The notes under the pieces were generated by a model, which was not told where the DNA came from, made no database searches, and saw only the letters and a list, made by a program, of their open reading frames with translations. A stretch of DNA of 64,000 bases from Streptomyces xiaopingdaonensis. GTDB taxonomy: Bacteria; Actinomycetota; Actinomycetes; Streptomycetales; Streptomycetaceae. The position numbers were made by a program, and so were the translations under genes. The stretch is from positions 1-64,000 of the forward strand of contig NZ_AJTQ01000103.1 in the NCBI RefSeq assembly GCF_000262345.1, in the 5' to 3' direction. Numbering within the stretch: position 1 is the first letter of the stretch; each line of letters starts with the position of its first letter. Positions 1-64,000 of the stretch are shown here, in pieces.

Positions 1-111
1 CCTCGCGACCGCCTTCGCCGGGGCGGCCCCGCCCGGGATCGGTCGCAGGCGTGGCGTCCACCCTCCCGTCCGAGCACGCCTCCGCTCCGGACGGAGCAGG
101 GGCGGTCGGCG

Positions 112-1269
112 TCACTCCCGGTCGCGCTCGGGCCCCCAGGCGACCCTGTCCCCGCGGGCCGCCTTGCGCCCCAGCCGGCCGGCCCGCGTCTGCACCGCGA
201 GGCTGTCGAGGATGATGCGGCTGCTCATCAGCGCCGTCTGCTCCGCCCAGTCGTACGGCGGCGAACACTCGACGATCTCCATACCGGCCAACCCCGGTTC
301 GGAGACGAGCCGGACGAGGTCGAGAGCTTCGCGCGGCAGCAGACCGCCGGGTTCGGGCCAGCCGGTGCCGGGCACGAACCCGGCGTCGATCACGTCGATG
401 TCGAACGAGAGGTAGACGGCCTCGGCATCCTTCCAGGCGGTCTCCAACGCGATCTCGGCGATCTTCTCGACACCGACCCGTGCGACGTCACTGACCGTCA
501 CGATCGTGGTTCCGCGCTCCCGTCCGACCTCGACCCCCGCTCGCGGCGCCTGCCAGCCGCCGATGCCGATCTGCACGAGGTTCGTCGCCGGCGCGTTCGC
601 GATGTTGTTGGCGTGGAACCAGGGGCAGGTGTTCATCCGCTCGTCGAGGTCGGACTCCTGGGTGTCGACGTGGCGGTCGAAGTGGATGATCCCGATGTTC
701 CCGCCGACGTGCGGTGCCATCCCGCGGATGGTCGGGTAGCCGATGGAATGGTCGCCGCCGATCACCACCGGCATCACGCCGCTGCTCACCACGTGCGCCA
801 TCGCCTGGCTGATCTGGTCGAAGGATTTCTCCAGGTTGCCGGGGACGGTGAACACGTCGCCGATGTCGACCATGTTGAGCTGCTCCCGCAGGTCGACGCC
901 GAGCTCGTAGCAGTACGTCCCGAAGAGGTTCGTCGACCTGCGGATGCCCTGGGGGCCGAAGCGCGTGCCGGGGCGGTAGGTGGCGCCGGCGTCGAGCGGC
1001 ACCCCGAAGATCGCCACCTCCGCGTCCCCCACGTCGTGGACGTCCTCGACGAACGGGCACTTCATGAAGGTGCCCCGCTCACCGGCGAAGTGGGGCAGCT
1101 CACCGCGTGCGAACGTCGGGATCGTGCGGTCGCCGATCGTCGGCGCCCCCTGGAGGCCGTGCGCGAGGCACCGCTCGATCTCCTGCCGGTGCCGGTGGAC
1201 GGGCAGATCCGCCTCGGCGCGCTGCGCCCAGGCGCCCTCCCCTGCGCCTCCGCCCTCGTATCCGGACAT
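112..1269 (-). CDS. Ureohydrolase (agmatinase/guanidine-hydrolase-like)
   Basis: Metal-dependent ureohydrolase of the arginase/agmatinase superfamily, 385 aa, cytosolic. The six metal ligands are visible: GGDHS (H174), DRHVD (D198, H200, D202) and SFDIDVID (D290, D292). The second motif reads DRHVD where arginases and agmatinases usually have DAHxD, and the following segment ([11 protein letters not shown]) is not the usual agmatinase one, so the substrate may not be agmatine. The first 70 residues precede the conserved domain. The start is supported by GGGAGG seven bases upstream of the ATG. The gene is divergent from a guanidinium exporter with a guanidine-III riboswitch, which makes guanidine hydrolysis an attractive inference. 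Agmatinase, guanidinobutyrase or guanidinopropionase activity remains possible. Confidence 0.88.
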
Positions 1270-1459
1270 GCTCGCCCTCCCGCCTCGCGACGGTGCAACC
1301 GCGGGTGCACAAGCCCCGATCCGGGCGCCGGAGCCGTCGTCCGATCGTCACTCACCCGAGCCCCGAACGCACCCCGAGCACGCCGCTCACCTGGGACGTC
1401 GGGATTTTGCCTTTCGGCGCCCGGTGTGCCAACTTCGGTGGGAGCCCGACGAGTGGCTA

Positions 1460-1502
1460 CCGGACGAGGGGTGCCGTACCCGGCCTGCGACAAGACGGCG
1501 CG
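1460..1502 (+). ncRNA. Guanidine-III (ykkC-III) riboswitch
   Basis: The sequence starts CCGGACGAGG and ends ACAAGACGGCGC, the conserved guanidine-III aptamer core. It folds as the expected H-type pseudoknot: CCGG 1460-1463 pairs with CCGG 1480-1483, and GTGCCGT 1471-1477 pairs with ACGGCGC 1495-1501, with one G-U wobble. The Shine-Dalgarno GGAGG (1506-1510) of the exporter gene begins four bases after the second stem, so guanidine binding most likely acts on translation initiation. Confidence 0.93.
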
Positions 1503-1515
1503 TCTGGAGGCACCC

Positions 1516-1830
1516 GTGTCGTGGCTGATTCTTGCGCTCTCAGGTCTGCTCGAAGCCGTCTGGGCGACCGCCCTCGGCAAATCCGAAGGCTTCAGCAGGC
1601 TCGGCCCTTCCCTGGTCTTCGGCTTCGGTCTGCTGGCGAGTATGGGCGGCCTCGCCTACGCCATGCGCGACCTCCCCGTCGGCACCGCCTACGCGGTGTG
1701 GGTGGGGATCGGCGCCGTGCTCACCGTCGTGTACGGGATGCTCACCGGCGCCGAGCCGGTGAGCGCCCTGAAGGTGGTCTTCCTCGCTCTGATCATCGGC
1801 GGCGTGGTCGGCCTCAAGGCCGCTCACTGA
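1516..1830 (+). CDS. gdx: Guanidinium exporter, SMR family (Gdx/SugE)
   Basis: Small multidrug resistance protein of 104 aa with four hydrophobic segments. It is of the Gdx/SugE type: the central transport glutamate is E13 in the first helix, followed by VWATALGKS. Family members exchange guanidinium for protons across the cytoplasmic membrane and function as dual-topology dimers. The GTG start lies five bases after GGAGG, directly downstream of a guanidine-III riboswitch, which fixes the substrate better than the protein sequence alone would. The gene is monocistronic, with a hairpin 26 bases after the stop. Confidence 0.93.
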
Positions 1831-1856
1831 CCCGCGGGCCGGCCCGACTGCCGAGA

Positions 1857-1880
1857 GCCCCGGGCCCGTTGGTCCGGGGC
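1857..1880 (+). terminator. Hairpin after exporter gene
   Basis: GCCCCGG (1857-1863) pairs with CCGGGGC (1874-1880) around a 10-base loop, 26 bases after the exporter stop codon. No U-tract follows, as is usual in Streptomyces. Confidence 0.5.
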
Positions 1881-2063
1881 GCGCCGGTTCAGCTCGGCCA
1901 CGTCGTGCCGGGGCAGCGACCAGCCCGATCCTCGGGCCGACCCGGCCGGGTCCCCACGCATGGCCCCTCCTGCCGCACGGCGGCGGATCTGCGTCGGAGG
2001 GGGAGCGTCGCGCGGGTACGCGGCTTACCGTGGAGCGGTCGGCGAAGCTCTCCAGGAGGTCGC

Positions 2064-3260
2064 ATGCGCAGCGCGGAGCAGCCGTCCCGGATACCCGCCG
2101 CCGGAGAGCGGCCGGACCCGCTGCTCGGGTGCGCCCCGGAGGAGTTGCGCCGCCGCACCAGCGCCAAGTGGCGTGCGTATCCGCCCGATGTGCTGCCGCT
2201 GTGGGTCGCCGAGATGGACGTCCCGCTCGCCCCCGCCGTCGTCGACGCGGTGCAGGAGGCGCTGCGCCTCGGCGACACCGGCTACGCCTTCGGCACCGAG
2301 TACGCCGAAGCGCTCGACGCCTTCGCACGCGCCCGCTGGGGCTGGTCCTTCCCCGCCGACCGCACGGCGCTCGTCGCCGACGTGATGCAGGGCATGGTCG
2401 AGGTCCTCAAGCTGACCACCTCGCCGGGCGACGCCGTGGTCGTCAACTCGCCCGTCTACACGCCGATCTACCAGTTCTGCGAGCACCTGGGCCGCAAGGT
2501 GCTCGAGGCTCCGCTCGACCCCGGCGGACGGATCGACTTCGCCGCCCTCGCCACCGCCTTCGCCGACGCGACCTCGTCGGGCCGCACCGCCGCCTGGGTC
2601 CTCTGCAACCCGCACAACCCGACGGGCACCGTCCACACCGGGGAGGAGCTCGCGGGGGCCGCGCAGCTCGCCGAGGCGCACGGGGTACGCGTCGTCGCCG
2701 ACGAGATCCACGCCCCGCTGGTGCTCGACGGGGCGCACCACACCCCCTACCTCTCCGTCCCCGGCACCGAGCGGGCCTTCTCGCTGCTCTCGGCCTCGAA
2801 GGCGTGGAACCTCGCCGGCCTCAAGGCCGCGGTCGCGGTGGGCGGCGACGACGCGGCCGACGAACTGGCGCGCATACCCGAGGAGGTGAGCCACGGACCG
2901 AGCCACGTCGGGGTCCTCGCCCACACCGCGGCGCTGCGGTACGCGGGGGAGTGGCTCGACGCGCTCCTCGCCGGCCTCGACCGCAGCCGCCGGCTCCTCG
3001 GCGACCTCCTCGCCGCCCACCTGCCCGCCGTCGGCTACCGGCTGCCGGAGGCGACGATCCTCGCCTGGCTCGACTGCCGCGCGCTGGGCCTCGGCGAGGA
3101 CCCGGCAGCCGCTTTCCTCGACCGCGGACGCGTCGCCCTCACGTCGGGCCCGGCCTTCGGCACCGGAGGCGAAGGCCGGGTGCGGCTCAACTACGCGACG
3201 TCGCCCCGGATCCTCGAAGAGGCGGTCGCGCGCATGGCGTCCGTCTTCCGCAGCGCCTGA
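2064..3260 (+). CDS. MalY/PatB-family PLP-dependent C-S lyase / aminotransferase
   Basis: Fold-type I PLP enzyme of 398 aa. The MalY/PatB subgroup signature is present: early [25 protein letters not shown] for the cofactor phosphate/substrate region, [10 protein letters not shown] with the ring-binding Asp, and [12 protein letters not shown] with the Schiff-base lysine, then RLNYATS near the C-terminus with the carboxylate-binding Arg. MalY/PatB members are cystathionine beta-lyases, and some act as aminotransferases. The ATG start is preceded by AGGAGG with four bases between; the open frame extends much further upstream but without homology. It is probably transcribed alone. Confidence 0.9.
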
Positions 3261-3270
3261 GACGGCGCGC

Positions 3271-3494
3271 TCACGCCCCGCCGTGCTTCTTGTGCGCCGC
3301 CTGCCTGCTGACGCCGAGCGCCCTGCCGATCTCGTCCCAGGACCAGCCGGCGCGGCGCGCGTTGGCGACCTGCGCGGCCTCCGTCCGCTCGACGAGCTGC
3401 CGCAGCGCGGCGAGTCCGCGGAGACCCACCTCGGGGTCGGCGTCCACCGCGGCCCGCGCGCTCTCCACCGTCTGCTCCGCCTCGCTTGCGGCCA
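3271..3494 (-). CDS. Small helix-turn-helix protein
   Basis: A 74-aa protein ending in a helix-turn-helix: RRAGWSWDEIGRALGVSRQAAHKKH, typical of short actinobacterial HTH proteins that resemble sigma-factor region 4 or a homeodomain-like fold. The N-terminal half (residues 1-45) is an acidic helix rich in Ala and Glu. The ATG at 3494 was chosen although the frame stays open to a TTG at 3531, because the family starts at MAASEAEQ. Its target is unknown. It is convergent with the upstream PLP enzyme gene, with only ten bases between stop codons. Confidence 0.7.
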
Positions 3495-3629
3495 TGGCCG
3501 CAACGTAGGTCGGGCGGACTGCCGCCCGCAACCCGGGTTGACGCCGCGTCCGATGTTCAGGTGAGCACGCCGTGAGCGTCCTCGGGGAACGGCGCGCCCT
3601 CCCGGCTCGGTGCGCGGGGAGGCTTCATA

Positions 3630-4961
3630 TTGCGCTCCCATGGAAGCAAGCCGCGCCAGGGGCAACCAGAGAGTCCGGTGCAGGATCAGGACGGCGCGGC
3701 GCTCGCTCTCCTCCCTTTCCCCGCGGCGGCCGACCCCCTGCCCGGCGGGCTCGGCCCCTGCCTCGGCGACGACTGCCCCGCCGCGTGGCGGGACCCGGCC
3801 GGCGTCCCCGTCGCGCACCGCGACACCAACCTCAACGTCTTCGTCGGCGGGGACTTCGACGTCCGCGAGGCCGCCGCGGAGTCGGAGGGGCGCAACGTCG
3901 TCCTCGGCGACTTCGACCTGCGCAAGCGCGCGGGCGTCCCGCAGGTCTACAACATCGGTGCGCCAGGCGGCAGTTCACGTGTGCCGCCGTCCGACGACTC
4001 GGACCACCTGCTCGTCGGGGGCGACCTCGCGGTGGCGCAGGGGCAGCGGCTCCTCGTCCACGACGGAGGCGGCGCCGGCGCCACCAGGTACGGCGGCACC
4101 CTCTCCGGAACGGTCACGCCTCGGGCGGTGCGTACGCCGGACCCGGCCCGGCAGTACGCGCACCTTCGCGCCCGGCTCACCGCCGCGAGCCGCTGCTACG
4201 CGTACGAGGGCGACGAGCGCCGCGCCCCCACGGGCACCTGGCGCACCACGGGCCGCGAGACGGTCCTCACCGGCGACGGCAACGCGGACCTGCAGATCTT
4301 CTCCGTCGACGCCGATCTCGCCACCCCCACCGGCAACGGGACCTCCCTGCGCTTCGCCTCCGTACCGGAGGACGCGACCGTCCTCGTCAACCTCTACGGC
4401 GACGCCCGCCGCGTCCGGAGCCTCCTGACCTCCGGGGGCCCCGGCCTGCGCGAGCGCCTGCTGTGGAACTTCCCCGACGCGGCGACCGTCGACCTGCACG
4501 GCACGGACCCGTTCCAGGGGAGCATCCTCGTCGGCAACCCGCGAAGCCGGACGACTCTCGACCTGCCGGGCACCAACGGCCGCCTCTACACGGCCGGTTC
4601 CCTCACCCACACCTCTTCCGGCTCCCCGGCCGGCCGGACAATCGACGCCACCCCGTTCTCCGGCGACCTGCCGGCCTGCCCCGACGCCTCCGGCAGCCCG
4701 AGCCCCGGCCAGTCCTCGCCGACGTCCGGCCCCGGTGAGGACGGCAGGACCCAGTCGCCCTCGCCGGAGCCCGCGCCCTCCGCATCGGAGCGCGCGGCAC
4801 CGCTCGCCACGGGCGGCGAGACGCCCGCCGGCGGCACCGGCCCCGCCCTCTCCGACACCGGGGCCGGCGGGGGCGAGTGGCTCATGGGCGCCACGGCGGT
4901 GCTCCTCGCGGCGGGAGTGACCGTTGCCGTCCTCGCCCGCCGAGCCCGGCGGCGGGAATGA
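3630..4961 (+). CDS. Choice-of-anchor A family surface protein with LPxTG-like sorting signal
   Basis: Secreted, probably wall-anchored protein of about 443 aa. The body (from PLPGGLGPCLGDDCPA) is a choice-of-anchor A domain, with the characteristic N-L-N-V-F-V-G-G-D-F opening and a later LLWNFPDA segment. A Ser/Pro/Gly-rich linker (about residues 350-405) leads to LSDTG, a hydrophobic helix, and the basic tail ARRARRRE, the layout of a sortase substrate (class E sortases accept LAxTG). The TTG at 3630 has GGGGAGG seven bases upstream; a GTG at 3678 is the alternative. The N-terminus is odd: the hydrophobic core AALALLPFPAAA is short and preceded by acidic residues, whereas a basic n-region (RVRCRIRTARR) is found in the +1 frame. 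Confidence 0.75.
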   Translation: MRSHGSKPRQGQPESPVQDQDGAALALLPFPAAADPLPGGLGPCLGDDCPAAWRDPAGVPVAHRDTNLNVFVGGDFDVREAAAESEGRNVVLGDFDLRKRAGVPQVYNIGAPGGSSRVPPSDDSDHLLVGGDLAVAQGQRLLVHDGGGAGATRYGGTLSGTVTPRAVRTPDPARQYAHLRARLTAASRCYAYEGDERRAPTGTWRTTGRETVLTGDGNADLQIFSVDADLATPTGNGTSLRFASVPEDATVLVNLYGDARRVRSLLTSGGPGLRERLLWNFPDAATVDLHGTDPFQGSILVGNPRSRTTLDLPGTNGRLYTAGSLTHTSSGSPAGRTIDATPFSGDLPACPDASGSPSPGQSSPTSGPGEDGRTQSPSPEPAPSASERAAPLATGGETPAGGTGPALSDTGAGGGEWLMGATAVLLAAGVTVAVLARRARRRE

Positions 4962-4962
4962 G

Positions 4963-5160
4963 CCCACGTCGCACCGAAGGTCTCTGCCGGTCCTCGGGCA
5001 GCGAGACCAAGGTGTCCCGGCGCACGTCGGCCAGGTAGACGGCGATCTCCTCCAGGCCCAGGTCGGCCGCGTACCGGTTGCAGAGCACCGCCGGCTCGTG
5101 AGGCGCCACCCGGGTGCATCTCCTCGACGAGGAGAACGAGGGGGCCTTGGCCTTCCCCCG
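4963..5160 (-). pseudogene. Remnant of PP2C/SpoIIE-type phosphatase N-terminus
   Basis: The minus strand encodes HEPAVLCNRYAADLGLEE followed by IAVYLADVRRDTLVSLPE, which resembles the N-terminal segment of Streptomyces PP2C/SpoIIE-family serine phosphatases. Just upstream, LLVEEMH lies in a different frame; removing one C from CACCCGGGTG near 5115 joins the two as EEMHRVAPHE. The rest of the gene (GAF and phosphatase domains) is missing, since the convergent surface-protein gene ends at 4961. I read it as a frameshifted, truncated relic. Confidence 0.55.
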
Positions 5161-5163
5161 CAC

Positions 5164-5850
5164 GCCTCCGCATGCCTCACCGCCTTTCGTACGCGCCGAC
5201 CGGCCGGGGCGCAGCGCAGTTCCAAAGGGCGCCCCGGCGCCGAGGTCTGCCTGCGCAGTCGTTCGGGGGCTCTTCCGCTCGCAAGCTGCCGCCGGATGCG
5301 CCGCAGCGACAGGGGCGACCTGGCGCGCATCGCCGAGAACGTGGACGCGGAGCCGGCCCGCCGGTCAGGTGGAGCGAGGACAGAGGCGCACCGGGGCTGG
5401 CCGCCAGCCCTCCGGCGGCTTCGCCGGGGCGCGGACCGCGAAGGGCAACACTCCGGAGGTGCGGTGCTGGCGATCCGTCGCGGGGCCTCAGCGTCGCCGC
5501 CGTCCGGCGGCTCAGGGAGTTGTCGGAACGGGTTCGCCGCAACGTCGGAGAAGACTGAGCGGGTTGCGCCGGTGATGCCGCCATGGCTCCCGACCTCGCC
5601 GGTGCCGCGCGGCGTACGGGTGAGTCCCCCCGCAGGAGGGAGAGTTGTCGCGTATACCCGGAGCGGTGGAGTGCGGCGACGACCGAACCCACTTCCCGTC
5701 GCGGTCCGACGCCGCGCCTCGTGCCCGGACGCCGGACGACTGTTCACCTGACGGTTCGGGATGTGTCCGGACGAGTCCTGATATGGGCCACACTGCTCCT
5801 CGCATGAGTGTGTCGGCGAGGCGATGGCGGGTCGATCTGCTGCAATGGGA
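5164..5850. other. Gene-free stretch
   Basis: About 690 bases with no frame that I recognise as a gene. Open frames on both strands are arginine- and proline-rich, lack clear ribosome binding sites and overlap one another. It may hold further decayed sequence from the phosphatase remnant region. Confidence 0.5.
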
Positions 5851-5851
5851 A

Positions 5852-5883
5852 CGCCCCCCGATCCGTGCTCGGATCAGGGGGCG
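5852..5883 (-). terminator. Terminator of tRNA (CAU)
   Basis: Hairpin of CGCCCCCCGATCCG against CGGATCAGGGGGCG with one mismatch, immediately downstream of the tRNA gene on the minus strand. Confidence 0.6.
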
Positions 5884-5893
5884 CAGAGCCCGG

Positions 5894-5967
5894 TGGGGCG
5901 GGTGGGACTCGAACCCACGGCCGACGGATTATGAGTCCGTTGCTCTAACCGGCTGAGCTACCGCCCC
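5894..5967 (-). tRNA. tRNA with CAU anticodon (tRNA-Ile2 or elongator tRNA-Met)
   Basis: A 74-nt cloverleaf: acceptor GGGGCGG/CCGCCCC, D-arm AGCTCAGCCGGTTAGAGC, anticodon stem-loop ACGGACTCATAATCCGT with CAT, and T-arm GTGGGTTCGAGTCCCAC. CCA is not encoded. A non-initiator CAT tRNA can be elongator Met or the lysidine-modified Ile2, and I cannot decide between them by eye. Confidence 0.93.
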
Positions 5968-6141
5968 TCAGCGGTGCGGCGCGTACATGTGTGCGCGCCG
6001 TCTGCCGCAGCATAGCTCCTCATACGATCTGCCGCCCGGGCCGGGGGAGACGTACGGAGTGAGGGACAGCGTCGGGAGGGTCCGCGGTTCCACGAACCGG
6101 GTCGAAGTGCGCGCCGGCCGCGGGTACATGGGAAAGAAGAA

Positions 6142-6168
6142 GGAGGGCCCCCTGTCAGAGGGCCCTCC
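6142..6168 (-). terminator. Rho-independent terminator of tRNA-Asn
   Basis: GGAGGGCCC (6142-6150) pairs with GGGCCCTCC (6160-6168) and is followed on the minus strand by the T-rich run TTCTTCTTTCCC. It sits eight bases beyond the tRNA 3' end. Confidence 0.75.
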
Positions 6169-6176
6169 GAGTGAAG

Positions 6177-6249
6177 CTCCCGCGACTGGACTCGAACCAG
6201 TAACCTGCCGGTTAACAGCCGGCTGCTCTGCCGATTGAGCTACGCGGGA
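6177..6249 (-). tRNA. tRNA-Asn (GUU)
   Basis: A 73-nt cloverleaf: acceptor TCCCGCG/CGCGGGA, D-arm AGCTCAATCGGCAGAGC, anticodon stem-loop GCCGGCTGTTAACCGGC with GTT, and T-arm ACTGGTTCGAGTCCAGT. It is on the same strand as the CAU tRNA, about 210 bases upstream of it, with its own terminator between. Confidence 0.95.
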
Positions 6250-6431
6250 TCGTCTGCACCGCCGCGCCCCCGTTTCCCGAGGGCGCTCCCTTGCGGTGAG
6301 CAATACATTAGCGCATGCCAGGGGGTGCTCCGAAATCGGTACCCGCTCGTCCTCCGGCATGCTGTGCTCACGACGGTTCGCGCAGCACGCGTGGAGCGGA
6401 GAACTGGAACAACTCGGAGGAAGGGGTGGCC

Positions 6432-6728
6432 ATGCGCTACCGGCTGACGTTCGCCGCCGGACTGGCGGTGGGATACGTACTCGGCTCGAAGGCCGGCCGC
6501 GAGCGGTACGAGCAGTTGGCGGCTGCGACCAGGCGGATCGCCGAGAACCCGGCGGTGCGCAACGCGGGCGAGGCTGCCGTGCAGACCGGCCGGGAGGCCG
6601 CGGCGAAGGCCGTCGACGCGGTGGGGGAGCGGACCGGGTACCGGCTTCCGCCGTCGGTGAGCGCGCGGATCAGGTACCCGGGAGGCGCCGGCGACACGCT
6701 CGACGAGCAGCGCGGGCGCGCCGGTTGA
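6432..6728 (+). CDS. YtxH-like small membrane-associated protein
   Basis: A 98-aa protein starting with a short hydrophobic helix that contains the glycine-rich motif FAAGLAVGYVLGSKAGRERY, then an amphipathic Ala/Arg/Glu helical stretch. This is the layout of YtxH-type and related actinobacterial proteins annotated as small membrane-anchored or general-stress proteins. The ATG has GGAGGAAGGGG upstream. The stop lies ten bases before the convergent LigD-type gene ends. Function unknown. Confidence 0.8.
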   Translation: MRYRLTFAAGLAVGYVLGSKAGRERYEQLAAATRRIAENPAVRNAGEAAVQTGREAAAKAVDAVGERTGYRLPPSVSARIRYPGGAGDTLDEQRGRAG

Positions 6729-6737
6729 GGCGCGCGG

Positions 6738-7625
6738 TCAGGAGGGGAGGGCGCGGCGGCCTTTCTTGAGGAGGAGGGGCGCCATCAGGTCGCCCTCCTG
6801 TTCCAGACGGTCGGGGAGTTGGGTGGCGAGGAAGACGAGGTCGTCGACGGAGTCGGCGGCGGCGAGCTCGTCCCAGCCGACGGGCGTGGAGACGGTCGGG
6901 TGCTCCTTGGCGCGCAGCGTGTAGGGGGCGGCCGTCGTCTTCGCCGCGTTGTTCTGCGACCAGTCGACGAAGACCTTCTTCTTTCTGAGATTCTTCTCCA
7001 TACGGCTGACGGCGAGGTCGGGGAGTTCCCGCGCCGCCTCGGCGGCGAGTGCCTTGGCGTAGTCCGAGACCCGTTGCGAGGGCATCCGCTTGATCGAGGA
7101 GAGCAGATGGAGTCCCTTGGAGCCCGAGGTCTTGGGGTACGCGGCGATTCCGTCGGCCTCCAGCCGCTCCCGCAGCCAGTCGGCGACGGTGCGGCAGTCG
7201 AGGATGTCGGCTCCGGGGCCGGGGTCGAGGTCGAAGACGAGGCGGTCGGACTCGCCCTGGTGCGGCACCTGCCACTGCGGGGTGTGGAGTTCCAGGGCCG
7301 CGAGGTTGGCCGCCCAGACGAGGCTCGGGCGGTCGGCGAGGAGTACCTGTTCCATCGGCTTCTTGCTCGCCACCGTGATCTCGCGCACCGTCAGCCAGTC
7401 CGGGGCGCCCTGGGGGACGTGCTTGGTGAAGAACCGCTCGCCCTCGACGCCGTCGGGGTACCGGAGGAAGGAGAGCGGGCGCTCGTCGATGTGGGCCAGG
7501 ACGGTGCGGGCGACGGTGGCGTAGTAGTGGATCGCCTCGCCCTTGGTGAAGCCCGTCTCCGGGTAGAGCACCTTGTCCAGGTTGCTGAGCTTGAGTGTGC
7601 GGCCGTCGATCTCCGTTTGCGGCAT
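6738..7625 (-). CDS. NHEJ DNA polymerase (LigD polymerase domain)
   Basis: Stand-alone archaeo-eukaryotic primase-type polymerase of 295 aa, homologous to the polymerase domain of LigD, which fills and extends ends during bacterial non-homologous end joining. Catalytic aspartates are in FDLDPGPG (D132, D134), and the nucleotide-binding motif SGSKGLHLL is at 167-175. The N-terminus (LKLSNLDKVLYPETGFTKGE) is characteristic. No ligase or nuclease domain is fused. The ATG at 7625 gives the family start; the open frame continues upstream without homology. The gene is divergent from ku, its functional partner. Confidence 0.93.
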   Translation of the reverse strand: MPQTEIDGRTLKLSNLDKVLYPETGFTKGEAIHYYATVARTVLAHIDERPLSFLRYPDGVEGERFFTKHVPQGAPDWLTVREITVASKKPMEQVLLADRPSLVWAANLAALELHTPQWQVPHQGESDRLVFDLDPGPGADILDCRTVADWLRERLEADGIAAYPKTSGSKGLHLLSSIKRMPSQRVSDYAKALAAEAARELPDLAVSRMEKNLRKKKVFVDWSQNNAAKTTAAPYTLRAKEHPTVSTPVGWDELAAADSVDDLVFLATQLPDRLEQEGDLMAPLLLKKGRRALPS

Positions 7626-8206
7626 AGGGCCGAGAATCCCACAGAAGGGGCGCTCGGTGCGGAGTTGCGCGCCGGTGCGGCTGGGTTCGCGCTCGATGCG
7701 GGGAGGACGTCGTGGGCGAGGGCGACGGTGCGCAGCCGCGATGGTCGACATTCTTGCGTGCGGCCGCGTGGCGGCCGGCCGTGCCCGCGTTCCGGAGCTC
7801 AGCGAACCGCTCGCTGCGGGCGCGGAGTTGGGCGGCCGCCTCCCGGCCGCGCCATCGCCGTACGGCCGCACGGAACTCACCCGTCGCCATGGCGACCAGT
7901 GCCGCAGCGCCTTCCTGGTACCGGTGATCCGGGGAGGAGCGGCTGCGCCGGTCGTGGTCGATGTCGGCAGCGGGCTCGGCTCGCTCTCGCGCATCACCTC
8001 GCGGGGTACGTCGCCGTACGCGTACCGGGGGATCGCCTACCCGCCGGAGGGTGCGGAGATCACCGTCCGTAGTGCGGGCCGGGCGCGCGGCCGGTGGCTG
8101 CTTCGACGCGGCCCGTCCCCGGGTGGTCAGGCGCCCGGCGGCGGCCGAATATCGCCGGAGCCTGCGCCGCCCTAGCCTGGAGCGGACGCGGGGAAAGGAG
8201 CTCGGC
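7626..8206. other. Divergent intergenic region of the NHEJ pair
   Basis: 581 bases between the polymerase and ku starts, presumably holding both promoters. A minus-strand frame at about 7740-7960 encodes a protein-like stretch (ATGEFRAAVRRWRGREAAA) but has no proper end. It could be a decayed gene; I see no clear function. Confidence 0.4.
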
Positions 8207-9157
8207 ATGAGGGCCACCTGGAAGGGCGCGGTCTCGTTCGGCCTGGTCACGATCCCCGTGCAGCTCTTCGCTGCCACCCGGGAGCACGACGTTCCGCTCC
8301 ACCAGGTCCACCGCAGGGACGGATCGCGCATTCGGATGCGGCGCTTCTGCGAGGTGGAGGACAAGGAGGTCCCGTACTCCGAGATCGCCCGGGGATACCA
8401 GGCGCCGGACGGGACCACCGTCACGCTCTCCGAGGAGGACCTCGCCGAACTCCCCATCCCCAGCAAGAAGACGATCGAGGTGCTCGCCTTCGTCGACGCC
8501 TCCGAGATCGATCCGCTGATGTATTCGCGCGCGTACTACGTCGGGGTCACCGACCGTGCGGCGCACAAGCCGTACGTGCTGCTGCGGGAGGCGCTGACGG
8601 AGTCGGGCCAGATGGCGGTGACGAAGATCGCCCTGCGTTCCCGGGAGTCGCTCGCCGTGCTCCGCGTCCACGGGGAGACCCTCGTGCTCCAGACCTGCCT
8701 GTGGCCCGACGAGGTGCGGGACGCCGGCGAGGTGGCGCCGAAGGAGGACGTGACGGTGCGTCCGCAGGAGCTGAAGATGGCGCGGTCGCTGATGGAGACG
8801 CTCTCGGAGGGGTTCCAACTCTCGGCGCTGCAGGACGAGTACACGGCGGCGCTCCTGGCGGTCGTCGAGGCGCGGCTGGAGGGCGTCGAGCCGCCGCACG
8901 AGCGGGGGCCGCGGGAGCGGGGCGGCAACGTCATCGATCTGATGTCGGCGCTGGAGAACAGCGTCAAGGCGGCGAAGGGCGGTGGCTCCTCCTCCGGGGG
9001 TGCGGCGAAGAAGGCGGCCCGGAAGAAGGGCGCCGCGAAGAAGGCTGCGGCGAAGAAGACGGCGGAGAAGGCGGGCGGGAAGTCCGCGCAGAAGAAGGCG
9101 GCCGCGAAGAAGACCGCTGCGAAGAAGACCGCCTCGCGTCCGCGCAAGTCCGCCTAG
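8207..9157 (+). CDS. ku: Ku, DNA end-binding protein
   Basis: Bacterial Ku of 316 aa, which forms a homodimeric ring on double-strand DNA ends and recruits LigD-type enzymes. The N-terminus (ATWKGAVSFGLVTIPVQLF) and the FCEVEDKEVPYSEIARGY region are diagnostic. The core ends near residue 255. Residues 262-316 are a lysine/alanine-rich tail of repeated AKK units, an extended C-terminus found in many actinobacterial Ku proteins and thought to bind DNA non-specifically. The ATG at 8207 has AAAGGAG six bases upstream. It is divergent from the polymerase gene. Confidence 0.96.
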   Translation: MRATWKGAVSFGLVTIPVQLFAATREHDVPLHQVHRRDGSRIRMRRFCEVEDKEVPYSEIARGYQAPDGTTVTLSEEDLAELPIPSKKTIEVLAFVDASEIDPLMYSRAYYVGVTDRAAHKPYVLLREALTESGQMAVTKIALRSRESLAVLRVHGETLVLQTCLWPDEVRDAGEVAPKEDVTVRPQELKMARSLMETLSEGFQLSALQDEYTAALLAVVEARLEGVEPPHERGPRERGGNVIDLMSALENSVKAAKGGGSSSGGAAKKAARKKGAAKKAAAKKTAEKAGGKSAQKKAAAKKTAAKKTASRPRKSA

Positions 9158-9214
9158 TCTCACGGGAGTTCGGGGCCGAGGGCGTTGCCGCCCGGTGCCT
9201 GCCGCAGTAGGGTC

Positions 9215-9233
9215 TGATCGGTATATCGATCGG
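9215..9233 (+). promoter_or_regulatory. Candidate IclR operator upstream of the iclR gene
   Basis: Contains TCGGTATATCGATCG (9218-9232), which is identical in all 15 bases to a site at 15972-15986 upstream of the sugar-acid dehydratase gene. The arms GATCGG and CGATC form an imperfect palindrome around TATAT. It lies 36 bases upstream of the GTG start of the regulator, suggesting autoregulation. Confidence 0.6.
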
Positions 9234-9268
9234 TTTTCGGGTCCTCGAACAAGCGGGGCGCAGAGGGG

Positions 9269-10060
9269 GTGGCGGGCATGGGGCGGCTGGTGCCCGCGGT
9301 CACGAGGGCACTCGACATCCTGGAACTCTTCCTCGAAGGGGACGGCACCCTCAGTGCCCCCGAGATCACCCGCCGGCTCCGACTGCCGCGCACCACCGTC
9401 CACGAGCTCGTCACCACGCTCGCCGCCCGCAACTTCCTCGTGCCGCTCCCCGAGCAGCCGACCCGTTACCGCCTCGGGGTCCGCGCCTACCAGTTGGGCA
9501 GCAGGTACGCCGAGCAGATGGACCTCGCCTCCGAGGGGCAGTCCGTGGCCCGGGCCGTCGCGGAGGAGTGCGAGGAGACGGTGCACGTCGCCGTCCTCGA
9601 AGAGCTCGACGTCATCTACATCGCCAAGGCCGACAGCACCCGTACGGTCCGCATGGTCTCGGCGGCGGGACGCAGGCTGCCGGCGCACTGCACGGCGGTC
9701 GGCAAGATGCTCCTCGCCTCGCTCCCGCCGGACGAGCTGGAGGCAAGGCTCGCCGAAGCCGGACCGCTGCGCGCGATGACGCCGTACTCGCTCGCCGAAC
9801 CCGAGGCGCTGCGCGGAGCGTTGCTCGAGGCGGCGGAGCGGGGCGTGGCGGTGGAATGGCAGGAGTCCAACCGGGACGTAGGGTGCGTGGCGGCGCCGGT
9901 GCGGGACGCGGCGGGACGGGTCGTCGCCGCGCTGAGCGTCTCGGTGCCGGTCGTGCGGTTCGCGCGGGAGCGCCGGGTGGAGCTGGAGGCACTGGTGCGG
10001 CGGGGCGCGGGCGAACTCTCCGAACGGCTCGGTCACACACGGCGCGAGAGGCGGATGTGA
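9269..10060 (+). CDS. IclR-family transcriptional regulator
   Basis: 263-aa regulator with an N-terminal winged helix-turn-helix (LSAPEITRRLRLPRTTVHELVTTL, about residues 32-55) and a C-terminal effector domain (LPAHCTAVGKMLLAS and the ESNRDVGCVAAPV region). IclR proteins usually repress or activate catabolic operons in response to small organic acids. A GTG at 9269 and an ATG at 9278 are both possible; the ATG has AGGGGG eight bases upstream. The stop overlaps a possible GTG start of the SMP-30 gene, so the two are probably cotranscribed. A 15-bp site shared with the dehydratase operon suggests its regulon. Confidence 0.93.
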   Translation: MAGMGRLVPAVTRALDILELFLEGDGTLSAPEITRRLRLPRTTVHELVTTLAARNFLVPLPEQPTRYRLGVRAYQLGSRYAEQMDLASEGQSVARAVAEECEETVHVAVLEELDVIYIAKADSTRTVRMVSAAGRRLPAHCTAVGKMLLASLPPDELEARLAEAGPLRAMTPYSLAEPEALRGALLEAAERGVAVEWQESNRDVGCVAAPVRDAAGRVVAALSVSVPVVRFARERRVELEALVRRGAGELSERLGHTRRERRM

Positions 10061-10065
10061 GGACG

Positions 10066-10938
10066 ATGGCAGCGAGAGCGGCAGCACCCGAGGTAGCGGT
10101 CCACGCGGCCGCGAGGCTCGGCGAGGGGCCCACCTGGGACGCGGCGAGGTCCCGGCTCGTGTGGGTCGACATCCTCTCCTCGCGCGTCCACACCTGGGCA
10201 CCGGGGAGCGGGGTGCGCAGCGTCCTCGACGTGGGGCAGCACGTGGGGGCGGCGAAGCCGCGGGCCGGCGGCGGGCTCGTCGTCAACCTGCGGGACGGCG
10301 TGGGGTGTTACGACGAGGACGGAGCCTTCTCCTGGCTCAGCCGGGAGCCCGTCCCGGGCCGCCGGGCAAACGACGCGGCCGTCGCTCCCGACGGTGCGCT
10401 GTGGGCGGGCACCATGCGCTACGACGAGGCCACGGGCGGCGGCACGCTCAGCCGCCACACCGGCGACGGCGGCGTGCAGGTGCTCCTGCCCCGGGTCACC
10501 GTCAGCAACGGACTCGGCTGGAGCCCCGACGGCACCCTCCTCTACTACGTCGACACCCCCACGCGCCGGATCGACGTCTACCGCCCCGAGGCCGACGCCT
10601 CCGGCGTCCGGCTCGGCGAGCGGCGCACGCTCGTGGAGATCGAGGAGGGCGCTGGCTACCCGGACGGCCTCGCCGTCGACGCGGTGGGCTGCGTCTGGGT
10701 GGCGCTCTGGGACGGTGCCGCCGTCCGCCGCTACACGCCCCGCGGCGAACTCGACGGCGCCTGGACGATCCCCGCGGCGCGTCCGACGGCGTGCGCCTTC
10801 GGCGGCACCGACCTGCGCGACCTCTACGTCACCACGGCGCGCGGCGGCGATCACCCGGCGGTCAGGCCGCTCGCCGGGTCGTTGCTGGTGCTGCCCGGGG
10901 TGGGGGAGGGGCTGGCGGGGGTGCCGTTCGCGGGGTGA
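10066..10938 (+). CDS. SMP-30/gluconolactonase family sugar lactonase
   Basis: Six-bladed beta-propeller lactonase of 290 aa, predicted to open aldonolactones to aldonic acids with one bound divalent metal. Family signature segments are present: RLGEGPTW (Glu ligand), RRANDAAVAPDGALWAGTM (Asn ligand), VSNGLGWSPDG and YPDGLAVDAVG (Asp). The ATG at 10066 is used here; an in-frame GTG at 10057 overlaps the TGA of the upstream regulator gene, implying translational coupling. Together with the dehydratase and Zn-dehydrogenase genes downstream on the other strand it fits a sugar-acid pathway. Confidence 0.9.
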   Translation: MAARAAAPEVAVHAAARLGEGPTWDAARSRLVWVDILSSRVHTWAPGSGVRSVLDVGQHVGAAKPRAGGGLVVNLRDGVGCYDEDGAFSWLSREPVPGRRANDAAVAPDGALWAGTMRYDEATGGGTLSRHTGDGGVQVLLPRVTVSNGLGWSPDGTLLYYVDTPTRRIDVYRPEADASGVRLGERRTLVEIEEGAGYPDGLAVDAVGCVWVALWDGAAVRRYTPRGELDGAWTIPAARPTACAFGGTDLRDLYVTTARGGDHPAVRPLAGSLLVLPGVGEGLAGVPFAG

Positions 10939-10967
10939 ATTCCCTGTGCGCGGTGCGGGTTGGTTGC

Positions 10968-11432
10968 TCAGTCGACCGCTTCGGCGCCGAGTATGCGGCG
11001 CAGCAGGTCGCGCAGGTGGGTGCGCTCCCCGGGGGCGAGTTCCGCGAGGGGCTCGCGGGCGAACTCCAGGCCGCCGCGGAGGCTCTGCGCCGTCGCCTCG
11101 CCTCCCTCGGTGGCGTAGGCGACCTTGACCCGGCGGTCGCCGGGGTCCGCGCGGCGCTCGACGAGGCCGCGGCTCTCCAGCCGGTCGACTATGCCCGTGA
11201 CGTTCGACGGCTCGCACTTGAGGTGTTCGGCGATCCGCCGCATCGGCATCGGTCCGCGTGCGAGCAGCGCCAGCAGCCGCGCCTGCGCGCCGGTCAATGC
11301 GTGCTCGGCGGCGGCCCGTTCGTACTCCTCGTGGTAGCGCGCGACGACGGCACCGACGAGCTCGACGACCTCGAGGCTCAGCTCGTCGAGGGGCGCGGGC
11401 CGCGACGCCGGTGCGGGACGGGGGACTGCCAT
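10968..11432 (-). CDS. MarR-family transcriptional regulator
   Basis: 154-aa winged-helix regulator. The HTH is MRRIAEHLKCEPSNVTGIVDRLESRGLVERR, followed by the wing DPGDRRVKVAYATEGG. The start is the ATG encoding MAVPRP. It is divergent from an NADPH-dependent oxidoreductase, and the gap carries a 36-bp inverted repeat (11469-11504), so it probably controls that gene and itself, as MarR proteins commonly do in response to electrophiles or phenolics. Confidence 0.9.
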   Translation of the reverse strand: MAVPRPAPASRPAPLDELSLEVVELVGAVVARYHEEYERAAAEHALTGAQARLLALLARGPMPMRRIAEHLKCEPSNVTGIVDRLESRGLVERRADPGDRRVKVAYATEGGEATAQSLRGGLEFAREPLAELAPGERTHLRDLLRRILGAEAVD

Positions 11433-11468
11433 GCCGTACAGGGTAGCCAGCAGCGCGGGTTGTTTGAC

Positions 11469-11504
11469 AACGTGAAATTCTTCCACGCATTGTTGCTTCA
11501 CGTT
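11469..11504. promoter_or_regulatory. Inverted repeat AACGTGAA/TTCACGTT, candidate MarR operator
   Basis: AACGTGAA (11469-11476) and TTCACGTT (11497-11504) are perfect inverted copies whose centres lie 28 bases apart, between the divergent MarR and oxidoreductase genes. A TTGACA hexamer overlaps the left arm (11464-11469) and could be a -35 element. Confidence 0.5.
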
Positions 11505-11535
11505 CTGAAGTAACCGTTCGCGGAGGTGTTCCCCC

Positions 11536-12564
11536 ATGGCGTCGTCCGAGACGATCCCGGCGACAGGTCGCAACTGGCAGTTGACCGCGCGGCCGAAGGG
11601 CTGGCCGGAACCGGACGACTTCGCGCTGCGTGAGGAGTCCGTCGCCGAGCCCGAGGACGGGCAGATCCTCGTGCGGAACCTCGCGTTCTCCGTCGATCCG
11701 TACATGCGCGGGCGGATGGACGACGTGAAGTCCTACGCCGCGCCCTTCCAGCTCGACCGGCCCATGGACGGCGGTGCCGTCGGAGAGGTTCTCGCCTCCC
11801 GTGCGGAGGGGTACGCACCCGGCGACCACGTGGTGCACGGTCTCGGCTGGCGCGAGTACGCCACCCTGCCCGCCGAGCACGCGGGGAAGATCTCGGCGGA
11901 GGCGGCGCCGCTCACCGCCTACCTCGGTGTGCTGGGGATGCCCGGACTCACCGCGTACGCAGGACTGTTGGAGGTCGCCTCGTTCCAGCCGGGCGACGCG
12001 GTCTTCGTCTCGGGGGCCGCGGGCGCGGTCGGCAGCATCGTGGGGCAGATCGCCAGGATCAAGGGCGCCTCGCGGGTGATCGGCAGTGCGGGGAGCGACG
12101 AGAAGGTCGCCAAGCTCACCGGGCGGTACGGCTTCACCGAGGCGTTCAACTACAAGTCGGCGCCGGTCACCGAGCAGTTGAAGGCGGCGGCGCCCGACGG
12201 GATCGACGTCTACTTCGACAACGTGGGCGGCGACCACCTGGAGGCGGCGCTGCGCTCCTTCAACGTCCACGGGCGTGCGGCGATCTGCGGCATGATCTCG
12301 CAGTACAACGCGACCGAGGCGCAGCCGGCGCCGCGCAACCTCGCCCAGCTGATCAAGAAGCGCATCCGCCTCCAGGGCATGCTCGTCCAGGACCACCAGG
12401 CGCTCAGGCCCCAGTTCCTCGAGGAGGTGCCGGCCTGGATTCGGTCCGGCGAACTCGTCTACGACGAGACCTTCGTGGACGGCATCGAGAACGGCGTCGA
12501 CGCCTTCCTCGGCATGCTGCGCGGCGAGAACACCGGGAAGATGGTCGTCCGCCTCGCGCACTGA
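11536..12564 (+). CDS. NADP-dependent oxidoreductase, MDR superfamily (leukotriene B4 dehydrogenase/CurA-like)
   Basis: 342-aa medium-chain reductase of the zinc-free group that reduces double bonds of enones and enals. Signatures: NLAFSVDPYMRGRM near the N-terminus, SGAAGAVGSIVGQIA as the NADP-binding turn (about residues 155-170), and YFDNVGGDHLEAAL. The ATG follows GGAGGTGTTCCCC. It is divergent from a MarR regulator with an inverted repeat between them, suggesting induction by reactive compounds. It ends 15 bases before a bidirectional hairpin. Confidence 0.92.
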   Translation: MASSETIPATGRNWQLTARPKGWPEPDDFALREESVAEPEDGQILVRNLAFSVDPYMRGRMDDVKSYAAPFQLDRPMDGGAVGEVLASRAEGYAPGDHVVHGLGWREYATLPAEHAGKISAEAAPLTAYLGVLGMPGLTAYAGLLEVASFQPGDAVFVSGAAGAVGSIVGQIARIKGASRVIGSAGSDEKVAKLTGRYGFTEAFNYKSAPVTEQLKAAAPDGIDVYFDNVGGDHLEAALRSFNVHGRAAICGMISQYNATEAQPAPRNLAQLIKKRIRLQGMLVQDHQALRPQFLEEVPAWIRSGELVYDETFVDGIENGVDAFLGMLRGENTGKMVVRLAH

Positions 12565-12579
12565 GCCGGGCACGTCGGA

Positions 12580-12609
12580 TGCGGGGCCCCGGCTCGGTGG
12601 GGCCCCGCA
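12580..12609. terminator. Bidirectional terminator hairpin
   Basis: TGCGGGGCCCC (12580-12590) pairs with GGGGCCCCGCA (12599-12609), lying between the convergent oxidoreductase and 12614-13603 genes. Confidence 0.65.
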
Positions 12610-12613
12610 GGGC

Positions 12614-13603
12614 TCAGCCTTCCGGCACCGGGAAGCGGGACAGCTCGCCGGGGAGACGGGAACCGAGCGGCGACATCCCGTCCGCCGCGCCGAGCCGCTC
12701 CAGGAGGTCCAGCGCGAGACGGCCGCGGCGTACGCGCTCGCGGGCCGTGGCGAGGGTGGTCTCGCGCAGGTGGGCGCCGTAGGGGTAGATGCCGGGGGCC
12801 TTGCTGAGGCCGAACTTGAGGTAGAGCGGTGCTGCGCGGCGGATCAGCTCGGCGGCTTCGTACATGCGGACGTAGCCGCCGAGGTCGTCGGGGGCCTCCA
12901 GGTAGAGGTCGAGCGGGGCGGGGCTCGACCGGCGTATCTCGGTGAGGTGCTGGAGCGTCAGGTCGGAGGGGACGTTGAGCGAGTCGGCGCCGAGGCGCTC
13001 GTAGACCGCGTAGGACGCCGGGTTGACGGGGCCGATGAGCGCGGAGACCTTCAGCGTCGTCTCCGCGGGCAACCGCCCTGCCGCGCGCAGCCGGTGGAGC
13101 AGCCAGAGCACCCCTTCGTCGGCGACGAGCAGGCACCGTACGCCGAGTTCGGCGGCGCGCAGCGCGTCCTCGACGCAGCCGGCGACCGCGTCCTGGCCGC
13201 GGGCGCGCAGGCCGGCCCCGCCGGAGTCGGTGCGGGTGGACGCACCGGTGTCCCAGGTGCCGCGCGGCCCCGTGAAGAGGCAGAGCTCGACGCGGCGTTC
13301 GGCGCAGACCGCGACCATCTCGGAGATCTCCGCGTCGGTGAGCATCCACACGCCGCTGCCCTGGCTGATGCGGTGCAGCGGCACGTCGAGGCGCTCCGCC
13401 TCGCGCACCACCGTCTCCAGCGCCTCGGGTCCCTCGACGGACGGCACCTCGGTGCGCCAGCGCCCCCCGTCGGGGAAGGCGTGCCGCGAGGCGTCCTCGG
13501 GCGACGGGGCGGGGACGGGGACGCCGAGCGAGGCGAGCGCGGCACCCGCGGGGGTGCGCGGGGATGCGGCGGGCGCGGAAGCGGTACCCGGTGAAGTACG
13601 CAC
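12614..13603 (-). CDS. Unknown protein, probable TIM-barrel, in sugar-acid operon
   Basis: 329-aa soluble protein with alternating hydrophobic strands and helices (VWMLTDAEI, CLLVADEGVLWLL, LDLYLEAPDDLG, PLYLKFGLSKAPGIYPYG), most like a TIM barrel. I recall similar Streptomyces proteins labelled peptidase/U32-like, but I see no catalytic motif to support that. The start is GTG with GGAG four bases upstream. It is the last gene of a three-gene minus-strand operon (dehydratase, Zn-dehydrogenase, this gene) and may be an aldolase or isomerase of the same pathway. That role is an inference from position only. Confidence 0.6.
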   Translation of the reverse strand: MRTSPGTASAPAASPRTPAGAALASLGVPVPAPSPEDASRHAFPDGGRWRTEVPSVEGPEALETVVREAERLDVPLHRISQGSGVWMLTDAEISEMVAVCAERRVELCLFTGPRGTWDTGASTRTDSGGAGLRARGQDAVAGCVEDALRAAELGVRCLLVADEGVLWLLHRLRAAGRLPAETTLKVSALIGPVNPASYAVYERLGADSLNVPSDLTLQHLTEIRRSSPAPLDLYLEAPDDLGGYVRMYEAAELIRRAAPLYLKFGLSKAPGIYPYGAHLRETTLATARERVRRGRLALDLLERLGAADGMSPLGSRLPGELSRFPVPEG

Positions 13604-13652
13604 GGTGCTCCAGGTGTTCGGGCGGAAGGGACGGTGCCGGGGAGGGTCCTGG

Positions 13653-14684
13653 TCAGTCGGGTCTGAGCAGCACCTTGCCCGTGCCGCCCTCCCCGACGAG
13701 CGCCATCGCCGCGGGGAACTCGGCGAGCGGCAGTTCGTGCGTGATCAGGGAGGCGACCGCCGCCGGCGGCAGCACTCCGGTGGAGAAGGCGCGTACGGCG
13801 TGGCTCCACGCCGCCGAGGAGGCGCCGAAGACCGAGCGGACGGTGAGTTGGCTCACCGAGAGGTGGACGGGGTCGATGCCTTCGGCGCCGTCGGCGAACA
13901 TCCCCGTGAGGACGACGCGGCCGCCGCGCCGTGCGAGCAGGCATGCGTCCCTCGCGGTGTCGCGCGCCCCCGCCGCCTCCACGACCAGGTCCCAGTCGGG
14001 TTCGTCGGTGGGGGAGTCGGCGCTCTCGGCGGTGGCGCCCATGGAGAGCGCACGCTCCCTCGCTGCGGGGCGCGGATCGACGGCGAGGAGTTCGGCGGGG
14101 GAGGAGGCGGCGAGGAGTCGTACGGCCAACTGCCCCAGCGTGCCCGCGCCGAGCACCGCTACCCGCTCTCCCGGCCGTGGTGCGCCCGCGAGGACGGCCG
14201 CGGCGGCGACGGCTGCCGGTTCGAGGAGCGCGGCCGCGCGCAGGTCGGCGTCGTCGGGGAGGAGGTGGAGCAGGTCGGCGGGGACGACGAGGGTGTCGGC
14301 GAAGCCGCCGGGGCTGGTGAACCCCGTCTCGTCGTAGCCGCCCGTGCACAGGCTGGTGGCGCCCTCGCGGCACCGGGTGCACCTGCGGCAGGCGCGGAAC
14401 CCCTCGGCGACGGTACGGCGTCGGAGCAGCGCAGGGTCGACGCCCTCGCCGACTGCCTCGACCGTCCCCGCCCACTCGTGCCCCGGGACCACCGGATAGC
14501 GGACGTACCCCTCGGCGCGGGTGCCCTGCCAGACCTCGCGGTCGCTCGCGCACACCCCCGCGGCGTGCACCGCAATGCGCACCTCGCCGGGACCGGGTGG
14601 CGGCGGTGGGCCGCTGACGACGCGGTGGGTGCCTGGCGCGTCGACGACGACGGCGCGTACCTGACGGGTGGTGCTCCGGCTCAA
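13653..14684 (-). CDS. Zinc-dependent alcohol dehydrogenase
   Basis: 343-aa MDR dehydrogenase. Catalytic zinc site: CASDREVW and the PGHEWAGTVEAVG motif. The structural-zinc cysteine cluster is CRRCTRCREGATSLC. The Rossmann turn is VLGAGTLGQLA. It probably oxidises a polyol or sugar-acid intermediate with NAD. The likely start is a TTG at 14684, five bases after AAGGAG; no ATG or GTG sits in the right place. It is the middle gene of the operon with the dehydratase gene upstream (32 bases apart). Confidence 0.9.
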   Translation of the reverse strand: MSRSTTRQVRAVVVDAPGTHRVVSGPPPPPGPGEVRIAVHAAGVCASDREVWQGTRAEGYVRYPVVPGHEWAGTVEAVGEGVDPALLRRRTVAEGFRACRRCTRCREGATSLCTGGYDETGFTSPGGFADTLVVPADLLHLLPDDADLRAAALLEPAAVAAAAVLAGAPRPGERVAVLGAGTLGQLAVRLLAASSPAELLAVDPRPAARERALSMGATAESADSPTDEPDWDLVVEAAGARDTARDACLLARRGGRVVLTGMFADGAEGIDPVHLSVSQLTVRSVFGASSAAWSHAVRAFSTGVLPPAAVASLITHELPLAEFPAAMALVGEGGTGKVLLRPD

Positions 14685-14716
14685 GGTGTCTCCTTCCGCG
14701 GGCGGTGGGGCGCGGC

Positions 14717-15868
14717 TCAGCTCTTCGGCGCGCGGCGCTCCCAGCCCTCGGCCCAGAGGTCGAAGTGTGCGCGCTGCTGCGGGAGTTCGGCCGCCGCCTC
14801 GGTGTCGAGCTCGACGCCGAGGCCGGGGGACCCGGACAGCGCGAAGTACCCGTCGACGACCTCGGGTGCGCCCTTGACGATGTGTTTTATCTCGGCGTCC
14901 GCGAAGTCGTTGAAGTGCTCCAGCACCTTGAAGTTGGGGGTGGAGAAGCCGAGTTGGAGGGAGGCGGCGGTGAGCACGGAGCCGCCGACGTTGTGCGGTG
15001 CGAGGAGCATGTGGTGCGTGTCGGCGGTGGCGGCGAGTTGGCGCGTCTCCAGGATGCCGCCGAGGTGGCCGACGTCGGGTTGGACGATGTCGGCGGCCTG
15101 GGACTCGAAGAGCTCGCGGAACTCGATCCGGTCGTGTATCCGCTCGCCGGTGGCGATCGGCTGGTCCACCTTCTCGGCGACCTTGGCGAGTGCCTTGAGG
15201 TTCTCCGGCGGCACCGGCTCCTCCAGCCAGGCCGGCCGGAACGGCGCCAGCTCGCGGGCGAGGCGAACGGCGGTCGCGGGGCTGAACCTCCCGTGCATCT
15301 CCAGCATCAGCTCGGTGTCCGGGCCGATCGCGTCGCGGACGGCCTCGATGAGCGAGACGGCGTACCGCGTGGCCTCGGTGTCCAGCTCCAGCCTGCCGTT
15401 TCCGAACGGGTCGATCTTCAGGGCGCGGTAGCCGGCCTCGACGACGCCGCGTGCGGCCTCGTGGTACGCCTCGGGGGTGCGCTCGGTGGTGTACCAGCCG
15501 TTGGCGTACGCCTTGACGCGCTCGCGCACCCGTCCGCCGAGCAACTGCCAGACGGGGACGCCGAGCGCCTTGCCCTTGATGTCCCAACACGCCATCTCCA
15601 CACAGGCGATGCCGGACATCACGATCTCCCCGGCCCGTCCGAAGTCCCCGTACTTCATCCGCTGCACGAGGTCGGCGACGGCGAACGGGTCGGAGCCGAC
15701 GACGTGGTTGGCCTCGGCCTCCTTCAGGTAGCCGACGAGCGCGTCGGTGTGCCCGAGCATGCGCGTCTCGCCGACGCCGGTGAGGCCCTCGTCGGTGTGG
15801 ACGACGACGTAGGTCAGGTTGCGCCACGGGGTGCCGACGACGTGGGTGCTGAGGCCGGTGATGCGCAC
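14717..15868 (-). CDS. Mandelate racemase/enolase-superfamily sugar-acid dehydratase
   Basis: 383-aa enolase-superfamily enzyme. Visible elements: KIDPFG around K151, Mg ligands E190 (LMLEMHGR), E216/E217 (WLEEPVPPEN) and E242 (GERI), followed by QPDVGHLGG and APHNVGG. These fit the galactonate/galactarate-type acid-sugar dehydratases, which abstract the alpha proton and lose water to give a 2-keto-3-deoxy acid. The exact sugar cannot be read. It is the first gene of the minus-strand operon; its upstream region carries the 15-bp site shared with the IclR gene. Confidence 0.9.
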   Translation of the reverse strand: MRITGLSTHVVGTPWRNLTYVVVHTDEGLTGVGETRMLGHTDALVGYLKEAEANHVVGSDPFAVADLVQRMKYGDFGRAGEIVMSGIACVEMACWDIKGKALGVPVWQLLGGRVRERVKAYANGWYTTERTPEAYHEAARGVVEAGYRALKIDPFGNGRLELDTEATRYAVSLIEAVRDAIGPDTELMLEMHGRFSPATAVRLARELAPFRPAWLEEPVPPENLKALAKVAEKVDQPIATGERIHDRIEFRELFESQAADIVQPDVGHLGGILETRQLAATADTHHMLLAPHNVGGSVLTAASLQLGFSTPNFKVLEHFNDFADAEIKHIVKGAPEVVDGYFALSGSPGLGVELDTEAAAELPQQRAHFDLWAEGWERRAPKS

Positions 15869-15969
15869 GGTGTTGCCCCTTCGGTCAGTGCCTGGCGGTG
15901 CCTTGGGCCTCCGGGCGCCAGGCGGTGCCTGCCGTCCGGCGGGGAGCCGGCGTGGCTCTCGTACGGAGT

Positions 15970-16003
15970 GTTCGGTATATCGATCGCCGTTCGAAATACG
16001 GAA
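15970..16003 (-). promoter_or_regulatory. Candidate IclR operator of the dehydratase operon
   Basis: TCGGTATATCGATCG (15972-15986) matches the site upstream of the IclR gene exactly. A related box, TTCGAAATACGGAAG, follows at 15990-16004, so there may be two tandem sites. It lies about 105 bases upstream of the dehydratase ATG on the minus strand. Confidence 0.6.
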
Positions 16004-16164
16004 GTGAATCTAAGGACGCCCGGCACCGGCGTCAATGGGTCGGTCGCGGGGAACACGCGCCAGGGCGTCGACGAACTCCCTTGTCAGCGGAGGTAGTTCG
16101 CTGATCGGCCGCGGTACGGGATGTCACTCCGTCCGGTGAAGGGGCGCGTGCGAAGGTGACGCGG

Positions 16165-17139
16165 TCAGTCGGACCCGGCGTCTTCCTCCGCCGTGATCTG
16201 CCGGTACGCGAGGTCGGCGAGGCGCTGCTGCCCCTGGCGGCTGGGGTGGAACCAGTCCCAACTGCTGAGTTCGCCGGCGCTGAAGCGGAAGTCGAAGACG
16301 GCGCCCTCGTCGTACCTGCACCGCGCGTCGGCGGCGCAGACCTCCCGGAGCGCGCCGTTGTACGCCACGACCCGCTCGCGCACCTCCTGGCGGCGCTTGT
16401 CGTCGACGGGACGGTCGGACTGCGGGTCCTTGAGCATCGACTGGCAGATACCGAGCCCCCACACCCGCACGCTCGTCGGGTTGTCCCGCCCCTGCTCCCA
16501 CAGCCGCAGGAGGTCGGGCACGCTCGCGACGTACACCTGCGCCTTCGGCCGGTCGGCGCGGAGCGTGCGGAGCGCCTCCCGGAAGGACTCGCGGAATTCG
16601 GCGACCGGCGTCATCTGCGCCGTCGTCTGCCGGCAGGCGTCGTTGGCGCCGGTCATCACGGTGACGAGGTCGGGGTCGTGCGTGGCGGCCCTGCGCATCT
16701 GCTGCGGCAGGTCGGCCATCCGCGAGCCGCTCACCGCGTGGTTGGAGCTGTGCGCCTTCGGCCTCTCCAGGAGGCGGGAGGCGAGGCTGCCGACGGAGCG
16801 GTCGGTGCCGGTCGCCCAGGAGGCCGAAGGGCAGTCGGCCAGGAGCGAACAGGCGTCGAACCCGCGGGTGATGGAGTCCCCGACGGCGGCGAGCGACTCG
16901 GGCGCGCGGTTCCATTCCGATTCGGACGTGGGCGACGGCGAGGCGGAGGGGCGTGCGGAGGCGTCTGTGCGCGGGGTCTTCGCGCCGCTGCCACCGGAGC
17001 CCGAGCCCCCGTGGACCGCGGCGAGCGCGAGCCCTGCGGCGAGCGCCGCCGCGAACGCGCCGACGGCGACGCCGCGGGCCCCAACTCCCCGCCGCCGCCC
17101 ACCTGGTGGGCGCTGTGCGTCCCCGTCGTCGTGCGTCAT
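16165..17139 (-). CDS. Secreted or membrane-anchored SGNH/GDSL hydrolase
   Basis: 324-aa SGNH-fold esterase or lipase. Block I is VGDSITRGFD (nucleophile S89), block II is around SGSRMADL, block III is TGANDAC, and block V is WDWFHPSRQG (catalytic Asp and His). The N-terminus has a basic RRRGVGARG stretch and one hydrophobic helix (about 22-42), followed by a Ser/Pro/Gly-rich linker, so the enzyme is exported or held by an N-terminal anchor. Substrate unknown. It is divergent from DUF3145 with a 353-base gap. Confidence 0.88.
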   Translation of the reverse strand: MTHDDGDAQRPPGGRRRGVGARGVAVGAFAAALAAGLALAAVHGGSGSGGSGAKTPRTDASARPSASPSPTSESEWNRAPESLAAVGDSITRGFDACSLLADCPSASWATGTDRSVGSLASRLLERPKAHSSNHAVSGSRMADLPQQMRRAATHDPDLVTVMTGANDACRQTTAQMTPVAEFRESFREALRTLRADRPKAQVYVASVPDLLRLWEQGRDNPTSVRVWGLGICQSMLKDPQSDRPVDDKRRQEVRERVVAYNGALREVCAADARCRYDEGAVFDFRFSAGELSSWDWFHPSRQGQQRLADLAYRQITAEEDAGSD

Positions 17140-17492
17140 CTGGCTCCCGTCCCGGCGCTGTGCTCTGTCGGCCGCGCGGAGGCGGCCGGGTGTCCGAGGT
17201 GTGGCGCTCCGGTGCACAACCGACCGTACGTCACCGCACGGTGGCTGCGGCGAGGTAACTTTGCCCAGGTGGAGGCGGGTGTCGCAGCGTCCGCCCCGGA
17301 GGCCCGCCGTACGTGGCCTCAGATGCTGTCCTATTCGAGGAGAATCGACCGCCGTAGTGTTTACTGTTCGTGGCCGCGGGAGCTGGGTGAGGTGACCGTC
17401 GGTACACAATGTCAGGCGCCGTACCCGCGCTTGACCGGGTTGGTAGGCGAGGCGCCGGGGACGGCGATCCTCGGACCGCACTGGAGGTCCCG
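17140..17492. other. Divergent promoter region
   Basis: 353 bases between the SGNH hydrolase (minus) and DUF3145 (plus) starts. No repeat or recognisable operator stands out; AT-richer patches near 17335-17370 may hold promoters. Confidence 0.4.
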
Positions 17493-17990
17493 GTGACGAC
17501 GACACGTGGAGTTCTGTACGTGCATTCCGCGCCACGCGCGCTCTGCCCGCACGTCGAGTGGGCGGTGGCCGGAGTCCTCGGTGCCCGCGTCGGCCTCGAC
17601 TGGATCAGACAGCCCGCCTCACCCGGCACTTGGCGCTCCGAACTCTCCTGGCAGGGAGACCCGGGGACGGCGTCCAAGCTCGCCTCGGCGCTCCGCGGCT
17701 GGCACCTCCTCCGCTTCGAGGTCACGGCCGAGCCCTGCCGCTCCGCCGAGGGCGAGCGGTACAGCTCCACCCCGGAGCTCGGCATCTACCACGCCGTCAC
17801 CGGCATGCACGGCGACATCCTCATCCCCGAGGACCGCCTGCGCGCCGCGGTCGCGCGCTCCGCGCGCGGCGAGAGCGAGCTGCACAAGGAGATCGATCGT
17901 CTCCTCGGCAAGCCCTGGGACGACGAGCTCGAACCGTTCCGGCATGCGGGCGAGGGCGCTCCCGTGAGGTGGCTGCACCAGGTGGTCTGA
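17493..17990 (+). CDS. DUF3145 domain protein
   Basis: 165-aa member of DUF3145, an actinobacterial family of unknown function, recognised from RGVLYVHSAPRALCPHVEWA, WQGDPGTASKLASALRGWHLLRFEVT and GELELHKEIDRLLGKPWD-like segments. The GTG at 17493 has GGAGG five bases upstream; the frame is open earlier but without homology. It is a compact soluble protein with no membrane segment. It is followed by a separate reductase gene on the same strand. Confidence 0.88.
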   Translation: MTTTRGVLYVHSAPRALCPHVEWAVAGVLGARVGLDWIRQPASPGTWRSELSWQGDPGTASKLASALRGWHLLRFEVTAEPCRSAEGERYSSTPELGIYHAVTGMHGDILIPEDRLRAAVARSARGESELHKEIDRLLGKPWDDELEPFRHAGEGAPVRWLHQVV

Positions 17991-18061
17991 GCGGCGCGGC
18001 GGCCGGGTGTCCGCGGGTCGTCGCACGCCCGCGTACGCGGTCCGGGACTAGGGTTTCGGCC

Positions 18062-18943
18062 ATGTCTGAGACCACATCGGCAGCCGTACTCGGAACCGGC
18101 ACCATGGGCGCCGCCATGGCCCGCAACCTCCTCGCCGCCGGGCTGCACGTCCGCGTCTGGAACCGCACTCCGGCGAAGGCCGAGGCCCTCGCGGGGGAGG
18201 GCGCCGTCTTCTGCTCGGAGCCGGCCGACGCGGTGCGCGGCGCCGGCACCGTGCTGACGTCGCTCTTCGACTCCGCCTCCGTGCTCCGCACGATGCACGA
18301 GGCGCTCGAGGGACTGAGCGAAGGCACCGCCTGGCTCCAGACGAGCACCGTCGGCCCGGAGGGCACGGCTCCGCTGGCCGCGTTCGCGCGGGAGCACGGC
18401 CTGGAGTTCCTCGACAGCCCGGTGCTCGGGACCAAGGCTCCGGCCGAGGCGGGCCGACTCACCGTCCTCGCCTCGGGTTCGACGGCGGCGCGCGACATGG
18501 CCGGGCCCGTCCTCGACGCCATCGGCAGCAGGACGGTCTGGCTCGACACCGAGCCGGGGAGTGCGAGCCGGCTCAAGCTCGTCCTCAACAACTGGGTGCT
18601 GACGCTCATCAACGGGACGGCCGAGACGCTCGCCCTCGCCGAGGGGCTGGGCGTCGACCCCTCCGCCTTCCTCGACGCGGTGCAGGGCGGCCCGCTCGAC
18701 TCCCCCTACCTCCGCACCAAGGCGGCGAACATCATCAACGCCGACTACACGGCGAGCTTCCCCCTCTCGGGCGCGCGCAAGGACGCGACGCTCATCGCAC
18801 AGGAGGCGGAGCGTGCCGGCGTCCGCCTCGACCTCGCGCCCGCGGGGGCCGAACGGCTGCGTCGCGCGGAGGAGTCGGGGCACGGCGCGGAGGACGCGGC
18901 CGCGTCCTTCCTCGCCGGCTTCGAGGAGCGGCGCCGGAGCTGA
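18062..18943 (+). CDS. 6PGDH/3-hydroxyisobutyrate dehydrogenase-like NAD(P) oxidoreductase
   Basis: 293-aa beta-hydroxyacid dehydrogenase family protein. The Rossmann motif is VLGTGTMGAAMARNLL (residues 9-24), with WNRTPAKAEAL at the end of beta-2, which favours NADPH. The substrate motif is DSPVLGTKAPAEAGRL and the catalytic lysine lies in SRLKLVLNNW. Substrates of such proteins include glyoxylate, succinic semialdehyde and imines; in Streptomyces similar proteins are also imine reductases, so the substrate is open. A strong hairpin follows the stop. Confidence 0.88.
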   Translation: MSETTSAAVLGTGTMGAAMARNLLAAGLHVRVWNRTPAKAEALAGEGAVFCSEPADAVRGAGTVLTSLFDSASVLRTMHEALEGLSEGTAWLQTSTVGPEGTAPLAAFAREHGLEFLDSPVLGTKAPAEAGRLTVLASGSTAARDMAGPVLDAIGSRTVWLDTEPGSASRLKLVLNNWVLTLINGTAETLALAEGLGVDPSAFLDAVQGGPLDSPYLRTKAANIINADYTASFPLSGARKDATLIAQEAERAGVRLDLAPAGAERLRRAEESGHGAEDAAASFLAGFEERRRS

Positions 18944-18951
18944 CGGCACGC

Positions 18952-18990
18952 ACGAGGGCGGGGCCTTCCCGGGGAAGGCCCCGCCCTCGT
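18952..18990. terminator. Bidirectional terminator
   Basis: A near-perfect hairpin: ACGAGGGCGGGGCCTTCCC (18952-18970) against GGGGAAGGCCCCGCCCTCGT (18971-18990). It sits between the convergent reductase gene and fabF. Confidence 0.8.
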
Positions 18991-19007
18991 CGGCGAGCGA
19001 GACGGGC

Positions 19008-20270
19008 TCAGACGGTCCGGAAGGCCGTCACGACGTTGTGCCCGCCGAACCCGAAGGAGTCGTTGAGCGCCGCGATGCGCCCCTCGGGCAGCTCCCGCGA
19101 CTCGTCGCGCACGACGTCGACGCACACCTCGGGGTCGAGGTTGCGGATGTTGATCGTGGGGGGCGCCGTGCGGTGGTGGAGCGCGAGGATCGTGGCGATC
19201 GTCTCGACGCCGCCCGCGCCGCCGAGCAGGTGTCCGGTCATCGACTTGGTGCCGGAGACGGCGATGTGGTCGGCGTCGTTCCCGAAGACCTTGCGCAGGG
19301 CGGTGAGTTCGGCGACGTCGCCCAGCGGGGTGGAGGTGGCGTGCGCGTTGACGTGCACGACGTCCTGGGGGGAGAGGTCGGTGGCGTCGAGGAGGTGCTG
19401 GAGCGCGAACGCGATGCCGTTGCCGGTCGGTTCGGGCTGCACGATGTCGTGGCTGTCGGCGGAGACGCCCTGGCCGACGGCCTCCACGTAGACGCGGGCG
19501 CCGCGGGCGGCCGCGTGCTCGGCCGACTCGAGCACGATGACGCCGGCGCCCTCGCCGAGGACGAAGCCGTTCCGCTCGGTGTCGAACGGACGGGAGGCGC
19601 CCTGCGGGTCGTCGTTGTCCTTGGTCATCGCCATCATGTTGGCGAAGGCCGCGATCGGCAGCGGGTGGATCGCCGCCTCGGTGCCGCCGGCGACGACGAT
19701 GTCGGCGCGGCCGGTGCGGATCATCTCGACCGCGTAGCCGATCGCCTCGGAGCCGGAGGCGCAGGCGCTCACCGGCGTGTGGACACCGGCCCGTGCGTTG
19801 ACCTCGAGGCCGACGTTGGCCGAGGGGCCGTTCGGCATCATCATGGGCACGGTGTGCGGGGAGACGCGGCGTGCGCCCTTCTCCTTCAGCGCGTCGTACT
19901 GGTCGAGCAGCGTCGTGACGCCGCCGATGCCGGAGGCGATCACCGCGCCGAGGCGGTCCGGGTTGACCGTGCTCCCCTCTCCCGCCTTGCCCTCGAACCC
20001 GGCGTTCGCCCATGCCTCACGCGCCGCGATCAGTGCGAACTGCGCCGAGCGGTCGAGGCGCCTGGCCTGGGCGCGGGGGAAGATCTCGCCGGGGTCGACG
20101 GCGGCGCGGGCGGCGATGCGGACGGGCAGGTCCGCCGCCCACTCCTCCTGGAGCGGACGGACACCGGAGCGGCCCGCCTTGAGGCCCTCCCACGTCGATG
20201 CGCTGTCGCCACCCAGCGGTGTGGTTGCGCCGAGACCGGTGACGACCACGGTGCGGTTGGTCGCGTTCAC
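19008..20270 (-). CDS. fabF: Beta-ketoacyl-ACP synthase II (FabF)
   Basis: 420-aa elongating condensing enzyme of type II fatty acid synthesis. The Cys-His-His triad is C170 (VSACASGSEA), H310 (VNAHATSTPLGD) and H347 (TGHLLGGAGG), with K342 in SGTKSM. The start is GTG. It is the last gene of the fabD-fabH-acpP-fabF cluster on the minus strand, the standard Streptomyces arrangement for primary fatty acid synthesis, 98 bases after acpP. The presence of FabH and a housekeeping ACP argues against a polyketide synthase role. Confidence 0.96.
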   Translation of the reverse strand: MNATNRTVVVTGLGATTPLGGDSASTWEGLKAGRSGVRPLQEEWAADLPVRIAARAAVDPGEIFPRAQARRLDRSAQFALIAAREAWANAGFEGKAGEGSTVNPDRLGAVIASGIGGVTTLLDQYDALKEKGARRVSPHTVPMMMPNGPSANVGLEVNARAGVHTPVSACASGSEAIGYAVEMIRTGRADIVVAGGTEAAIHPLPIAAFANMMAMTKDNDDPQGASRPFDTERNGFVLGEGAGVIVLESAEHAAARGARVYVEAVGQGVSADSHDIVQPEPTGNGIAFALQHLLDATDLSPQDVVHVNAHATSTPLGDVAELTALRKVFGNDADHIAVSGTKSMTGHLLGGAGGVETIATILALHHRTAPPTINIRNLDPEVCVDVVRDESRELPEGRIAALNDSFGFGGHNVVTAFRTV

Positions 20271-20368
20271 TGGATTCTGTCTCCACTGGTAGAGGGTGTT
20301 TCGTTTGAGCCACCCGGAGACCGGGTGGCGACAAACGCGTCAACGGCCTGCCGAGCGCCGCGAGGGCT

Positions 20369-20617
20369 TCAGCCCTGGTGCGCGAGGATGTAGTCGGCCG
20401 CGTCCTTCACGGTCTTGAGGTTCTTGACGTCGTCGTCCGGAATCTTCACGTTGAACTTCTCCTCGGCGGCGACGACCACCTCGACCATGGACAGCGAGTC
20501 CACGTCCAGGTCGTCGGTGAAGGACTTGTCCAGCTCGACGTCCTCCGCCGGGATGCCGGCGATCTCGTTGACGATCTCGGCGAGGCCCGAGACGATCTCT
20601 TCCTGCGTGGCGGCCAT
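20369..20617 (-). CDS. acpP: Acyl carrier protein
   Basis: 82-aa acyl carrier protein. Phosphopantetheine attaches to S41 in DDLDVDSLSMVEVV. It is acidic and helical, as expected, and carries growing acyl chains between the fab enzymes. The ATG has GGAGC upstream. Position between fabH and fabF marks it as the fatty-acid ACP rather than a secondary-metabolite one. Confidence 0.97.
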   Translation of the reverse strand: MAATQEEIVSGLAEIVNEIAGIPAEDVELDKSFTDDLDVDSLSMVEVVVAAEEKFNVKIPDDDVKNLKTVKDAADYILAHQG

Positions 20618-20689
20618 GGCGGCGCTCCTTCGGTGTGTGCTGTGAGTTCCGCAGTCCCGACCTCTTCGTGCGGGTCTGCGGGATCTTGA

Positions 20690-21694
20690 CTAGGGGAGGG
20701 TAACGACCGTCGCTGCGTACACGAGACCCGCCCCGAACCCAATGACGAGCGCGGTGTCCCCGCTCTTCGCCTGCCCGGTCGCCAGCATCCGCTCCATCGC
20801 GAGCGGGATGGAGGCGGCCGAGGTGTTGCCCGTCGACTCCACGTCGCGGGCGACCGCGACGCTCTCCGGCAGCCGGAGGGTCTTCACCATCGAGTCCACG
20901 ATCCGCAAGTTGGCCTGGTGCGGGATGAAGACGTCGAGGTCCTCGGGGCCGATCCCGGCCGCGTCGAGCGCTTCCTGGGCGACCTTGGCCATCTCGAAGA
21001 CCGCCCAGCGGAAGACCGTCTGGCCCTCCTGGCGGATGGCGGGGAACTTCTCCACCTCGCCGTCGCGGTAGGCGTCCCAGGGTACGGTCTGCGCGATCAC
21101 GTCCCGCTTGTCGCCCTCCGAGCCCCAGATCGAGGGGCCGATGCCGGGCTCCTCCGACGGGCCGACGACCACGGCGCCCGCGCCGTCGCCGAAGAGGAAG
21201 GCGGTGGAGCGGTCGGTGAGGTCGGTGAGGTCGGAGAGGCGCTCGGTGCCGAGCACGAGGACGTACTCCGCGCTCCCCTCCGTGATCATGCCCTTGGCGA
21301 GGGTGAGGCCGTAACCGAAGCCGGCGCAGCCCGCGTTGATGTCGAAAGCCGCGGCCCTGCCCGCGCCCAGACGGTCCGCGATCTCGGTGGCGATCGAGGG
21401 CGTCTGCTTGAAGTGCGAGACGGTCGAGATGACGACGGCGCCGATCTGGTCCGGCGATATGCCGGCGTCGGCGACGGCCTTGCCGGACGCTTCCAGGCTC
21501 ATCTCGGCGACGGTCTCGTCGGGCCCTGCCCAGTGCCGGGTGGCGATGCCGGAGCGGGAGCGAATCCACTCGTCGGAGGAGTCGATGTGCTTGAGGATCT
21601 CCTCGTTGGGCACGACGCGGGTCGGTCGGTAGCCGCCGACGCCGAGGATGCGCGCGTACGGAGAGCCCTTTGCGGGCTTGATCTTCGCGGTCAT
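20690..21694 (-). CDS. fabH: Beta-ketoacyl-ACP synthase III (FabH)
   Basis: 334-aa initiating condensing enzyme, which joins acyl-CoA starters (in Streptomyces often branched) to malonyl-ACP. The catalytic triad is C123 (INAGCAGFGYG), H259 (IPHQANLRI) and N290 (STGNTSAASIP). It lies between fabD (106-base gap) and acpP (72-base gap) and is presumably in one operon with them. Confidence 0.97.
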   Translation of the reverse strand: MTAKIKPAKGSPYARILGVGGYRPTRVVPNEEILKHIDSSDEWIRSRSGIATRHWAGPDETVAEMSLEASGKAVADAGISPDQIGAVVISTVSHFKQTPSIATEIADRLGAGRAAAFDINAGCAGFGYGLTLAKGMITEGSAEYVLVLGTERLSDLTDLTDRSTAFLFGDGAGAVVVGPSEEPGIGPSIWGSEGDKRDVIAQTVPWDAYRDGEVEKFPAIRQEGQTVFRWAVFEMAKVAQEALDAAGIGPEDLDVFIPHQANLRIVDSMVKTLRLPESVAVARDVESTGNTSAASIPLAMERMLATGQAKSGDTALVIGFGAGLVYAATVVTLP

Positions 21695-21800
21695 GCTTCT
21701 CGGAGCTCCTTGGTGTCCTCGTGGCGCGGGCGGGCCGAGCCGTACGGTCCTGCCGGCTGCGCACGGCGCGGGGTGCGGAAGGGGGACGGCATCCTCGCCG

Positions 21801-22736
21801 TCACTCTCCGGAGGGGGCGGACTCGGCGAGGAGTTGACGTGCCGCGTCGAGGTCGTCCGGGGTCTTGAGGGCGGCGGTGCGGACGCCGGGCAGCCCGCGC
21901 TTGGCGAGTCCCGTGAGGGTGCCGCCGGGGCAGACCTCGACCATGGCGTCGGCGCCGAGTTCTGCGAAGGTCTCCATGCACAGGTCCCAACGGACGGGCG
22001 CCGAGATCTGGTTGACGAGACGGCGGAGCACCTCCTCGCCGGAGTCGACGACCGAGCCCTCCAGGTTGGAGACGTACGGGAGCGTCGGGTCGAGCGGCTC
22101 GACCTCGGTGGCGGCCTGCGCCATGGTGGCGACGGCCGGCTCCATGTGCTGGGTGTGGAAGGCGCCGGCGACCTTCAGCGGCATGACCCGCGCCTTCTCG
22201 GGCTTCTCCTCGGCGAGCGCCGCGAGCTGCTCGGCGGTGCCTGCCGCGACGATCTGCCCGCCGCCGTTCCTGTTCGCCGGGGTGAGGCCGAGCTTGTCGA
22301 GGTGCGCGGTGACCTCCTCGGGGTCGCCGCCGAGGACGGCGGACATGCCCGTCTCGGTGACGGCTGCGGCGTCGGCCATCGCCGCACCGCGCCGCCGCAC
22401 GAGGCGCAGCGCGGTCTCGGCGGGGAAGACGCCGGCGAGGGCGGCGGCGGCGAGTTCGCCGACGCTGTGGCCCGCGGTGGCGCCGAGTCGTTCCGCGGGG
22501 GCGCCGCCGTCCAGCAGCGCCTCGGCGGAGATCAGCGCGGAGGCGACGAGGAGCGGCTGCGCGACGGCGGTGTCACGGATCTCTTCGGCGTCGGCCTCGG
22601 TGCCGTAGTGGACGAGGTCGAGACCTATGGCGTCCGACCACTGTCTGAGTCGGTCGGCCACGCCGGGCAGTTCGAGCCAGGGGGACAGGAAGCCAGGCTT
22701 CTGGGCGCCTTGGCCGGGAGCGACGAGTACGAGCAC
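21801..22736 (-). CDS. fabD: Malonyl-CoA:ACP transacylase (FabD)
   Basis: 311-aa acyltransferase loading malonyl groups onto ACP. The nucleophile is S91 in GHSVGELAAAAL and the catalytic His is in GAFHTQHME (H194); the N-terminus LVLVAPGQGAQKPG is diagnostic. A GTG start at 22736 gives the family N-terminus; the open frame extends 28 codons upstream without homology. It is the first gene of the fab operon, directly after the regulator gene on the same strand (102-base gap). Confidence 0.96.
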   Translation of the reverse strand: MLVLVAPGQGAQKPGFLSPWLELPGVADRLRQWSDAIGLDLVHYGTEADAEEIRDTAVAQPLLVASALISAEALLDGGAPAERLGATAGHSVGELAAAALAGVFPAETALRLVRRRGAAMADAAAVTETGMSAVLGGDPEEVTAHLDKLGLTPANRNGGGQIVAAGTAEQLAALAEEKPEKARVMPLKVAGAFHTQHMEPAVATMAQAATEVEPLDPTLPYVSNLEGSVVDSGEEVLRRLVNQISAPVRWDLCMETFAELGADAMVEVCPGGTLTGLAKRGLPGVRTAALKTPDDLDAARQLLAESAPSGE

Positions 22737-22838
22737 GCTCTCAACTCTCTCTTGGGAACGGCGGTCCCCGCCGGTGGGGACCGATACGAAGAACGTGGAG
22801 GGTAATTGTGCCTCTTCCACAAAAGATAGGGTGCCGCC

Positions 22839-24041
22839 CTACGCCGGTCCTTCGGAGTCCGCCAGCCGCCCGAGGACGAGGGCGATACGCAGCGTGAACG
22901 CCGAGCGGACGTCGGAAGGTGACCATCCGGTGACGTCCGTCACACGTCGCAGCCGGTAGCGGACGGTGTTGGGATGGACGAAGAGCATGCGTGCCGCGCC
23001 CTCCAGGCTGCTCGCCTGCTCCAGGTAAACGCTGAGTGTCTCCAGCAGGGCCGAACCGGCCTGCTCCAGCGGTCTGTAGATCTCCTCCACCAGGAGGTCG
23101 CGCGCGGCGGGGTCGCCCGCCATCGCGCGCTCCGGGAGGAGGTCGTCCGCGAGGACGGGCCGGGGCGCGTCGGGCCAGGCCGCGCACGCCTTGAGCCCCG
23201 CGGTCGCCGCCTGCGCCGAACGCGTCGCGGAGAGCAGGTCGTTGACGACGGGCCCGGCGACGACGGGCCCCGCCGCGTAGGGCCCGATCAGCGACTTCGC
23301 GGCGCGGAGCGGGTCGTCGGAGCCGCCTGCGATCACGACGAGCCGGCTGCCGAGGACGCCGGTGAGGACCTGGAGCTTCGCGTGCCGCGCGGCGCGGCGG
23401 ATCGCCTCGACGGTGAGCGCGCTGTCCCCGTCGGGCGCGCTGCCGAGGACGACGACGACGTGTTCGGGCGAGCCCCAACCGAGCGCGGCCGCACGGGAGA
23501 TGGCCCCCTCGTCGGCCTCGCCGGAGAGCACCGCGTTGACGACGAGCGACTCCAGACGGGCGTCCCAGGCGCCGCGCGCCTCGGCGGCCTGCGCGTAGAC
23601 CTGCGCGGTGGCGAAGGCGATCTCGCGCGCGTAGACGAGGAGCGCCTCGCGGAGCACCGATTCGTCGCCCGGCGCCGCCACCTCGTCGATCGCGGCCTCG
23701 ACGACCTCGATCGTGGTCCGCACCATCTCGACGGTCTGGCGCAGGGTGATCGCGCGGGTCAGCTCGCGGGGCGCGGTGCCGAAGACGTCGGTGCTGATCG
23801 CCTGCGGTGTCTCGGGGTGCCGGAACCACTCGGTGAAGGCGGCGATGCCCGCCTGCGCGACCAGCCCGATCCAGGAGCGGTTCTCGGGAGGCATGGCGCG
23901 GTACCACGGGAGTTGCTCGTCCATGCGCGCGATGGCGGCGGCGGCGAGCTTTCCCGAGGAGTGTTCGAGCCGGCGCAGCGTGGCCTTGTGCGGGTGCGGC
24001 TGCGGGTCCGGCTCCTGCGGGTCGTCTGTGGGTTCGGGCAC
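22839..24041 (-). CDS. fasR: FasR-type PucR/CdaR-family regulator of fatty acid synthesis
   Basis: About 400-aa regulator. The C-terminal HTH is of the PucR type: TLSVYLEQASSLEGAARMLFVHPNTVRYRLRRV. The N-terminal part includes WIGLVAQAGIAAFTEWFRHP, the conserved segment of FasR, the activator of the fab operon in Streptomyces. It lies immediately upstream of fabD and is codirectional. Both a GTG at 24041 (start MPEPTDD, chosen) and an ATG at 24059 are possible; neither has a strong ribosome site. The activator role rests on family and position. Confidence 0.92.
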   Translation of the reverse strand: MPEPTDDPQEPDPQPHPHKATLRRLEHSSGKLAAAAIARMDEQLPWYRAMPPENRSWIGLVAQAGIAAFTEWFRHPETPQAISTDVFGTAPRELTRAITLRQTVEMVRTTIEVVEAAIDEVAAPGDESVLREALLVYAREIAFATAQVYAQAAEARGAWDARLESLVVNAVLSGEADEGAISRAAALGWGSPEHVVVVLGSAPDGDSALTVEAIRRAARHAKLQVLTGVLGSRLVVIAGGSDDPLRAAKSLIGPYAAGPVVAGPVVNDLLSATRSAQAATAGLKACAAWPDAPRPVLADDLLPERAMAGDPAARDLLVEEIYRPLEQAGSALLETLSVYLEQASSLEGAARMLFVHPNTVRYRLRRVTDVTGWSPSDVRSAFTLRIALVLGRLADSEGPA

Positions 24042-24101
24042 GCCCCAAGCCTGCCTCATCCCGCGGGGAGGGCGGGCGCGGGGGCGGACTACGGTGGACA
24101 T

Positions 24102-24785
24102 ATGACGCAGTCGACCCGAGTCTGGCGGGCTGAGCACCGCTACCAGGGGGGCGCGCACGCGGACGGCGTCTCGACCGCGCACGCCTTCTCGTTCTCCGGC
24201 TTCTACGACCCGGAGAACGTCAACTTCGGCCTCCTCGTCGCCTGCAACGAGGAGACGCTCGCGCCGGGCGCCGGCTTCGCCGAGCATCCGCACCGCGACG
24301 TGGAGATCGTCACCTGGGTCGTCGACGGAGAGTTGGAGCACCTCGACTCGGCCGGCAACGCCACCGTCGTACGCCCTGGCGACGTGCAGCGGCTCGGCGC
24401 GGGGAGCGGAGTGCGGCACGTCGAGCGGAACGCGGGCGAGGGCGTGCTGCGCTTCGTGCAGATGTGGGTGGTGCCGGGGGCGTTCGGGACGGAGCCGGAG
24501 TACGAGGTGGTGCGCGGGATCGCGGACGCCACCCCCTTCGCCCTCCCGCGCACCGAAGCGGTGCTCCACGTACGCCGGTTGGCGCCGGGCGAGCCCACCG
24601 AGCTGCCCGACGCCGAGTGGCTCTACGTCCACCTGGTACGCGGGGCGGCCGAGCTCGACGGGGAACTGCTGCGCACCGGTGACGCGGCGAGGGTCGCAGG
24701 CGCCGAGCGGCTCACCGTACGCGCGGCGGGGGAGGGCGCCGAGCTCCTCGCGTGGGAGATGAGCGCGGAGCCGCGGTACGGGTGA
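24102..24785 (+). CDS. Pirin family protein
   Basis: 227-aa bicupin. The metal ligands of pirins are conserved: H62 and H64 (EHPHRDVEIVTW), H106 and E108 (GVRHVERN). Bacterial pirins include quercetin 2,3-dioxygenases and proteins that bind metabolic enzymes. The ATG at 24102 gives the family start; GGTGG lies a few bases upstream. It is divergent from fasR, with about 60 bases between. Confidence 0.9.
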   Translation: MTQSTRVWRAEHRYQGGAHADGVSTAHAFSFSGFYDPENVNFGLLVACNEETLAPGAGFAEHPHRDVEIVTWVVDGELEHLDSAGNATVVRPGDVQRLGAGSGVRHVERNAGEGVLRFVQMWVVPGAFGTEPEYEVVRGIADATPFALPRTEAVLHVRRLAPGEPTELPDAEWLYVHLVRGAAELDGELLRTGDAARVAGAERLTVRAAGEGAELLAWEMSAEPRYG

Positions 24786-24788
24786 GGG

Positions 24789-25607
24789 TCAGCCTGCGCG
24801 GAGTTCCGCGAGGATCGCGTCGGTGAACGGCGGCCACGCCTCGATCGCCCACGGCCCGAACTGGCGGTCGGCGAGGGCGACGCAGCCGGCCCGCGCCTCC
24901 GGATCGACCCACAGGAAGCTGCCGCGCTGCCCGAAGTGTCCGAAGGTGCGCGGCGAACTCTCCGAGCCGGTCCAGTGCGGGGACTTGGCGTCCCGGATCT
25001 CGAAACCGAGCCCCCAGTCGTTGGGCTTCTGGTGGCCGTAGCCGGGGAGCACGCCGCTGAGTCCGGGCTGCACGACCTGCGTCGCCGCGTCGAGGGTGGA
25101 GCGGTCGACGAGGGTGGGGGACTGGAGTTCGGCTGCGAAGCGCGTCAGGTCGGCGAGCGTGGAGACGCCGTCCTTCGCGGGGGAGCCGGGGAGTTCGGTG
25201 CCCGCCATGCCGAGGGGTTCGAGCACCGCCTCCCTGAGGTAGGCGGAGAACGGGATCTCGGTCGCCTTGGCGAGGTGGTCCCCGAGGGCCTCGAACCCGG
25301 TGTTGGAGTACAGGCGCCTGGTGCCGGGGGCCGCCATCGTCCGCGGCTCGTCGAAGGCGAGTCCCGAGGTGTGCGCGAGAAGATGGCGCACGGTCGAACC
25401 CTCGGGTCCCGCCGGTTCGTCGAGTTCGACGGCGCCCTCCTCCAGCGCGACGAGCGCGGCGTACGCGGCGAGCGGTTTCGTCACCGAGGCGAGGCGGAAC
25501 GGCTGCTCGGCCGGGCCGCGGCTGCCGGCCACGGTGCCGTCGGCGCGAACCACCGCGGCTGCCGCTGCCGGTACGGGCCAGTCGTCGATCATGCGCAGGC
25601 TCTCCAT
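24789..25607 (-). CDS. Beta-lactamase-family serine hydrolase
   Basis: 272-aa class C beta-lactamase-fold hydrolase: S41-x-x-K44 in LASVTKPL, Y100-S-N in RLYSNTGFEALGD, and HFGQRGSFLW as the KTG-equivalent HxG motif. No signal peptide, so it is probably a cytosolic esterase or peptidase rather than an antibiotic-resistance enzyme. It is convergent with the pirin gene (three bases between stop codons) and divergent from the MerR gene. Confidence 0.9.
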   Translation of the reverse strand: MESLRMIDDWPVPAAAAAVVRADGTVAGSRGPAEQPFRLASVTKPLAAYAALVALEEGAVELDEPAGPEGSTVRHLLAHTSGLAFDEPRTMAAPGTRRLYSNTGFEALGDHLAKATEIPFSAYLREAVLEPLGMAGTELPGSPAKDGVSTLADLTRFAAELQSPTLVDRSTLDAATQVVQPGLSGVLPGYGHQKPNDWGLGFEIRDAKSPHWTGSESSPRTFGHFGQRGSFLWVDPEARAGCVALADRQFGPWAIEAWPPFTDAILAELRAG

Positions 25608-25651
25608 GCGGCCGAGCCTAGTCCCGGTCCCCGTCGCCGCTCCCGGCGCCC

Positions 25652-25688
25652 TTGCTTGGAGTGCACTCCAGCTCCGTACCGTTTCGGC
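25652..25688 (+). promoter_or_regulatory. MerR-type promoter/operator with 19-bp spacer
   Basis: TTGCTT (25652-25657) and TACCGT (25677-25682) are 19 bp apart, the over-long spacer typical of MerR-activated promoters. The spacer holds the perfect palindrome TGGAGTGCACTCCA (25657-25670). The expected transcription start, six or seven bases after the -10, falls on the ATG at 25689, so the transcript would be leaderless. Confidence 0.7.
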
Positions 25689-26150
25689 ATGAAGGTACGG
25701 GAGAGGCATGGGCAGGACGTCGACGCGGGCGGCTGCGGAACCCCCGTGCCCGTCGCGCACCCGCGACCGGACGGGCGGGACCGCTACACGATCGGCGAGG
25801 TGGTGTCGCTCAGCGGGCTCAGCGCCCACACCCTGCGCTGGTACGAGAGGATCGGGCTGCTCGGCGAGGTGGAGCGCTCGCACACAGGTCAACGCCGGTT
25901 CACCAACCGCGACTTGGACTGGCTTTCCCTCGTGGGCAAGCTGCGCCTGACGGGGATGCCGGTCGCCGAGATGGTGCGGTACGCGGAGCTGGTGCGCGAG
26001 GGCGACCACACGGTCGGGGAGCGGCTGGAGCTCCTCGTCGCCGCGCGAGAGGACGTGCGGGGGCGGATCGCGGAGCTCCAGGGCGCGCTGGAGGTGCTGG
26101 AATGCAAGGTGAGCGCCCACGCGGCGGCCGTCGCCGAGCCGTACCGGTGA
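25689..26150 (+). CDS. MerR-family transcriptional regulator
   Basis: 153-aa regulator. The winged HTH starts at YTIGEVVSLSGLSAHTLRWYERIGLL (about residues 33-58), followed by RRFTNRDLDWLSLVGKLRLTGMP and a dimerisation helix (MVRYAELVREGDHTVGERLELL). No cysteine-rich metal site is apparent, so it probably senses an organic compound or stress. A MerR-type promoter directly precedes it, indicating autoregulation. There is no obvious codirectional target gene: the next gene is on the other strand, and the divergent serine hydrolase could be controlled too. Confidence 0.93.
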   Translation: MKVRERHGQDVDAGGCGTPVPVAHPRPDGRDRYTIGEVVSLSGLSAHTLRWYERIGLLGEVERSHTGQRRFTNRDLDWLSLVGKLRLTGMPVAEMVRYAELVREGDHTVGERLELLVAAREDVRGRIAELQGALEVLECKVSAHAAAVAEPYR

Positions 26151-26177
26151 GGCCGTGCCGTCGGGGAGTCGGGTCCG

Positions 26178-27407
26178 TCACACCACGGCGAATGCGTAGA
26201 GCGCGAAGGCGAAGGCGAGCGCCCCTGCCATGGCCTTGTGCGCGCGCCCGGTGCCGCGCCACGGGGGCTCGAACCGGTGGGTGAGGCGGCCGAGTACCAC
26301 CAGCGTGCACACCAGCACTGGGAGCCACGCCAGGCGTGCGAGTACCCAACCCGGCGCGAACGGGGCCTCGGTGAGCCCTGGGACGACCCCGAACGCCGCG
26401 CCGGGAAGGGCGAGCGCGAGCAGAGCCGACTGGTGCCAGCAGAGCACCGTCATGGCGGCGAGGTTGAGCACCGCCGTCGGGGACCACAGGGCGGGCCGCG
26501 CGAGGAGCCGCCCGAGCGGCGCACGGAGCAGCACCGCAAGCCCGCCCTGCACCGCGGCGAGCGCCGGGACGAGCAGCGAGGGCGGATGCGAGTTGGTCCG
26601 CTGCTGCCCCGGGACGCCCACCATCGAGGCGGGGTAGTCGAACCGCCACAGCAGCACCGCGAAGAGCACCCCGCCGCCTGCGACGAGCCCCGCGCAGGCC
26701 CGCCCGTCGAGCCCCCGCTCCCGCCACACGACGCCGAGTTGGTAGCCGAAGAGCCAGCCGGGGAGGAGATTGAGCAGTCCCAGCCACTCCGGGGCCGCCT
26801 CGGCCAGCGGCCCGTACCGCACGGCGTCGACGGCCGCGACAGGCAGGCACAGCACGACGGCGCTCCACACCCCGTACCTCCGCGCGGCCCGCAAGCACCA
26901 GGGGGTGAGCGCGGTCACCGCGGCGTAGACCCCGACGAACCACAGCGGCTGCACCACGAGCACGGCCGCCGTCCGCAGCGTCGCACCCGGCACCCCGAGC
27001 CAGGAGAGCACCGGCACCAGCGCCGCCCACACCGCCGCGACCCCCAGTACGGGACGCCCCAGCCGCAGCAGTCGGGAGCCCAGCCACTCGGCGACGGTCT
27101 CGCCGCGGTCGCGGCACCGGCGCAGGGAGAGCGCCGACGCGTATCCGCCCACGAGGAAGAAGACACCGAGGAGTTGGAGGCCCCAGCTCAACGGTGCGAG
27201 GAAGCCGAGCGTCCCGAGGGGGCTCGCGTTGCGGAGCGCGCCGTCGGCTTCCCTGACGAAGCCGCCGAGGAGCCAGTGGCCCGCCGGGACGGAGCAGAGC
27301 GCGAGCGCGCGCAGCCCGTCCACGGCGCGGTCGCGGTCGGGCGGGGTGGCGGCCTCGATGCGCGCGAGCGCGGCGCGTACGTCAGCCACGGCGGCACCCG
27401 CTCTCAC
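26178..27407 (-). CDS. Acyltransferase-3 family integral membrane protein
   Basis: 409-aa polytopic protein with about ten hydrophobic segments. It begins with RDRAVDGLRALALCSV, the acyltransferase-3 opening (R-x-x-x-D-x-L-R-x-L), and contains a QLLGVFFLVGGYASA segment and YPASMVGV. Such proteins transfer acyl groups to extracellular glycans, lipids or antibiotics. The usual first-helix catalytic His is not obvious. The GTG at 27407 or at 27389 may be the start; either overlaps the end of the upstream DUF1023 hydrolase gene, so the pair is probably translationally coupled. Confidence 0.8.
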   Translation of the reverse strand: MRAGAAVADVRAALARIEAATPPDRDRAVDGLRALALCSVPAGHWLLGGFVREADGALRNASPLGTLGFLAPLSWGLQLLGVFFLVGGYASALSLRRCRDRGETVAEWLGSRLLRLGRPVLGVAAVWAALVPVLSWLGVPGATLRTAAVLVVQPLWFVGVYAAVTALTPWCLRAARRYGVWSAVVLCLPVAAVDAVRYGPLAEAAPEWLGLLNLLPGWLFGYQLGVVWRERGLDGRACAGLVAGGGVLFAVLLWRFDYPASMVGVPGQQRTNSHPPSLLVPALAAVQGGLAVLLRAPLGRLLARPALWSPTAVLNLAAMTVLCWHQSALLALALPGAAFGVVPGLTEAPFAPGWVLARLAWLPVLVCTLVVLGRLTHRFEPPWRGTGRAHKAMAGALAFAFALYAFAVV

Positions 27408-28548
27408 AGGTGACGTCCGCGTACCTGCCGAGCGCGATCGACGCGAAGTTCCGCAGCGACGCCGTACCCGGTACGAGGTATCCGGCGTGCCCCTCGGCGC
27501 CCGAGGTGTCCACGACGCGCGCCCCGAACCCCCTGTCCGCGGGGTCGGCCCCGTGCCCGAGTCCGCCGATGTCGACGTGCGGCACCCGCCCGATCCAGTC
27601 GCCGCCGCTCCTCGCCGCCCACACCCTGGCGCTCCCCAACTCGCCTGCGGAGTCGGCGCGTACGCCGGGGGAGCCGTAGACGACGAGGTCCCGGAACGCG
27701 TCGGTGCCGTGCGCCGCTAGTCCGCAGACGACGGAACCGTAGCTGTGGCAGAAGACCGCGTCGGCCGGTGCGCCGGCGGCAGCCAGCCCGCGCAGGAACC
27801 GCTTCAGCCGCGGGGCGCCCGCCTCGGCGAGGCGGCCCGTCGCGGCGTCCGGGCCGAGCCCCGAAGGCGCGGTGTAGCCGACCCACGCCACGACCGCGGT
27901 CCGCACGCGGGGGGCCGCGTGCCGCATCTCGGCGCGGAGCGCCTCGGCGGCGCCCAGCGGTCTGCCGTACCGGTCGGCGCCTTTTCCCTCGAGGCGCGCG
28001 AGGTCGGTGTCGGCGCCCGGCACCAGCACAGCGACGCGGTCGGCGGTGCCGAGGTCGCCGAGCACCTCGGCGACCTGGCCTCTGCCGCGGGGGTCGAAGG
28101 CGAGGATCTGCCGTCCTGCGGTACCGAGTCGACCGTAGTGGGCGGCTCGTGCGCGCGCCCTGGCGCGCTCCGCCGGCGTCCGGCCGGTGTCCTTCGCGCG
28201 GGCGTGTTGGCGTGCGCGTTCGGCGCGCAGCGCCAGGCGGTTGGCGCGGTAGCGGAGCCGGGGCGGTGCGCCGTCGAGGTTGCCCGCGACGAGCGGGTGG
28301 CGGCGGGCGAGCCGGGCTCCGGCGTCCCGGAGGCCGGCGAAGTAGGTGGCCACGTCGGCGGGTTCGGCACCGGGGGAGGGCGGGTGCCTCCCGTCCGCCG
28401 TGTCGGCCCGCCAGGCGGACGAGCCGGGCGGCGGAGCCGTCACCGGTTGCTCCGCCCCCGCGGCCCAGCCGGCCGTCCCGAGCACGGCGACCGCCGCGAG
28501 TATCGCGACACCCCGCCGACGCCGCTTCCCTGCTGCCCTGCGCTCCAC
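27382..28548 (-). CDS. Exported DUF1023 alpha/beta hydrolase (copy 1)
   Basis: 388-aa alpha/beta hydrolase of the DUF1023 group. An N-terminal basic run (RRAAGKRRRRG) and hydrophobic helix form a signal or anchor sequence. The core has QILAFDPRGRG, the nucleophile elbow VFCHSYGSVVCG, VPHVDIGGLGHGADP and EGHAGYLVPGT, with Ser and His of the triad apparent. Substrate unknown. It is about 3 kb from a clear paralogue (31691-32965) on the same strand, with which it shares all these motifs. It overlaps the acyltransferase gene by at least eight bases. Confidence 0.88.
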   Translation of the reverse strand: MERRAAGKRRRRGVAILAAVAVLGTAGWAAGAEQPVTAPPPGSSAWRADTADGRHPPSPGAEPADVATYFAGLRDAGARLARRHPLVAGNLDGAPPRLRYRANRLALRAERARQHARAKDTGRTPAERARARARAAHYGRLGTAGRQILAFDPRGRGQVAEVLGDLGTADRVAVLVPGADTDLARLEGKGADRYGRPLGAAEALRAEMRHAAPRVRTAVVAWVGYTAPSGLGPDAATGRLAEAGAPRLKRFLRGLAAAGAPADAVFCHSYGSVVCGLAAHGTDAFRDLVVYGSPGVRADSAGELGSARVWAARSGGDWIGRVPHVDIGGLGHGADPADRGFGARVVDTSGAEGHAGYLVPGTASLRNFASIALGRYADVTCESGCRRG

Positions 28549-28675
28549 CTCGTACCCCCCTCGGCGGCTGCCGGAGGCTCCGGCTGCCTGTCGCGGGGAA
28601 GCCTGCGGGGGCGGTCACGGCGAGCGCGTCACACCGGCGTGCCCTCTCGGGGGGTACGCGGGTAGGGGGTGGTCG

Positions 28676-29362
28676 TCACTCCTCGCCGGGGGAGACGAGG
28701 CCCGACTCGTAGGCGAAGACCACGGCCTGCGCCCTGTCCCGCAGGCGCAGCTTCGTGAGGACGCGGCTGACATGGGTCTTCACCGTCTGCTCGGCGAGGT
28801 GCAGCCCGCCGGCGATCTCGGAGTTCGAGCGGCCGCGCGCCACCAGCGCGAGCACCTCCCGCTCACGCGCGGTGAGCTCCCGCAGCCGCGGTGCCGAGCG
28901 GCTCCTGCGGGGACACTGCCGCGCGAACTCCTCGATCAGCCGCCGCGTCACCGAGGGCGCGAGAAGCGCCTCGCCCGCGGCGACGACACGTACCGCGGCG
29001 ATGAGATCGCTCGGCGGCGCGTCCTTGAGCAGGAAGCCGCTCGCCCCGGCGCGCAGTGCCTCGTACACGTAGTCGTCGACGTCGAAGGTGGTGAGCATCA
29101 GCACCTTCGGGGACCGCTCGCCCGGTGCGGCGCCCAGGAGTCGGCCCGTCGCCTCCAGTCCGTCCATGACCGGCATCCGCACGTCCATGAGGACGACGTC
29201 CGGCCGGGTGCGGCGGCACACCTCGACGCCCTGGGCGCCGTCCTCCGCCTCCCCGACGACGTCGATGTCGGCCTGTGCGGCGAGGAGTGCGGCGAACCCC
29301 GCGCGCACCATCGCCTGGTCGTCGACGACCAGGACCCGCACCGGTTCCGTCGTGGTGCTCAC
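28676..29362 (-). CDS. NarL/LuxR-family response regulator
   Basis: 228-aa response regulator. The receiver domain has D14, D15 and phospho-acceptor D60 (VLMDVRMPVMDG) and the LKDAPPSDL lysine. The C-terminal LuxR HTH is LTAREREVLALVARGRSNSEIAGGL plus TVKTHVSRVLTKL. The start overlaps the kinase stop by four bases (ATGA), so the two are cotranslated. Targets are unknown; the adjacent DUF1023 hydrolases and DUF4429 protein on the same strand are candidates. Confidence 0.95.
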   Translation of the reverse strand: MSTTTEPVRVLVVDDQAMVRAGFAALLAAQADIDVVGEAEDGAQGVEVCRRTRPDVVLMDVRMPVMDGLEATGRLLGAAPGERSPKVLMLTTFDVDDYVYEALRAGASGFLLKDAPPSDLIAAVRVVAAGEALLAPSVTRRLIEEFARQCPRRSRSAPRLRELTAREREVLALVARGRSNSEIAGGLHLAEQTVKTHVSRVLTKLRLRDRAQAVVFAYESGLVSPGEE

Positions 29363-30678
29363 GCCTTCGTGTCCTCCGCCATCGGGGCCTCGGTGCCGGC
29401 GAGCGGGAGCCAGGCGGCGACGAGGAAGCCGCCGTCGGGGAGCGGCGACGCGTCGACCGCACCGCCGAGCAGCCGGACGCGTTCCCGCATGCCCACGAGG
29501 CCGTGCCCGGTGCCCGTGCTCTCCAACGGCGCTCTCTCGGGGTGCGGCGAGGGTTCGTTCACCACCAGTACGTTGAGCCGGCCTGCTTCCTCGCCGATGT
29601 CGACGCGGGTGCGCGCGCCCGGCGCATGGCGCACGACGTTGGCGAGCGCCTCCTGCACGATCCGGTACGCGGAGAGCGAGACCGCCTGCGGCAGCGGGCG
29701 CGTGGGCGTACCGGAGTGCTCCACCGGCACGCCGCCCCTCACCGTCGCCTCGACGAGCTGCGGCAGCCGCTCCAACCCCGGCTGCGGCACACGCTCACCG
29801 CGCGCCCCCTCGCTGCGCAGCACCCCCAGCAGACGGCGCATCTCCGCGAGCGCCTCACGCGCGGCGGCGGCGATCGAGGCGAACTCCTGCTCCGCCTCGC
29901 GGGGCACGTCGGGCAGGCGGTAGGGGGCGCTGTCGGCCTGCACCGTGATCACCGACATGTGGTGGGCCACGACGTCGTGGAGCTCGCGGGCGATCCTCGT
30001 CCGCTCCTCCAGCAGCGTCCGCCCCGCCCGTTCGGCCTCGCTGATCGTCTGCTGCTCGGCCAACTTCCGGCGTGCCTCGGCGCGTTCGCGCAGCGCGGCA
30101 CCCACGAAGAGCACGACGCCGCTGAGCACGACGAGCAGTACGTTGGTCCCCTCGCTCCGCTCCTGCGCAACGAGCCCCAACGCCAGCGAGACCACCGACG
30201 TCACGGCCCACACGGCGACGACCGTGCTCCGGCGCTCCCGCAGACCGAGCCCCAGGCAGAGCAGCAGATAGCCGATGATCACCATCGGTGTCCACGGCCA
30301 GGGCCGCTCGGCTGCCGGGGCGCCGAGCAGGGCGAAGGCGCCCGCGAGGTCGGCGACGAAGACCAGCCACCAGGCGGTGAGGGGCCGGCTCGTGACCAGG
30401 AGCAACGGCGCCGTCTGGGCCACCGCGAGCGCGCCCGAGACACCGCCGGTGAGGCCGTAGCCGTCGGCGAGGACCTGCACGGTGACCGGCAGCAGCACCG
30501 CGACGACCGCCAGCGGCACGAGCTGCTGCAACCACCGCAGCCGACCGCGTGCCGCTCCCGCGAGCGGGGCGGGCTCGGGCGCCGGCACGGTCAGGGCCGT
30601 CGCGAAGAGCCGGGCCCCGGCTGCGATACGGCGCCGCTCGCGGGCCAACACCGTCTCTTCGGGCGGAAGTTGCGGCAT
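29359..30678 (-). CDS. Sensor histidine kinase, HisKA_3 type
   Basis: 439-aa membrane kinase with about five hydrophobic segments between residues 50 and 195, no sizeable extracellular loop, then a short coiled coil (ALRERAEARRKLAEQQTISEAE). The phosphoacceptor H234 lies in ARELHDVVAHHMSVI (HisKA_3), and the ATP-binding domain ends with TGHGLVGMRERVRLLGG. The topology suggests sensing at or within the membrane, as in DesK-type kinases. It is paired with the overlapping response regulator gene. Confidence 0.93.
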   Translation of the reverse strand: MPQLPPEETVLARERRRIAAGARLFATALTVPAPEPAPLAGAARGRLRWLQQLVPLAVVAVLLPVTVQVLADGYGLTGGVSGALAVAQTAPLLLVTSRPLTAWWLVFVADLAGAFALLGAPAAERPWPWTPMVIIGYLLLCLGLGLRERRSTVVAVWAVTSVVSLALGLVAQERSEGTNVLLVVLSGVVLFVGAALRERAEARRKLAEQQTISEAERAGRTLLEERTRIARELHDVVAHHMSVITVQADSAPYRLPDVPREAEQEFASIAAAAREALAEMRRLLGVLRSEGARGERVPQPGLERLPQLVEATVRGGVPVEHSGTPTRPLPQAVSLSAYRIVQEALANVVRHAPGARTRVDIGEEAGRLNVLVVNEPSPHPERAPLESTGTGHGLVGMRERVRLLGGAVDASPLPDGGFLVAAWLPLAGTEAPMAEDTKA

Positions 30679-30764
30679 GCACCGACGGTAGGCCCGGGCG
30701 GCGCGGGGCCGCCTCCTCCGCGGGTACCGGTGGGCCCCCTACCCCGGTAGGGGGCCGGGCGCGG

Positions 30765-31640
30765 TCACAGCAGCGCGAGGAGTTCCGTCTTCTTCGCCGT
30801 GAACTCCTCGTCGGTGAGGAGGCCGGCCTCGTGGAGCTCGCCCAGATGCCGGATGCGTTCGGCGATGTCGGCGGGGTCGCCGCGCGCGGGGCCCGTCGTC
30901 GGGCGCAGCCCGTGGGTGACCGGCCCGCCGGCGGCCGCCGCGGCCGCGAGGACGGCCGCGGCGAACGGCAGCGACTCGTAGACCGGTCCGTACCCCAGCC
31001 CGAAGACGACGGACGCCGGGTCCTGGTCCGGCTGCGCCGCGGCCTCGTTCCCCGGCAGGTGGAGCCGCAGATGGCCGTCGAAGACCTCGGGCGACCGCCA
31101 CTCGATGCCGTCGATCTCGCGCACCCCGAAGGACTGGTCCCCGGCCTTCCACTTAGCCGAGGAGGCGCCCGTCGAGAACCATCGGAAGGCCACGGTCTCG
31201 CCGTCGAACGTGGCCTTTCCGTCGTACGCCTTGAAGCTCAGCGGCGGCTTCGGCGGCTCGACGAGATGCCGATCGGCTGGCTTGCCCGACTCCGGTCCCA
31301 GTTCCTCGCGGAGCTGGTCCGCGTAGTACTCGGCGAGCGTCTCCCGGTCGGCCGGCAGCACCAGCCGGTAGGGGTCGCTGCCGGGCTTGAGCTGTCCGTC
31401 GGCCGCGTCCAGCAGCGGGTCGGCCCCCTCCCGGGGCACGACGTGCAGGACGACCGTTCCGCGTTTGCCGCCGGGGAGCAGCTCGACCGTGCTCAGCGCC
31501 TCGTACGGGATGCGTCGCTCTCCCAGTGCCTGGAAGAGCTTGGGCGTGCGAATCCCCCGTTCAAAGCGGATGAGCACGGAGTTCGCTTCGAACTCCCAGG
31601 CGGAGTGATTTCCAGCCAGTACGTCACCCATGTGGGTCAT
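30765..31640 (-). CDS. DUF4429 / SHOCT domain protein
   Basis: 291-aa soluble protein with two DUF4429 domains: first WEFEANSVLIRFERGIRTPKLF, second LSFKAYDGKATFDGETVAFRWF. These PH-like domains are followed by a C-terminal SHOCT helix pair (RIRHLGELHEAGLLTDEEFTAKKTELLALL), usually an oligomerisation element. Function unknown. The ATG at 31640 (MTHMGDV) was chosen; the second ATG at 31631 is equally possible, and neither has a clear ribosome site. It lies between the two-component genes and the second DUF1023 hydrolase. Confidence 0.85.
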   Translation of the reverse strand: MTHMGDVLAGNHSAWEFEANSVLIRFERGIRTPKLFQALGERRIPYEALSTVELLPGGKRGTVVLHVVPREGADPLLDAADGQLKPGSDPYRLVLPADRETLAEYYADQLREELGPESGKPADRHLVEPPKPPLSFKAYDGKATFDGETVAFRWFSTGASSAKWKAGDQSFGVREIDGIEWRSPEVFDGHLRLHLPGNEAAAQPDQDPASVVFGLGYGPVYESLPFAAAVLAAAAAAGGPVTHGLRPTTGPARGDPADIAERIRHLGELHEAGLLTDEEFTAKKTELLALL

Positions 31641-31690
31641 CGTATGCGGCAGTTGCTCCCGCGTCGCGGGTTGTCGTGCTACGCGCGTCG

Positions 31691-32965
31691 TCAGGTGTCG
31701 GCCGAGGACGCGGACGTCCGGTGCTCGGCCCCGGCGGTGCACGACGGGTCCCTCGCTGCGCAGTCGAGGAGATGGTACGAACCGGTGCCGATGGCGGCGA
31801 AGTTGGCGAGGCTGGAGGTGCCGGGGACGAAGTAGCCGGTGTGGCCCTCGGCGCCCGCGGCCGAGAGGCGGCGCGCGCCGAAGTTCTCGCCGACGGGGTC
31901 GGCTCCGTGGCCCAGGCCGCCTACGTTCATGTGCGGCACGTCGGCGATCCAGTCGTCCGAGTCGCGCATCGCCCAGATGCGTGCCGAGGTGTCGAGATCT
32001 CCCGCGCGGTCGACGCGCATCCCCGGGCTGGCGGCGACGGCGATGTCGCTCACCTGCTCGGGAAGGTCGTCGGCCGCGACGCCGCAGACGACCGAACCGT
32101 AACTGTGGCAGAAGAGAGCGACCCGGGAGCGGTCGAGTTGGGGGAGGCTGCCGACGAAGTCCGTCAGCCGCTGGGCACCCTCCTCGGCCGAACCGCCGGA
32201 GGCCGCGGCGACGCCGAGACCGGTCGGCGCTGTGTAGTCCGCCCACGCGACGGTGGCCGTGGGCACGGTGGGAGCGGTCTCCTCCTCCTTGTCCTGGAGC
32301 GCATGCGCCATCCCGACCGGCGCGCTGTACTTCCGCTGCGTCCGCTCGAAGTTCGTCAACTCGGTGTCGACGCCCGGGACGACGACGGAGATCCGCTGCG
32401 CGTTGTCGAGGTCCCCGAAGACCTCCGCCGCTCTGCCCCGGCCCGCCGGGTCGAAGGCGAGGATCTGCCGGTCCGGCAGCAGCAGCGACTCGAAGCGGTG
32501 CATACGGCGCGCCGCCGACTGCCGGCCCTCGTCGGTGAGGCGGTCGTCCACCATGCGGGAACGCTCCACGTCCCTCGCGTCCTCCAGCGCGCGGTGGTTG
32601 GCGCGGTAGCGCAGCTCCACCGGCGTACCGCCGAGGTTGCCGACGACGAGCGGATACCGGTCCGCCAGCCGGTGCTGCTGCCGCTCGCTCAGGGAGGCCA
32701 TGAACGGCGCGATCACCGAGGGGCCCGCCTCCGGGTCGGGAAGGTCCCGCCCCGCGATGCTGCCTTTGGACCAGGACTCCAGTGCGGCGGCACGCGGTCC
32801 GCTCTCGCCGCTGTGCTCGTGCACGGCGGTCCAGCCCGTCGTCGCAAGCAGCACGAAGACCACCGAGAGCGCGAGGAGCGCACGCCAGGCCGTGGTTCCG
32901 GAGGCTTCCGCCGGAGGGAGTCCGGAACCCGAGAGCTGGTTGCCAAGGGCGGGGAGGTAAGTCAC
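31691..32965 (-). CDS. DUF1023 alpha/beta hydrolase (copy 2)
   Basis: About 424-aa paralogue of the 27382-28548 hydrolase. Shared blocks: GNLGGTPVELRYRANHRAL, ILAFDPAGRGRAAEVFGDL, the nucleophile elbow LFCHSYGSVVCGVA, VPHMNVGGLGHGADP and EGHTGYFVPGTSSLANFA. There is one N-terminal hydrophobic helix (WRALLALSVVFVLLATTGW), so it is membrane-anchored or secreted. The C-terminus has two extra cysteines (LLDCAARDPSCTAG). The start is uncertain: GTG at 32965 is used, and the frame stays open to a TTG at 33028. Confidence 0.85.
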   Translation of the reverse strand: MTYLPALGNQLSGSGLPPAEASGTTAWRALLALSVVFVLLATTGWTAVHEHSGESGPRAAALESWSKGSIAGRDLPDPEAGPSVIAPFMASLSERQQHRLADRYPLVVGNLGGTPVELRYRANHRALEDARDVERSRMVDDRLTDEGRQSAARRMHRFESLLLPDRQILAFDPAGRGRAAEVFGDLDNAQRISVVVPGVDTELTNFERTQRKYSAPVGMAHALQDKEEETAPTVPTATVAWADYTAPTGLGVAAASGGSAEEGAQRLTDFVGSLPQLDRSRVALFCHSYGSVVCGVAADDLPEQVSDIAVAASPGMRVDRAGDLDTSARIWAMRDSDDWIADVPHMNVGGLGHGADPVGENFGARRLSAAGAEGHTGYFVPGTSSLANFAAIGTGSYHLLDCAARDPSCTAGAEHRTSASSADT

Positions 32966-33202
32966 TGAGGCGTCACCATAAGAGATGGCCCCCGGGGTCG
33001 GTCGAATCCCGCGCTGGCCGTGAGTCAACTCACGTTTGACGAGGCGCGGAGCGCCTGTGACGGGCGGTGGTGTATTGCCTTTTCACACTGCGGAGTTGCG
33101 GAGAAGCGGCTGTTTCCCCGGACTCGGCCGGATTGCCGTCCGTGCGGGTGTCTCCGCCTCGTTTGCCGGGAGCGCTTGCCGGGAGGGAGGGGCTCTCTGC
33201 GG

Positions 33203-33895
33203 TCAACCGGCGGGACGGGGCATTGCCTCCTTCGGGGGGTCCGCAGACGTGGCGGGGGAGGGAACGCGGGGCTGCACGCCCCAGTCGCGGCCGAGCGCGG
33301 GAGCGAGGTGCTCGACGTAGGAGTCGGCGAAGGAGCGCGCCGCCTCGACGGAGAGGTCGGGCCCGCAGCTCCAGCGGCGACCGGCCGCGCGCATCACGCC
33401 GCAGAAGGCCGCCACCAGCACGCGCGGGCGCGGGTCTAGGTCCGGATCGAGTCCGGTGCGCGCCGCCATCTCGGCGCTGACCCGGTCCTCCATCGCCGAC
33501 TGCCGCCGCAGATGTGCGGCGAGGAGCGACGGGGTGGTCTCGACGGTGCGCCACATCATCAGGTGGAGGCGAAGGGGCAGGACGTCCTCCACCGCTTCGG
33601 CCGTCGCCGTCCATGCCGCGTCCAGCGCGTTGCGCAGGACGTCGTACGGGGCCTCGTCGAGCGGTCTCTCGACGATGCTGCCGACGAAGACCTCCTCGAC
33701 GACGTCGTGAAAGTGGAAGGCCACTTCCTCCTTGCTCGCGAAGTAGCGGAAGAAGGTGCGTTGGGAGACCTCCACCCGCTCGGCGATGCGGTCGACGGTG
33801 GTGGCGTCGTACCCGTGGTCCACGAAGAGCTGGTGGGCGGCGAGGAGAAGGGCGTCCCTGGTCCGCTGCTTCTTCCGCTCTCGCAGCCCGGTCAC
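33203..33895 (-). CDS. TetR-family transcriptional regulator
   Basis: 230-aa regulator with an N-terminal HTH (TRDALLLAAHQLFVDHGYDATTVDRIAERVEVSQRTFFRYF) and a helical ligand domain containing a QSAMEDRVSAEMAAR-like segment, as in mycofactocin/MftR-type TetR_C_17 proteins. The GTG at 33895 has GGAGG nine bases upstream; the longer frame to 33940 lacks a ribosome site. No exporter is adjacent; the target could be the DUF1023 gene downstream or a gene on the divergent side. Confidence 0.92.
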   Translation of the reverse strand: MTGLRERKKQRTRDALLLAAHQLFVDHGYDATTVDRIAERVEVSQRTFFRYFASKEEVAFHFHDVVEEVFVGSIVERPLDEAPYDVLRNALDAAWTATAEAVEDVLPLRLHLMMWRTVETTPSLLAAHLRRQSAMEDRVSAEMAARTGLDPDLDPRPRVLVAAFCGVMRAAGRRWSCGPDLSVEAARSFADSYVEHLAPALGRDWGVQPRVPSPATSADPPKEAMPRPAG

Positions 33896-34395
33896 TTCTG
33901 GACACCTCCGGTGGATCGCCCTGCACGGTGCGTCAGGCACGAGACGTTTACCGGCGGGTCAGTATGTTTGTCAATTGTCAGTGGCTGTCAGAGGGGTTGG
34001 CGGGGGCCTCGGGTCGCGTCGTGGGCGTGGGTGGGTTCCGCGTGGTGCTTCGGAGTGGGGCGGGCGCCGCGTGGGCTTCCGGTCGGCGGTAAGGCTGCCG
34101 GAGAGGGGGCAACTGGTCCTCTGCGGGCGTCAGTTCGTGGCTGACCTGCGGTTACCCGCGGTTGTGGATAACTCGGCCGCTGGACCGGGTGATGTGGGCC
34201 GGAGGCTCTTGGCGTGGCGCGGTCGGGGCGTTCATGCTTTTCATGTCCCGCTCGCAGGGCGGGAGGAGTCCCGGAGCGCGCGTCCGCCGAGCCGTCGGTG
34301 CGGCGCCTGCCGCGGGGTGTTGTCGGGGCGGCCGTTGCCGCCCGAGTGCGCCGGCGCGAAGAGCGACGCCGGCCTTTCACGGGGGAGTTGAGTGT
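33896..34395. other. Gene-free divergent region
   Basis: 500 bases between the TetR gene (minus) and the inhibitor-like gene (plus). Local base composition is less GC-rich around 33950-34010 and 34150-34180 (GTTGTGGATAACTCGG), where promoters may lie. I see no gene or repeat. Confidence 0.4.
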
Positions 34396-34854
34396 ATGCG
34401 TGCGTGCACGCTGCGTAAGAGTGGTCCGCGAGCAGTCGAGCGGGGGATGCAGGGCCGTGCTCCGGGAGTGAGGGCGCCTCGCTTCGTGTACGGCGCCGTG
34501 GTGGTGCTGGCGGTGTGGGGCGTCGGAACGGTGCCCGCGGCGGGCGCCTCGCCGGCGGGTGCGGCGCAACCGCAGCTCGGGCCGTGCGGCGCCGGAGAGT
34601 TGTGCCTCTGGCAGAAGCAGGGGTTCAAGGCGAAGAGGTGGGTCCACGAACTCAGCGACACGGATATCGAGAGCTGTGTCCCCCTGCCGAAGGGAGCCTC
34701 CGCGGCCGCGCTGGCGAACCGGACGGGGCGCCCCGTCACCGTCTACCAGAGCCGTGAGTGCGCCAGCACCGGGGAGTTCCACACCCATCCTTCAGGCACA
34801 TGGACCCCGCGCGCCGCGTACGCGGTACGGGCGTTCAAGATCTGGGAGAACTGA
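34396..34854 (+). CDS. Secreted peptidase-inhibitor I36 family (beta/gamma-crystallin-like) protein
   Basis: 152-aa preprotein. The signal region has basic residues (RKSGPRAVER), a hydrophobic core (FVYGAVVVLAVWGVGTVPAAG) and likely cleavage after AAGASPAGAA. The mature part has four cysteines and a crystallin-like pattern: LCLWQKQGFKAKRWVHELS and NRTGRPVTVYQSREC, as in actinobacterial peptidase inhibitor I36 proteins such as SMPI. The ATG at 34396 has GGGGGAG eight bases upstream. It may inhibit a protease or be a structural secreted protein. Confidence 0.82.
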   Translation: MRACTLRKSGPRAVERGMQGRAPGVRAPRFVYGAVVVLAVWGVGTVPAAGASPAGAAQPQLGPCGAGELCLWQKQGFKAKRWVHELSDTDIESCVPLPKGASAAALANRTGRPVTVYQSRECASTGEFHTHPSGTWTPRAAYAVRAFKIWEN

Positions 34855-35017
34855 GATGCCCACGCTCGTCGGCGAGCCGCGAAGGTGCGGCGCCGCGGCC
34901 GGAGGCCCGGCTCGGCCGGCTGCGCGCGTCCTCCGCGCGGACCGACCTCCGCCGCGGCGGGGTACGGGCGGTCCGAGCGGAGCTCGGGCACCCGCACCCT
35001 GCCGGGCCGGCCGTGGG

Positions 35018-37765
35018 TCAGGCGTCCCCGCCCGCCGCTCCCGGAGCGGCGGCCGTGGCGTCGAGGAGCTGGTACCGGTCGAGGGCCTGCTTCAGCGCGG
35101 AGCGATCGATCTTCCCCTCCTTCGCCAGCTCGGTGAGGACGGCGAGCACGATCGACTCGGCGTCGATGTGGAAGAAGCGCCGAGCCGCGCCCCTGGTGTC
35201 GGCGAAGCCGAAGCCGTCCGCGCCGAGGGACTGGTAAGTCCCCGGCACCCAGCGGGAGATCTGGTCAGGAACGGCGCGCATCCAGTCGGAGACGGCCACC
35301 TTCGGCCCCTCCGCACCCTGGAGCTTCCTCGTGACATAGGGCGTCCGCTGCTCCTCCTCGGGGTGGAGCAGGTTGTGCTCCTCCACCGAGACGGCCTCGC
35401 GCCGCAGCTCGTTCCAGGAGGTCGCGGACCACACGTCCGCGCGTACCCCCCACTCCTCGGCGAGGAGCTCCTGAGCCCTCACCGCCCAGGGAAGGGCCAC
35501 GCCCGAAGCGAGGATGTGCGCCGGGGTGCTGCCGGATTGCCCCTCGCGGTACCGGTAGAGGCCCTTGACGATGCCGTCCACGTCGACGTTCTCGGGCTCG
35601 GCCGGCTGCTGGACGGGCTCGTTGTACACGGTGAGGTAGTAGAAGACGTCCTCGCCGTGCGGGTGCTCCTCGGTGGAGCCGTACATCCGCCGCAGACCGT
35701 CCCTGACGATGTGGGCGATCTCGAAGCCGAACGCCGGGTCGTAGGCGACGGCTCCCGGGTTGGTCGAGGCGAGCAACTGCGAGTGACCGTCTGCGTGTTG
35801 GAGTCCCTCACCCGTGAGGGTCGTGCGCCCGGCCGTCGCGCCGAGGACGAAGCCTCGCGACATCTGGTCGGCCATCTGCCAGAACTGGTCGCCCGTGCGC
35901 TGGAACCCGAACATCGAGTAGAAGACATAGATCGGGATCATCGGTTCGCCGTGTGTGGCGTGCGTGGAGCCGGCGGCGATCGTCGCCGCGATGCAGCCCG
36001 CTTCGGTGATCCCGTCGTGGATGAGCTGTCCGGTGGGGGATTCCTTGTACGCGAGGAGCAGCTCGCGGTCCACGGACTCGTAGGTCTGTCCCAACGGGTT
36101 GTAGATCTTCGCAGAGGGAAAGAAGGAGTCCATCCCGAAGGTCCGGTACTCGTCGGGGGCGATCGGCACGAAGCGCTCGCCGATCTCCTTGTCCCGCATC
36201 AGGTCCTTCAGCAGTCGCACGAACGCCATCGTCGTGGCGACCTGCTGCTGACCGGAGCCCTTGCGCACGGCGGCGTACGCCTTGTCCCCGGGCAGCGTCA
36301 GCGGCTTCGAGCGGTCGATCCTCGTCGGTACGTAACCGCCCAGCTCGCGCCGCCGGTCGTGCATGTACTGGATCTCTTCGGAGTCCCTGCCGGGGTGGTA
36401 GTAGGGCGGCAGGCCCGATTCCAACTCCGAGTCGGCGATGGGGATGTGGAGACGGTCCCGGAAGCCCTTGAGATCGTCGACGGTCAGCTTCTTCATCTGG
36501 TGAGTCGCGTTGCGGCCCTCGAAGTTGGGGCCCAGAGTCCATCCCTTGATGGTCTGCGCGAGGATCACCGTGGGCTGGCCCTTGTGCTCCTTGGCCGCCT
36601 TGTAGGCCGCATACACCTTGCGGTGGTCGTGGCCGCCGCGCCCGAGGTGGAGCAGCTGCTCGTCCGTCATGCCCTCGGCCATCTTGCGCAGCCGCTGGTC
36701 CCCGCCGAAGAAGTGGTCGCGGATGTACGCCCCGCTCTCCGTCGCGTATGTCTGGAACTGTCCGTCGGGCGTGGAGTTGAGCTTGTTGACGAGCACGCCG
36801 TCCCTGTCCTGCCCGAGCAGCGGGTCCCAGGAGCGGTCCCACACAAGCTTGATGACGTTCCATCCGGCACCGCGGAAGTACGACTCCAACTCCTGCATGA
36901 TCTTGCCGTTGCCGCGCACCGGGCCGTCGAGCCGCTGGAGGTTGCAGTTGATCACGAAGGTGAGGTTGTCGAGCCCCTCGCGAGCGGGGAGCGACAGTTG
37001 CCCGAGCGACTCCGGCTCGTCCATCTCCCCGTCGCCGAGGAACGCCCACACGTGCGACTTGGAGGTGTCGGCGATCCCGCGCGCCTCGAGGTAGCGGTTG
37101 ATCCGCGCCTGGTAGATGGCGCCGATCGGGCTGAGCCCCATCGAGACCGTGGGGAACTCCCAGAAGTCCGGCATCGAGCGCGGGTGGGGATAACTCGAAA
37201 GCCCGTTGGGGTACTTGCTCTTCTCCTGTCGGAAGCCGTCGAGTTGCTGCTCGGTGAGCCTGTCGAGGAGATAGGCGCGGGCGTAGATGCCGGGGGAGGC
37301 GTGCCCCTGGAAGAAGATCTGGTCGCCGCCGTCGCCCTCGTCCTTGCCGCGGAAGAAGTGGTTGAAGCCGACGTCGTAGAGAGAGGCCGAGGAGGCGAAG
37401 GTGGCAATGTGCCCGCCCACTCCGATGCCGGGGCGCTGCGCTCTGGAGACCATGACGGCCGCGTTCCACCGGGTCGCGTTGAGGATCTTGCGCTCGATCT
37501 CCTCGTTCCCGGGGAAGAAAGGCTCGTCCTTGGTGGCGATGGTGTTGACGTAGTCGGTGCTGCGCACCTCCGGTACCGCGACGCGCTTCTCCCTGGCGCG
37601 CTCGATCAGCCGGAGCATGAGATAGCGGGCCCTGTCCCGACCGCGCTCGTCGACGGCTTCGTCGAGCGAGGCGAGCCACTCCTCGGTCTCTTCGGGGTCG
37701 AAGTCGGGGACCTGGCTGGGAAGGCCGCCAATGATGATCGGGGTGCGATCTGATGCGGAAGCCAC
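35018..37765 (-). CDS. aceE: Pyruvate dehydrogenase E1 component, homodimeric (AceE)
   Basis: 915-aa thiamine-diphosphate-dependent E1, decarboxylating pyruvate and passing acetyl groups to the lipoyl E2. The ThDP motif is [10 protein letters not shown] (244-253) with the closing Asn in [19 protein letters not shown] and [21 protein letters not shown] are diagnostic of the single-chain type. The GTG at 37765 follows AAGGAACAGC. E2 and E3 genes are not in the window. It is divergent from the DUF3052 gene across a 466-base gap. Confidence 0.96.
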
Positions 37766-38231
37766 GCTGTTCCTTCGCTGCTCGTTATCGCAATGTGTGT
37801 GCCTGCCGTGCAAGGTGTCGCGCGCCTCCATCGTGGACCGCACGCGCGAATCCGTCATCTCTACCGCAAGGTAACCGCACCGCTCGTCCCCCCGCCCACG
37901 GGACGAGGACGGAAAAGCGGCAAAGCCACCTGTCTCCGCGATGCGGCACCTTACGCTCGTACCATGCGTGATCGGTCGCACTCGGGCGCCCCTCGGGGTG
38001 CGCGGTGGCGGCGAGAGCGGTGCGGCACTCGGGGCAAAACCGTCGGTTCTTCCCCGCTGCCCGGTGGTGAGAAGGCCGGAGGATCGGGCATTCTGGGATG
38101 ACACGTCAACGTTTGGGCGGGACAGACCGCCGGGTACTTGCGTGATCCGGCCCGCCCGTGTGGACTACCGCCAATGCTTCGCGGGTAAGCGGAGCGCAGG
38201 CATAACCGAGAAACACGACAGGAGGCAATCC
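37766..38231. other. Divergent promoter region of aceE and DUF3052
   Basis: 466 bases without a gene. On the plus strand TTGCGT (38138-38143) and TGGACT (38161-38166) with a 17-bp spacer could be the promoter for the DUF3052 gene; this is a weak match. I saw no inverted repeat that I could assign. Confidence 0.4.
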
Positions 38232-38672
38232 GTGAGCGCGACCGCGGACCACGCGGAGGAGCGGACCAACCCCGCCGCAAGGCTGGGTTTCCAGCCCGAG
38301 CAGGTGGTCCAGGAGATCGGCTACGACGACGACGTCGACCAGGAACTCCGCGAGGCCATTGAGGAGATCACCGGCCAGGAGCTCGTCGATGAGGATTACG
38401 GTGATGTGGCCGACGCCGTGGTGCTGTGGTTCCGCGAGTCGGATGGCGACCTGACGGACGCGCTGGTGGACGCCACGACCATGATCGATGAGGGTGCTCC
38501 CGTCTGGTTGCTCACCCCCAAGACCGGCCGTGACGGCTACGTGGAGCCGAGTGAGATCGGCGAGGCGTCCCAGACCGCCGGACTCTCCCAGACCAAGAGC
38601 TTCAACGCCGCCAAGGACTGGACCGGCAGCCGTCTGGTAACCCCGAAGGGGGCGCGCTCCGGAAAGCGCTGA
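38232..38672 (+). CDS. DUF3052 family protein
   Basis: 146-aa acidic protein of DUF3052, an actinobacterial family of unknown function, recognised by AARLGFQPEQVVQEIGYDDDVDQELREAIE and VVLWFRESDGDLTDALVDATTMIDEGAPVWLLTPK. The GTG at 38232 has GGAGG six bases upstream. The position between aceE and a peroxiredoxin gene is conserved in Streptomyces. The late segment (GLSQTKSFNAAKDWTGSRLVTP) is also typical. It is followed by a long hairpin. Confidence 0.92.
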   Translation: MSATADHAEERTNPAARLGFQPEQVVQEIGYDDDVDQELREAIEEITGQELVDEDYGDVADAVVLWFRESDGDLTDALVDATTMIDEGAPVWLLTPKTGRDGYVEPSEIGEASQTAGLSQTKSFNAAKDWTGSRLVTPKGARSGKR

Positions 38673-38688
38673 CCGGACTCGACCATCG

Positions 38689-38734
38689 TGCACTGCGCCC
38701 CCGACCGGCCCGAAGCCGGCGGGGGCGCAGTGCA
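38689..38734 (+). terminator. Strong hairpin between DUF3052 and peroxiredoxin genes
   Basis: TGCACTGCGCCCCCG pairs with CGGGGGCGCAGTGCA around a loop that itself pairs (CCGGC/GCCGG). It begins 16 bases after the DUF3052 stop. Confidence 0.75.
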
Positions 38735-38779
38735 TAGGGTGGGGCGGACTCTGTCCCGTCCACCGAAGGGAACCCCGCC

Positions 38780-39238
38780 ATGGCGATCGAGGTCGGCACC
38801 AAGGCTCCGGACTTCACGCTCAAGGACCAGCACGGCCAGGCCGTCCGGCTCTCCGACTACGAGGGCAAGAAGAACGTGGTCCTGCTCTTCTACCCGTTCG
38901 CGTTCACCGGCGTCTGCACGGGAGAGCTGTGCGCGCTCCGCGACGAGCTGCCCACCTTCGTCAACGACGACGTCCAGCTCCTCGCGGTCTCCAACGACTC
39001 CCCGTTCGCGCTCCGCGTCTTCAGCGAGCAGGAGGGGCTCGAGTACCCGCTGCTCTCCGACTTCTGGCCGCACGGCGAGGCATCGCGTGCCTACGGCGTC
39101 TTCGACGAGGAGAAGGGCTGCGCCGTCCGCGGCACCTTCGTGATCGACAAGACCGGGACCGTGCGGTGGAACGTCGTCAACGCGATCCCGGACGCGCGGG
39201 ACCTCAACGAGTACACCAAGGCGCTCAAGGAGCTCTGA
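38780..39238 (+). CDS. Peroxiredoxin (AhpE/AhpC-TSA type)
   Basis: 152-aa thiol peroxidase reducing hydroperoxides. The peroxidatic cysteine is in FYPFAFTGVCTGELC, with a second Cys four residues later; the catalytic Arg lies in the later conserved region. One-Cys AhpE-type enzymes of actinobacteria look like this. The ATG is preceded by GAAGGGAACCCCGCC. It is monocistronic by appearance, between the DUF3052 hairpin and a gap upstream of the Ter genes. Confidence 0.93.
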   Translation: MAIEVGTKAPDFTLKDQHGQAVRLSDYEGKKNVVLLFYPFAFTGVCTGELCALRDELPTFVNDDVQLLAVSNDSPFALRVFSEQEGLEYPLLSDFWPHGEASRAYGVFDEEKGCAVRGTFVIDKTGTVRWNVVNAIPDARDLNEYTKALKEL

Positions 39239-39675
39239 ACCGGGGCGACGGCCGACGTCGGTCGGGCGGTGGCTCCTGTCGCGGCTTCGCGTCAGCAGCG
39301 GGCTCCTGCTCGGCTGCCGTCCGGCAGTGCGCCCCCGCCCGGCCCGTGCTGAGCGCTGTCGCCCGCCTGCTGTTCCGGGCGCCCGCCCGGCCGGAGGTGC
39401 GCCTGCGGGTCCGGTTTCGCCACCCGCGCTCGGGGCAGCAGGGGACGCAAGCGCGTACGCGGCACCGAGCGGCGAGGGCCGGCCGGTGCGGTGAGCGCGC
39501 TCGCCGGGTGCTGTCGGCGTGGGGGAGGGCCGGGCGGCCGGTGTGAGCGGTCCTTGTCACAGGGGTGTGGGGAGGGGAACCCCTCACTAGGATCGAGTCG
39601 TTGAGCCCGACGGCATCCGTATGACGGGAAAACGGGGCACATCGTGCTCCTTCCGAACAACCATCAGGAGGACTC
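39239..39675. other. Gap upstream of the first terD gene
   Basis: 437 bases without a recognisable gene. TAGGAT (39588-39593) might be a -10 element for terD, but I see no convincing -35 at the usual distance. The ribosome site AGGAGG lies at 39666-39671. Confidence 0.4.
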
Positions 39676-40251
39676 GTGGGAGTCAGCCTCAACAAGGGCG
39701 GAAATGTCTCGCTGACCAAGGAGGCCCCGAACCTGACCGCGGTGATGGTCGGCCTCGGGTGGGACGCTCGCACCACCACCGGGAGCGATTTCGACCTCGA
39801 CGCCAGCGCCCTGTTGACGAATGCCGAGGGAAAGGTCGGCGACGACCGGAACTTCGTCTTCTTCAACAACCTCGCCAGCCAGGACGGTTCGGTCCAGCAC
39901 ACCGGCGACAACCTCACCGGTGAGGGCGAGGGCGACGACGAGGTGATCAACGTCAACCTCGCCGGCGTCCCCGCCGAGGTGGAGAAGGTCGTCTTCCCGG
40001 TCTCCATCTACGACGCGGAGACCCGTCAGCAGAGCTTCGGCCAGGTGCGCAACGCGTACATCCGCGTCGTCAACCAGGCCGACGGCAACGAGCTCGCCCG
40101 GTACGACCTCACCGAGGACGCCTCGACGGAGACGGCGATGGTCTTCGGCGAGCTCTACCGCCACGGCGCCGAGTGGAAGTTCCGCGCCATCGGTCAGGGT
40201 TACGCCTCCGGGCTGCGCGGCATCGCTCAGGACTTCGGCGTCAACGTGTGA
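39676..40251 (+). CDS. terD: TerD-family calcium-binding stress protein (copy 1)
   Basis: 191-aa TerD/CABP1 protein. The Ca-binding acidic motif DFDLDAS is at 38-44, with [12 protein letters not shown] (62-73), [10 protein letters not shown] and the closing [28 protein letters not shown]. TerD proteins bind Ca2+ in a beta-sandwich and act with TerC in stress responses including tellurite resistance. The GTG has AGGAGG four bases upstream. It is 140 bases upstream of a close paralogue, an evident tandem duplication. Confidence 0.97.
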
Positions 40252-40391
40252 GCAGCGACGACTGACCACCGGCCCGAGCGGTCGGAATCCAGCAGCCGCC
40301 GGCGCCGCAGACTTCCGCAACCGGGAGGTGTGCGGCGTCGGGTGGTGCCGTCACACTGGCTCCATCGCCATCGGGGAGAGGAACACAGAAC

Positions 40392-40970
40392 ATGAGCGTC
40401 ACGCTCGCCAAGGGGGGAAACGTCTCCCTCTCGAAGGCCGCACCCGACCTCACCCAGGTCCAGGTCGGCCTCGGCTGGAAGGCCCGTTCGACCACGGGTG
40501 CCGACTTCGACCTCGACGCCAGCGCTCTGCTCTGCAACGCGAGCGGACGCGTCGCCGGGGACGAGTACTTCGTCTTCTACAACAACCTCACCTCGCCCGA
40601 GGGCTCCGTCGAGCACACGGGAGACGAACTCGTCGGCGGCAGCGGCGGGGACGACGAGACCGTCCTCGTCGACCTCACCAAGGTGCCGGCGCACGTGGAG
40701 AAGGTGGTCTTCCCGGTATCCATCCACGACGCCGAGTCGAGGCACCAGACTTTCGGCCAGGTGACCGACGCCTACATCAGGGTGCTCAACCAGGCGGACG
40801 GCCAGGAGCTGGCTCGCTACGACCTCACGGAGGACGCCTCCTCGGAGACAGCGATGATCTTCGGCGAGCTCTACCGCAGGGACGGCGAGTGGAAGTTCCG
40901 CGCCGTCGGCCAGGGTTACGCCTCCGGGCTGCGCGGCATCGCCCTCGACTTCGGCGTGAACGTCGCCTGA
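40392..40970 (+). CDS. terD: TerD-family calcium-binding stress protein (copy 2)
   Basis: 192-aa paralogue of the preceding gene, with the same DFDLDAS Ca motif, FYNNLTSPEGSVEHTGDE, and the same C-terminal block. Differences concentrate in loops, so the two copies may have distinct Ca affinity or partners. The ATG is preceded by GGGAGAGGAACACAGAAC. The next gene, the TerC-like one, follows after a 195-base gap that contains repeated ATCAGGT elements. Confidence 0.97.
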   Translation: MSVTLAKGGNVSLSKAAPDLTQVQVGLGWKARSTTGADFDLDASALLCNASGRVAGDEYFVFYNNLTSPEGSVEHTGDELVGGSGGDDETVLVDLTKVPAHVEKVVFPVSIHDAESRHQTFGQVTDAYIRVLNQADGQELARYDLTEDASSETAMIFGELYRRDGEWKFRAVGQGYASGLRGIALDFGVNVA

Positions 40971-40996
40971 CGGCTGAGCTCCACGTACCTCCGTGC

Positions 40997-41144
40997 ATCA
41001 GGTCCGAGCTTCCGAGTATCAGGTCCGAGACGGCGTATGTACCTGTGCGCCGGAGCACGCGCGGCCCTCGGAGCAACCCCGCATGCCCCCGAGGCGTCCG
41101 AACCCCCCACCATGGCAAGACCGAACCTGATACCGCACCTGATA
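40997..41144. repeat. Four-copy ATCAGGT repeat cluster upstream of the terC-like gene
   Basis: ATCAGGTCCGAG occurs twice directly (40997-41008 and 41018-41029, period 21). ACCTGAT, the reverse complement of ATCAGGT, occurs twice (41125-41131 and 41137-41143, period 12). Helical-turn spacing and opposing orientation suggest an operator or an RNA stem that joins the two pairs. It ends about 20 bases before the TerC-like start. Confidence 0.6.
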
Positions 41145-41165
41145 ACGAAAACGATGGGGTAGGCA

Positions 41166-42320
41166 GTGCTGAAAACCTTCGGCTGGTCGATCGGCGTCAC
41201 CGTCGCCGGTCTCGCCTTCGCCGCATACTTCTGGGGCTGGACCGGCTTCGCCGTCGTCGCCATCCTCTCCGTCCTGGAGATCTCGCTCTCCTTCGACAAC
41301 GCCGTGGTCAACGCGGGCGTGCTGAGGAAGATGAACGCCTTCTGGCAGCGCATCTTCCTCACGATCGGCATCCTGATCGCGGTCTTCGGCATGCGCCTGC
41401 TCTTCCCCGTCATCATCGTCGCGATCAGCGCCCAGGTCGGGCCGATCGAGGCGGTGCAGCTCGCGGTCGACGAGCCGGGCACGTATCAGGACCTCGTCAC
41501 GGACGCGCACGCCGCGATCGCCGCGTTCGGCGGGATGTTCCTGCTGATGATCTTCCTCGACTTCATCTTCGAGGAGCGGGAGATCAAGTGGCTCGGCTGG
41601 CTGGAGCGTCCGCTCTCCAAGCTCGGCAAGATCGACTCGCTCTCGATCTGCCTCGCGCTCGTCATCCTGCTGGTGACGGCGACGACGCTCGCCACCTCCG
41701 CGCACGTCTCGACGGGCCACGCAGACAAGTCGGGGACGGTGCTGCTCTCGGGCATCGCCGGCCTCATCACCTACCTCATCGTGGGCGGCCTCTCGGGGCA
41801 CTTCGAGAACAAGCTGGAGGAGGAAGAGGAGCGCGAGCAGGAGGAAGAGGAGGCCGCGAAGCGCGCGGGCAAGCAGCCGTCGGCCGTCGGCCTCGCCGGC
41901 AAGGCGGCGTTCTTCATGTTCCTCTACCTCGAAGTCCTCGACGCGTCCTTCTCGTTCGACGGGGTCATCGGCGCCTTCGCCATCACCAACCACATCTTCT
42001 GGATGGCGCTCGGCCTCGGCATCGGCGCGATGTACGTCCGCTCGCTCACCGTCTACCTCGTCCGGCAGGGCACCCTCGACGACTACGTGTACCTGGAGCA
42101 CGGCGCGCACTACGCGATCGGCGCCCTCGCCATGATCCTCCTGGTGACGGTGAAGTACGAGATCCACGAGGTGATCACGGGCCTCGTCGGCGTCGCGCTC
42201 ATCGCCTTCTCCTTCTGGTCGTCGATCCGCCGCAACAGGCGGCTGGAGGCCGAGGGCGGAGGAGACCCGGAGGAAGGGGACGACGGGCACGTCGAGTCGG
42301 GGACAGCAACTCGGGTGTGA
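41166..42320 (+). CDS. TerC-like integral membrane protein (DUF475)
   Basis: 384-aa polytopic protein with about eight to nine membrane helices. TerC/DUF475 hallmarks are the acidic intramembrane motifs ISLSFDNAVVNAGVL (about 40-54) and DASFSFDGVIGAFAITN (about 260-277). A charged cytoplasmic loop (LEEEEEREQEEEEAAKRAG) separates the two halves. TerC proteins are membrane partners of TerD and are linked to metal handling, including Mn export or metallation of secreted proteins. The GTG has GGGG and AGG upstream. It lies in the Ter locus, after two terD genes. Confidence 0.94.
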   Translation: MLKTFGWSIGVTVAGLAFAAYFWGWTGFAVVAILSVLEISLSFDNAVVNAGVLRKMNAFWQRIFLTIGILIAVFGMRLLFPVIIVAISAQVGPIEAVQLAVDEPGTYQDLVTDAHAAIAAFGGMFLLMIFLDFIFEEREIKWLGWLERPLSKLGKIDSLSICLALVILLVTATTLATSAHVSTGHADKSGTVLLSGIAGLITYLIVGGLSGHFENKLEEEEEREQEEEEAAKRAGKQPSAVGLAGKAAFFMFLYLEVLDASFSFDGVIGAFAITNHIFWMALGLGIGAMYVRSLTVYLVRQGTLDDYVYLEHGAHYAIGALAMILLVTVKYEIHEVITGLVGVALIAFSFWSSIRRNRRLEAEGGGDPEEGDDGHVESGTATRV

Positions 42321-42423
42321 CGCGGCCCGGTTTGAGGAACGCTCCTTGCGGGGCGGCCGGAGCCGGCGGTTTCGTGCCGCCCCGCAGCGTCGAGTGGAAC
42401 AGCGGCCGGAGTGGGGGTGTGCG

Positions 42424-43185
42424 ATGGTCTCCCTGTGGGAGCACTGGCGGCGCGGTATGGGCAGGGGCGCAGGGGGGCAGTCCTTCGACTCGATGGGGCC
42501 CTTCTCGGGCCATGCCGTCGAGCTCACCAAGCGCCACTCCGAGGTCTCGTTGACGAAGCAGGGCGCCGACACCGGCGGCATGCGCGTCAACCTCTCCTGG
42601 CGGATGCGGAGTTCGGACGTCGGCGGCGGCAGGACCCGCCCCCGCGGCTCCCTCAGGCACCCGCTGCGCAGCCTCAAGCCCGAGGTGGTGCAGGCCCACA
42701 CCCAGGGTGTGGTCAACGTCGACCTCGACCTCGCCTGCCTGTACGAGATGAAGGACGGCTCCAAGGGTGTCGTGCAGCCGCTCGGCGGCTTCTTCGGCGA
42801 CCTCAGCAGTCCGCCGTACGTGAAGCTCAGCGGCGACGACCGCTTCGGTTCCCCCTCGGGCGAGACGGTCTACGTCAACCTCGACAACAAGGAAGAGATA
42901 TCCCGGCTGCTCTTCTTCGTCTACATCTACGACGGCACCCCGGCGTTCGACCGTACGCACGCGGTCCTCACGCTGTATCCCAGCAGCGGCCCCCGGATCC
43001 AGGTGAGCCTCGACGAGCGCGCACCGCAGGCCCGTTCGTGCGCCGTACTGCTCCTCCAGAACGAGAAGGACGAACTCACGGTCCGCCGTGAGGTGCGCTA
43101 CGTCTACGGATTCCAGTCGGAGCTGGACCGCCTCTACGGCTGGGGGCTCCAGTGGGGCCGCGGGTACAAGACGCACAAGGTGTGA
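42424..43185 (+). CDS. TerD-like protein with N-terminal extension
   Basis: 253-aa TerD-superfamily member. The sequence VELTKRHSEVSLTKQGADTGGMRVNLSWRM resembles the TerD opening, LDLACLYEMKDGSKGVVQPLG replaces the Ca-binding block, and LLFFVYIYDGTPAFDRTHAVLTL matches the TerD core. The DFDLDAS motif is missing (DLDLACLY instead), so Ca binding is probably changed. The ATG at 42424 was chosen; the frame is open upstream. It follows the TerC-like gene by 103 bases on the same strand. Confidence 0.88.
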   Translation: MVSLWEHWRRGMGRGAGGQSFDSMGPFSGHAVELTKRHSEVSLTKQGADTGGMRVNLSWRMRSSDVGGGRTRPRGSLRHPLRSLKPEVVQAHTQGVVNVDLDLACLYEMKDGSKGVVQPLGGFFGDLSSPPYVKLSGDDRFGSPSGETVYVNLDNKEEISRLLFFVYIYDGTPAFDRTHAVLTLYPSSGPRIQVSLDERAPQARSCAVLLLQNEKDELTVRREVRYVYGFQSELDRLYGWGLQWGRGYKTHKV

Positions 43186-43218
43186 CGCCGAACCGGCGGT
43201 GGGCGGGGCCCCGCCCGC

Positions 43219-44256
43219 CTACCGCTGGAGGAACTGCGGCCCCTGCGGCGGCAGCGCGAAGCTCGGGTCGGGCTGCGGATAGCCGTACGTCGGCTGCGGG
43301 TAGCCGTACGCGGGCTGCGTGGTGGGCGGCTGCTGCGGCGGCTGCGGGTAGCCGTAACCGGCCTGCGGCGGCGCAGGGGGGACGGTCGACGGGGGCGGAT
43401 TTCCGGGCAGGGGCTGCGGGGGCGCCTGGACGCCGGGTACGTGCGCCGCGGCCGCGGGGACCGAGGGCTCCGTCGGGTGGTGCGGAGCGAGCGGGTGCGG
43501 TGCGCCGCCCGGTGCGCCGGGGAAGCGGGGCGCCTCGGGGTGTGCGTTCGCCGGGACTTGGGTGCGGAACGGGGTGTGCGGCACCGTGGCGTCGGCGTCG
43601 TACCCGGTGTCTTCCGCCGGTTGCTCCGGCTCGCTCTGCTGCTCCGCCGGGGCGGGGGGTTCGGTGGGCGGGGCCTGCTCGTCGGAAGCGGGCAGTGCGT
43701 CCTCCTCGGGCACGCCTTCGTCCACAGCGATACCGAAGGTCGTGGCGAGCCCGACGAGCCCGGTGTCGTAACCCTGGCCCAGCGCGCGGAACTTCCAGCC
43801 CTCGTCCTTGCGGTAGAGCTCGCCGCAGAGCATCGCCGTCTCTTCGCCCGTCTCCGGCTCGACGTCGAAGTGGAGGAGTTCCTCCGCCTCTTCGCCCGCG
43901 GTGTCGTAGAGGTGCAGGCGCAGCGGCCCGACGTCGGCGAAGGTGCCGCCGTCGGCCGAGGCGGCGAGGAGGACGCGCTCCACGCCCTCGTCGAGCGAGG
44001 TGAGGTCGGCCTCGACGGTGTCCCGCAGGCTCTCCGCCTCGCGGGACTTCGCGAGATGGCGGACGAGCCCCGAGGGGTGCCGGGGCTGGTTGTAGAAGAC
44101 GAAGTCGTCGTCGGAGCGGACGCGTCCGTCCTCGGCGAGCAGGAGAGCGGATGCGTCGATGTCCGGTACGCCGGCGCCCGGGGACCAGCGGAGCACGGCA
44201 CGCACGGTGCTCGCTTCCAGGGGCGCGTTGGAGCCCTTCGTCATGGCGTGCGTCAT
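43219..44256 (-). CDS. TerD-domain protein with long Pro/Gln/Tyr-rich tail
   Basis: 345-aa protein. Residues 1-170 form a TerD domain ([60 protein letters not shown]). Residues from about 180 are disordered: acidic Glu/Pro, then Pro/Ala, then repeats of YGYPQP near the C-terminus. Such tails favour phase separation or polymer contacts. It is convergent with the preceding TerD-like gene and divergent from the CitE-like gene. The ATG at 44256 was used; a second in-frame ATG is at 44244. Confidence 0.93.
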
Positions 44257-44491
44257 GGGTTCATCCTGCCTGTGCGCGGCGTCCCGGGACAACGTGGGGC
44301 GGGGTCGAGTGACGCGGCTCCCCACCCCTTGGGGAACTCTTGACCTGTCCCCGTACGTACGATGAACGACCCCGGCCATATCCGGCCCGCCGGAACGAAC
44401 GGCACCGCCCCCATCTCGTCCGGAAACGTCCGCAACGCGGCGGCCGGCCGGACGCGCGGCAGCGGTGAGTGCGACGTGAGTAAGGACATCC

Positions 44492-45661
44492 ATGCGGCAT
44501 TTCAGGCACCTGGCGCCTGAGGTCCGACGCGGCCTCTTCCACCGCGAACCGGACGAGTTCACCGCCGAATCACCGGCCCGCACCCTCGCCGCCGCCCTCG
44601 GCGCGACTCTCTACAGCCCCGCCAACCGCCCCGGCCTCGCAGCCGACGTGGTGCAGCAGGCGCGGAGCGGCGTCGTGTCGATGGTCCTCTGCCTGGAGGA
44701 CGCCGTCCCCGACGGCGAGGTCTCCGAGGCCGAGGCCAACCTGGTGCGGCAGTTGGACGAGCTCGCCCTCGCCGAGGACGACGGAGCCGAACTCCCGCTG
44801 CTCTTCGTACGGGTACGCACCCCCGAGCAGATACCCGACCTCGCCAAGCGCCTCGGGCCCGCGGTCGGCCTCCTCTCCGGCTTCGTCGTGCCGAAGTTCA
44901 CCGAGGAGAGCGGAGCGCCCTTCCTCGACGCGCTGAAGCAGGCCGAACGCGACTGCGGGCACCGCCTCTTCGCGATGCCGGTGCTCGAATCCCCCGAGCT
45001 GCTCCACCTGGAGACGCGCACCGCGACCCTCGCCGGCATCGCCCGCTGCGTCCGCGCGCACCGCGACCGCGTCCTGGCGCTGCGCCTCGGCGTCACCGAC
45101 TTCTGCTCCGCGTACGGGCTGCGCCGCACCCCCGAGATGACGGCGTACGACGTGCAGTTGGTGGCCTCCGTCATCGGCGACGTCGTCAACTTCTTCGCAC
45201 GCGCCGACGGTTCGGGTTTCACGGTGACAGGACCCGTCTGGGAGTACTTCAGGCTCCAGGAGCGGATGTTCAAGCCGCAGCTCCGCCGCTCCCCCTTCAC
45301 CAGCGGCCGCGCGGACGAGCTGCGCACGTCGCTCATCGCGCACGACATGGACGGCCTCCTGCGCGAGATCGAACTCGACCGCGCCAACGGGCTGCTGGGC
45401 AAGACCTGCATCCACCCGTCGCACGTGGCCCCCGTCCACGCCCTCTCCGTCGTCAGCCACGAGGAGTACACGGACGCGACGGATATCCTGCGCCCGGAGC
45501 GGACGGGCGGCGGAGTGCTGCGCTCCGCGTACACCAACAAGATGAACGAAGTGAAGCCGCACCGCGCCTGGGCCGAACGCACGCTGCTGCGCAGCGAGGT
45601 CTTCGGGGTCGCCAGGGAGGGCGTCGGCTTCGTCGAGCTGCTGGCGGCGGGGATCAGGTGA
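44492..45661 (+). CDS. HpcH/HpaI (CitE-like) aldolase/lyase of the Ter module
   Basis: 389-aa TIM-barrel lyase of the citrate-lyase beta/HpcH family: [58 protein letters not shown], and [16 protein letters not shown], with Glu and Asp metal ligands expected in the latter two. [20 protein letters not shown] near the C-terminus is a family hallmark. In Ter loci this enzyme is part of a proposed biosynthetic set. The start is ATG at 44492. The stop overlaps the next gene by four bases (GTGA). Confidence 0.92.
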
Positions 45662-48147
45662 ACGGCGAGTACGGAACGGTGGTACAGGCGGCCGAGCGGG
45701 ACGGCGGGCCGGCGCCCGCGCGCGGCGCGTGGAGCGGCGAGTGGGTCGAGCGCGAACTCGGCGTCCGGCTCGGCGGGGAGGGCCTGCGCGAACTCGTCGG
45801 ACTCGCGCTGCGACACAACCCGAAGCGCGCCCACCTGCTCGTCTCGCGGGTGCTCGGCAAGCACGTACCGCAGCGCCCCTCGGTCGTCCTCGGCGCGGGG
45901 CGCACCCTGGGGCGGCGCGTACGCGCCCTGCTCGGCGAGGCCGCAGAACGCGCCACCGTCCTCGGGTACGCGGAGACGGCGACGGGCCTCGGCCACGCCG
46001 TCGCCGACGGACTCGGCGCCGCCTACCTCCACTCCACCCGCCGACGGGTGCCGGGGGTCGCGCCGTTCGGCGGTTTCGAGGAGGAGCACAGCCACGCCAC
46101 CGGGCACCTGCTGCTCCCCGAGGACCCGTCGCTGCTCCTCGCGGAAGGACCGCTCGTCCTCGTCGACGACGAGTTCTCCACGGGGCGCACCGCCCGCAAC
46201 ACCCTCGCCGCGCTCCACCGCCGGCAGCCGCGGGAGCGGTACGTGCTCGTCTCGCTCGTGGACGTCCGCACCGCCGAAGACCAGGCGGCCCTCGGGGAGT
46301 TCGCCGCCTCCCTCGGCACCCGCGTCGACGTCGTCTCGCTCGCGGCGGGACGGGTCACGCTCCCCGCGGACGTGCTGGAGCGGGGCGAACGGCTCGTCGC
46401 CGCGCACGCGCCGCCTCCGGCGGACCCCTGCCCCGAGCCGGAGTTCAGCCGCGTCGACCTCGGTTGGCCCGCCGGGCTCGCGGAGGGTGCGCGGCACGGA
46501 GTCGGCCGCGAGTACGCGTCCCGCCTCGACGCCGCGCTGCCGGGCGTCGCTGCCCGCCTCGCCGACCGGCTCGCGCCTGCGCGCCCCGCGCGCGTACTCG
46601 TCCTCGGCACCGAGGAGTTGATGTACGTACCGCTGCGGATCGCGCACGCACTCGAAGAACGCCTGGGCGAGTCCGTCGAGGTCCGCTTCTCCACCACCAC
46701 GCGCTCGCCGGCGCTGCCCGTGGACGACGACGGGTACGCGATCCGCACCGCGCTCACCTTCACCCCGCACGATCTGCCGCCCGGTGAACCGGAATCGGAG
46801 ACCAGGTACGCGTACAACGTCGCGGGCGGCGGCTTCGACGCCGTGGTCGCCCTCGTCGACGACGTCGGCGACACCGAGGCGCTCCGCGCCCCCGGCGGCC
46901 TGCTCGCGCAGCTCGCGCCGCACACGGGGCGCCTCCTCCTCGGCGTCCTGCCGACGCACGTCCCGTCCGACGCGCCCGCCGGTCGGCCGCTGCACGGGCC
47001 CCAGTTCTCGTCCTACCGGGCCGAGGACGTCGGCTGGCTCCTGCGGGACCTCTCCGACGTCGAGTTGGAGGCGCCGACCGAGGAGCGGGAGGAGGCGATA
47101 CAGAGCGGCGGGGCGCACTACGCGGAGTCCCTGCCCGTCGAGTACCAGCCGAGCCCCCGCTACCGGCAGCTCTTCCACAGCGCCCTCGACCACTCGGCCT
47201 CCCGCCTCGCGCGCGCGGTGGGCGCGGTCACGGAGACCGTCCTCGCCGAGCGCGGTCCGAGCCCCGTCCTCGTCTCGCTCGCCAGGGCCGGCACACCCGT
47301 CGGCGTGCTGATGCGGCGCTGGGCGCTGCGGATGCACGGGGTGGCGCTGTCGCACTACGCGGTCTCGATCGTCAGGGGACGCGGTATCGACGAGGCGGCG
47401 CTGCGCTTCCTCGCCGCCCACCACGACCCTGGCGACGTCGTCTTCGTCGACGGCTGGACGGGCAAGGGCGCCATCACGAGGGAGCTCGCCGACGCGGTGG
47501 CGGCACACCCCGGCTTCGACCCCTCCCTCGCCGTCCTCGCCGACCCGGGTTCCTGCGTGCGCACCTACGGCACCCGCGAGGACTTCCTGATCCCCTCGGC
47601 ATGCCTCAACTCCACGGTCTCCGGGCTGATATCGCGCACCGTCCTGCGGGACGACCTCGTCGGCCCCGGTGACTTCCACGGTGCGAAGTTCTACCGCGAA
47701 CTCGCCGCCGACGACGTCTCGCAGCTCTTCCTCGACCGGGTGGAGGGGCATTTCCCCGAGGTCGGCGAAGACGCAGCGGCCGACTCGGCGGCGCTGCGCG
47801 CGACCGACCGCACGCCCACCTGGGAGGGTTGGCGAGCCGTCGACCGGATCAGCGAGGAGTACGGCATCCGCGACGTCAACCTCGTCAAGCCGGGCGTCGG
47901 CGAGACGACCCGGGTGCTGCTGCGCCGTGTGCCGTGGCGGGTGCTCGCGCGGCGCGGTGTCGGCGCCGACCTCGACCACGTCCGGCTCCTCGCGGAGCAG
48001 CGGGGCGTGCCCGTTGAGGAGGTCGACGGGTTGCCGTACGCCGCCGTCGGCCTCGTCCACCCGCGGTACACGCGGGGTGCCACGGGTGCCGACGGCAGGG
48101 CCGCCGACTCCGGCGCGCCCGCCGCGAGTCGGGACGGCGCCCCGTGA
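45658..48147 (+). CDS. PRTase-TRSP-StiP-PELOTA multidomain protein of the Ter module
   Basis: 829-aa fusion. Domain 1 (about 60-210): phosphoribosyltransferase, PRPP loop VLVDDEFSTGRT (167-178). Domain 2 (about 250-420): TRSP-type. Domain 3 (about 490-720): PRTase-like StiP domain, EYQPSPRYRQLFHSALD, SLARAGTPVGVLMRRW, VFVDGWTGKGAI. Domain 4 (about 735-805): PELOTA-type RNA-binding, VNLVKPGVGETTRVLLRR. Such domains are usually found separately or in smaller fusions in Ter gene sets, where they are proposed to make a nucleoside-like compound. It is coupled by four-base overlaps to both neighbours. Confidence 0.9.
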   Translation: MNGEYGTVVQAAERDGGPAPARGAWSGEWVERELGVRLGGEGLRELVGLALRHNPKRAHLLVSRVLGKHVPQRPSVVLGAGRTLGRRVRALLGEAAERATVLGYAETATGLGHAVADGLGAAYLHSTRRRVPGVAPFGGFEEEHSHATGHLLLPEDPSLLLAEGPLVLVDDEFSTGRTARNTLAALHRRQPRERYVLVSLVDVRTAEDQAALGEFAASLGTRVDVVSLAAGRVTLPADVLERGERLVAAHAPPPADPCPEPEFSRVDLGWPAGLAEGARHGVGREYASRLDAALPGVAARLADRLAPARPARVLVLGTEELMYVPLRIAHALEERLGESVEVRFSTTTRSPALPVDDDGYAIRTALTFTPHDLPPGEPESETRYAYNVAGGGFDAVVALVDDVGDTEALRAPGGLLAQLAPHTGRLLLGVLPTHVPSDAPAGRPLHGPQFSSYRAEDVGWLLRDLSDVELEAPTEEREEAIQSGGAHYAESLPVEYQPSPRYRQLFHSALDHSASRLARAVGAVTETVLAERGPSPVLVSLARAGTPVGVLMRRWALRMHGVALSHYAVSIVRGRGIDEAALRFLAAHHDPGDVVFVDGWTGKGAITRELADAVAAHPGFDPSLAVLADPGSCVRTYGTREDFLIPSACLNSTVSGLISRTVLRDDLVGPGDFHGAKFYRELAADDVSQLFLDRVEGHFPEVGEDAAADSAALRATDRTPTWEGWRAVDRISEEYGIRDVNLVKPGVGETTRVLLRRVPWRVLARRGVGADLDHVRLLAEQRGVPVEEVDGLPYAAVGLVHPRYTRGATGADGRAADSGAPAASRDGAP

Positions 48148-49031
48148 CCGACGCGCTCTTCGCCTCCGACCTCGACCGCACCCTGATCTACTCGGCGGGC
48201 GCCCTCGCCCTCGACTGCCCCGACGCGGAGGCCCCCCGGCTGCTCGGTGTCGAGACGTACCGGGGTGCACCGCTCTCCTACGTCACCGAGGCGGCGGCCG
48301 GGCACCTCGCCTCGCTCGCCGCGTCGGGCGGCTTCGTCCCCGTCACCACGCGTACCAGGGAACAGTTCGCCCGCGTCCGGCTGCCGGGCCCCGCGCCGCG
48401 GTACGCGGTCTGCGCCAACGGCGGGCACCTCCTCGTCGACGGGGAGAGCGACCCGGTGTGGCACGCCGCCGTCCGCGGGCGGCTCGGCGACTGCGCGCCG
48501 CTCGCCGAGGTGCGGTCCCGGATGCTCCGCGACGCCGGGCCCGACTGGCTCCTCAAGGAGCGCACGGCGGAGGACCTCTTCGCCTACCTCGTCGTGGACA
48601 GGGCGCGCCTGCCTGCCGGTTGGCTCGACGCGTTCGCCGGCTGGGCCGGGCCGCGGGGCTGGGGCGTCTCGATGCAGGGGCGCAAGGTCTACGCCGTCCC
48701 GTCCGTCCTCACCAAGGAGGCGGCCGTCGCCGAGGTCGTCCGCCGCAGTGGAGCAACCCTGCTCCACGCCGCGGGGGACTCCCTCCTCGACGCCGGGATG
48801 CTCGCCGCCGCCGACACCGGCTGGCGTCCGGGGCACGGCGAACTCGCCGACACCGGCTGGCGTTTGCCGCACATCGAGGCCCTCCCCGAGCGCGGCGTCC
48901 GCGCCGGCGAGCGGATCGCGGCGGCAGCGCACGAGGCGCTGCGGGGAGGGGGCGGGGCGCGGATGTCAGCCGGCGCGGCCTCCCCTCTTCCCGCCGGAGG
49001 AGAGGCCGCGCCGGGCTCTACGCCTTGGTGA
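48144..49031 (+). CDS. HAD-superfamily hydrolase of the Ter module
   Basis: 295-aa HAD phosphatase. The nucleophile motif is FASDLDRTLIYS (D9, D11), motif II is TTRTREQF, motif III a Lys in VLTKEAAVAEV, and motif IV HAAGDSLLDAGML. It probably dephosphorylates a product of the neighbouring enzymes. The start overlaps the PRTase gene (GTGA). The last 22 or so residues are encoded within a hairpin (48969-49015) and the frame overlaps the convergent permease gene by 14 bases, so the C-terminus is not expected to be conserved. Confidence 0.9.
   Translation: MTDALFASDLDRTLIYSAGALALDCPDAEAPRLLGVETYRGAPLSYVTEAAAGHLASLAASGGFVPVTTRTREQFARVRLPGPAPRYAVCANGGHLLVDGESDPVWHAAVRGRLGDCAPLAEVRSRMLRDAGPDWLLKERTAEDLFAYLVVDRARLPAGWLDAFAGWAGPRGWGVSMQGRKVYAVPSVLTKEAAVAEVVRRSGATLLHAAGDSLLDAGMLAAADTGWRPGHGELADTGWRLPHIEALPERGVRAGERIAAAAHEALRGGGGARMSAGAASPLPAGGEAAPGSTPW
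48969..49015. terminator. Terminator hairpin inside the HAD gene end
   Basis: GCCGGCGCGGCCTC pairs with GAGGCCGCGCCGG around an inner GC-rich loop. It serves the convergent Ter enzyme operon and ABC transporter operon. Confidence 0.65.
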
Positions 49032-50667
49032 CGACGTCCCTCCGCCGGAAGGCGGCCGGCGCCGCGGCCGTGCAGACCGCGGCGAGGGCGGTCAGGACGG
49101 CGAGCGAGGCGACGCTGAGCGTCTCCGCCGGGTACTCGCCGACGTGTGCGAACGGGGAGACGGACTGGGCGACTTCGGGCAGGTCGAGGAGCGGGCCGAA
49201 GAAGCCTGCGAAGAGCCCGTACGCCAACACCGCCCAGACCAGGGGGACGGCTCCGGGCGCAGCGCCGTAGAGGAGGGCGGCGAGGGCGAGTACCAGCCAC
49301 ACGGCGGGTGCGTGCGCGACGTGGCCGAGCACCGTTTCGCCGAGCAGGCCGGCGTCCCCCGTGCTCGCCGCGGCGCCGATGCCGTCGCCGAGTCCGGCGA
49401 GGAGAAGCAGCCAGAGCGAGGAGAGGCCGACGACGGTCAAGTGGCCGCCCAGCAGGGCTCGGCGGCTGACGGCCGTGGCGAGGACGGGTTCGGTGCGGCC
49501 CTCGGTCTCCTCGCTGCGAAGTGACTGGACAGCGAGGACCGCGTGGGTCCCGGCGACGAACGCCCACATCAGCCCCATGGTTCCGAGGTAGCCGTTGAGG
49601 AGGTTGTCGGCACCTCCCAGCACCGTCACCACCTGCCCCGGAGCGTCCTCCAGCCCGTCGAGCAGGGGCTGGGTGAACGATCCGTACGCGACCGCGCCGA
49701 GGAGCACGGCCGCGCTCCATCCGACGAGACCCGGTCCGTGCAGGCGAAAGGCGAGCGCGAGCGGCGAGTTGAGCCACGGGGCGGCCCGGGGAGCGCCGTG
49801 GCGCGGTGGGATCAGGCCGGCGCCGAGGTCGCGGCGTATCGACGTGGCGTAGCCGAGCGCGGCCGTCGCCGCGGCGAAGGCGAGCGAGAGCAGCAGTGGC
49901 CACCAGCGGTCCAGCGTGTAGGGCGCCGTCTGCTGGGACCAGCCGATCGGTGAGAGCCACGAGAGCCAGGAAGGGCCGCTCTGCTGCACGTGGGCCATGT
50001 CCCCCAGGGCCCGCAGCGCGAACGCGGCGCCGAGCACGGCGCCCGCCGTCCCCGCGGCGGCCCGCGGTTGGGCGGACATCTGGGCGGTGGCCGCGGCGGT
50101 GCCGGCGAACGCGAGGGCACAGGCACCGACGCCCGCGCCGAACAGGAGGGAGCCGGCGCCGTCGTAGCCCCCTCCGACCATGACGGCGGTGATCAGCACG
50201 GTGGTCACGGCCGCCATCAGCGTCGTCAGGAGCAGCGCCGCGGTGAGCTGTGCGTGGCGGCCGACCACGTTGGCGCGGATCAGCTCGGTCCGCCCCGCCC
50301 GCTCCTCGGCCCGGGTGTGCCGGACCACCGTCAGCAGACCCATGAGCCCCGCCCCCGTGAGGAGGTACAGGCCGTACTCGCCGACGAGGAACCGCTCGAC
50401 CGTCAACGCGTCGAACCCGAACCCGGGGCCGCCGAACATGGCACCGGCGGGGGTCCTCGCGAAACCGGCGAAGGATTCCAGGTCCTCCTCGGTCTCCGCG
50501 AGGGTGCCCATCGCGGAGGAGAAGTAGGCCATCAGCAGGGTCAGCCCCAGCGTCCAGCCGAAGAAGCGGACGCGGTCCCGCCGCAGCATGAAGACGAGGA
50601 GCTTGCCCGTGCCGGTCAAGCCTCCCGGCGCGAGCCCGTCGCGTGCCGGGAGGGCGGCGGCCGTCAT
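49018..50667 (-). CDS. ABC-2 type exporter permease
   Basis: 549-aa permease with about twelve hydrophobic segments in two similar halves, as in the actinobacterial antibiotic/multidrug exporters of the TipA/OleC-like class. A large periplasmic-like loop (residues 60-105, [18 protein letters not shown]) and the motif [16 protein letters not shown] between helices are characteristic. Substrate unknown. The start overlaps the ATPase gene stop by four bases (ATGA), so the two subunits are cotranslated. Confidence 0.92.
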
Positions 50668-51581
50668 GCGGTCCTCCCGCCGTCCGCGCGGGAGGAGGTG
50701 CCGTCGCCGTAGTGGCGGAGCAGCAGTTGTTCGAGCGTCGGCGGATGGGCGCTGAGGGCGTGCACGTCGTGTTCGCCGAGATACCGCACGACGGGGGCGA
50801 GTCGGTCGCCGTCGACCTCGAAGCGGAGGCGGCCGTTCTCGGTCCGCAGGTCGTGGACGCCGGGGAGGTCGGCGAGGGCGTCGGCCGGCCGCCCGGTGGC
50901 GGCCTCGACGGAGGTGCGGGTGAGGTGGCGCAGTTCGTCGAGCGAGCCGGACTCCACGATCCGTCCCTGGCGGACGATCGAGATGCGGTCGGCGAGGACC
51001 TCCACCTGCGCGAGGACGTGGCTGGACAGCAGTACCGTGCGACCGGCCTCCCTGGCTTCCCTGATGCACTCCTGGAACGCCGCCTCCATGAGCGGGTCCA
51101 GCCCCGCCGTCGGCTCGTCGAGCAGCAGCAGTTCGACGTCGCTGGCGAGGGCCGCGACCAGGGCGACCTTCTGCCGGTTGCCCTTGGAGTACGTGCGTCC
51201 CTTCTTGCCCGGGTCGAGGTCGAAGCGTGCGCACAACTCGTCGCGGCGGACGGGGTCGGCGCCGCCGCGCAGCCGCGACAGCAGGTCGATCGCTGCGCCG
51301 CCGGTCAGGTTCGGCCACAGCTCCACGTCACCGGGGACGTAGGCGAGGCGGCGGTGGAGAGGGACGGCGTCGTTCCACGGATCGTGGCCGAGCACGCGCG
51401 CGGTGCCGCTGTCGGCGCGCAGCAGTCCGAGCAGGACGCGGATCGTGGTGGACTTTCCGGCGCCGTTCGGGCCGAGGAAGCCGTGCACCTCGCCCGGTGC
51501 CACGGCCAGTTCGAGGCCGTCGAGCGCCCGGACCGGGCCGAAGGATTTGGTGACGTCGTGCATCTCGATGGCAGGAGTCAT
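50664..51581 (-). CDS. ABC transporter ATP-binding protein
   Basis: 305-aa ATPase with Walker [10 protein letters not shown] (37-45), signature YSKGNRQKV, Walker B LLLLDEP, and H-loop LLSSHVL. The C-terminal extension ([18 protein letters not shown] onward) is typical of DrrA-type drug exporters. It powers the adjacent permease. The first gene of the two-gene operon, it is likely controlled by the TetR regulator encoded next upstream on the same strand. Confidence 0.95.
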
Positions 51582-51669
51582 GTGGGTACCCCGTCTGTCG
51601 TCGTTTGCCGCCGTTTGTTGTCTTTCGTCGTCGGTCCGTGACGGAGGCGTGCGGGGGCGCCGGCGCGGG

Positions 51670-52344
51670 TCATGCGGAAGCGCCGTCCGACGGTGGGTCG
51701 GGGACGTGCAGGGGGTGGTCGTCGAGCATCGATCGGTCGACGAAAAGCCCCTGGCAGAACAGCTCCACGGCGGGGAAGGTGATGGTCCGCACGTACTCGC
51801 GCAGGGAGGCCGTGAAACGGGCGTCGTCCCCGTTGTCCGGGTGGAGGGTGAACCAGACCAGCAGACTGCCGAGCCCCTGGTAGGCGAGGAACCTCGTGCG
51901 CGCGGCCGGAGCCCGACTGCTGCGGATGACGCCCGCCGCCTCGCCCGCGGCGAGGTACGCCGCGGCGTCACCGATCATGTGCTCGGCGGTCGTTGCCGCC
52001 AGCTCTCCGCCCGCTTGGACGCTGCGCAGCAGGTAGCGGACGATCGGCGCGAACTCCTCGATGCCAGCCGTCCGCGCGAGCAGCGAGCCGGTGTCGGTGT
52101 CGGTGAGGGCTTCTTCCTTCGCCGTCCGCAGCAGCGCCAGTACATGGGCGTCGCACGCCCTGCGCAGGCCCTCCTTGGAGCCGAAGTGGTGGACGATCAG
52201 CCCCGCCGTCACTCCGGCGTCGTCCGCGATCGTCCGCAGGCCCGCTCCGAACCCGTCCCGCCCGAACCGCACGACCGCGGCGTCGCGGATCTGCGCGGAC
52301 GCGCCGCCGGGGTCAACTGCGCCTGGTGCGCCTCCTGTTCGCAT
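51670..52344 (-). CDS. TetR-family regulator of the ABC exporter
   Basis: 224-aa regulator with [45 protein letters not shown]. The ligand domain includes [22 protein letters not shown]. It lies directly upstream of, and codirectional with, the ATPase and permease genes (88-base gap), the usual layout of a local repressor of a drug exporter. An AACAGGCGTT near-palindrome 13 bases upstream of its start (52357-52366) could be its operator. Confidence 0.92.
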
Positions 52345-52615
52345 GCGAGCAGGCTAAACAGGCGTTCAATGCGAAGGCAACGGAGAGTCGTCACGGGGTC
52401 CGCTAAGAAGACGTCAACGGTCGTCGTGCCGTCTCAGCACTCCGCCGTGGCTCGTCCGGGCGGAGGACCGTCAGAAGAGTTGCCTGCAACTGGGTTGTGC
52501 GGCCGGAGCGTTGGCGGGGACGGCTGTCCTCAAGTCCCGGATCAGGCAGGCCACGGCGGCGGGGGCGGGACCCCTGGTCCGGGGCCGCACCCCTCGGCCG
52601 GTCCCGGACCGTCCC

Positions 52616-52834
52616 TCAGCCGCAGCAACCGCCCCCGCAGCACCCCCCGCCCCCGGCGGACTGCGCGGCGCCGGACGGTGCGCTGCCGGCGCTGCCGACC
52701 GCGACCGTCGACAGAAGCTTGACGGTGTCCCCGTGGCCCTGCGGGCAGTCGGCGGGCGCGCTCGACTCGGCCATGGGACGGCTCAGTTCGAAGGTGTCGC
52801 CGCACTCGCGGCAGCGGTACTCGTATCGCGGCAT
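52616..52834 (-). CDS. FmdB-family zinc ribbon protein
   Basis: 72-aa protein starting MPRYEYRCRECGDTFELS, the FmdB regulatory zinc ribbon, with C8 and C11 and a later C pair to complete the metal site. The C-terminus is a glycine/cysteine run (GGGGCCGGGCCG). Its role is unknown; FmdB proteins are proposed regulators. An in-frame GTG two codons upstream is an alternative start. Confidence 0.88.
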   Translation of the reverse strand: MPRYEYRCRECGDTFELSRPMAESSAPADCPQGHGDTVKLLSTVAVGSAGSAPSGAAQSAGGGGCCGGGCCG

Positions 52835-52873
52835 GGCCACAGCCTAGCCGCCTCCCGTCCGGCCGCTGCGGGC

Positions 52874-54139
52874 TCAGCGACCGCCGCCGCGTTCCTCGCG
52901 GATACGGTCGACCACGGCCTGGACCGTCTCCTTGACGGCGTCGAGCTCGGTGAGGAGGTGCCAGTAGTCGGGGTGGCGTCCGGTCAACGAGGCGACCGCG
53001 CGGTCCACCCGTTCCACCGACTCGTCGAGCGGCTGGGCGTGCCGCGGGTCGGGGGTGCTGCGTCCTGCCATCGCCAGGCGCTGGGCGTCGCGGATGGCGA
53101 ACCGGGTGCGGTCCACCTCCGAACTCTGGTCGAACGAGACGTCGTTGAGCCGCTGGAGACGCTCGCCGGCTGCCTTGACGGCCTCGTCCGTGTCGTTGAG
53201 CAGGCCCCGCACCTCGGCGAGGAGCGTGGTGGCGTCCTCCCACCGCTGCTCGTCCCGCGCCGTCGATGTTTCGCGGAGCTTCTGCTGGGCCTGCGCGACG
53301 GACTGGGCGGCGCGCTCCGGCACCTGCTGGAGGTCCTGCCAGCACGCGGCGCTGAACCGCCTGCGCAGCTCGCTGAGGACCGGATCGACCTGCTGTGCCC
53401 GCGTCTCCAGCGCTTGGGTACGGGTGCGGAGGGACGCGATCCGCTTGTCGATCTCGGCCGCGCGTTCCGGGAGGCGTCTCGCCTCCTGCGCGATCGTCTC
53501 GGCCTCGCGCACCATCTCGTCGGCCCGGTGCACCGTCGCCTGCACGCCGTGCTGGGCCGCGCCCTCGTTGAGCCTCGTCAGCTCGGGGGAGAGGGCGGCG
53601 AGCCGGGCCGCGAGGGCGTCGGCCTTCAGGCCCGAACTCCGGGCCTCGTCCAGCGCGTTGGTGGCCCCCAGGAGCGCTTGCTTGGCCCGCTCCACCGCGG
53701 GCGCCATCCGGGCGAGCTGGCCCTCCGCCTTCTCGACGAGGGGCGCCAGGCTCCGCGCGAAGGTGTCCAACTCCGCCTTGACGCGCTCCAGGTCGTGCCG
53801 GGCGCGCTCCAGCTCGGCGCGCGCGTGGGCGGCGGCCGAGGCGTCGAGGTCGTCGCGGTCGAGTTCGTGGCTGTCGACGACGGTGATGTAGTCGTGGCTG
53901 GCGCGGTCGATGCGGTTGCCGAACTCGGCGAAGTCGGCGACGGCCTTGCGGCCCGCGGGGGAGTCGTCGACCGCGCCGATGGTCTCCACCGAGATCCGCA
54001 GGTCGCGTTGGGCGGTGTCGAGTTCGTAGAAGGCTGCTGCCGCGGCGTCCTGGGCAGCCTGCGCGTCGGCCCTGAGGTTCTCGGCACGCCCGCTGCCCCA
54101 GCCCCAGCGGCGGGTCCCGCCACCGTTCCTCGCCGTCAC
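52874..54139 (-). CDS. Long coiled-coil cytoplasmic protein, unknown
   Basis: 421-aa protein, nearly all helical and predicted coiled coil from residue 25 to 390, with heptad-like Ala/Leu/Arg/Glu spacing (ARAELERARHDLERVKAELDTFA, TRTQALETRAQQVDPVLSELRRR). There is no signal peptide or membrane segment. It begins with a short Gly/Arg-rich segment (RNGGGTRRWGWGSGRAENLRA). I do not recognise a family. It lies near the Ter locus, between FmdB and DUF4097 genes, and may be a structural or stress-related scaffold. That is an inference from position only. Confidence 0.8.
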   Translation of the reverse strand: MTARNGGGTRRWGWGSGRAENLRADAQAAQDAAAAAFYELDTAQRDLRISVETIGAVDDSPAGRKAVADFAEFGNRIDRASHDYITVVDSHELDRDDLDASAAAHARAELERARHDLERVKAELDTFARSLAPLVEKAEGQLARMAPAVERAKQALLGATNALDEARSSGLKADALAARLAALSPELTRLNEGAAQHGVQATVHRADEMVREAETIAQEARRLPERAAEIDKRIASLRTRTQALETRAQQVDPVLSELRRRFSAACWQDLQQVPERAAQSVAQAQQKLRETSTARDEQRWEDATTLLAEVRGLLNDTDEAVKAAGERLQRLNDVSFDQSSEVDRTRFAIRDAQRLAMAGRSTPDPRHAQPLDESVERVDRAVASLTGRHPDYWHLLTELDAVKETVQAVVDRIREERGGGR

Positions 54140-54259
54140 GTGTCCCTCTCCCGTGTGCCGCAGCCAGTGGATCGACGGTCATTCTCCCACCAGTGGCAAC
54201 GAACACACGAGCCGGTACGTTCGCGGAAACCGCAAGCGATTCCGACGGCGCGGGGCGGA

Positions 54260-55147
54260 TCATCCCAGGGGCTTGACGGCGATCCGGCCGTTGTCCGTCT
54301 CCGCCGACACCCGGTAAGGACTGGCGCTGCGATCCGGAACGGAGACGTCGACGCCGCCGTTGTCCGTCTCCGTCGAGACGTCGTACTCCGCGCCCCCGCC
54401 CGTCGGCAGCGCGATCGAGATGTTGCCGTTGTCGGTGCGGGCGTCGACCAGCCGCGGCTTGCCCTTCAACGCGAGGTCCACGGTGCCGTTGTCGGCCCGC
54501 GCCCTGATCCGCTCGCTCTCGGTGTCGCGCACCTCGATCCGCCCGTTGTCCGTCTCCAGGCGCATCGCACCGTCCACCTTGCGGGTCTTGATGCTCCCGT
54601 TGGAGGTGCCGAGGTCGACGGCGCCCTCGGTACCGTCGACATCCACCGTGCCGTTGTCCGTGCGCACCTTGACCGGGCCCGAGGCGCGCTCCACCGCGAC
54701 CGCCCCGTTCCCCGTCTCGACGTCGAGCGCGCCGAGTTCGCGCGCGGTGACCTTGCCCGAGTCCCCGCGCACCTGCACCGAGGCGCCGTCGGGCACCGCG
54801 ACGCGGTACCGGCCCTCGCACTTGACCATGAACCCGGCGCACTTGGTGTGGAGGCGGATGTCCCCTTCCTTCGCCTGCGACCACGCGGTTTCGGCCTTTC
54901 CCGCCACCCGCGTCGCCTTGAACCAGCGCGTCACCTCCACGCCGTCCGCGTCGTCGGCGGCAGGCACCAGCTCGAGGCGGCTGCCCCGGACGTCGAGCGC
55001 GAGCGGGCGGTCCCCCGCCGGGGCACGGAACGTCCGCTTCTCGGGTTTCCCGTCCCCGACCGTGCCGACCGCGACCCCCGCCGCCACACCGCCGACGGCG
55101 ATCACCGCCATGACGCCGACCACTGCGATCCCGACCCCGTACCTCAC
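54260..55147 (-). CDS. DUF4097-type beta-helix protein, membrane-anchored
   Basis: 295-aa protein with an N-terminal hydrophobic helix (VGIAVVGVMAVIAVGGVAAGVAVG) acting as signal or anchor, followed by an extracytoplasmic right-handed beta-helix. Rungs are marked by repeated TDNG/SNG turns: RTDNGTV, GTSNGSI, ETDNGRI, RADNGTV, RTDNGNI, ETDNGGV and ETDNGRI. This is the DUF4097/putative adhesin repeat pattern. Start GTG at 55147; the frame is open upstream. Two cysteines (KCAGFMVKCEG) may form a disulfide. Function unknown. Confidence 0.88.
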   Translation of the reverse strand: MRYGVGIAVVGVMAVIAVGGVAAGVAVGTVGDGKPEKRTFRAPAGDRPLALDVRGSRLELVPAADDADGVEVTRWFKATRVAGKAETAWSQAKEGDIRLHTKCAGFMVKCEGRYRVAVPDGASVQVRGDSGKVTARELGALDVETGNGAVAVERASGPVKVRTDNGTVDVDGTEGAVDLGTSNGSIKTRKVDGAMRLETDNGRIEVRDTESERIRARADNGTVDLALKGKPRLVDARTDNGNISIALPTGGGAEYDVSTETDNGGVDVSVPDRSASPYRVSAETDNGRIAVKPLG

Positions 55148-55331
55148 TGCGCCTCCCAGACCGTCCGGCAGACCGTCCGACCCACCGACGAAGAGCCTAG
55201 AAAGCACCCGCCCGAGCGGCGATACCGCCGCCCCCCGACCTCGGGGTGGGGATACCCCCAGCACAAGCGCGTTTGCGCCGTCTCGCCACCGGCAGGGTAC
55301 GCTGACCCCCGTCGGGTGCGTGCCCGATGGA

Positions 55332-55403
<72 letters not shown>

Positions 55404-55433
55404 CCGAGTACGTAGCGCTGTGACCAGCTACCG

Positions 55434-55466
55434 AGAGGCCCCTGCGGCATCGCGCAAGGGGCCTCT
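55434..55466 (+). terminator. Terminator of tRNA-Val
   Basis: AGAGGCCCCT (55434-55443) pairs with AGGGGCCTCT (55457-55466), followed by TTGCC, 30 bases after the tRNA. Confidence 0.7.
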
Positions 55467-55469
55467 TGC

Positions 55470-55614
55470 CGTGTACGCGCTTCAGTGGGGAGCCAAAGAG
55501 GGAGCCACAGCCGCGCTCACGCGTCCCCTCTCCGACGTCGGCGAAGACATCGTCCATGGCCCTCGCGTCCTTGTTGATCACCGGCCGGAGCTGCTCGGAA
55601 GTCCCGCACCGCAT
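55470..55614 (-). pseudogene. Tyrosine integrase C-terminal remnant at tRNA-Val
   Basis: The minus strand encodes EQLRPVINKDARAMDDVFAD, which resembles the C-terminal end of Streptomyces tyrosine integrases of integrative elements (pSAM2-like). Only about 45 residues remain, and the catalytic R-H-x-x-R and Y are gone. It abuts tRNA-Val, whose 3' end is a common attachment site, and fits a scar of a lost integrative element. Confidence 0.5.
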
Positions 55615-55720
55615 GTTCCCGGCAGCGAGTGGGCCACCCTGTGGCCGGAAAGTCGGCGGCGGTCCGACGGACCGGGCGGTGGCGCACGGGAGAGCCGGCC
55701 GACCGGCGTCGCCTCAAGGG

Positions 55721-56203
55721 TCAGTCGGAGGCGAGGAGTTGCTCGCGCAGGATGTCGGCGTGCCCGCAGTGGTGGGCGAGTTCGCGCAGGACTTGCAGGT
55801 ACACCCAGTGCAGCGTGCGCGGCCCGGTCCAGTGGCCGGTCACGACGGTGTCCAGCGGCAGGTCGGCGACGATCGATCCGGCCGTCGCGCAGGCTTCCCT
55901 GTGGGCCGCCGTGACGGAGGCGACGGTGTCGTCGTCGGTGAGACGGAAGGACTCGTCCGGGCTCTCGACGACGCCGAGCTCCCGGCGCGGGGTACCGCCG
56001 ACGCACTCCTCGAACCACATCCGCTGCATCCACGTGACGTGTTTGAGCAGCCCGAGCAACGTCGTCTCCGAAGAGACGAGCCGGCGGCGGACCTGCTCCT
56101 CGGCGAGCCCGTCGAGGGTTGCCTCGACGGCGCTCCGGTACTCCTCGACGAACGCGTCGAGCTGGGTGCGCTCGTCGTCCAACGGCACGTCGAACGAGCC
56201 CAT
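55721..56203 (-). CDS. DinB/DUF664-family protein
   Basis: 160-aa four-helix-bundle protein of the DinB-like superfamily (DUF664): helices DERTQLDAFVEEYRSAVEATL, TTLLGLLKHVTWMQRMWFEE and VLRELAHHCGHADILREQ. The His residues in LLKHVTW and LAHHCGHAD form the likely metal triad. Many are thiol-dependent S-transferases or of unknown activity. The ATG at 56203 has GAGGGG seven bases upstream; a second ATG at 56236 has AGGAG only three bases away, so it is less favoured. It follows the tRNA-Val integrase scar and may be accessory. Confidence 0.9.
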   Translation of the reverse strand: MGSFDVPLDDERTQLDAFVEEYRSAVEATLDGLAEEQVRRRLVSSETTLLGLLKHVTWMQRMWFEECVGGTPRRELGVVESPDESFRLTDDDTVASVTAAHREACATAGSIVADLPLDTVVTGHWTGPRTLHWVYLQVLRELAHHCGHADILREQLLASD

Positions 56204-56472
56204 CGAAGTCCCCTCGTACGGCGGGCGAAGGCGCATCAGCTCCTGTGAGCGGCGGCCCGGACATCGACGATCCTAAGCTCAGTCCGGACTGCGGTCACGC
56301 AGGGGCTTCATGCGGTTCCGCCCGACCGAGCCAAGCGGCCGTCGCCGGCGACGGCCGCCCACGTGCGCCCGCTCGGGGGACGGGACTTGAGGTCGTACGG
56401 ACACGACGCGCCCGCTCGCGACTGTCAGTGGGTCCTGCTTCACTTGGAGAAGTCAGTACGAAGGGAAGTGCG

Positions 56473-56658
56473 ATGCCCACAGTGATCCACAGGACGCGGG
56501 CCGAACTGGAGGAGCAACGCGTGCGACTCCTGCAGGAAGTGCACATGAGCTACGACGAGTTGCGGCGCCGAGCCGACACGTACTCCCTCTCGCTCGACGA
56601 CCTGGACGTCTGGTACACGATCGAGAGCATCGACTACCTTCTCGGCGGTGAGTGCTGA
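56473..56658 (+). CDS. Small protein of unknown function, first gene of overlapping pair
   Basis: 61-aa protein, MPTVIHRTRAELEEQRVRLL then VHMSYDELRRRADTYSLSLD and DVWYTIESIDYLL. Two helices with a coiled-coil-like start and an acidic C-terminal helix. The ATG is preceded by AAGGGAAGTGCG. Its stop lies 11 bases inside the next gene, so the pair is translationally coupled, as in toxin-antitoxin and immunity operons. I do not recognise the family; I judge its reality from codon use and the ribosome site. Confidence 0.7.
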   Translation: MPTVIHRTRAELEEQRVRLLQEVHMSYDELRRRADTYSLSLDDLDVWYTIESIDYLLGGEC

Positions 56659-57385
56659 ACAGCAGCAGAAGCTGAACGAGTTGGCCGACGGTTTCGCGGG
56701 CAAGCTGACGGAGCTGACGCGCGGCGTCCTGGGTGAGGAGTCTCCGCGCTTCCATGCGCTCAACATGGGCAACAGGGTGCGCGTCGCCCCCATACACGAC
56801 GACGAGAAGGTGCTCCGCATCCCTGTTCGGATCGGCGGCGTCGTGCGACTGAGCCTGCTTGTGCGGTACTTCTGCTGCTGGGACGGGCACAGCGCCTTCC
56901 TGGCCACCGACCAGTCGCATGTGCACCTCTATTACGCGGACGTCCCCGATCCCCTGCTGCGGTTCGAGTACGAACGGAAGTCGCAGGAGCCTCCCGGCGC
57001 CCACGTCCAAGTCCACGCCCACCGCGACGAGATGGCGTATCTGCTGCGGCTCTCCGACGCCGGACGGCCCGGGGAGAAGTTCAGGCACGACCGGCTGCCG
57101 AGGCTGTCCGAGATGCACCTGCCGGTCGGAGGGCACCGGATGCGGCCTTCGCTGGAGGACGTACTCCTCTTCCTCAAGCGCGAGTTCGGTATCGACACCG
57201 CGGCGGACTGGCGGACGGTCATCGACCGGCACCTCGAGGAGTGGCGACTGATGCAGCTCAAGTCCGCCGTGCGCGACGCTCCGGAAGCCGCTGCCGAAGT
57301 CCTCCGCGGCCTCGGGTACGGCGTCGAGGCGCCGAAGGTGGCGGCTCAGAGGAGCGGGAAGCCGGCCAAGCTCTTCTGGCCGTGA
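56648..57385 (+). CDS. Unknown protein, second gene of overlapping pair
   Basis: 245-aa soluble protein starting with GTG inside the preceding gene. Segments: VRIGGVVRLSLLVRYFCCWDGH, HVHLYYADVPDPLLRFEYERKSQEPPGAHVQVHAHRDEMAYLL, HDRLPRLSEMHLPVGGHRMRPSLEDVLLFLKREFG. The histidine-rich YYADVP...HVQVHAHRDE region looks like a nuclease- or cupin-type active-site cluster, but I cannot name a family. The C-terminus (LKSAVRDAPEAAAEVLRGLGYGVE) is helical. With a 61-aa partner it resembles an effector and small-partner system in an accessory patch. Function unassigned. Confidence 0.75.
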   Translation: MSAEQQQKLNELADGFAGKLTELTRGVLGEESPRFHALNMGNRVRVAPIHDDEKVLRIPVRIGGVVRLSLLVRYFCCWDGHSAFLATDQSHVHLYYADVPDPLLRFEYERKSQEPPGAHVQVHAHRDEMAYLLRLSDAGRPGEKFRHDRLPRLSEMHLPVGGHRMRPSLEDVLLFLKREFGIDTAADWRTVIDRHLEEWRLMQLKSAVRDAPEAAAEVLRGLGYGVEAPKVAAQRSGKPAKLFWP

Positions 57386-57415
57386 ACCCGGCTCCCGCCC
57401 GTGAACCCGGCTCCC

Positions 57416-57919
57416 CTACGCCCCGCCGACCCGGCGAAGGAGGCACACCCGGTCCTGCCCCGGCCCGTCGTAGTCGGTGTGGACCGGGAGGCCGTCGAGG
57501 TCGCGGTCGCCCGGTTCGGGGAGGAAGCCCATGGCGCGGTGGAAGGCGAGCGAGCCCGTGTTGGCAGGGGAGGTGACGGCGCGGACCTCGCTGCGGCCCG
57601 AGGCGGCGGCGCGTCGGAGGAACGCGGTGTAGAGGTCGCGTGCGAGGCCCTGGCCGCGGAGCTGCGGGTCGACGCCGACGAAGTGGATGTACGCCTGCGT
57701 CTCGTCGTCGGGCGGGTGGAAGCCGACGAGGAAAGCCCTGATGCCGGTGGCGTCCTCCTGGACGAGGCTGGTGCGGGAGAAGAACTGGAGGAAGAGCTTC
57801 GGCAGCAGCAGGGAGAGCTCGCGTGCCTCGGCGGGGGTGCGTGAGTCGCCCCACCAGGTCTGCACGCGCGCGACGAGCGCGGGGTGGTCGTCGAGGCGTG
57901 CTTGGCGCAGGTCCGGCAT
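57416..57919 (-). CDS. GNAT-family N-acetyltransferase
   Basis: 167-aa acetyltransferase. The acetyl-CoA motif is VGVDPQLRGQGLARDLYTAFLRRA (Q-x-x-G-x-G/A), and SPANTGSLAFHRAMGFLPE is motif B. Substrate unknown. The ATG at 57919 has GAGGAG five bases upstream; the frame is open beyond without homology. It is convergent with the unknown pair, only 30 bases away. Confidence 0.9.
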   Translation of the reverse strand: MPDLRQARLDDHPALVARVQTWWGDSRTPAEARELSLLLPKLFLQFFSRTSLVQEDATGIRAFLVGFHPPDDETQAYIHFVGVDPQLRGQGLARDLYTAFLRRAAASGRSEVRAVTSPANTGSLAFHRAMGFLPEPGDRDLDGLPVHTDYDGPGQDRVCLLRRVGGA

Positions 57920-58075
57920 GGCTTCTCCTCGGGCGGTTCGACGGGCGGTCGCCGACCGATCATCCCGTACCGGACGCCGCTCCGGGGTGCGGTCGCGACA
58001 TGACGGAGCGCTCATGACCGGCCAATGCGAAAGTGGACACCGCCAGTTCGGGAGGGGCCGGGCCGGGCCGCCGTC

Positions 58076-58789
58076 TCAGCGGGTCGCGGCCGACTCCGCC
58101 GGGCGCTCGGACCGCTGGAGTTGGTGGGGGAGGAGCGGGGCGTAGGCGGCGGGTGCGGGACGGCGCTTTATGACGTACGCGGCGAGCGCGCCCGCGGCGA
58201 AGAGGGCGGCGACGGAGACGATGGTGCCGAACCACGAGGCACCGAGCCACTGCGCGCCGAGGTAGCCGAGCCCGACGCTGTAGGCGGCCCACGCGAACGC
58301 GGCCACCACGGACCACGGGACGAACTGGCGCGCGTCCCGGTGCACGGCCCCGGCCGCGAGGCTGACGACCGACCGCCCGGCAGGCGCGAACCGCGCCAGT
58401 ACGACGAGCCCCCCGCCGCCGCGCGCGAGCGCGTGCCCGAGCCGCTCCTGGGCGACGGTGAGGCGCCGGGAGCGGGCGATGGCGCCCTCGAAGCGGGCGC
58501 CTCCGCGCCAGGCGAGCCGGTACGCGACGAGGTCCCCGACGATCGAGGCCGCGGCGGCGCAGAGCACCAGCAGCAGCATCTCGGGGACCATCGCCGTCAG
58601 CGGATTGTCGCCCGCTGCGTGGAGGGAGCCCGCGGCGTCCGCGGCTCTGGTCCCGGCGACTGCGGTAGCCGCGGTGATGACGAGCACACCGCTCGGCAGC
58701 AGCGGCACGAACACGTCGAGTAGTACCGATGCTGCGACAACTGCGTAGATCCATGGGGAGGTGGTCAGGGACCCCAGGATTTCCAGCAC
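58076..58789 (-). CDS. DedA-family membrane protein
   Basis: 237-aa DedA/SNARE-associated (VTT) protein with five to six hydrophobic segments. Signature elements: VPLLPSGVLVITAATAVAG, SIVGDLVAYRLAWRGG with the conserved Gly-Asp, and LARFAPAGRSVVSLAAGAVH with the conserved F-A/x-P-x-G-R. DedA proteins move lipids such as undecaprenyl phosphate across the membrane or act in proton-dependent homeostasis. The start is GTG. It is divergent from the SOD-like gene. Confidence 0.9.
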   Translation of the reverse strand: MLEILGSLTTSPWIYAVVAASVLLDVFVPLLPSGVLVITAATAVAGTRAADAAGSLHAAGDNPLTAMVPEMLLLVLCAAAASIVGDLVAYRLAWRGGARFEGAIARSRRLTVAQERLGHALARGGGGLVVLARFAPAGRSVVSLAAGAVHRDARQFVPWSVVAAFAWAAYSVGLGYLGAQWLGASWFGTIVSVAALFAAGALAAYVIKRRPAPAAYAPLLPHQLQRSERPAESAATR

Positions 58790-58961
58790 TGTGCGTTCCC
58801 CGTTTCTCCCCTGCCCGACTCTCGTTCCACAGGCGTCTACCGCCGTACAGCCTACGCCCGCATACCCCCGGCGGAGCCGCCTGGCCCGCGTGGTGCCCCT
58901 CTCACCTCGGTACGTGGTTATGGATCTACGGACGGATCACAGCGAACAGGTGGAGGAACGG

Positions 58962-59540
58962 ATGAGAGTAGCAGTACAGGCGGCCTCACTGGCCCTGGTG
59001 GGCGCCGTCGCCGCGAGCGTTCCTGCGGCGGCTCAGGGGGCCGACGACTTCTACCGTGCGTCCCACAAGGGGACGTTCGCGCCGGTCAAGGGCGGCCACG
59101 TACCGCGAGCGGTCACCTACGACGAGCGGCTGGTGCCGAAGGGCGCACGGATCAAGGTCGTCGACGAGGGGGCGACGCGGATCTCGCTCCGCGTCGCGGG
59201 CGTGGCCAGGGGCCACCACTTCGGGGCGCACGTGCACACCAAGCCGTGCGGCGCGAAGCCGGACGACTCGGGGCCGCACTACCAGAACGTCCGCGACCCG
59301 CATCAGCCGTCGACCGACCCGAAGTACGCCAACCCGCGCAACGAGGTGTGGCTCGACTTCGCTTCGGGGCTGCTCGGGCACGGGGAGTCGTCGGCGGTCC
59401 AGCGGTGGAAGTTCCGTACGGGGCAGGCCCGTTCGCTCGTGCTCCACGAGCACGGCACCGAGACGGGCCCCGGCCACGCCGGGCAGGCCGGTGACCGGGT
59501 CGCCTGCTTCTCCGTCCCGTTCGGTGAGCCGCGGCGCTGA
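58962..59540 (+). CDS. Secreted Cu/Zn superoxide dismutase-like protein
   Basis: 192-aa preprotein with signal peptide (hydrophobic residues 8-24, cleavage near AAAQG). SOD motifs are present: HFGAHVHTKPCG (H90, H92), GPHYQN (H106), DPHQ (H114), WLDF (D132) and LHEHG (H162/H164), plus C96 and C182 for the structural disulfide. The surrounding sequence differs from classical enzymes, and the usual zinc-loop spacing is longer, so activity is not assured. The ATG at 58962 was chosen because GGAGG lies five bases upstream. It ends nine bases before a terminator hairpin. Confidence 0.85.
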   Translation: MRVAVQAASLALVGAVAASVPAAAQGADDFYRASHKGTFAPVKGGHVPRAVTYDERLVPKGARIKVVDEGATRISLRVAGVARGHHFGAHVHTKPCGAKPDDSGPHYQNVRDPHQPSTDPKYANPRNEVWLDFASGLLGHGESSAVQRWKFRTGQARSLVLHEHGTETGPGHAGQAGDRVACFSVPFGEPRR

Positions 59541-59548
59541 GCCGTGCG

Positions 59549-59593
59549 GCACGTCGCCCGCCGTCCTCTTCGCGAGGGCGGCGGGCGACGTGC
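59549..59593. terminator. Bidirectional terminator
   Basis: GCACGTCGCCCGCCGTCCTC pairs with AGGGCGGCGGGCGACGTGC, between the convergent SOD-like gene and the 59597-59878 gene. Confidence 0.75.
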
Positions 59594-59596
59594 GTG

Positions 59597-59878
59597 TCAG
59601 GCGGGGAGGTAGATCTTGGACTTGCAGACGGTGCAGTACGTACCGTCCTCGCGCTTCTCCAGCCGGGGGTGGGCGCACTCGCTGTGGAGCACCACCAAGT
59701 CCTCGGGATGGAAGCGGAGTTCGACGCCGCCCTCGGGCGGGCGGACGAACGCCGTTGCGCGGGGGTGGCGTCGGTCGGGTTCGGCGGCCGGGTCCACGAA
59801 GGACAGGACGTCCGTGAGGATTCCGGTGCAGCCGCTGCGACGGTCCATGACGAGGGAGCCGACGGGGAGTTGCGACAC
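59597..59878 (-). CDS. Small conserved protein, possible zinc-binding
   Basis: 93-aa protein with a beta-rich body (VGSLVMDRRSGCTGILTDVLSF) and a late CAHPRLE...YCTVCKSKIYLPA segment with Cys/His that could form a zinc site. The GTG start lies four bases after the stop of the upstream small gene, so the two are cotranslated. Similar small genes are often found beside XRE/DUF397 pairs in Streptomyces. Function unknown. Confidence 0.7.
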   Translation of the reverse strand: MSQLPVGSLVMDRRSGCTGILTDVLSFVDPAAEPDRRHPRATAFVRPPEGGVELRFHPEDLVVLHSECAHPRLEKREDGTYCTVCKSKIYLPA

Positions 59879-59882
59879 GGTG

Positions 59883-60086
59883 TCACGCTCCCCTCAGTGC
59901 GGAGGCGAGCGCCCGCGCGGTCTCGGCGGTGCACCGGCCGAGCGCGATCAGCGGCGGCTCCTCGTCCTGCGCGGCGAGGGTCACGGGGTCGATACCGAGG
60001 GACGGCAGCGTCAGACCGGCTTCGGCCAGAGCCGTGCGCAGTTCGTGCACTGCTTCGTTCGGTTGTGCCGTGCGGGGAGTTGGCAT
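59883..60086 (-). CDS. Small conserved protein next to XRE/DUF397 genes
   Basis: 67-aa protein (MPTPRTAQPNEAVHELRTAL, then AGLTLPSLGIDPVTLA). It is a commonly seen small protein beside XRE/DUF397 regulators in Streptomyces, of unknown role. The ATG at 60086 has AGGAG two bases upstream after GAAAGG. It is divergent from the XRE gene and codirectional with the 93-aa gene that follows. Confidence 0.75.
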   Translation of the reverse strand: MPTPRTAQPNEAVHELRTALAEAGLTLPSLGIDPVTLAAQDEEPPLIALGRCTAETARALASALRGA

Positions 60087-60211
60087 GGCTCCTTTCACTC
60101 TGCGTGGTGAGGAGAACACGGTGCGGTTTAGGATGTACCGGGGTGAGCGCCGCCTTTCACGGGTGGGGGCTCTGTCGGACCGAGTTCGGGCTGGTTGTCG
60201 TGGTGCGAGTC

Positions 60212-61134
60212 GTGCAGACGAAGACGAAAGTGAACCCGCCCTCGTGGAAGGGGACTTTCGGTCAGGACGTGCAGCGGATGCGGGAAGCGCGGGGTGTGTC
60301 ACAGGACGGCCTGGCTCGGGCCGTCGGCTACAGCCGTACGTATGTGAGCAAGGTCGAGTCCGGCACGATCATGCCCTCGACGCGGTTCGCGGAAGGCTGC
60401 GACAAGGTGTTCAACACGGGGGTCTGTTCGCGACGCAGTTGTTGCGGATCACGGAAGGGCAGCACGTGTCGTGGTTCGCGCCGTACGTGGATACGGAGCG
60501 GGAGGCTTCTGCCGTCCATGATTACTCGATCGCGTTCATCATGGGCATGTTGCAGACGGCCGAATACGCGCGAGCCGTTTTTGAGCGCGGTCCCTTGCTC
60601 CTCTCTGTCGAGGAGATCGAAACGCGAGTCGCCAGGCGGGTACAGCGCCGGGAGATCTTGCAGCGAGAGGAGCCAGCGAGGGTTTGGGTGGTCCTTCACG
60701 AAGCCTGCCTGCGTGCCAGGATCGGCTCGCCGTGGACGATGGTCGAACAACTCGACCACATCAGGGCGGAGTTGAAGCGGCATCCGACGCTGACGGTGCA
60801 AGTACTGCCGTACGAATCCGCGGCCGGAGCCACGAACATTCCTTTCACCGTGTTCGAGAACTTCGAGAGTTCGCCTGTGGTGTACGTAGAGGGACCTCAG
60901 GGGGCGCGCCCCTACGGAGCGGACACAGTGGTCAGCAACGCCTGGCAATCCCTGGAAAGCCTGCGGGCCTGTGCGTTGGGCCCCCATGATTCTGATCTGT
61001 ACATCGGCACAGTGAGGGATGAGCATGCACGACAGGCAGTGGGTCAAGTCCAGCTACAGCGCCCAGACAGGCGAGTGCGTCGAGTGGGCCCCGGCTCTCG
61101 CGTCCGCGGGAAGCGTCCCCGTTCAAGACAGTAA
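60212..61134 (+). pseudogene. XRE-family regulator with DUF5753, frameshifted
   Basis: An XRE regulator split in two frames. The HTH frame (TFGQDVQRMREARGVSQDGL and AVGYSRTYVSKVESGTI) ends with CDKVFNTGV. The body, a DUF5753 ligand-like domain (GLFATQLLRITEGQHVSWF, ...LQTAEYARAVFERG, PRGARPYGADT-like end), is in a frame one base off. They meet at GGGGG (60418-60422), where six G's would read NTGGLFATQLL. A single missing G explains it. The end of the second frame also runs into the DUF397 gene. It could be a sequencing error, phase variation or real decay. The start is GTG at 60212 or 60230. Confidence 0.8.
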
Positions 61135-61216
61135 GGATGTCGGACGAGGCGAACTTCGCTTCTCCCCCGCAGCCTGGTCCGCGTTCGTCACGGAAACTCA
61201 GCGCCCCGCCAAGTGA
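61019..61216 (+). CDS. DUF397 family protein
   Basis: 65-aa DUF397 protein, MHDRQWVKSSYSAQTGECVE then VPVQDSKDVGRGELRFSPAAWSAFV. DUF397 proteins are small partners of XRE/DUF5753 regulators in Streptomyces and have been proposed to act as antitoxin-like or regulatory partners. The ATG at 61019 overlaps the region where the upstream regulator should end. A hairpin follows at 61236. Confidence 0.92.
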   Translation: MSMHDRQWVKSSYSAQTGECVEWAPALASAGSVPVQDSKDVGRGELRFSPAAWSAFVTETQRPAK

Positions 61217-61235
61217 CCTACACCCACCCCTAGTT

Positions 61236-61259
61236 GAGCCCCGCCGCCCGGCGGGGCTC
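61236..61259. terminator. Bidirectional terminator
   Basis: GAGCCCCGCC pairs with GGCGGGGCTC; it lies between the convergent DUF397 and PhoD-like genes. Confidence 0.75.
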
Positions 61260-61264
61260 TTCGC

Positions 61265-62932
61265 CTACGCGAGTGCCATGCCGTGGATGCGCTCCAGCCG
61301 CGCGGCGGGCGCGTCGTGCGGGTCCGCAGGGTGCGGCGCGTCGGGGAGGGGGCGGGCCTGTGCCAGGGCGAGGTCCGCCTTGCGGCCGCGGAAGTCCAGC
61401 GTCATCAACTGGTTGCCGAACCAGGGGCCGCCGGTGCGGTCCCAGCCGAGCGAAGGGCGCTGCACCTTGGCGTGGCGGGAGAGCGCACGGCCGAGCCAGC
61501 GTCCCGGTGCGCTCCAGCCGATGCGGAAGCCGACGCGCATGAAGCCGGGGACGCTGTTGTGCATCGGCGAGCAAGTGAGCTGTGTGACGCGGGAGTTGAC
61601 GGGACGCGAGAAGCGCGGCTCGGCGGTGTAGGCGTGGTGGACGTCGCCGGAGAGGACGCTGATCGTCGCGGGCGCGTCGGGGGAGGCCGCGATCTCCTCG
61701 ATGAGGGCGCCGAGAGCGCGGAAGGAGGCGGGGAAGGCCGCCCAGTGCTCCAAGTCGGCGGCTCGGCGCAGGCGTTCGCCGCGAGCCGCCCAGCGCTCCC
61801 CGCGCGCCCCGGCGCAGAGCGCCGAGTTCCACTCCTCGACGTCGTGGATCGCGGGCGGCAGCAGCCACGGGAGGGAGGAGCCGATGAGGAGGTGGTCGTA
61901 CGCGCCGGGGCCGCCGTCGTGCACCTGCTCGGTGAGCCACTCCCACTCGTCGTCGTCGAGCATGGCGCGCTGCTGCTCGGGGAGTACGCGTCCGGCGCGG
62001 CTGTCGACCATGAGGAGCCGGACGCGCCCGAAGTCGCGGCGGTAGCTCCAGCGGACGGCCGCCGGGTCCGCGTCGGCCTCCTCGGCGAACTTCCGCAGCG
62101 CCGCCGTGCCGTCGTCGCTCTCGCGGACGGCCGCGTAGACGGGGTCCTCGGCGAGTGCGGCGGGGGAGAGGTTGCCGAGGTGCTGATAGACCCAGTAGGA
62201 GGTGAGGCCGCCGACGATGCGTTCGTGCCACCACGGCGTCGCGCGGATCTCCTCCTGCCAGGAGGCGCTGGTGTTCCAGTCGTCGATGACGTCGTGGTCG
62301 TCGAAGACCATCAGGCTGGGGACGGTCGAGAGGAGCCAGCGGACCTCGGGGTCGCCCCAGGACTCGTCGTAGAGCGCGGTGTACTCGCCGTAGTCGGCGA
62401 CCTGGTCCCAGGGCGGTTCGGAGAGGTCGCGGTCCTCGGCCAGGCGGGAGCGGACCCGGTCCGAGGTCTCGTCGGCGTAGACCTGGTCGCCGAGGAGCAG
62501 GAGGAGGTCTGGGCGCTCGGCGCCTTCGGCGGCCTGCTGCGCGAGTGCGTCGAGCGCGTCGGGGCCCAGCGGGTCGTGCCTGCTGTGCGCGGGGCGGGTC
62601 GCCCAGCGGCAGGAGCCGAAGGCGACCCGGAGTCCGTCGGCGTCCTCCGGCGGCGTGCGTATCGTGCTGGCGGGGAACGGCGAGGCGGGGAGCGGCCAGA
62701 CCTGCTCGCCGTCGAGGTGGACGCGGTACGGGGTCTCGGTGCCGGGCTCGAGGCCGACGACGGTGACGAGCGCGTAGTGGTGCCCGGAGATCTGCCAGGT
62801 GGCGGCGGAGCCGCCGGCCGTCGAGCCCTCGCACTCCACCTCCGCGGTGCAGGGGGCTTCCGTCTCGACCCACACCGTGGCGGTGTCCTCGTTGACGTAG
62901 CGCAGTACGGGACCCAGTCGCAACCCGGTCAT
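61265..62932 (-). CDS. PhoD-like alkaline phosphatase
   Basis: 555-aa PhoD-family metallophosphatase, with VAFGSCRW, LLLLLGDQVYADE, MVFDDHDVIDDWN, LLIGSSLPW and LSGDVHHAYTAEPRF as the metal and active-site blocks. The first 100 residues form the Ig/fibronectin-like domain (VLRYVNEDTATVWVETE). No Tat signal peptide is seen, unlike secreted PhoD, so it is probably cytosolic. The ATG at 62932 was chosen because GGAGGAGGG lies upstream; the frame extends further without homology. Confidence 0.9.
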   Translation of the reverse strand: MTGLRLGPVLRYVNEDTATVWVETEAPCTAEVECEGSTAGGSAATWQISGHHYALVTVVGLEPGTETPYRVHLDGEQVWPLPASPFPASTIRTPPEDADGLRVAFGSCRWATRPAHSRHDPLGPDALDALAQQAAEGAERPDLLLLLGDQVYADETSDRVRSRLAEDRDLSEPPWDQVADYGEYTALYDESWGDPEVRWLLSTVPSLMVFDDHDVIDDWNTSASWQEEIRATPWWHERIVGGLTSYWVYQHLGNLSPAALAEDPVYAAVRESDDGTAALRKFAEEADADPAAVRWSYRRDFGRVRLLMVDSRAGRVLPEQQRAMLDDDEWEWLTEQVHDGGPGAYDHLLIGSSLPWLLPPAIHDVEEWNSALCAGARGERWAARGERLRRAADLEHWAAFPASFRALGALIEEIAASPDAPATISVLSGDVHHAYTAEPRFSRPVNSRVTQLTCSPMHNSVPGFMRVGFRIGWSAPGRWLGRALSRHAKVQRPSLGWDRTGGPWFGNQLMTLDFRGRKADLALAQARPLPDAPHPADPHDAPAARLERIHGMALA

Positions 62933-63032
62933 CGACCCTCCTCCTCGGCGCACCGCCGATCCGCAGCTCAGCCCGCACCGTACGGAAACGGTGCGGGGAT
63001 AGGCCAGTTGGCCACTGCACGCGGAACGGCGC

Positions 63033-63064
63033 GTGCCCTCCCCGGACGCGTCCGGGGAGGGCAC
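63033..63064 (-). terminator. Hairpin after the HNH nuclease gene
   Basis: A perfect 32-base palindrome, GTGCCCTCCCCGGACG against CGTCCGGGGAGGGCAC, 12 bases past the minus-strand stop. Confidence 0.75.
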
Positions 63065-63076
63065 GGGGGAGCGGGG

Positions 63077-63745
63077 TCAGCAGGTGCCGAGGGCTTCGGT
63101 GAGTGCGGTCTTCTCCGCGGAGTCGACGGTGAGCGAGTAGGTGTCCTTGACCCACACCCAGATGCGGGCGTACTCGCAGTGGTAGCCGTCGGACGGGGGC
63201 AGCCAGTCGGCGGGGTCGCTGTCGCCCTTGGAGCGGTTGGTGCTCGCGGTGACGGCGAGGAGTTGCGCCGTGTCGAGGTCGTTGGCGAAGGACTCGCGCC
63301 TGTCCTGGGTCCAGTCGGAGGCGCCCGAGCGCCAGGCCTCGGCGAGCGGGACGACGTGGTCGATGTCGAGGTCGGACGGGTCGCTGACGGACTCGTCGTC
63401 GTAGACGCTGTTCCAGGAACCGCTCGTGGGGTAGCAGTCGTTGCCGGTCTCGACGTCCGTGCCGTCGCGCTTGAGGACGGCCTCGCGGGTGTTGCAGTTG
63501 TCGCCCTGGTCGATCCAGTGCGAGAACTTGTCGCGGTCGTAGCCGTCCGAGGAGCCCTCGGCCTCCTCGGTGAGTCCGGCGAGCATCGTCTCGGCCTCGC
63601 CCGCGCTCGGCGGCGCCGGCGGGTCGGCCTGGGCGGTGGAGGTGCCGAGGGTGCCGACGAGGAGGCCGGCGAGGAGCGCCCCGGCTCCGGCGGTCGCGGC
63701 GAGCTTGCCGCGACGCGCGTAGATCTTGCGACGGGTGGAACGCAT
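63077..63745 (-). CDS. Secreted HNH endonuclease family protein
   Basis: 222-aa preprotein. The signal peptide has a basic start (RSTRRKIYARRGK), a hydrophobic core (AGAGALLAGLLVGTLG) and cleavage near AQADPP. The mature part has the HNH motif DLDIDHVVPLAEAWRSGA with downstream NRSKGDSDPADWLPP (H-N-H positions), the layout of the GmrSD/HNH secreted nucleases of actinobacteria. Four cysteines may form disulfides. The ATG at 63745 is preceded by AAGGGAGTTCG. It may act in nutrient scavenging or programmed DNA degradation. Confidence 0.9.
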   Translation of the reverse strand: MRSTRRKIYARRGKLAATAGAGALLAGLLVGTLGTSTAQADPPAPPSAGEAETMLAGLTEEAEGSSDGYDRDKFSHWIDQGDNCNTREAVLKRDGTDVETGNDCYPTSGSWNSVYDDESVSDPSDLDIDHVVPLAEAWRSGASDWTQDRRESFANDLDTAQLLAVTASTNRSKGDSDPADWLPPSDGYHCEYARIWVWVKDTYSLTVDSAEKTALTEALGTC

Positions 63746-64000
63746 GCGAACTCCCTTGCTGTGGGGGGATGTTGGACGCGGCGGCCGCCCGCGTCCGAGC
63801 ACAGCCTGGCGTCGTGTCCACGTCATAGCAAGAGGTTGCCCGGTGCTCGGACCGTCGCCACCCCGGGACGCGTCGCTCCTTCGGGTGGTCGGGCGGGTGC
63901 GAACGAGCTCTCGGGCCGCGGGTGTTCGAGCGCCGGAAGTGGTGTCGGTCACACGCGGGCGGTCGCCGCGCCTTCCGGGCGGGCGCTGACGGCGCAGTCC

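Follow-up and report, generated by a model that had tools for sequence, protein, structure and literature searches.

We propose that one Streptomyces has two separate answers to guanidine, a predicted nickel-type guanidine hydrolase and a riboswitch-controlled guanidine exporter, encoded next to each other on opposite strands. The DNA analysed (the window, 64,000 nucleotides) spans positions 1–64,000 of the forward strand of contig NZ_AJTQ01000103.1 from Streptomyces xiaopingdaonensis (NCBI RefSeq GCF_000262345.1; 384 contigs, 98.44% complete, genome 6.5 Mb). We regard this pair of functions as highly probable, a judgement that does not include joint control. In our model, the exporter mRNA would bind guanidine through the guanidine-III riboswitch in its leader, and Gdx would then be made, provided that the element switches as its family does; by analogy with its family, Gdx would export guanidinium against protons. 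The divergent hydrolase, probably transcribed from its own promoter between 1270 and 1438, would split guanidine into urea and ammonia, with catalysis and nickel dependence assigned from its family, and the genome's urease could process the urea further. A urease alpha gene is present in the genome, 2.2 kb from a cobW-type GTPase gene on the same contig, and urea is therefore probably usable; a HypA-type nickel chaperone was not found in this genome. For the alternative guanidine route through a guanidine/urea carboxylase, the genome gave partial matches only, none above cut-off.

Table 1. Features of the guanidine locus, in window coordinates.
Feature	Position	Strand	Basis and details
Guanidine hydrolase (guanidinase, GdmH-like ureohydrolase), predicted	112..1269	-	385 aa, ATG start, GGGAGG upstream, PF00491
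Promoter-like site toward hydrolase, TTGGCA-17-CAAAAT	1404..1432	-	consensus scan; putative, weak
Possible promoter toward exporter, TTGCCT-17-CAACTT	1407..1435	+	by eye; scan not passed
Guanidine-III riboswitch aptamer	1439..1504	+	RF01763 62.8 bits; P1 1460-1463/1480-1483, P2 1471-1477/1495-1501
Shine-Dalgarno GGAGG of exporter	1506..1510	+	sequence
Gdx-type SMR guanidinium exporter, predicted	1516..1830	+	104 aa, GTG start at 1516; PF00893; Gdx-Clo nearest; Gdx residues

A sequence-only reading of this DNA had placed the riboswitch, the exporter and the ureohydrolase back to back, and both the arrangement and its coordinates proved correct (Table 1). The hydrolase and the riboswitch–gdx unit diverge, with 169 bases from the aptamer to the hydrolase start. 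Base 1 of the window is also the start of the contig, and the hydrolase stop lies 111 bases inside it, so that genes following the hydrolase are not visible.

The covariance-model search with the guanidine-III family, which the sequence-only reading had proposed as a check, returned a full-length match well above the gathering score of 36 (E 1.4e-10), with both stems present and no notable difference from the Rfam family; it is the sole guanidine riboswitch above the gathering score in the 64 kb. The pseudoknot described in that reading is found as stated: CCGG pairs with CCGG in P1 and GTGCCGT with ACGGCGC in P2, so that 11 of 11 pairs form in the window copy, one of them U.G. We aligned 26 riboswitches, 21 from 20 Streptomyces genomes and five from hydrolase loci; the row L129, which lacks an SMR match, was included and L132–L141 were left out. 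Across this alignment 92.3% of cells pair, a fraction reached by none of 500 shuffles and falling to 26–47% when partners are slid by 1–3 columns, and two-sided changes occur at five of the 11 pseudoknot pairs. Against this, one P2 pair, C-G in the window, is non-standard in 15 of the 26 riboswitches. In the minimum-energy fold of 1439–1530, CCGGACG pairs with a stretch touching the Shine-Dalgarno sequence; 40 of 200 shuffles fold equally well (z -0.92), and an expression platform is not claimed. Guanidine-III riboswitches are common in the genus, being detected in 87 of 101 Streptomyces genomes (84 above cut-off).

The gene behind the riboswitch belongs to the SMR family (PF00893, 80.3 bits), and its assignment as a Gdx-type exporter by the sequence-only reading is confirmed. 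Its best solved chain is Gdx-Clo at 95.1 bits, compared with 34.2 bits for the best EmrE chain, which places it nearest to Gdx and not Qac, and it retains the network of E13, W16, S42 and W62 together with the switch residue Y59, all given as Gdx features in PMC9574504. The SugE equivalog is its best NCBIfam match, yet at 102.9 bits it stays below the cut-off of 126. We describe the gene as a predicted guanidinium/proton antiporter, a function that would follow from its family. Another contig of the same genome (C222; L002, 1151–1564) carries a further guanidine-III riboswitch, at 38.6 bits, followed by a second SMR gene, whose Gdx-type product shares 57 of 103 residues with Gdx-Clo. In S. albipurpureus, two tandem SMR genes follow one guanidine-III riboswitch (L156, 1582–2198), and this pair possibly forms a heterodimeric exporter.

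The divergent gene is very probably a guanidine hydrolase and not an agmatinase. Its product belongs to the ureohydrolase family (PF00491, 252.7 bits against a cut-off of 22), and its best solved chains are the guanidinases of N. inopinata (509.7 bits) and Synechocystis (496.3 bits), followed by a guanidinobutyrase at 157.2 bits; the PDB entries of both guanidinases carry the name 'agmatinase 2'. Identity is 61.3% to the former (220/359) and 60.1% to the latter (211/351), compared with 29.7–32.6% to five other solved ureohydrolases. An AlphaFold model built from an alignment of 19 sequences reached a mean pLDDT of 53.4, too low for a fold search.

The residues expected of a guanidinase are in place. 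The window enzyme has T97, H174, D198, R199, H200, D202, H219, D290, D292, W304 and E334, and 12 of 12 checked positions are the same as in both characterised guanidinases. The metal ligands among them (H174, D198, H200, D202, D290 and D292) are common to all ureohydrolases compared. A guanidinase rule of T, H and W at N. inopinata positions 105, 222 and 313 has been given along with the metal ligands (PMC11410670), and T97, H219 and W304 agree with it, compared with T in two, H in one and W in none of the five other references. All five of those have T at the W304 site and A at the R199 site; 24 Streptomyces paralogues likewise have A in every case, with T in 23 and C in one. Among 75 relatives, T, R and H are invariant and W is found in 74, the remaining one having a gap at W and E (presumably L081, cut by a contig end). 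Five of the 80 relatives (L033, L046, L053, L055 and L069) and five of the 29 Streptomyces paralogue loci (L095, L096, L099, L100 and L107) were left out of residue counts and tree because the extracted segment contained a stop. Since R and W are found in the guanidinases and A and T in the others, DRHVD is the guanidinase form: the motif noted in the sequence-only reading is indeed present (FDRHVD), although it is typical of the guanidinase family and not the variant it was taken for.

Phylogeny leads to the same placement. In a 59-row tree holding 27 of the 75 relatives and all 24 remaining paralogues, the window enzyme, the 27 relatives and both guanidinases form a 30-row branch with support 100/100, separate from agmatinase, guanidinobutyrase and guanidinopropionase; the clustering with agmatinases or guanidinobutyrases that would have spoken against a guanidinase does not occur. 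The window enzyme has S. oceani as its nearest neighbour in this tree (89% identity, support 100/97). The program warned of long branches outside the guanidinase group, and the deeper branching order there is therefore unsure.

Evidence from gene context comes from the relatives. We collected 80 loci from named genomes, the best 80 of 98 found, 77–89% identical to the window enzyme and weighted heavily toward Mycobacteriaceae. A guanidine-III model built from the 26 sequences, scanned over 1.24 Mb with E up to 0.1, found 59 places, and in 57 of these best 80 of 98 relatives the element lies on the hydrolase strand, with its start no more than 236 bases upstream of the matched segment. Of these 57 elements, five had served in building the model and 52 had not; three calls (L056, L064 and L070) are weak, at 22–25 bits. 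On 17 of the 80 loci the Rfam model was also used, with five above cut-off (L006, L029, L032, L066 and L067), whereas L062 and L076 were called by our model and not by the Rfam model (L076 at 33.1 bits, below the cut-off of 36). No guanidine-III element was found before the hydrolase in 23 of the best 80 of 98, including the nearest relative, S. oceani.

Further guanidine riboswitches and neighbours were seen in these loci. Guanidine-I riboswitches occur in 18 of 38 genomes scanned (11 above cut-off), and by contig coordinates 14 of 20 such places lie less than 2 kb from the hydrolase, taking both to be on the same contig except in L029 and L032, where a direct scan confirms it. In those two loci riboswitches of different classes adjoin back to back, the guanidine-I element belonging to a divergent SSF-type symporter gene and the guanidine-III element to the hydrolase (L029, 7648–7757, minus, and 7876–7944, plus; L032, 7637–7755, minus, and 7876–7942, plus), while L031 has a guanidine-II riboswitch after the hydrolase. 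With neighbours counted by tblastn and families named by Pfam, 35 of the best 80 of 98 loci have an SSF-type symporter gene no more than 1.5 kb from the hydrolase; amino-acid-permease genes occur in 23 fetched stretches, in seven of them this close, and urease alpha genes in 17, in four of them this close. In sixteen mycobacterial loci (L006–L013, L015, L018, L019, L022–L024, L027 and L028) a single fetched stretch contains the hydrolase and urease alpha along with PPE-family genes and a gene of amino-acid-permease type, and these loci may each form a gene cluster, PPE proteins included, that takes guanidine to ammonia. In S. oceani, a gene for an acetamidase/formamidase (PF03069, 599 bits; L003, 6436–7698, plus) lies ahead of the hydrolase on the same strand, an arrangement not found in the other 79 of the best 80 of 98. 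Seven of these 80 relatives (L066, L067, L079, L039, L047, L049 and L074; start codons roughly chosen) have a histidine-rich N-terminal tail with 6–11 His, for example HSHSHSHSHSDAFA, which the window enzyme lacks and which might hold nickel; we found no paper in the openly licensed literature joining guanidinase, histidine-rich and nickel.

Could the enzyme nevertheless be what automatic annotation would call it, an agmatinase, a guanidinobutyrase or a similar enzyme? It belongs to the same ureohydrolase family, and the NCBIfam agmatinase model TIGR01230 scores 171.6 bits, barely below its curated cut-off of 174.3. Its identity to such enzymes is nevertheless only about 32%, W304 and R199 replace their T and A, it sits with the guanidinases on a separate 100/100 branch, and 57 of the best 80 of 98 relatives carry guanidine riboswitches, so that we hold this reading to be very improbable. 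The guanidine hydrolase assignment rests on these same four lines, with roughly 60% identity to both guanidinases and the residue rule in its favour, and the sequence-only proposal of a candidate guanidine hydrolase rather than an agmatinase is thus upheld. The argument chiefly offered for it, from the exporter next door, carries little weight, since flanks of up to 8 kb around the hydrolase showed no SMR gene in any of the best 80 of 98 relatives. We also considered that the family is right but that this member of it has low activity or favours a substituted guanidine, for example because nickel loading is lacking or regulation was lost. The missing HypA, a hydrolase gene devoid of a riboswitch and a contig that ends before any chaperone neighbour could appear would fit; the identity of all checked residues to both guanidinases, the intact 385-aa frame with its good ribosome site, and the urease gene with its cobW-type GTPase neighbour speak against it, and we judge it quite unlikely. 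Because agmatine also yielded some urea with the N. inopinata guanidinase (PMC11410670), a side activity of the window enzyme on agmatine is possible.

How the hydrolase is controlled is a separate question. The sequence-only reading had reported no riboswitch on the ureohydrolase side, and our searches agree: none exceeds the gathering score on that side in the 64 kb, and no guanidine riboswitch family matches the hydrolase strand of 1–2100 up to E 5. A type-II hammerhead match found there with lax thresholds (21.8 bits, cut-off 37) was taken as chance. The exporter's riboswitch lies in the other transcript and therefore cannot serve as a leader for the hydrolase. The hydrolase-facing promoter-like site is the only one found in 1000–2100 (shuffled mean 0.0, sd 0.1) and one of two on both strands of the 64 kb. 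It is overlapped by the exporter-facing site, which is weaker and fails the consensus scan, but whose TTG and the A..TT of the -10 stretch are invariant in four gdx leaders. As a competing reading, the T-rich stretch was also scored as a terminator-like site on the plus strand, with its stem at 1390–1403. Streptomyces promoters often deviate from the consensus used for such sites.

The overlap of these promoter-like sites is no more than suggestive of a putative joint regulation of hydrolase and exporter. One may imagine two opposed promoters within 1404–1435, polymerase on one blocking the other, which would make an 'export or eat' switch for guanidine: the cell would choose between breakdown and export, and the riboswitch would add a second gate, dependent on guanidine, that acts on export alone. 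We consider such coupling unlikely. We lean slightly toward a true hydrolase whose siting beside gdx is an accident of insertion, the two genes being regulated and acting independently. That no relative among the best 80 of 98 has an SMR gene in its flanks favours an accident, as does the uneven distribution in the genus, where a search of 392 sampled Streptomyces genomes (E up to 1e-100) gave the hydrolase in two, S. xiaopingdaonensis and a genome that identical riboswitch positions identify as S. albipurpureus, against 87 of 101 for the riboswitch; from these flanks and genome counts, the pairing is not a conserved locus. In blastn comparisons, three gdx-only Streptomyces loci align with the exporter block, from 1417, 1441 and 1452 onward, and S. 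oceani aligns with the hydrolase block as far as 1239; the stretch in between has no match in either. On the other side stand the overlapping promoter-like sites and the coincidence of two genes for one rare compound lying 169 bases apart in a 6.5 Mb genome.

The simplest history would be that the hydrolase came to lie beside a pre-existing riboswitch–gdx unit. Among 61 relatives, only the S. xiaopingdaonensis genome has the hydrolase, and a third Streptomyces with the gene, S. oceani, comes from a separate genome collection. In the tree the S. albipurpureus copy clusters with other genera, apart from the window copy, so that the gene probably entered the genus at least twice or was lost many times. 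The side-by-side placement of exporter and hydrolase is unusual, with each part belonging to a known family. Elsewhere in the window we observed a divergent end-joining pair, a LigD primase-polymerase (6738–7997, minus, 282 bits) and Ku (8201–9157, plus, 164.7 bits), and a protein (3630–4961, plus) that combines a putative adhesive domain of ice-binding-like type (PF20597, 90 bits) with a Ser/Pro-rich region and, at its C-terminus, a hydrophobic stretch preceding basic residues.

What is the relevance of these assignments? They would reassign to guanidine hydrolysis an enzyme that falls just short of an agmatinase call by automatic models, in a genus where it is rare, on the combined strength of sequence, residues, tree and the riboswitches of relatives. 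The evidence extends to a broader actinobacterial group, including many mycobacteria, in which the hydrolase lies directly behind a guanidine-III riboswitch. Genes annotated as agmatinases have been described as regulated by guanidine riboswitches, with the guanidine-III paper among the sources cited, and Sll1077 has been shown to be a guanidinase (PMC8390497); the family and its riboswitch link are therefore already known. The portion of PMC7266159 consulted names no agmatinase-annotated gene for guanidine-III, and Gdx export and guanidinases have been reviewed together (PMC12186494). In the openly licensed literature we found no paper on a Streptomyces guanidinase or on a divergent exporter/hydrolase pairing, nor a characterised actinobacterial guanidinase, which makes the actinobacterial group a ready set for assay.

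Several known systems invite comparison. GdmH (Sll1077) of Synechocystis sp. PCC 6803 (PDB 7ESR and 7OI1) shares 60.1% identity over 351 positions and the 12 checked residues with the window enzyme, but its operon is under guanidine-I control and also encodes nickel-loading proteins and an ABC importer (PMC12186494), whereas the window hydrolase has no riboswitch and no such neighbour in view. A guanidine riboswitch on the gene, common in the GdmH clade though not strictly defining for it, is thus absent here. The N. inopinata guanidinase (PDB 9FEK) agrees over 359 positions at 61.3% identity and in the same 12 residues, and neither gene has a nickel chaperone nearby (PMC11410670); it is found behind a guanidine-I riboswitch with an APC permease, in contrast to the window gene, which diverges from a guanidine-III exporter gene. 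On the export side, Gdx-Clo (PDB 6WK5) and the window protein are identical at 50 of 103 residues and have E13, W16, S42, Y59 and W62 in common, while half of their residues are unlike and the window exporter remains under the SugE equivalog cut-off. Also close are the riboswitch-led mycobacterial and other actinobacterial guanidinase loci (L005–L082), whose enzymes are 77–89% identical; they differ in surroundings, with guanidine-III on the hydrolase in 57, an SSF-type symporter in 35 and an SMR gene in none of the best 80 of 98, in place of the exporter that adjoins the hydrolase in S. xiaopingdaonensis.
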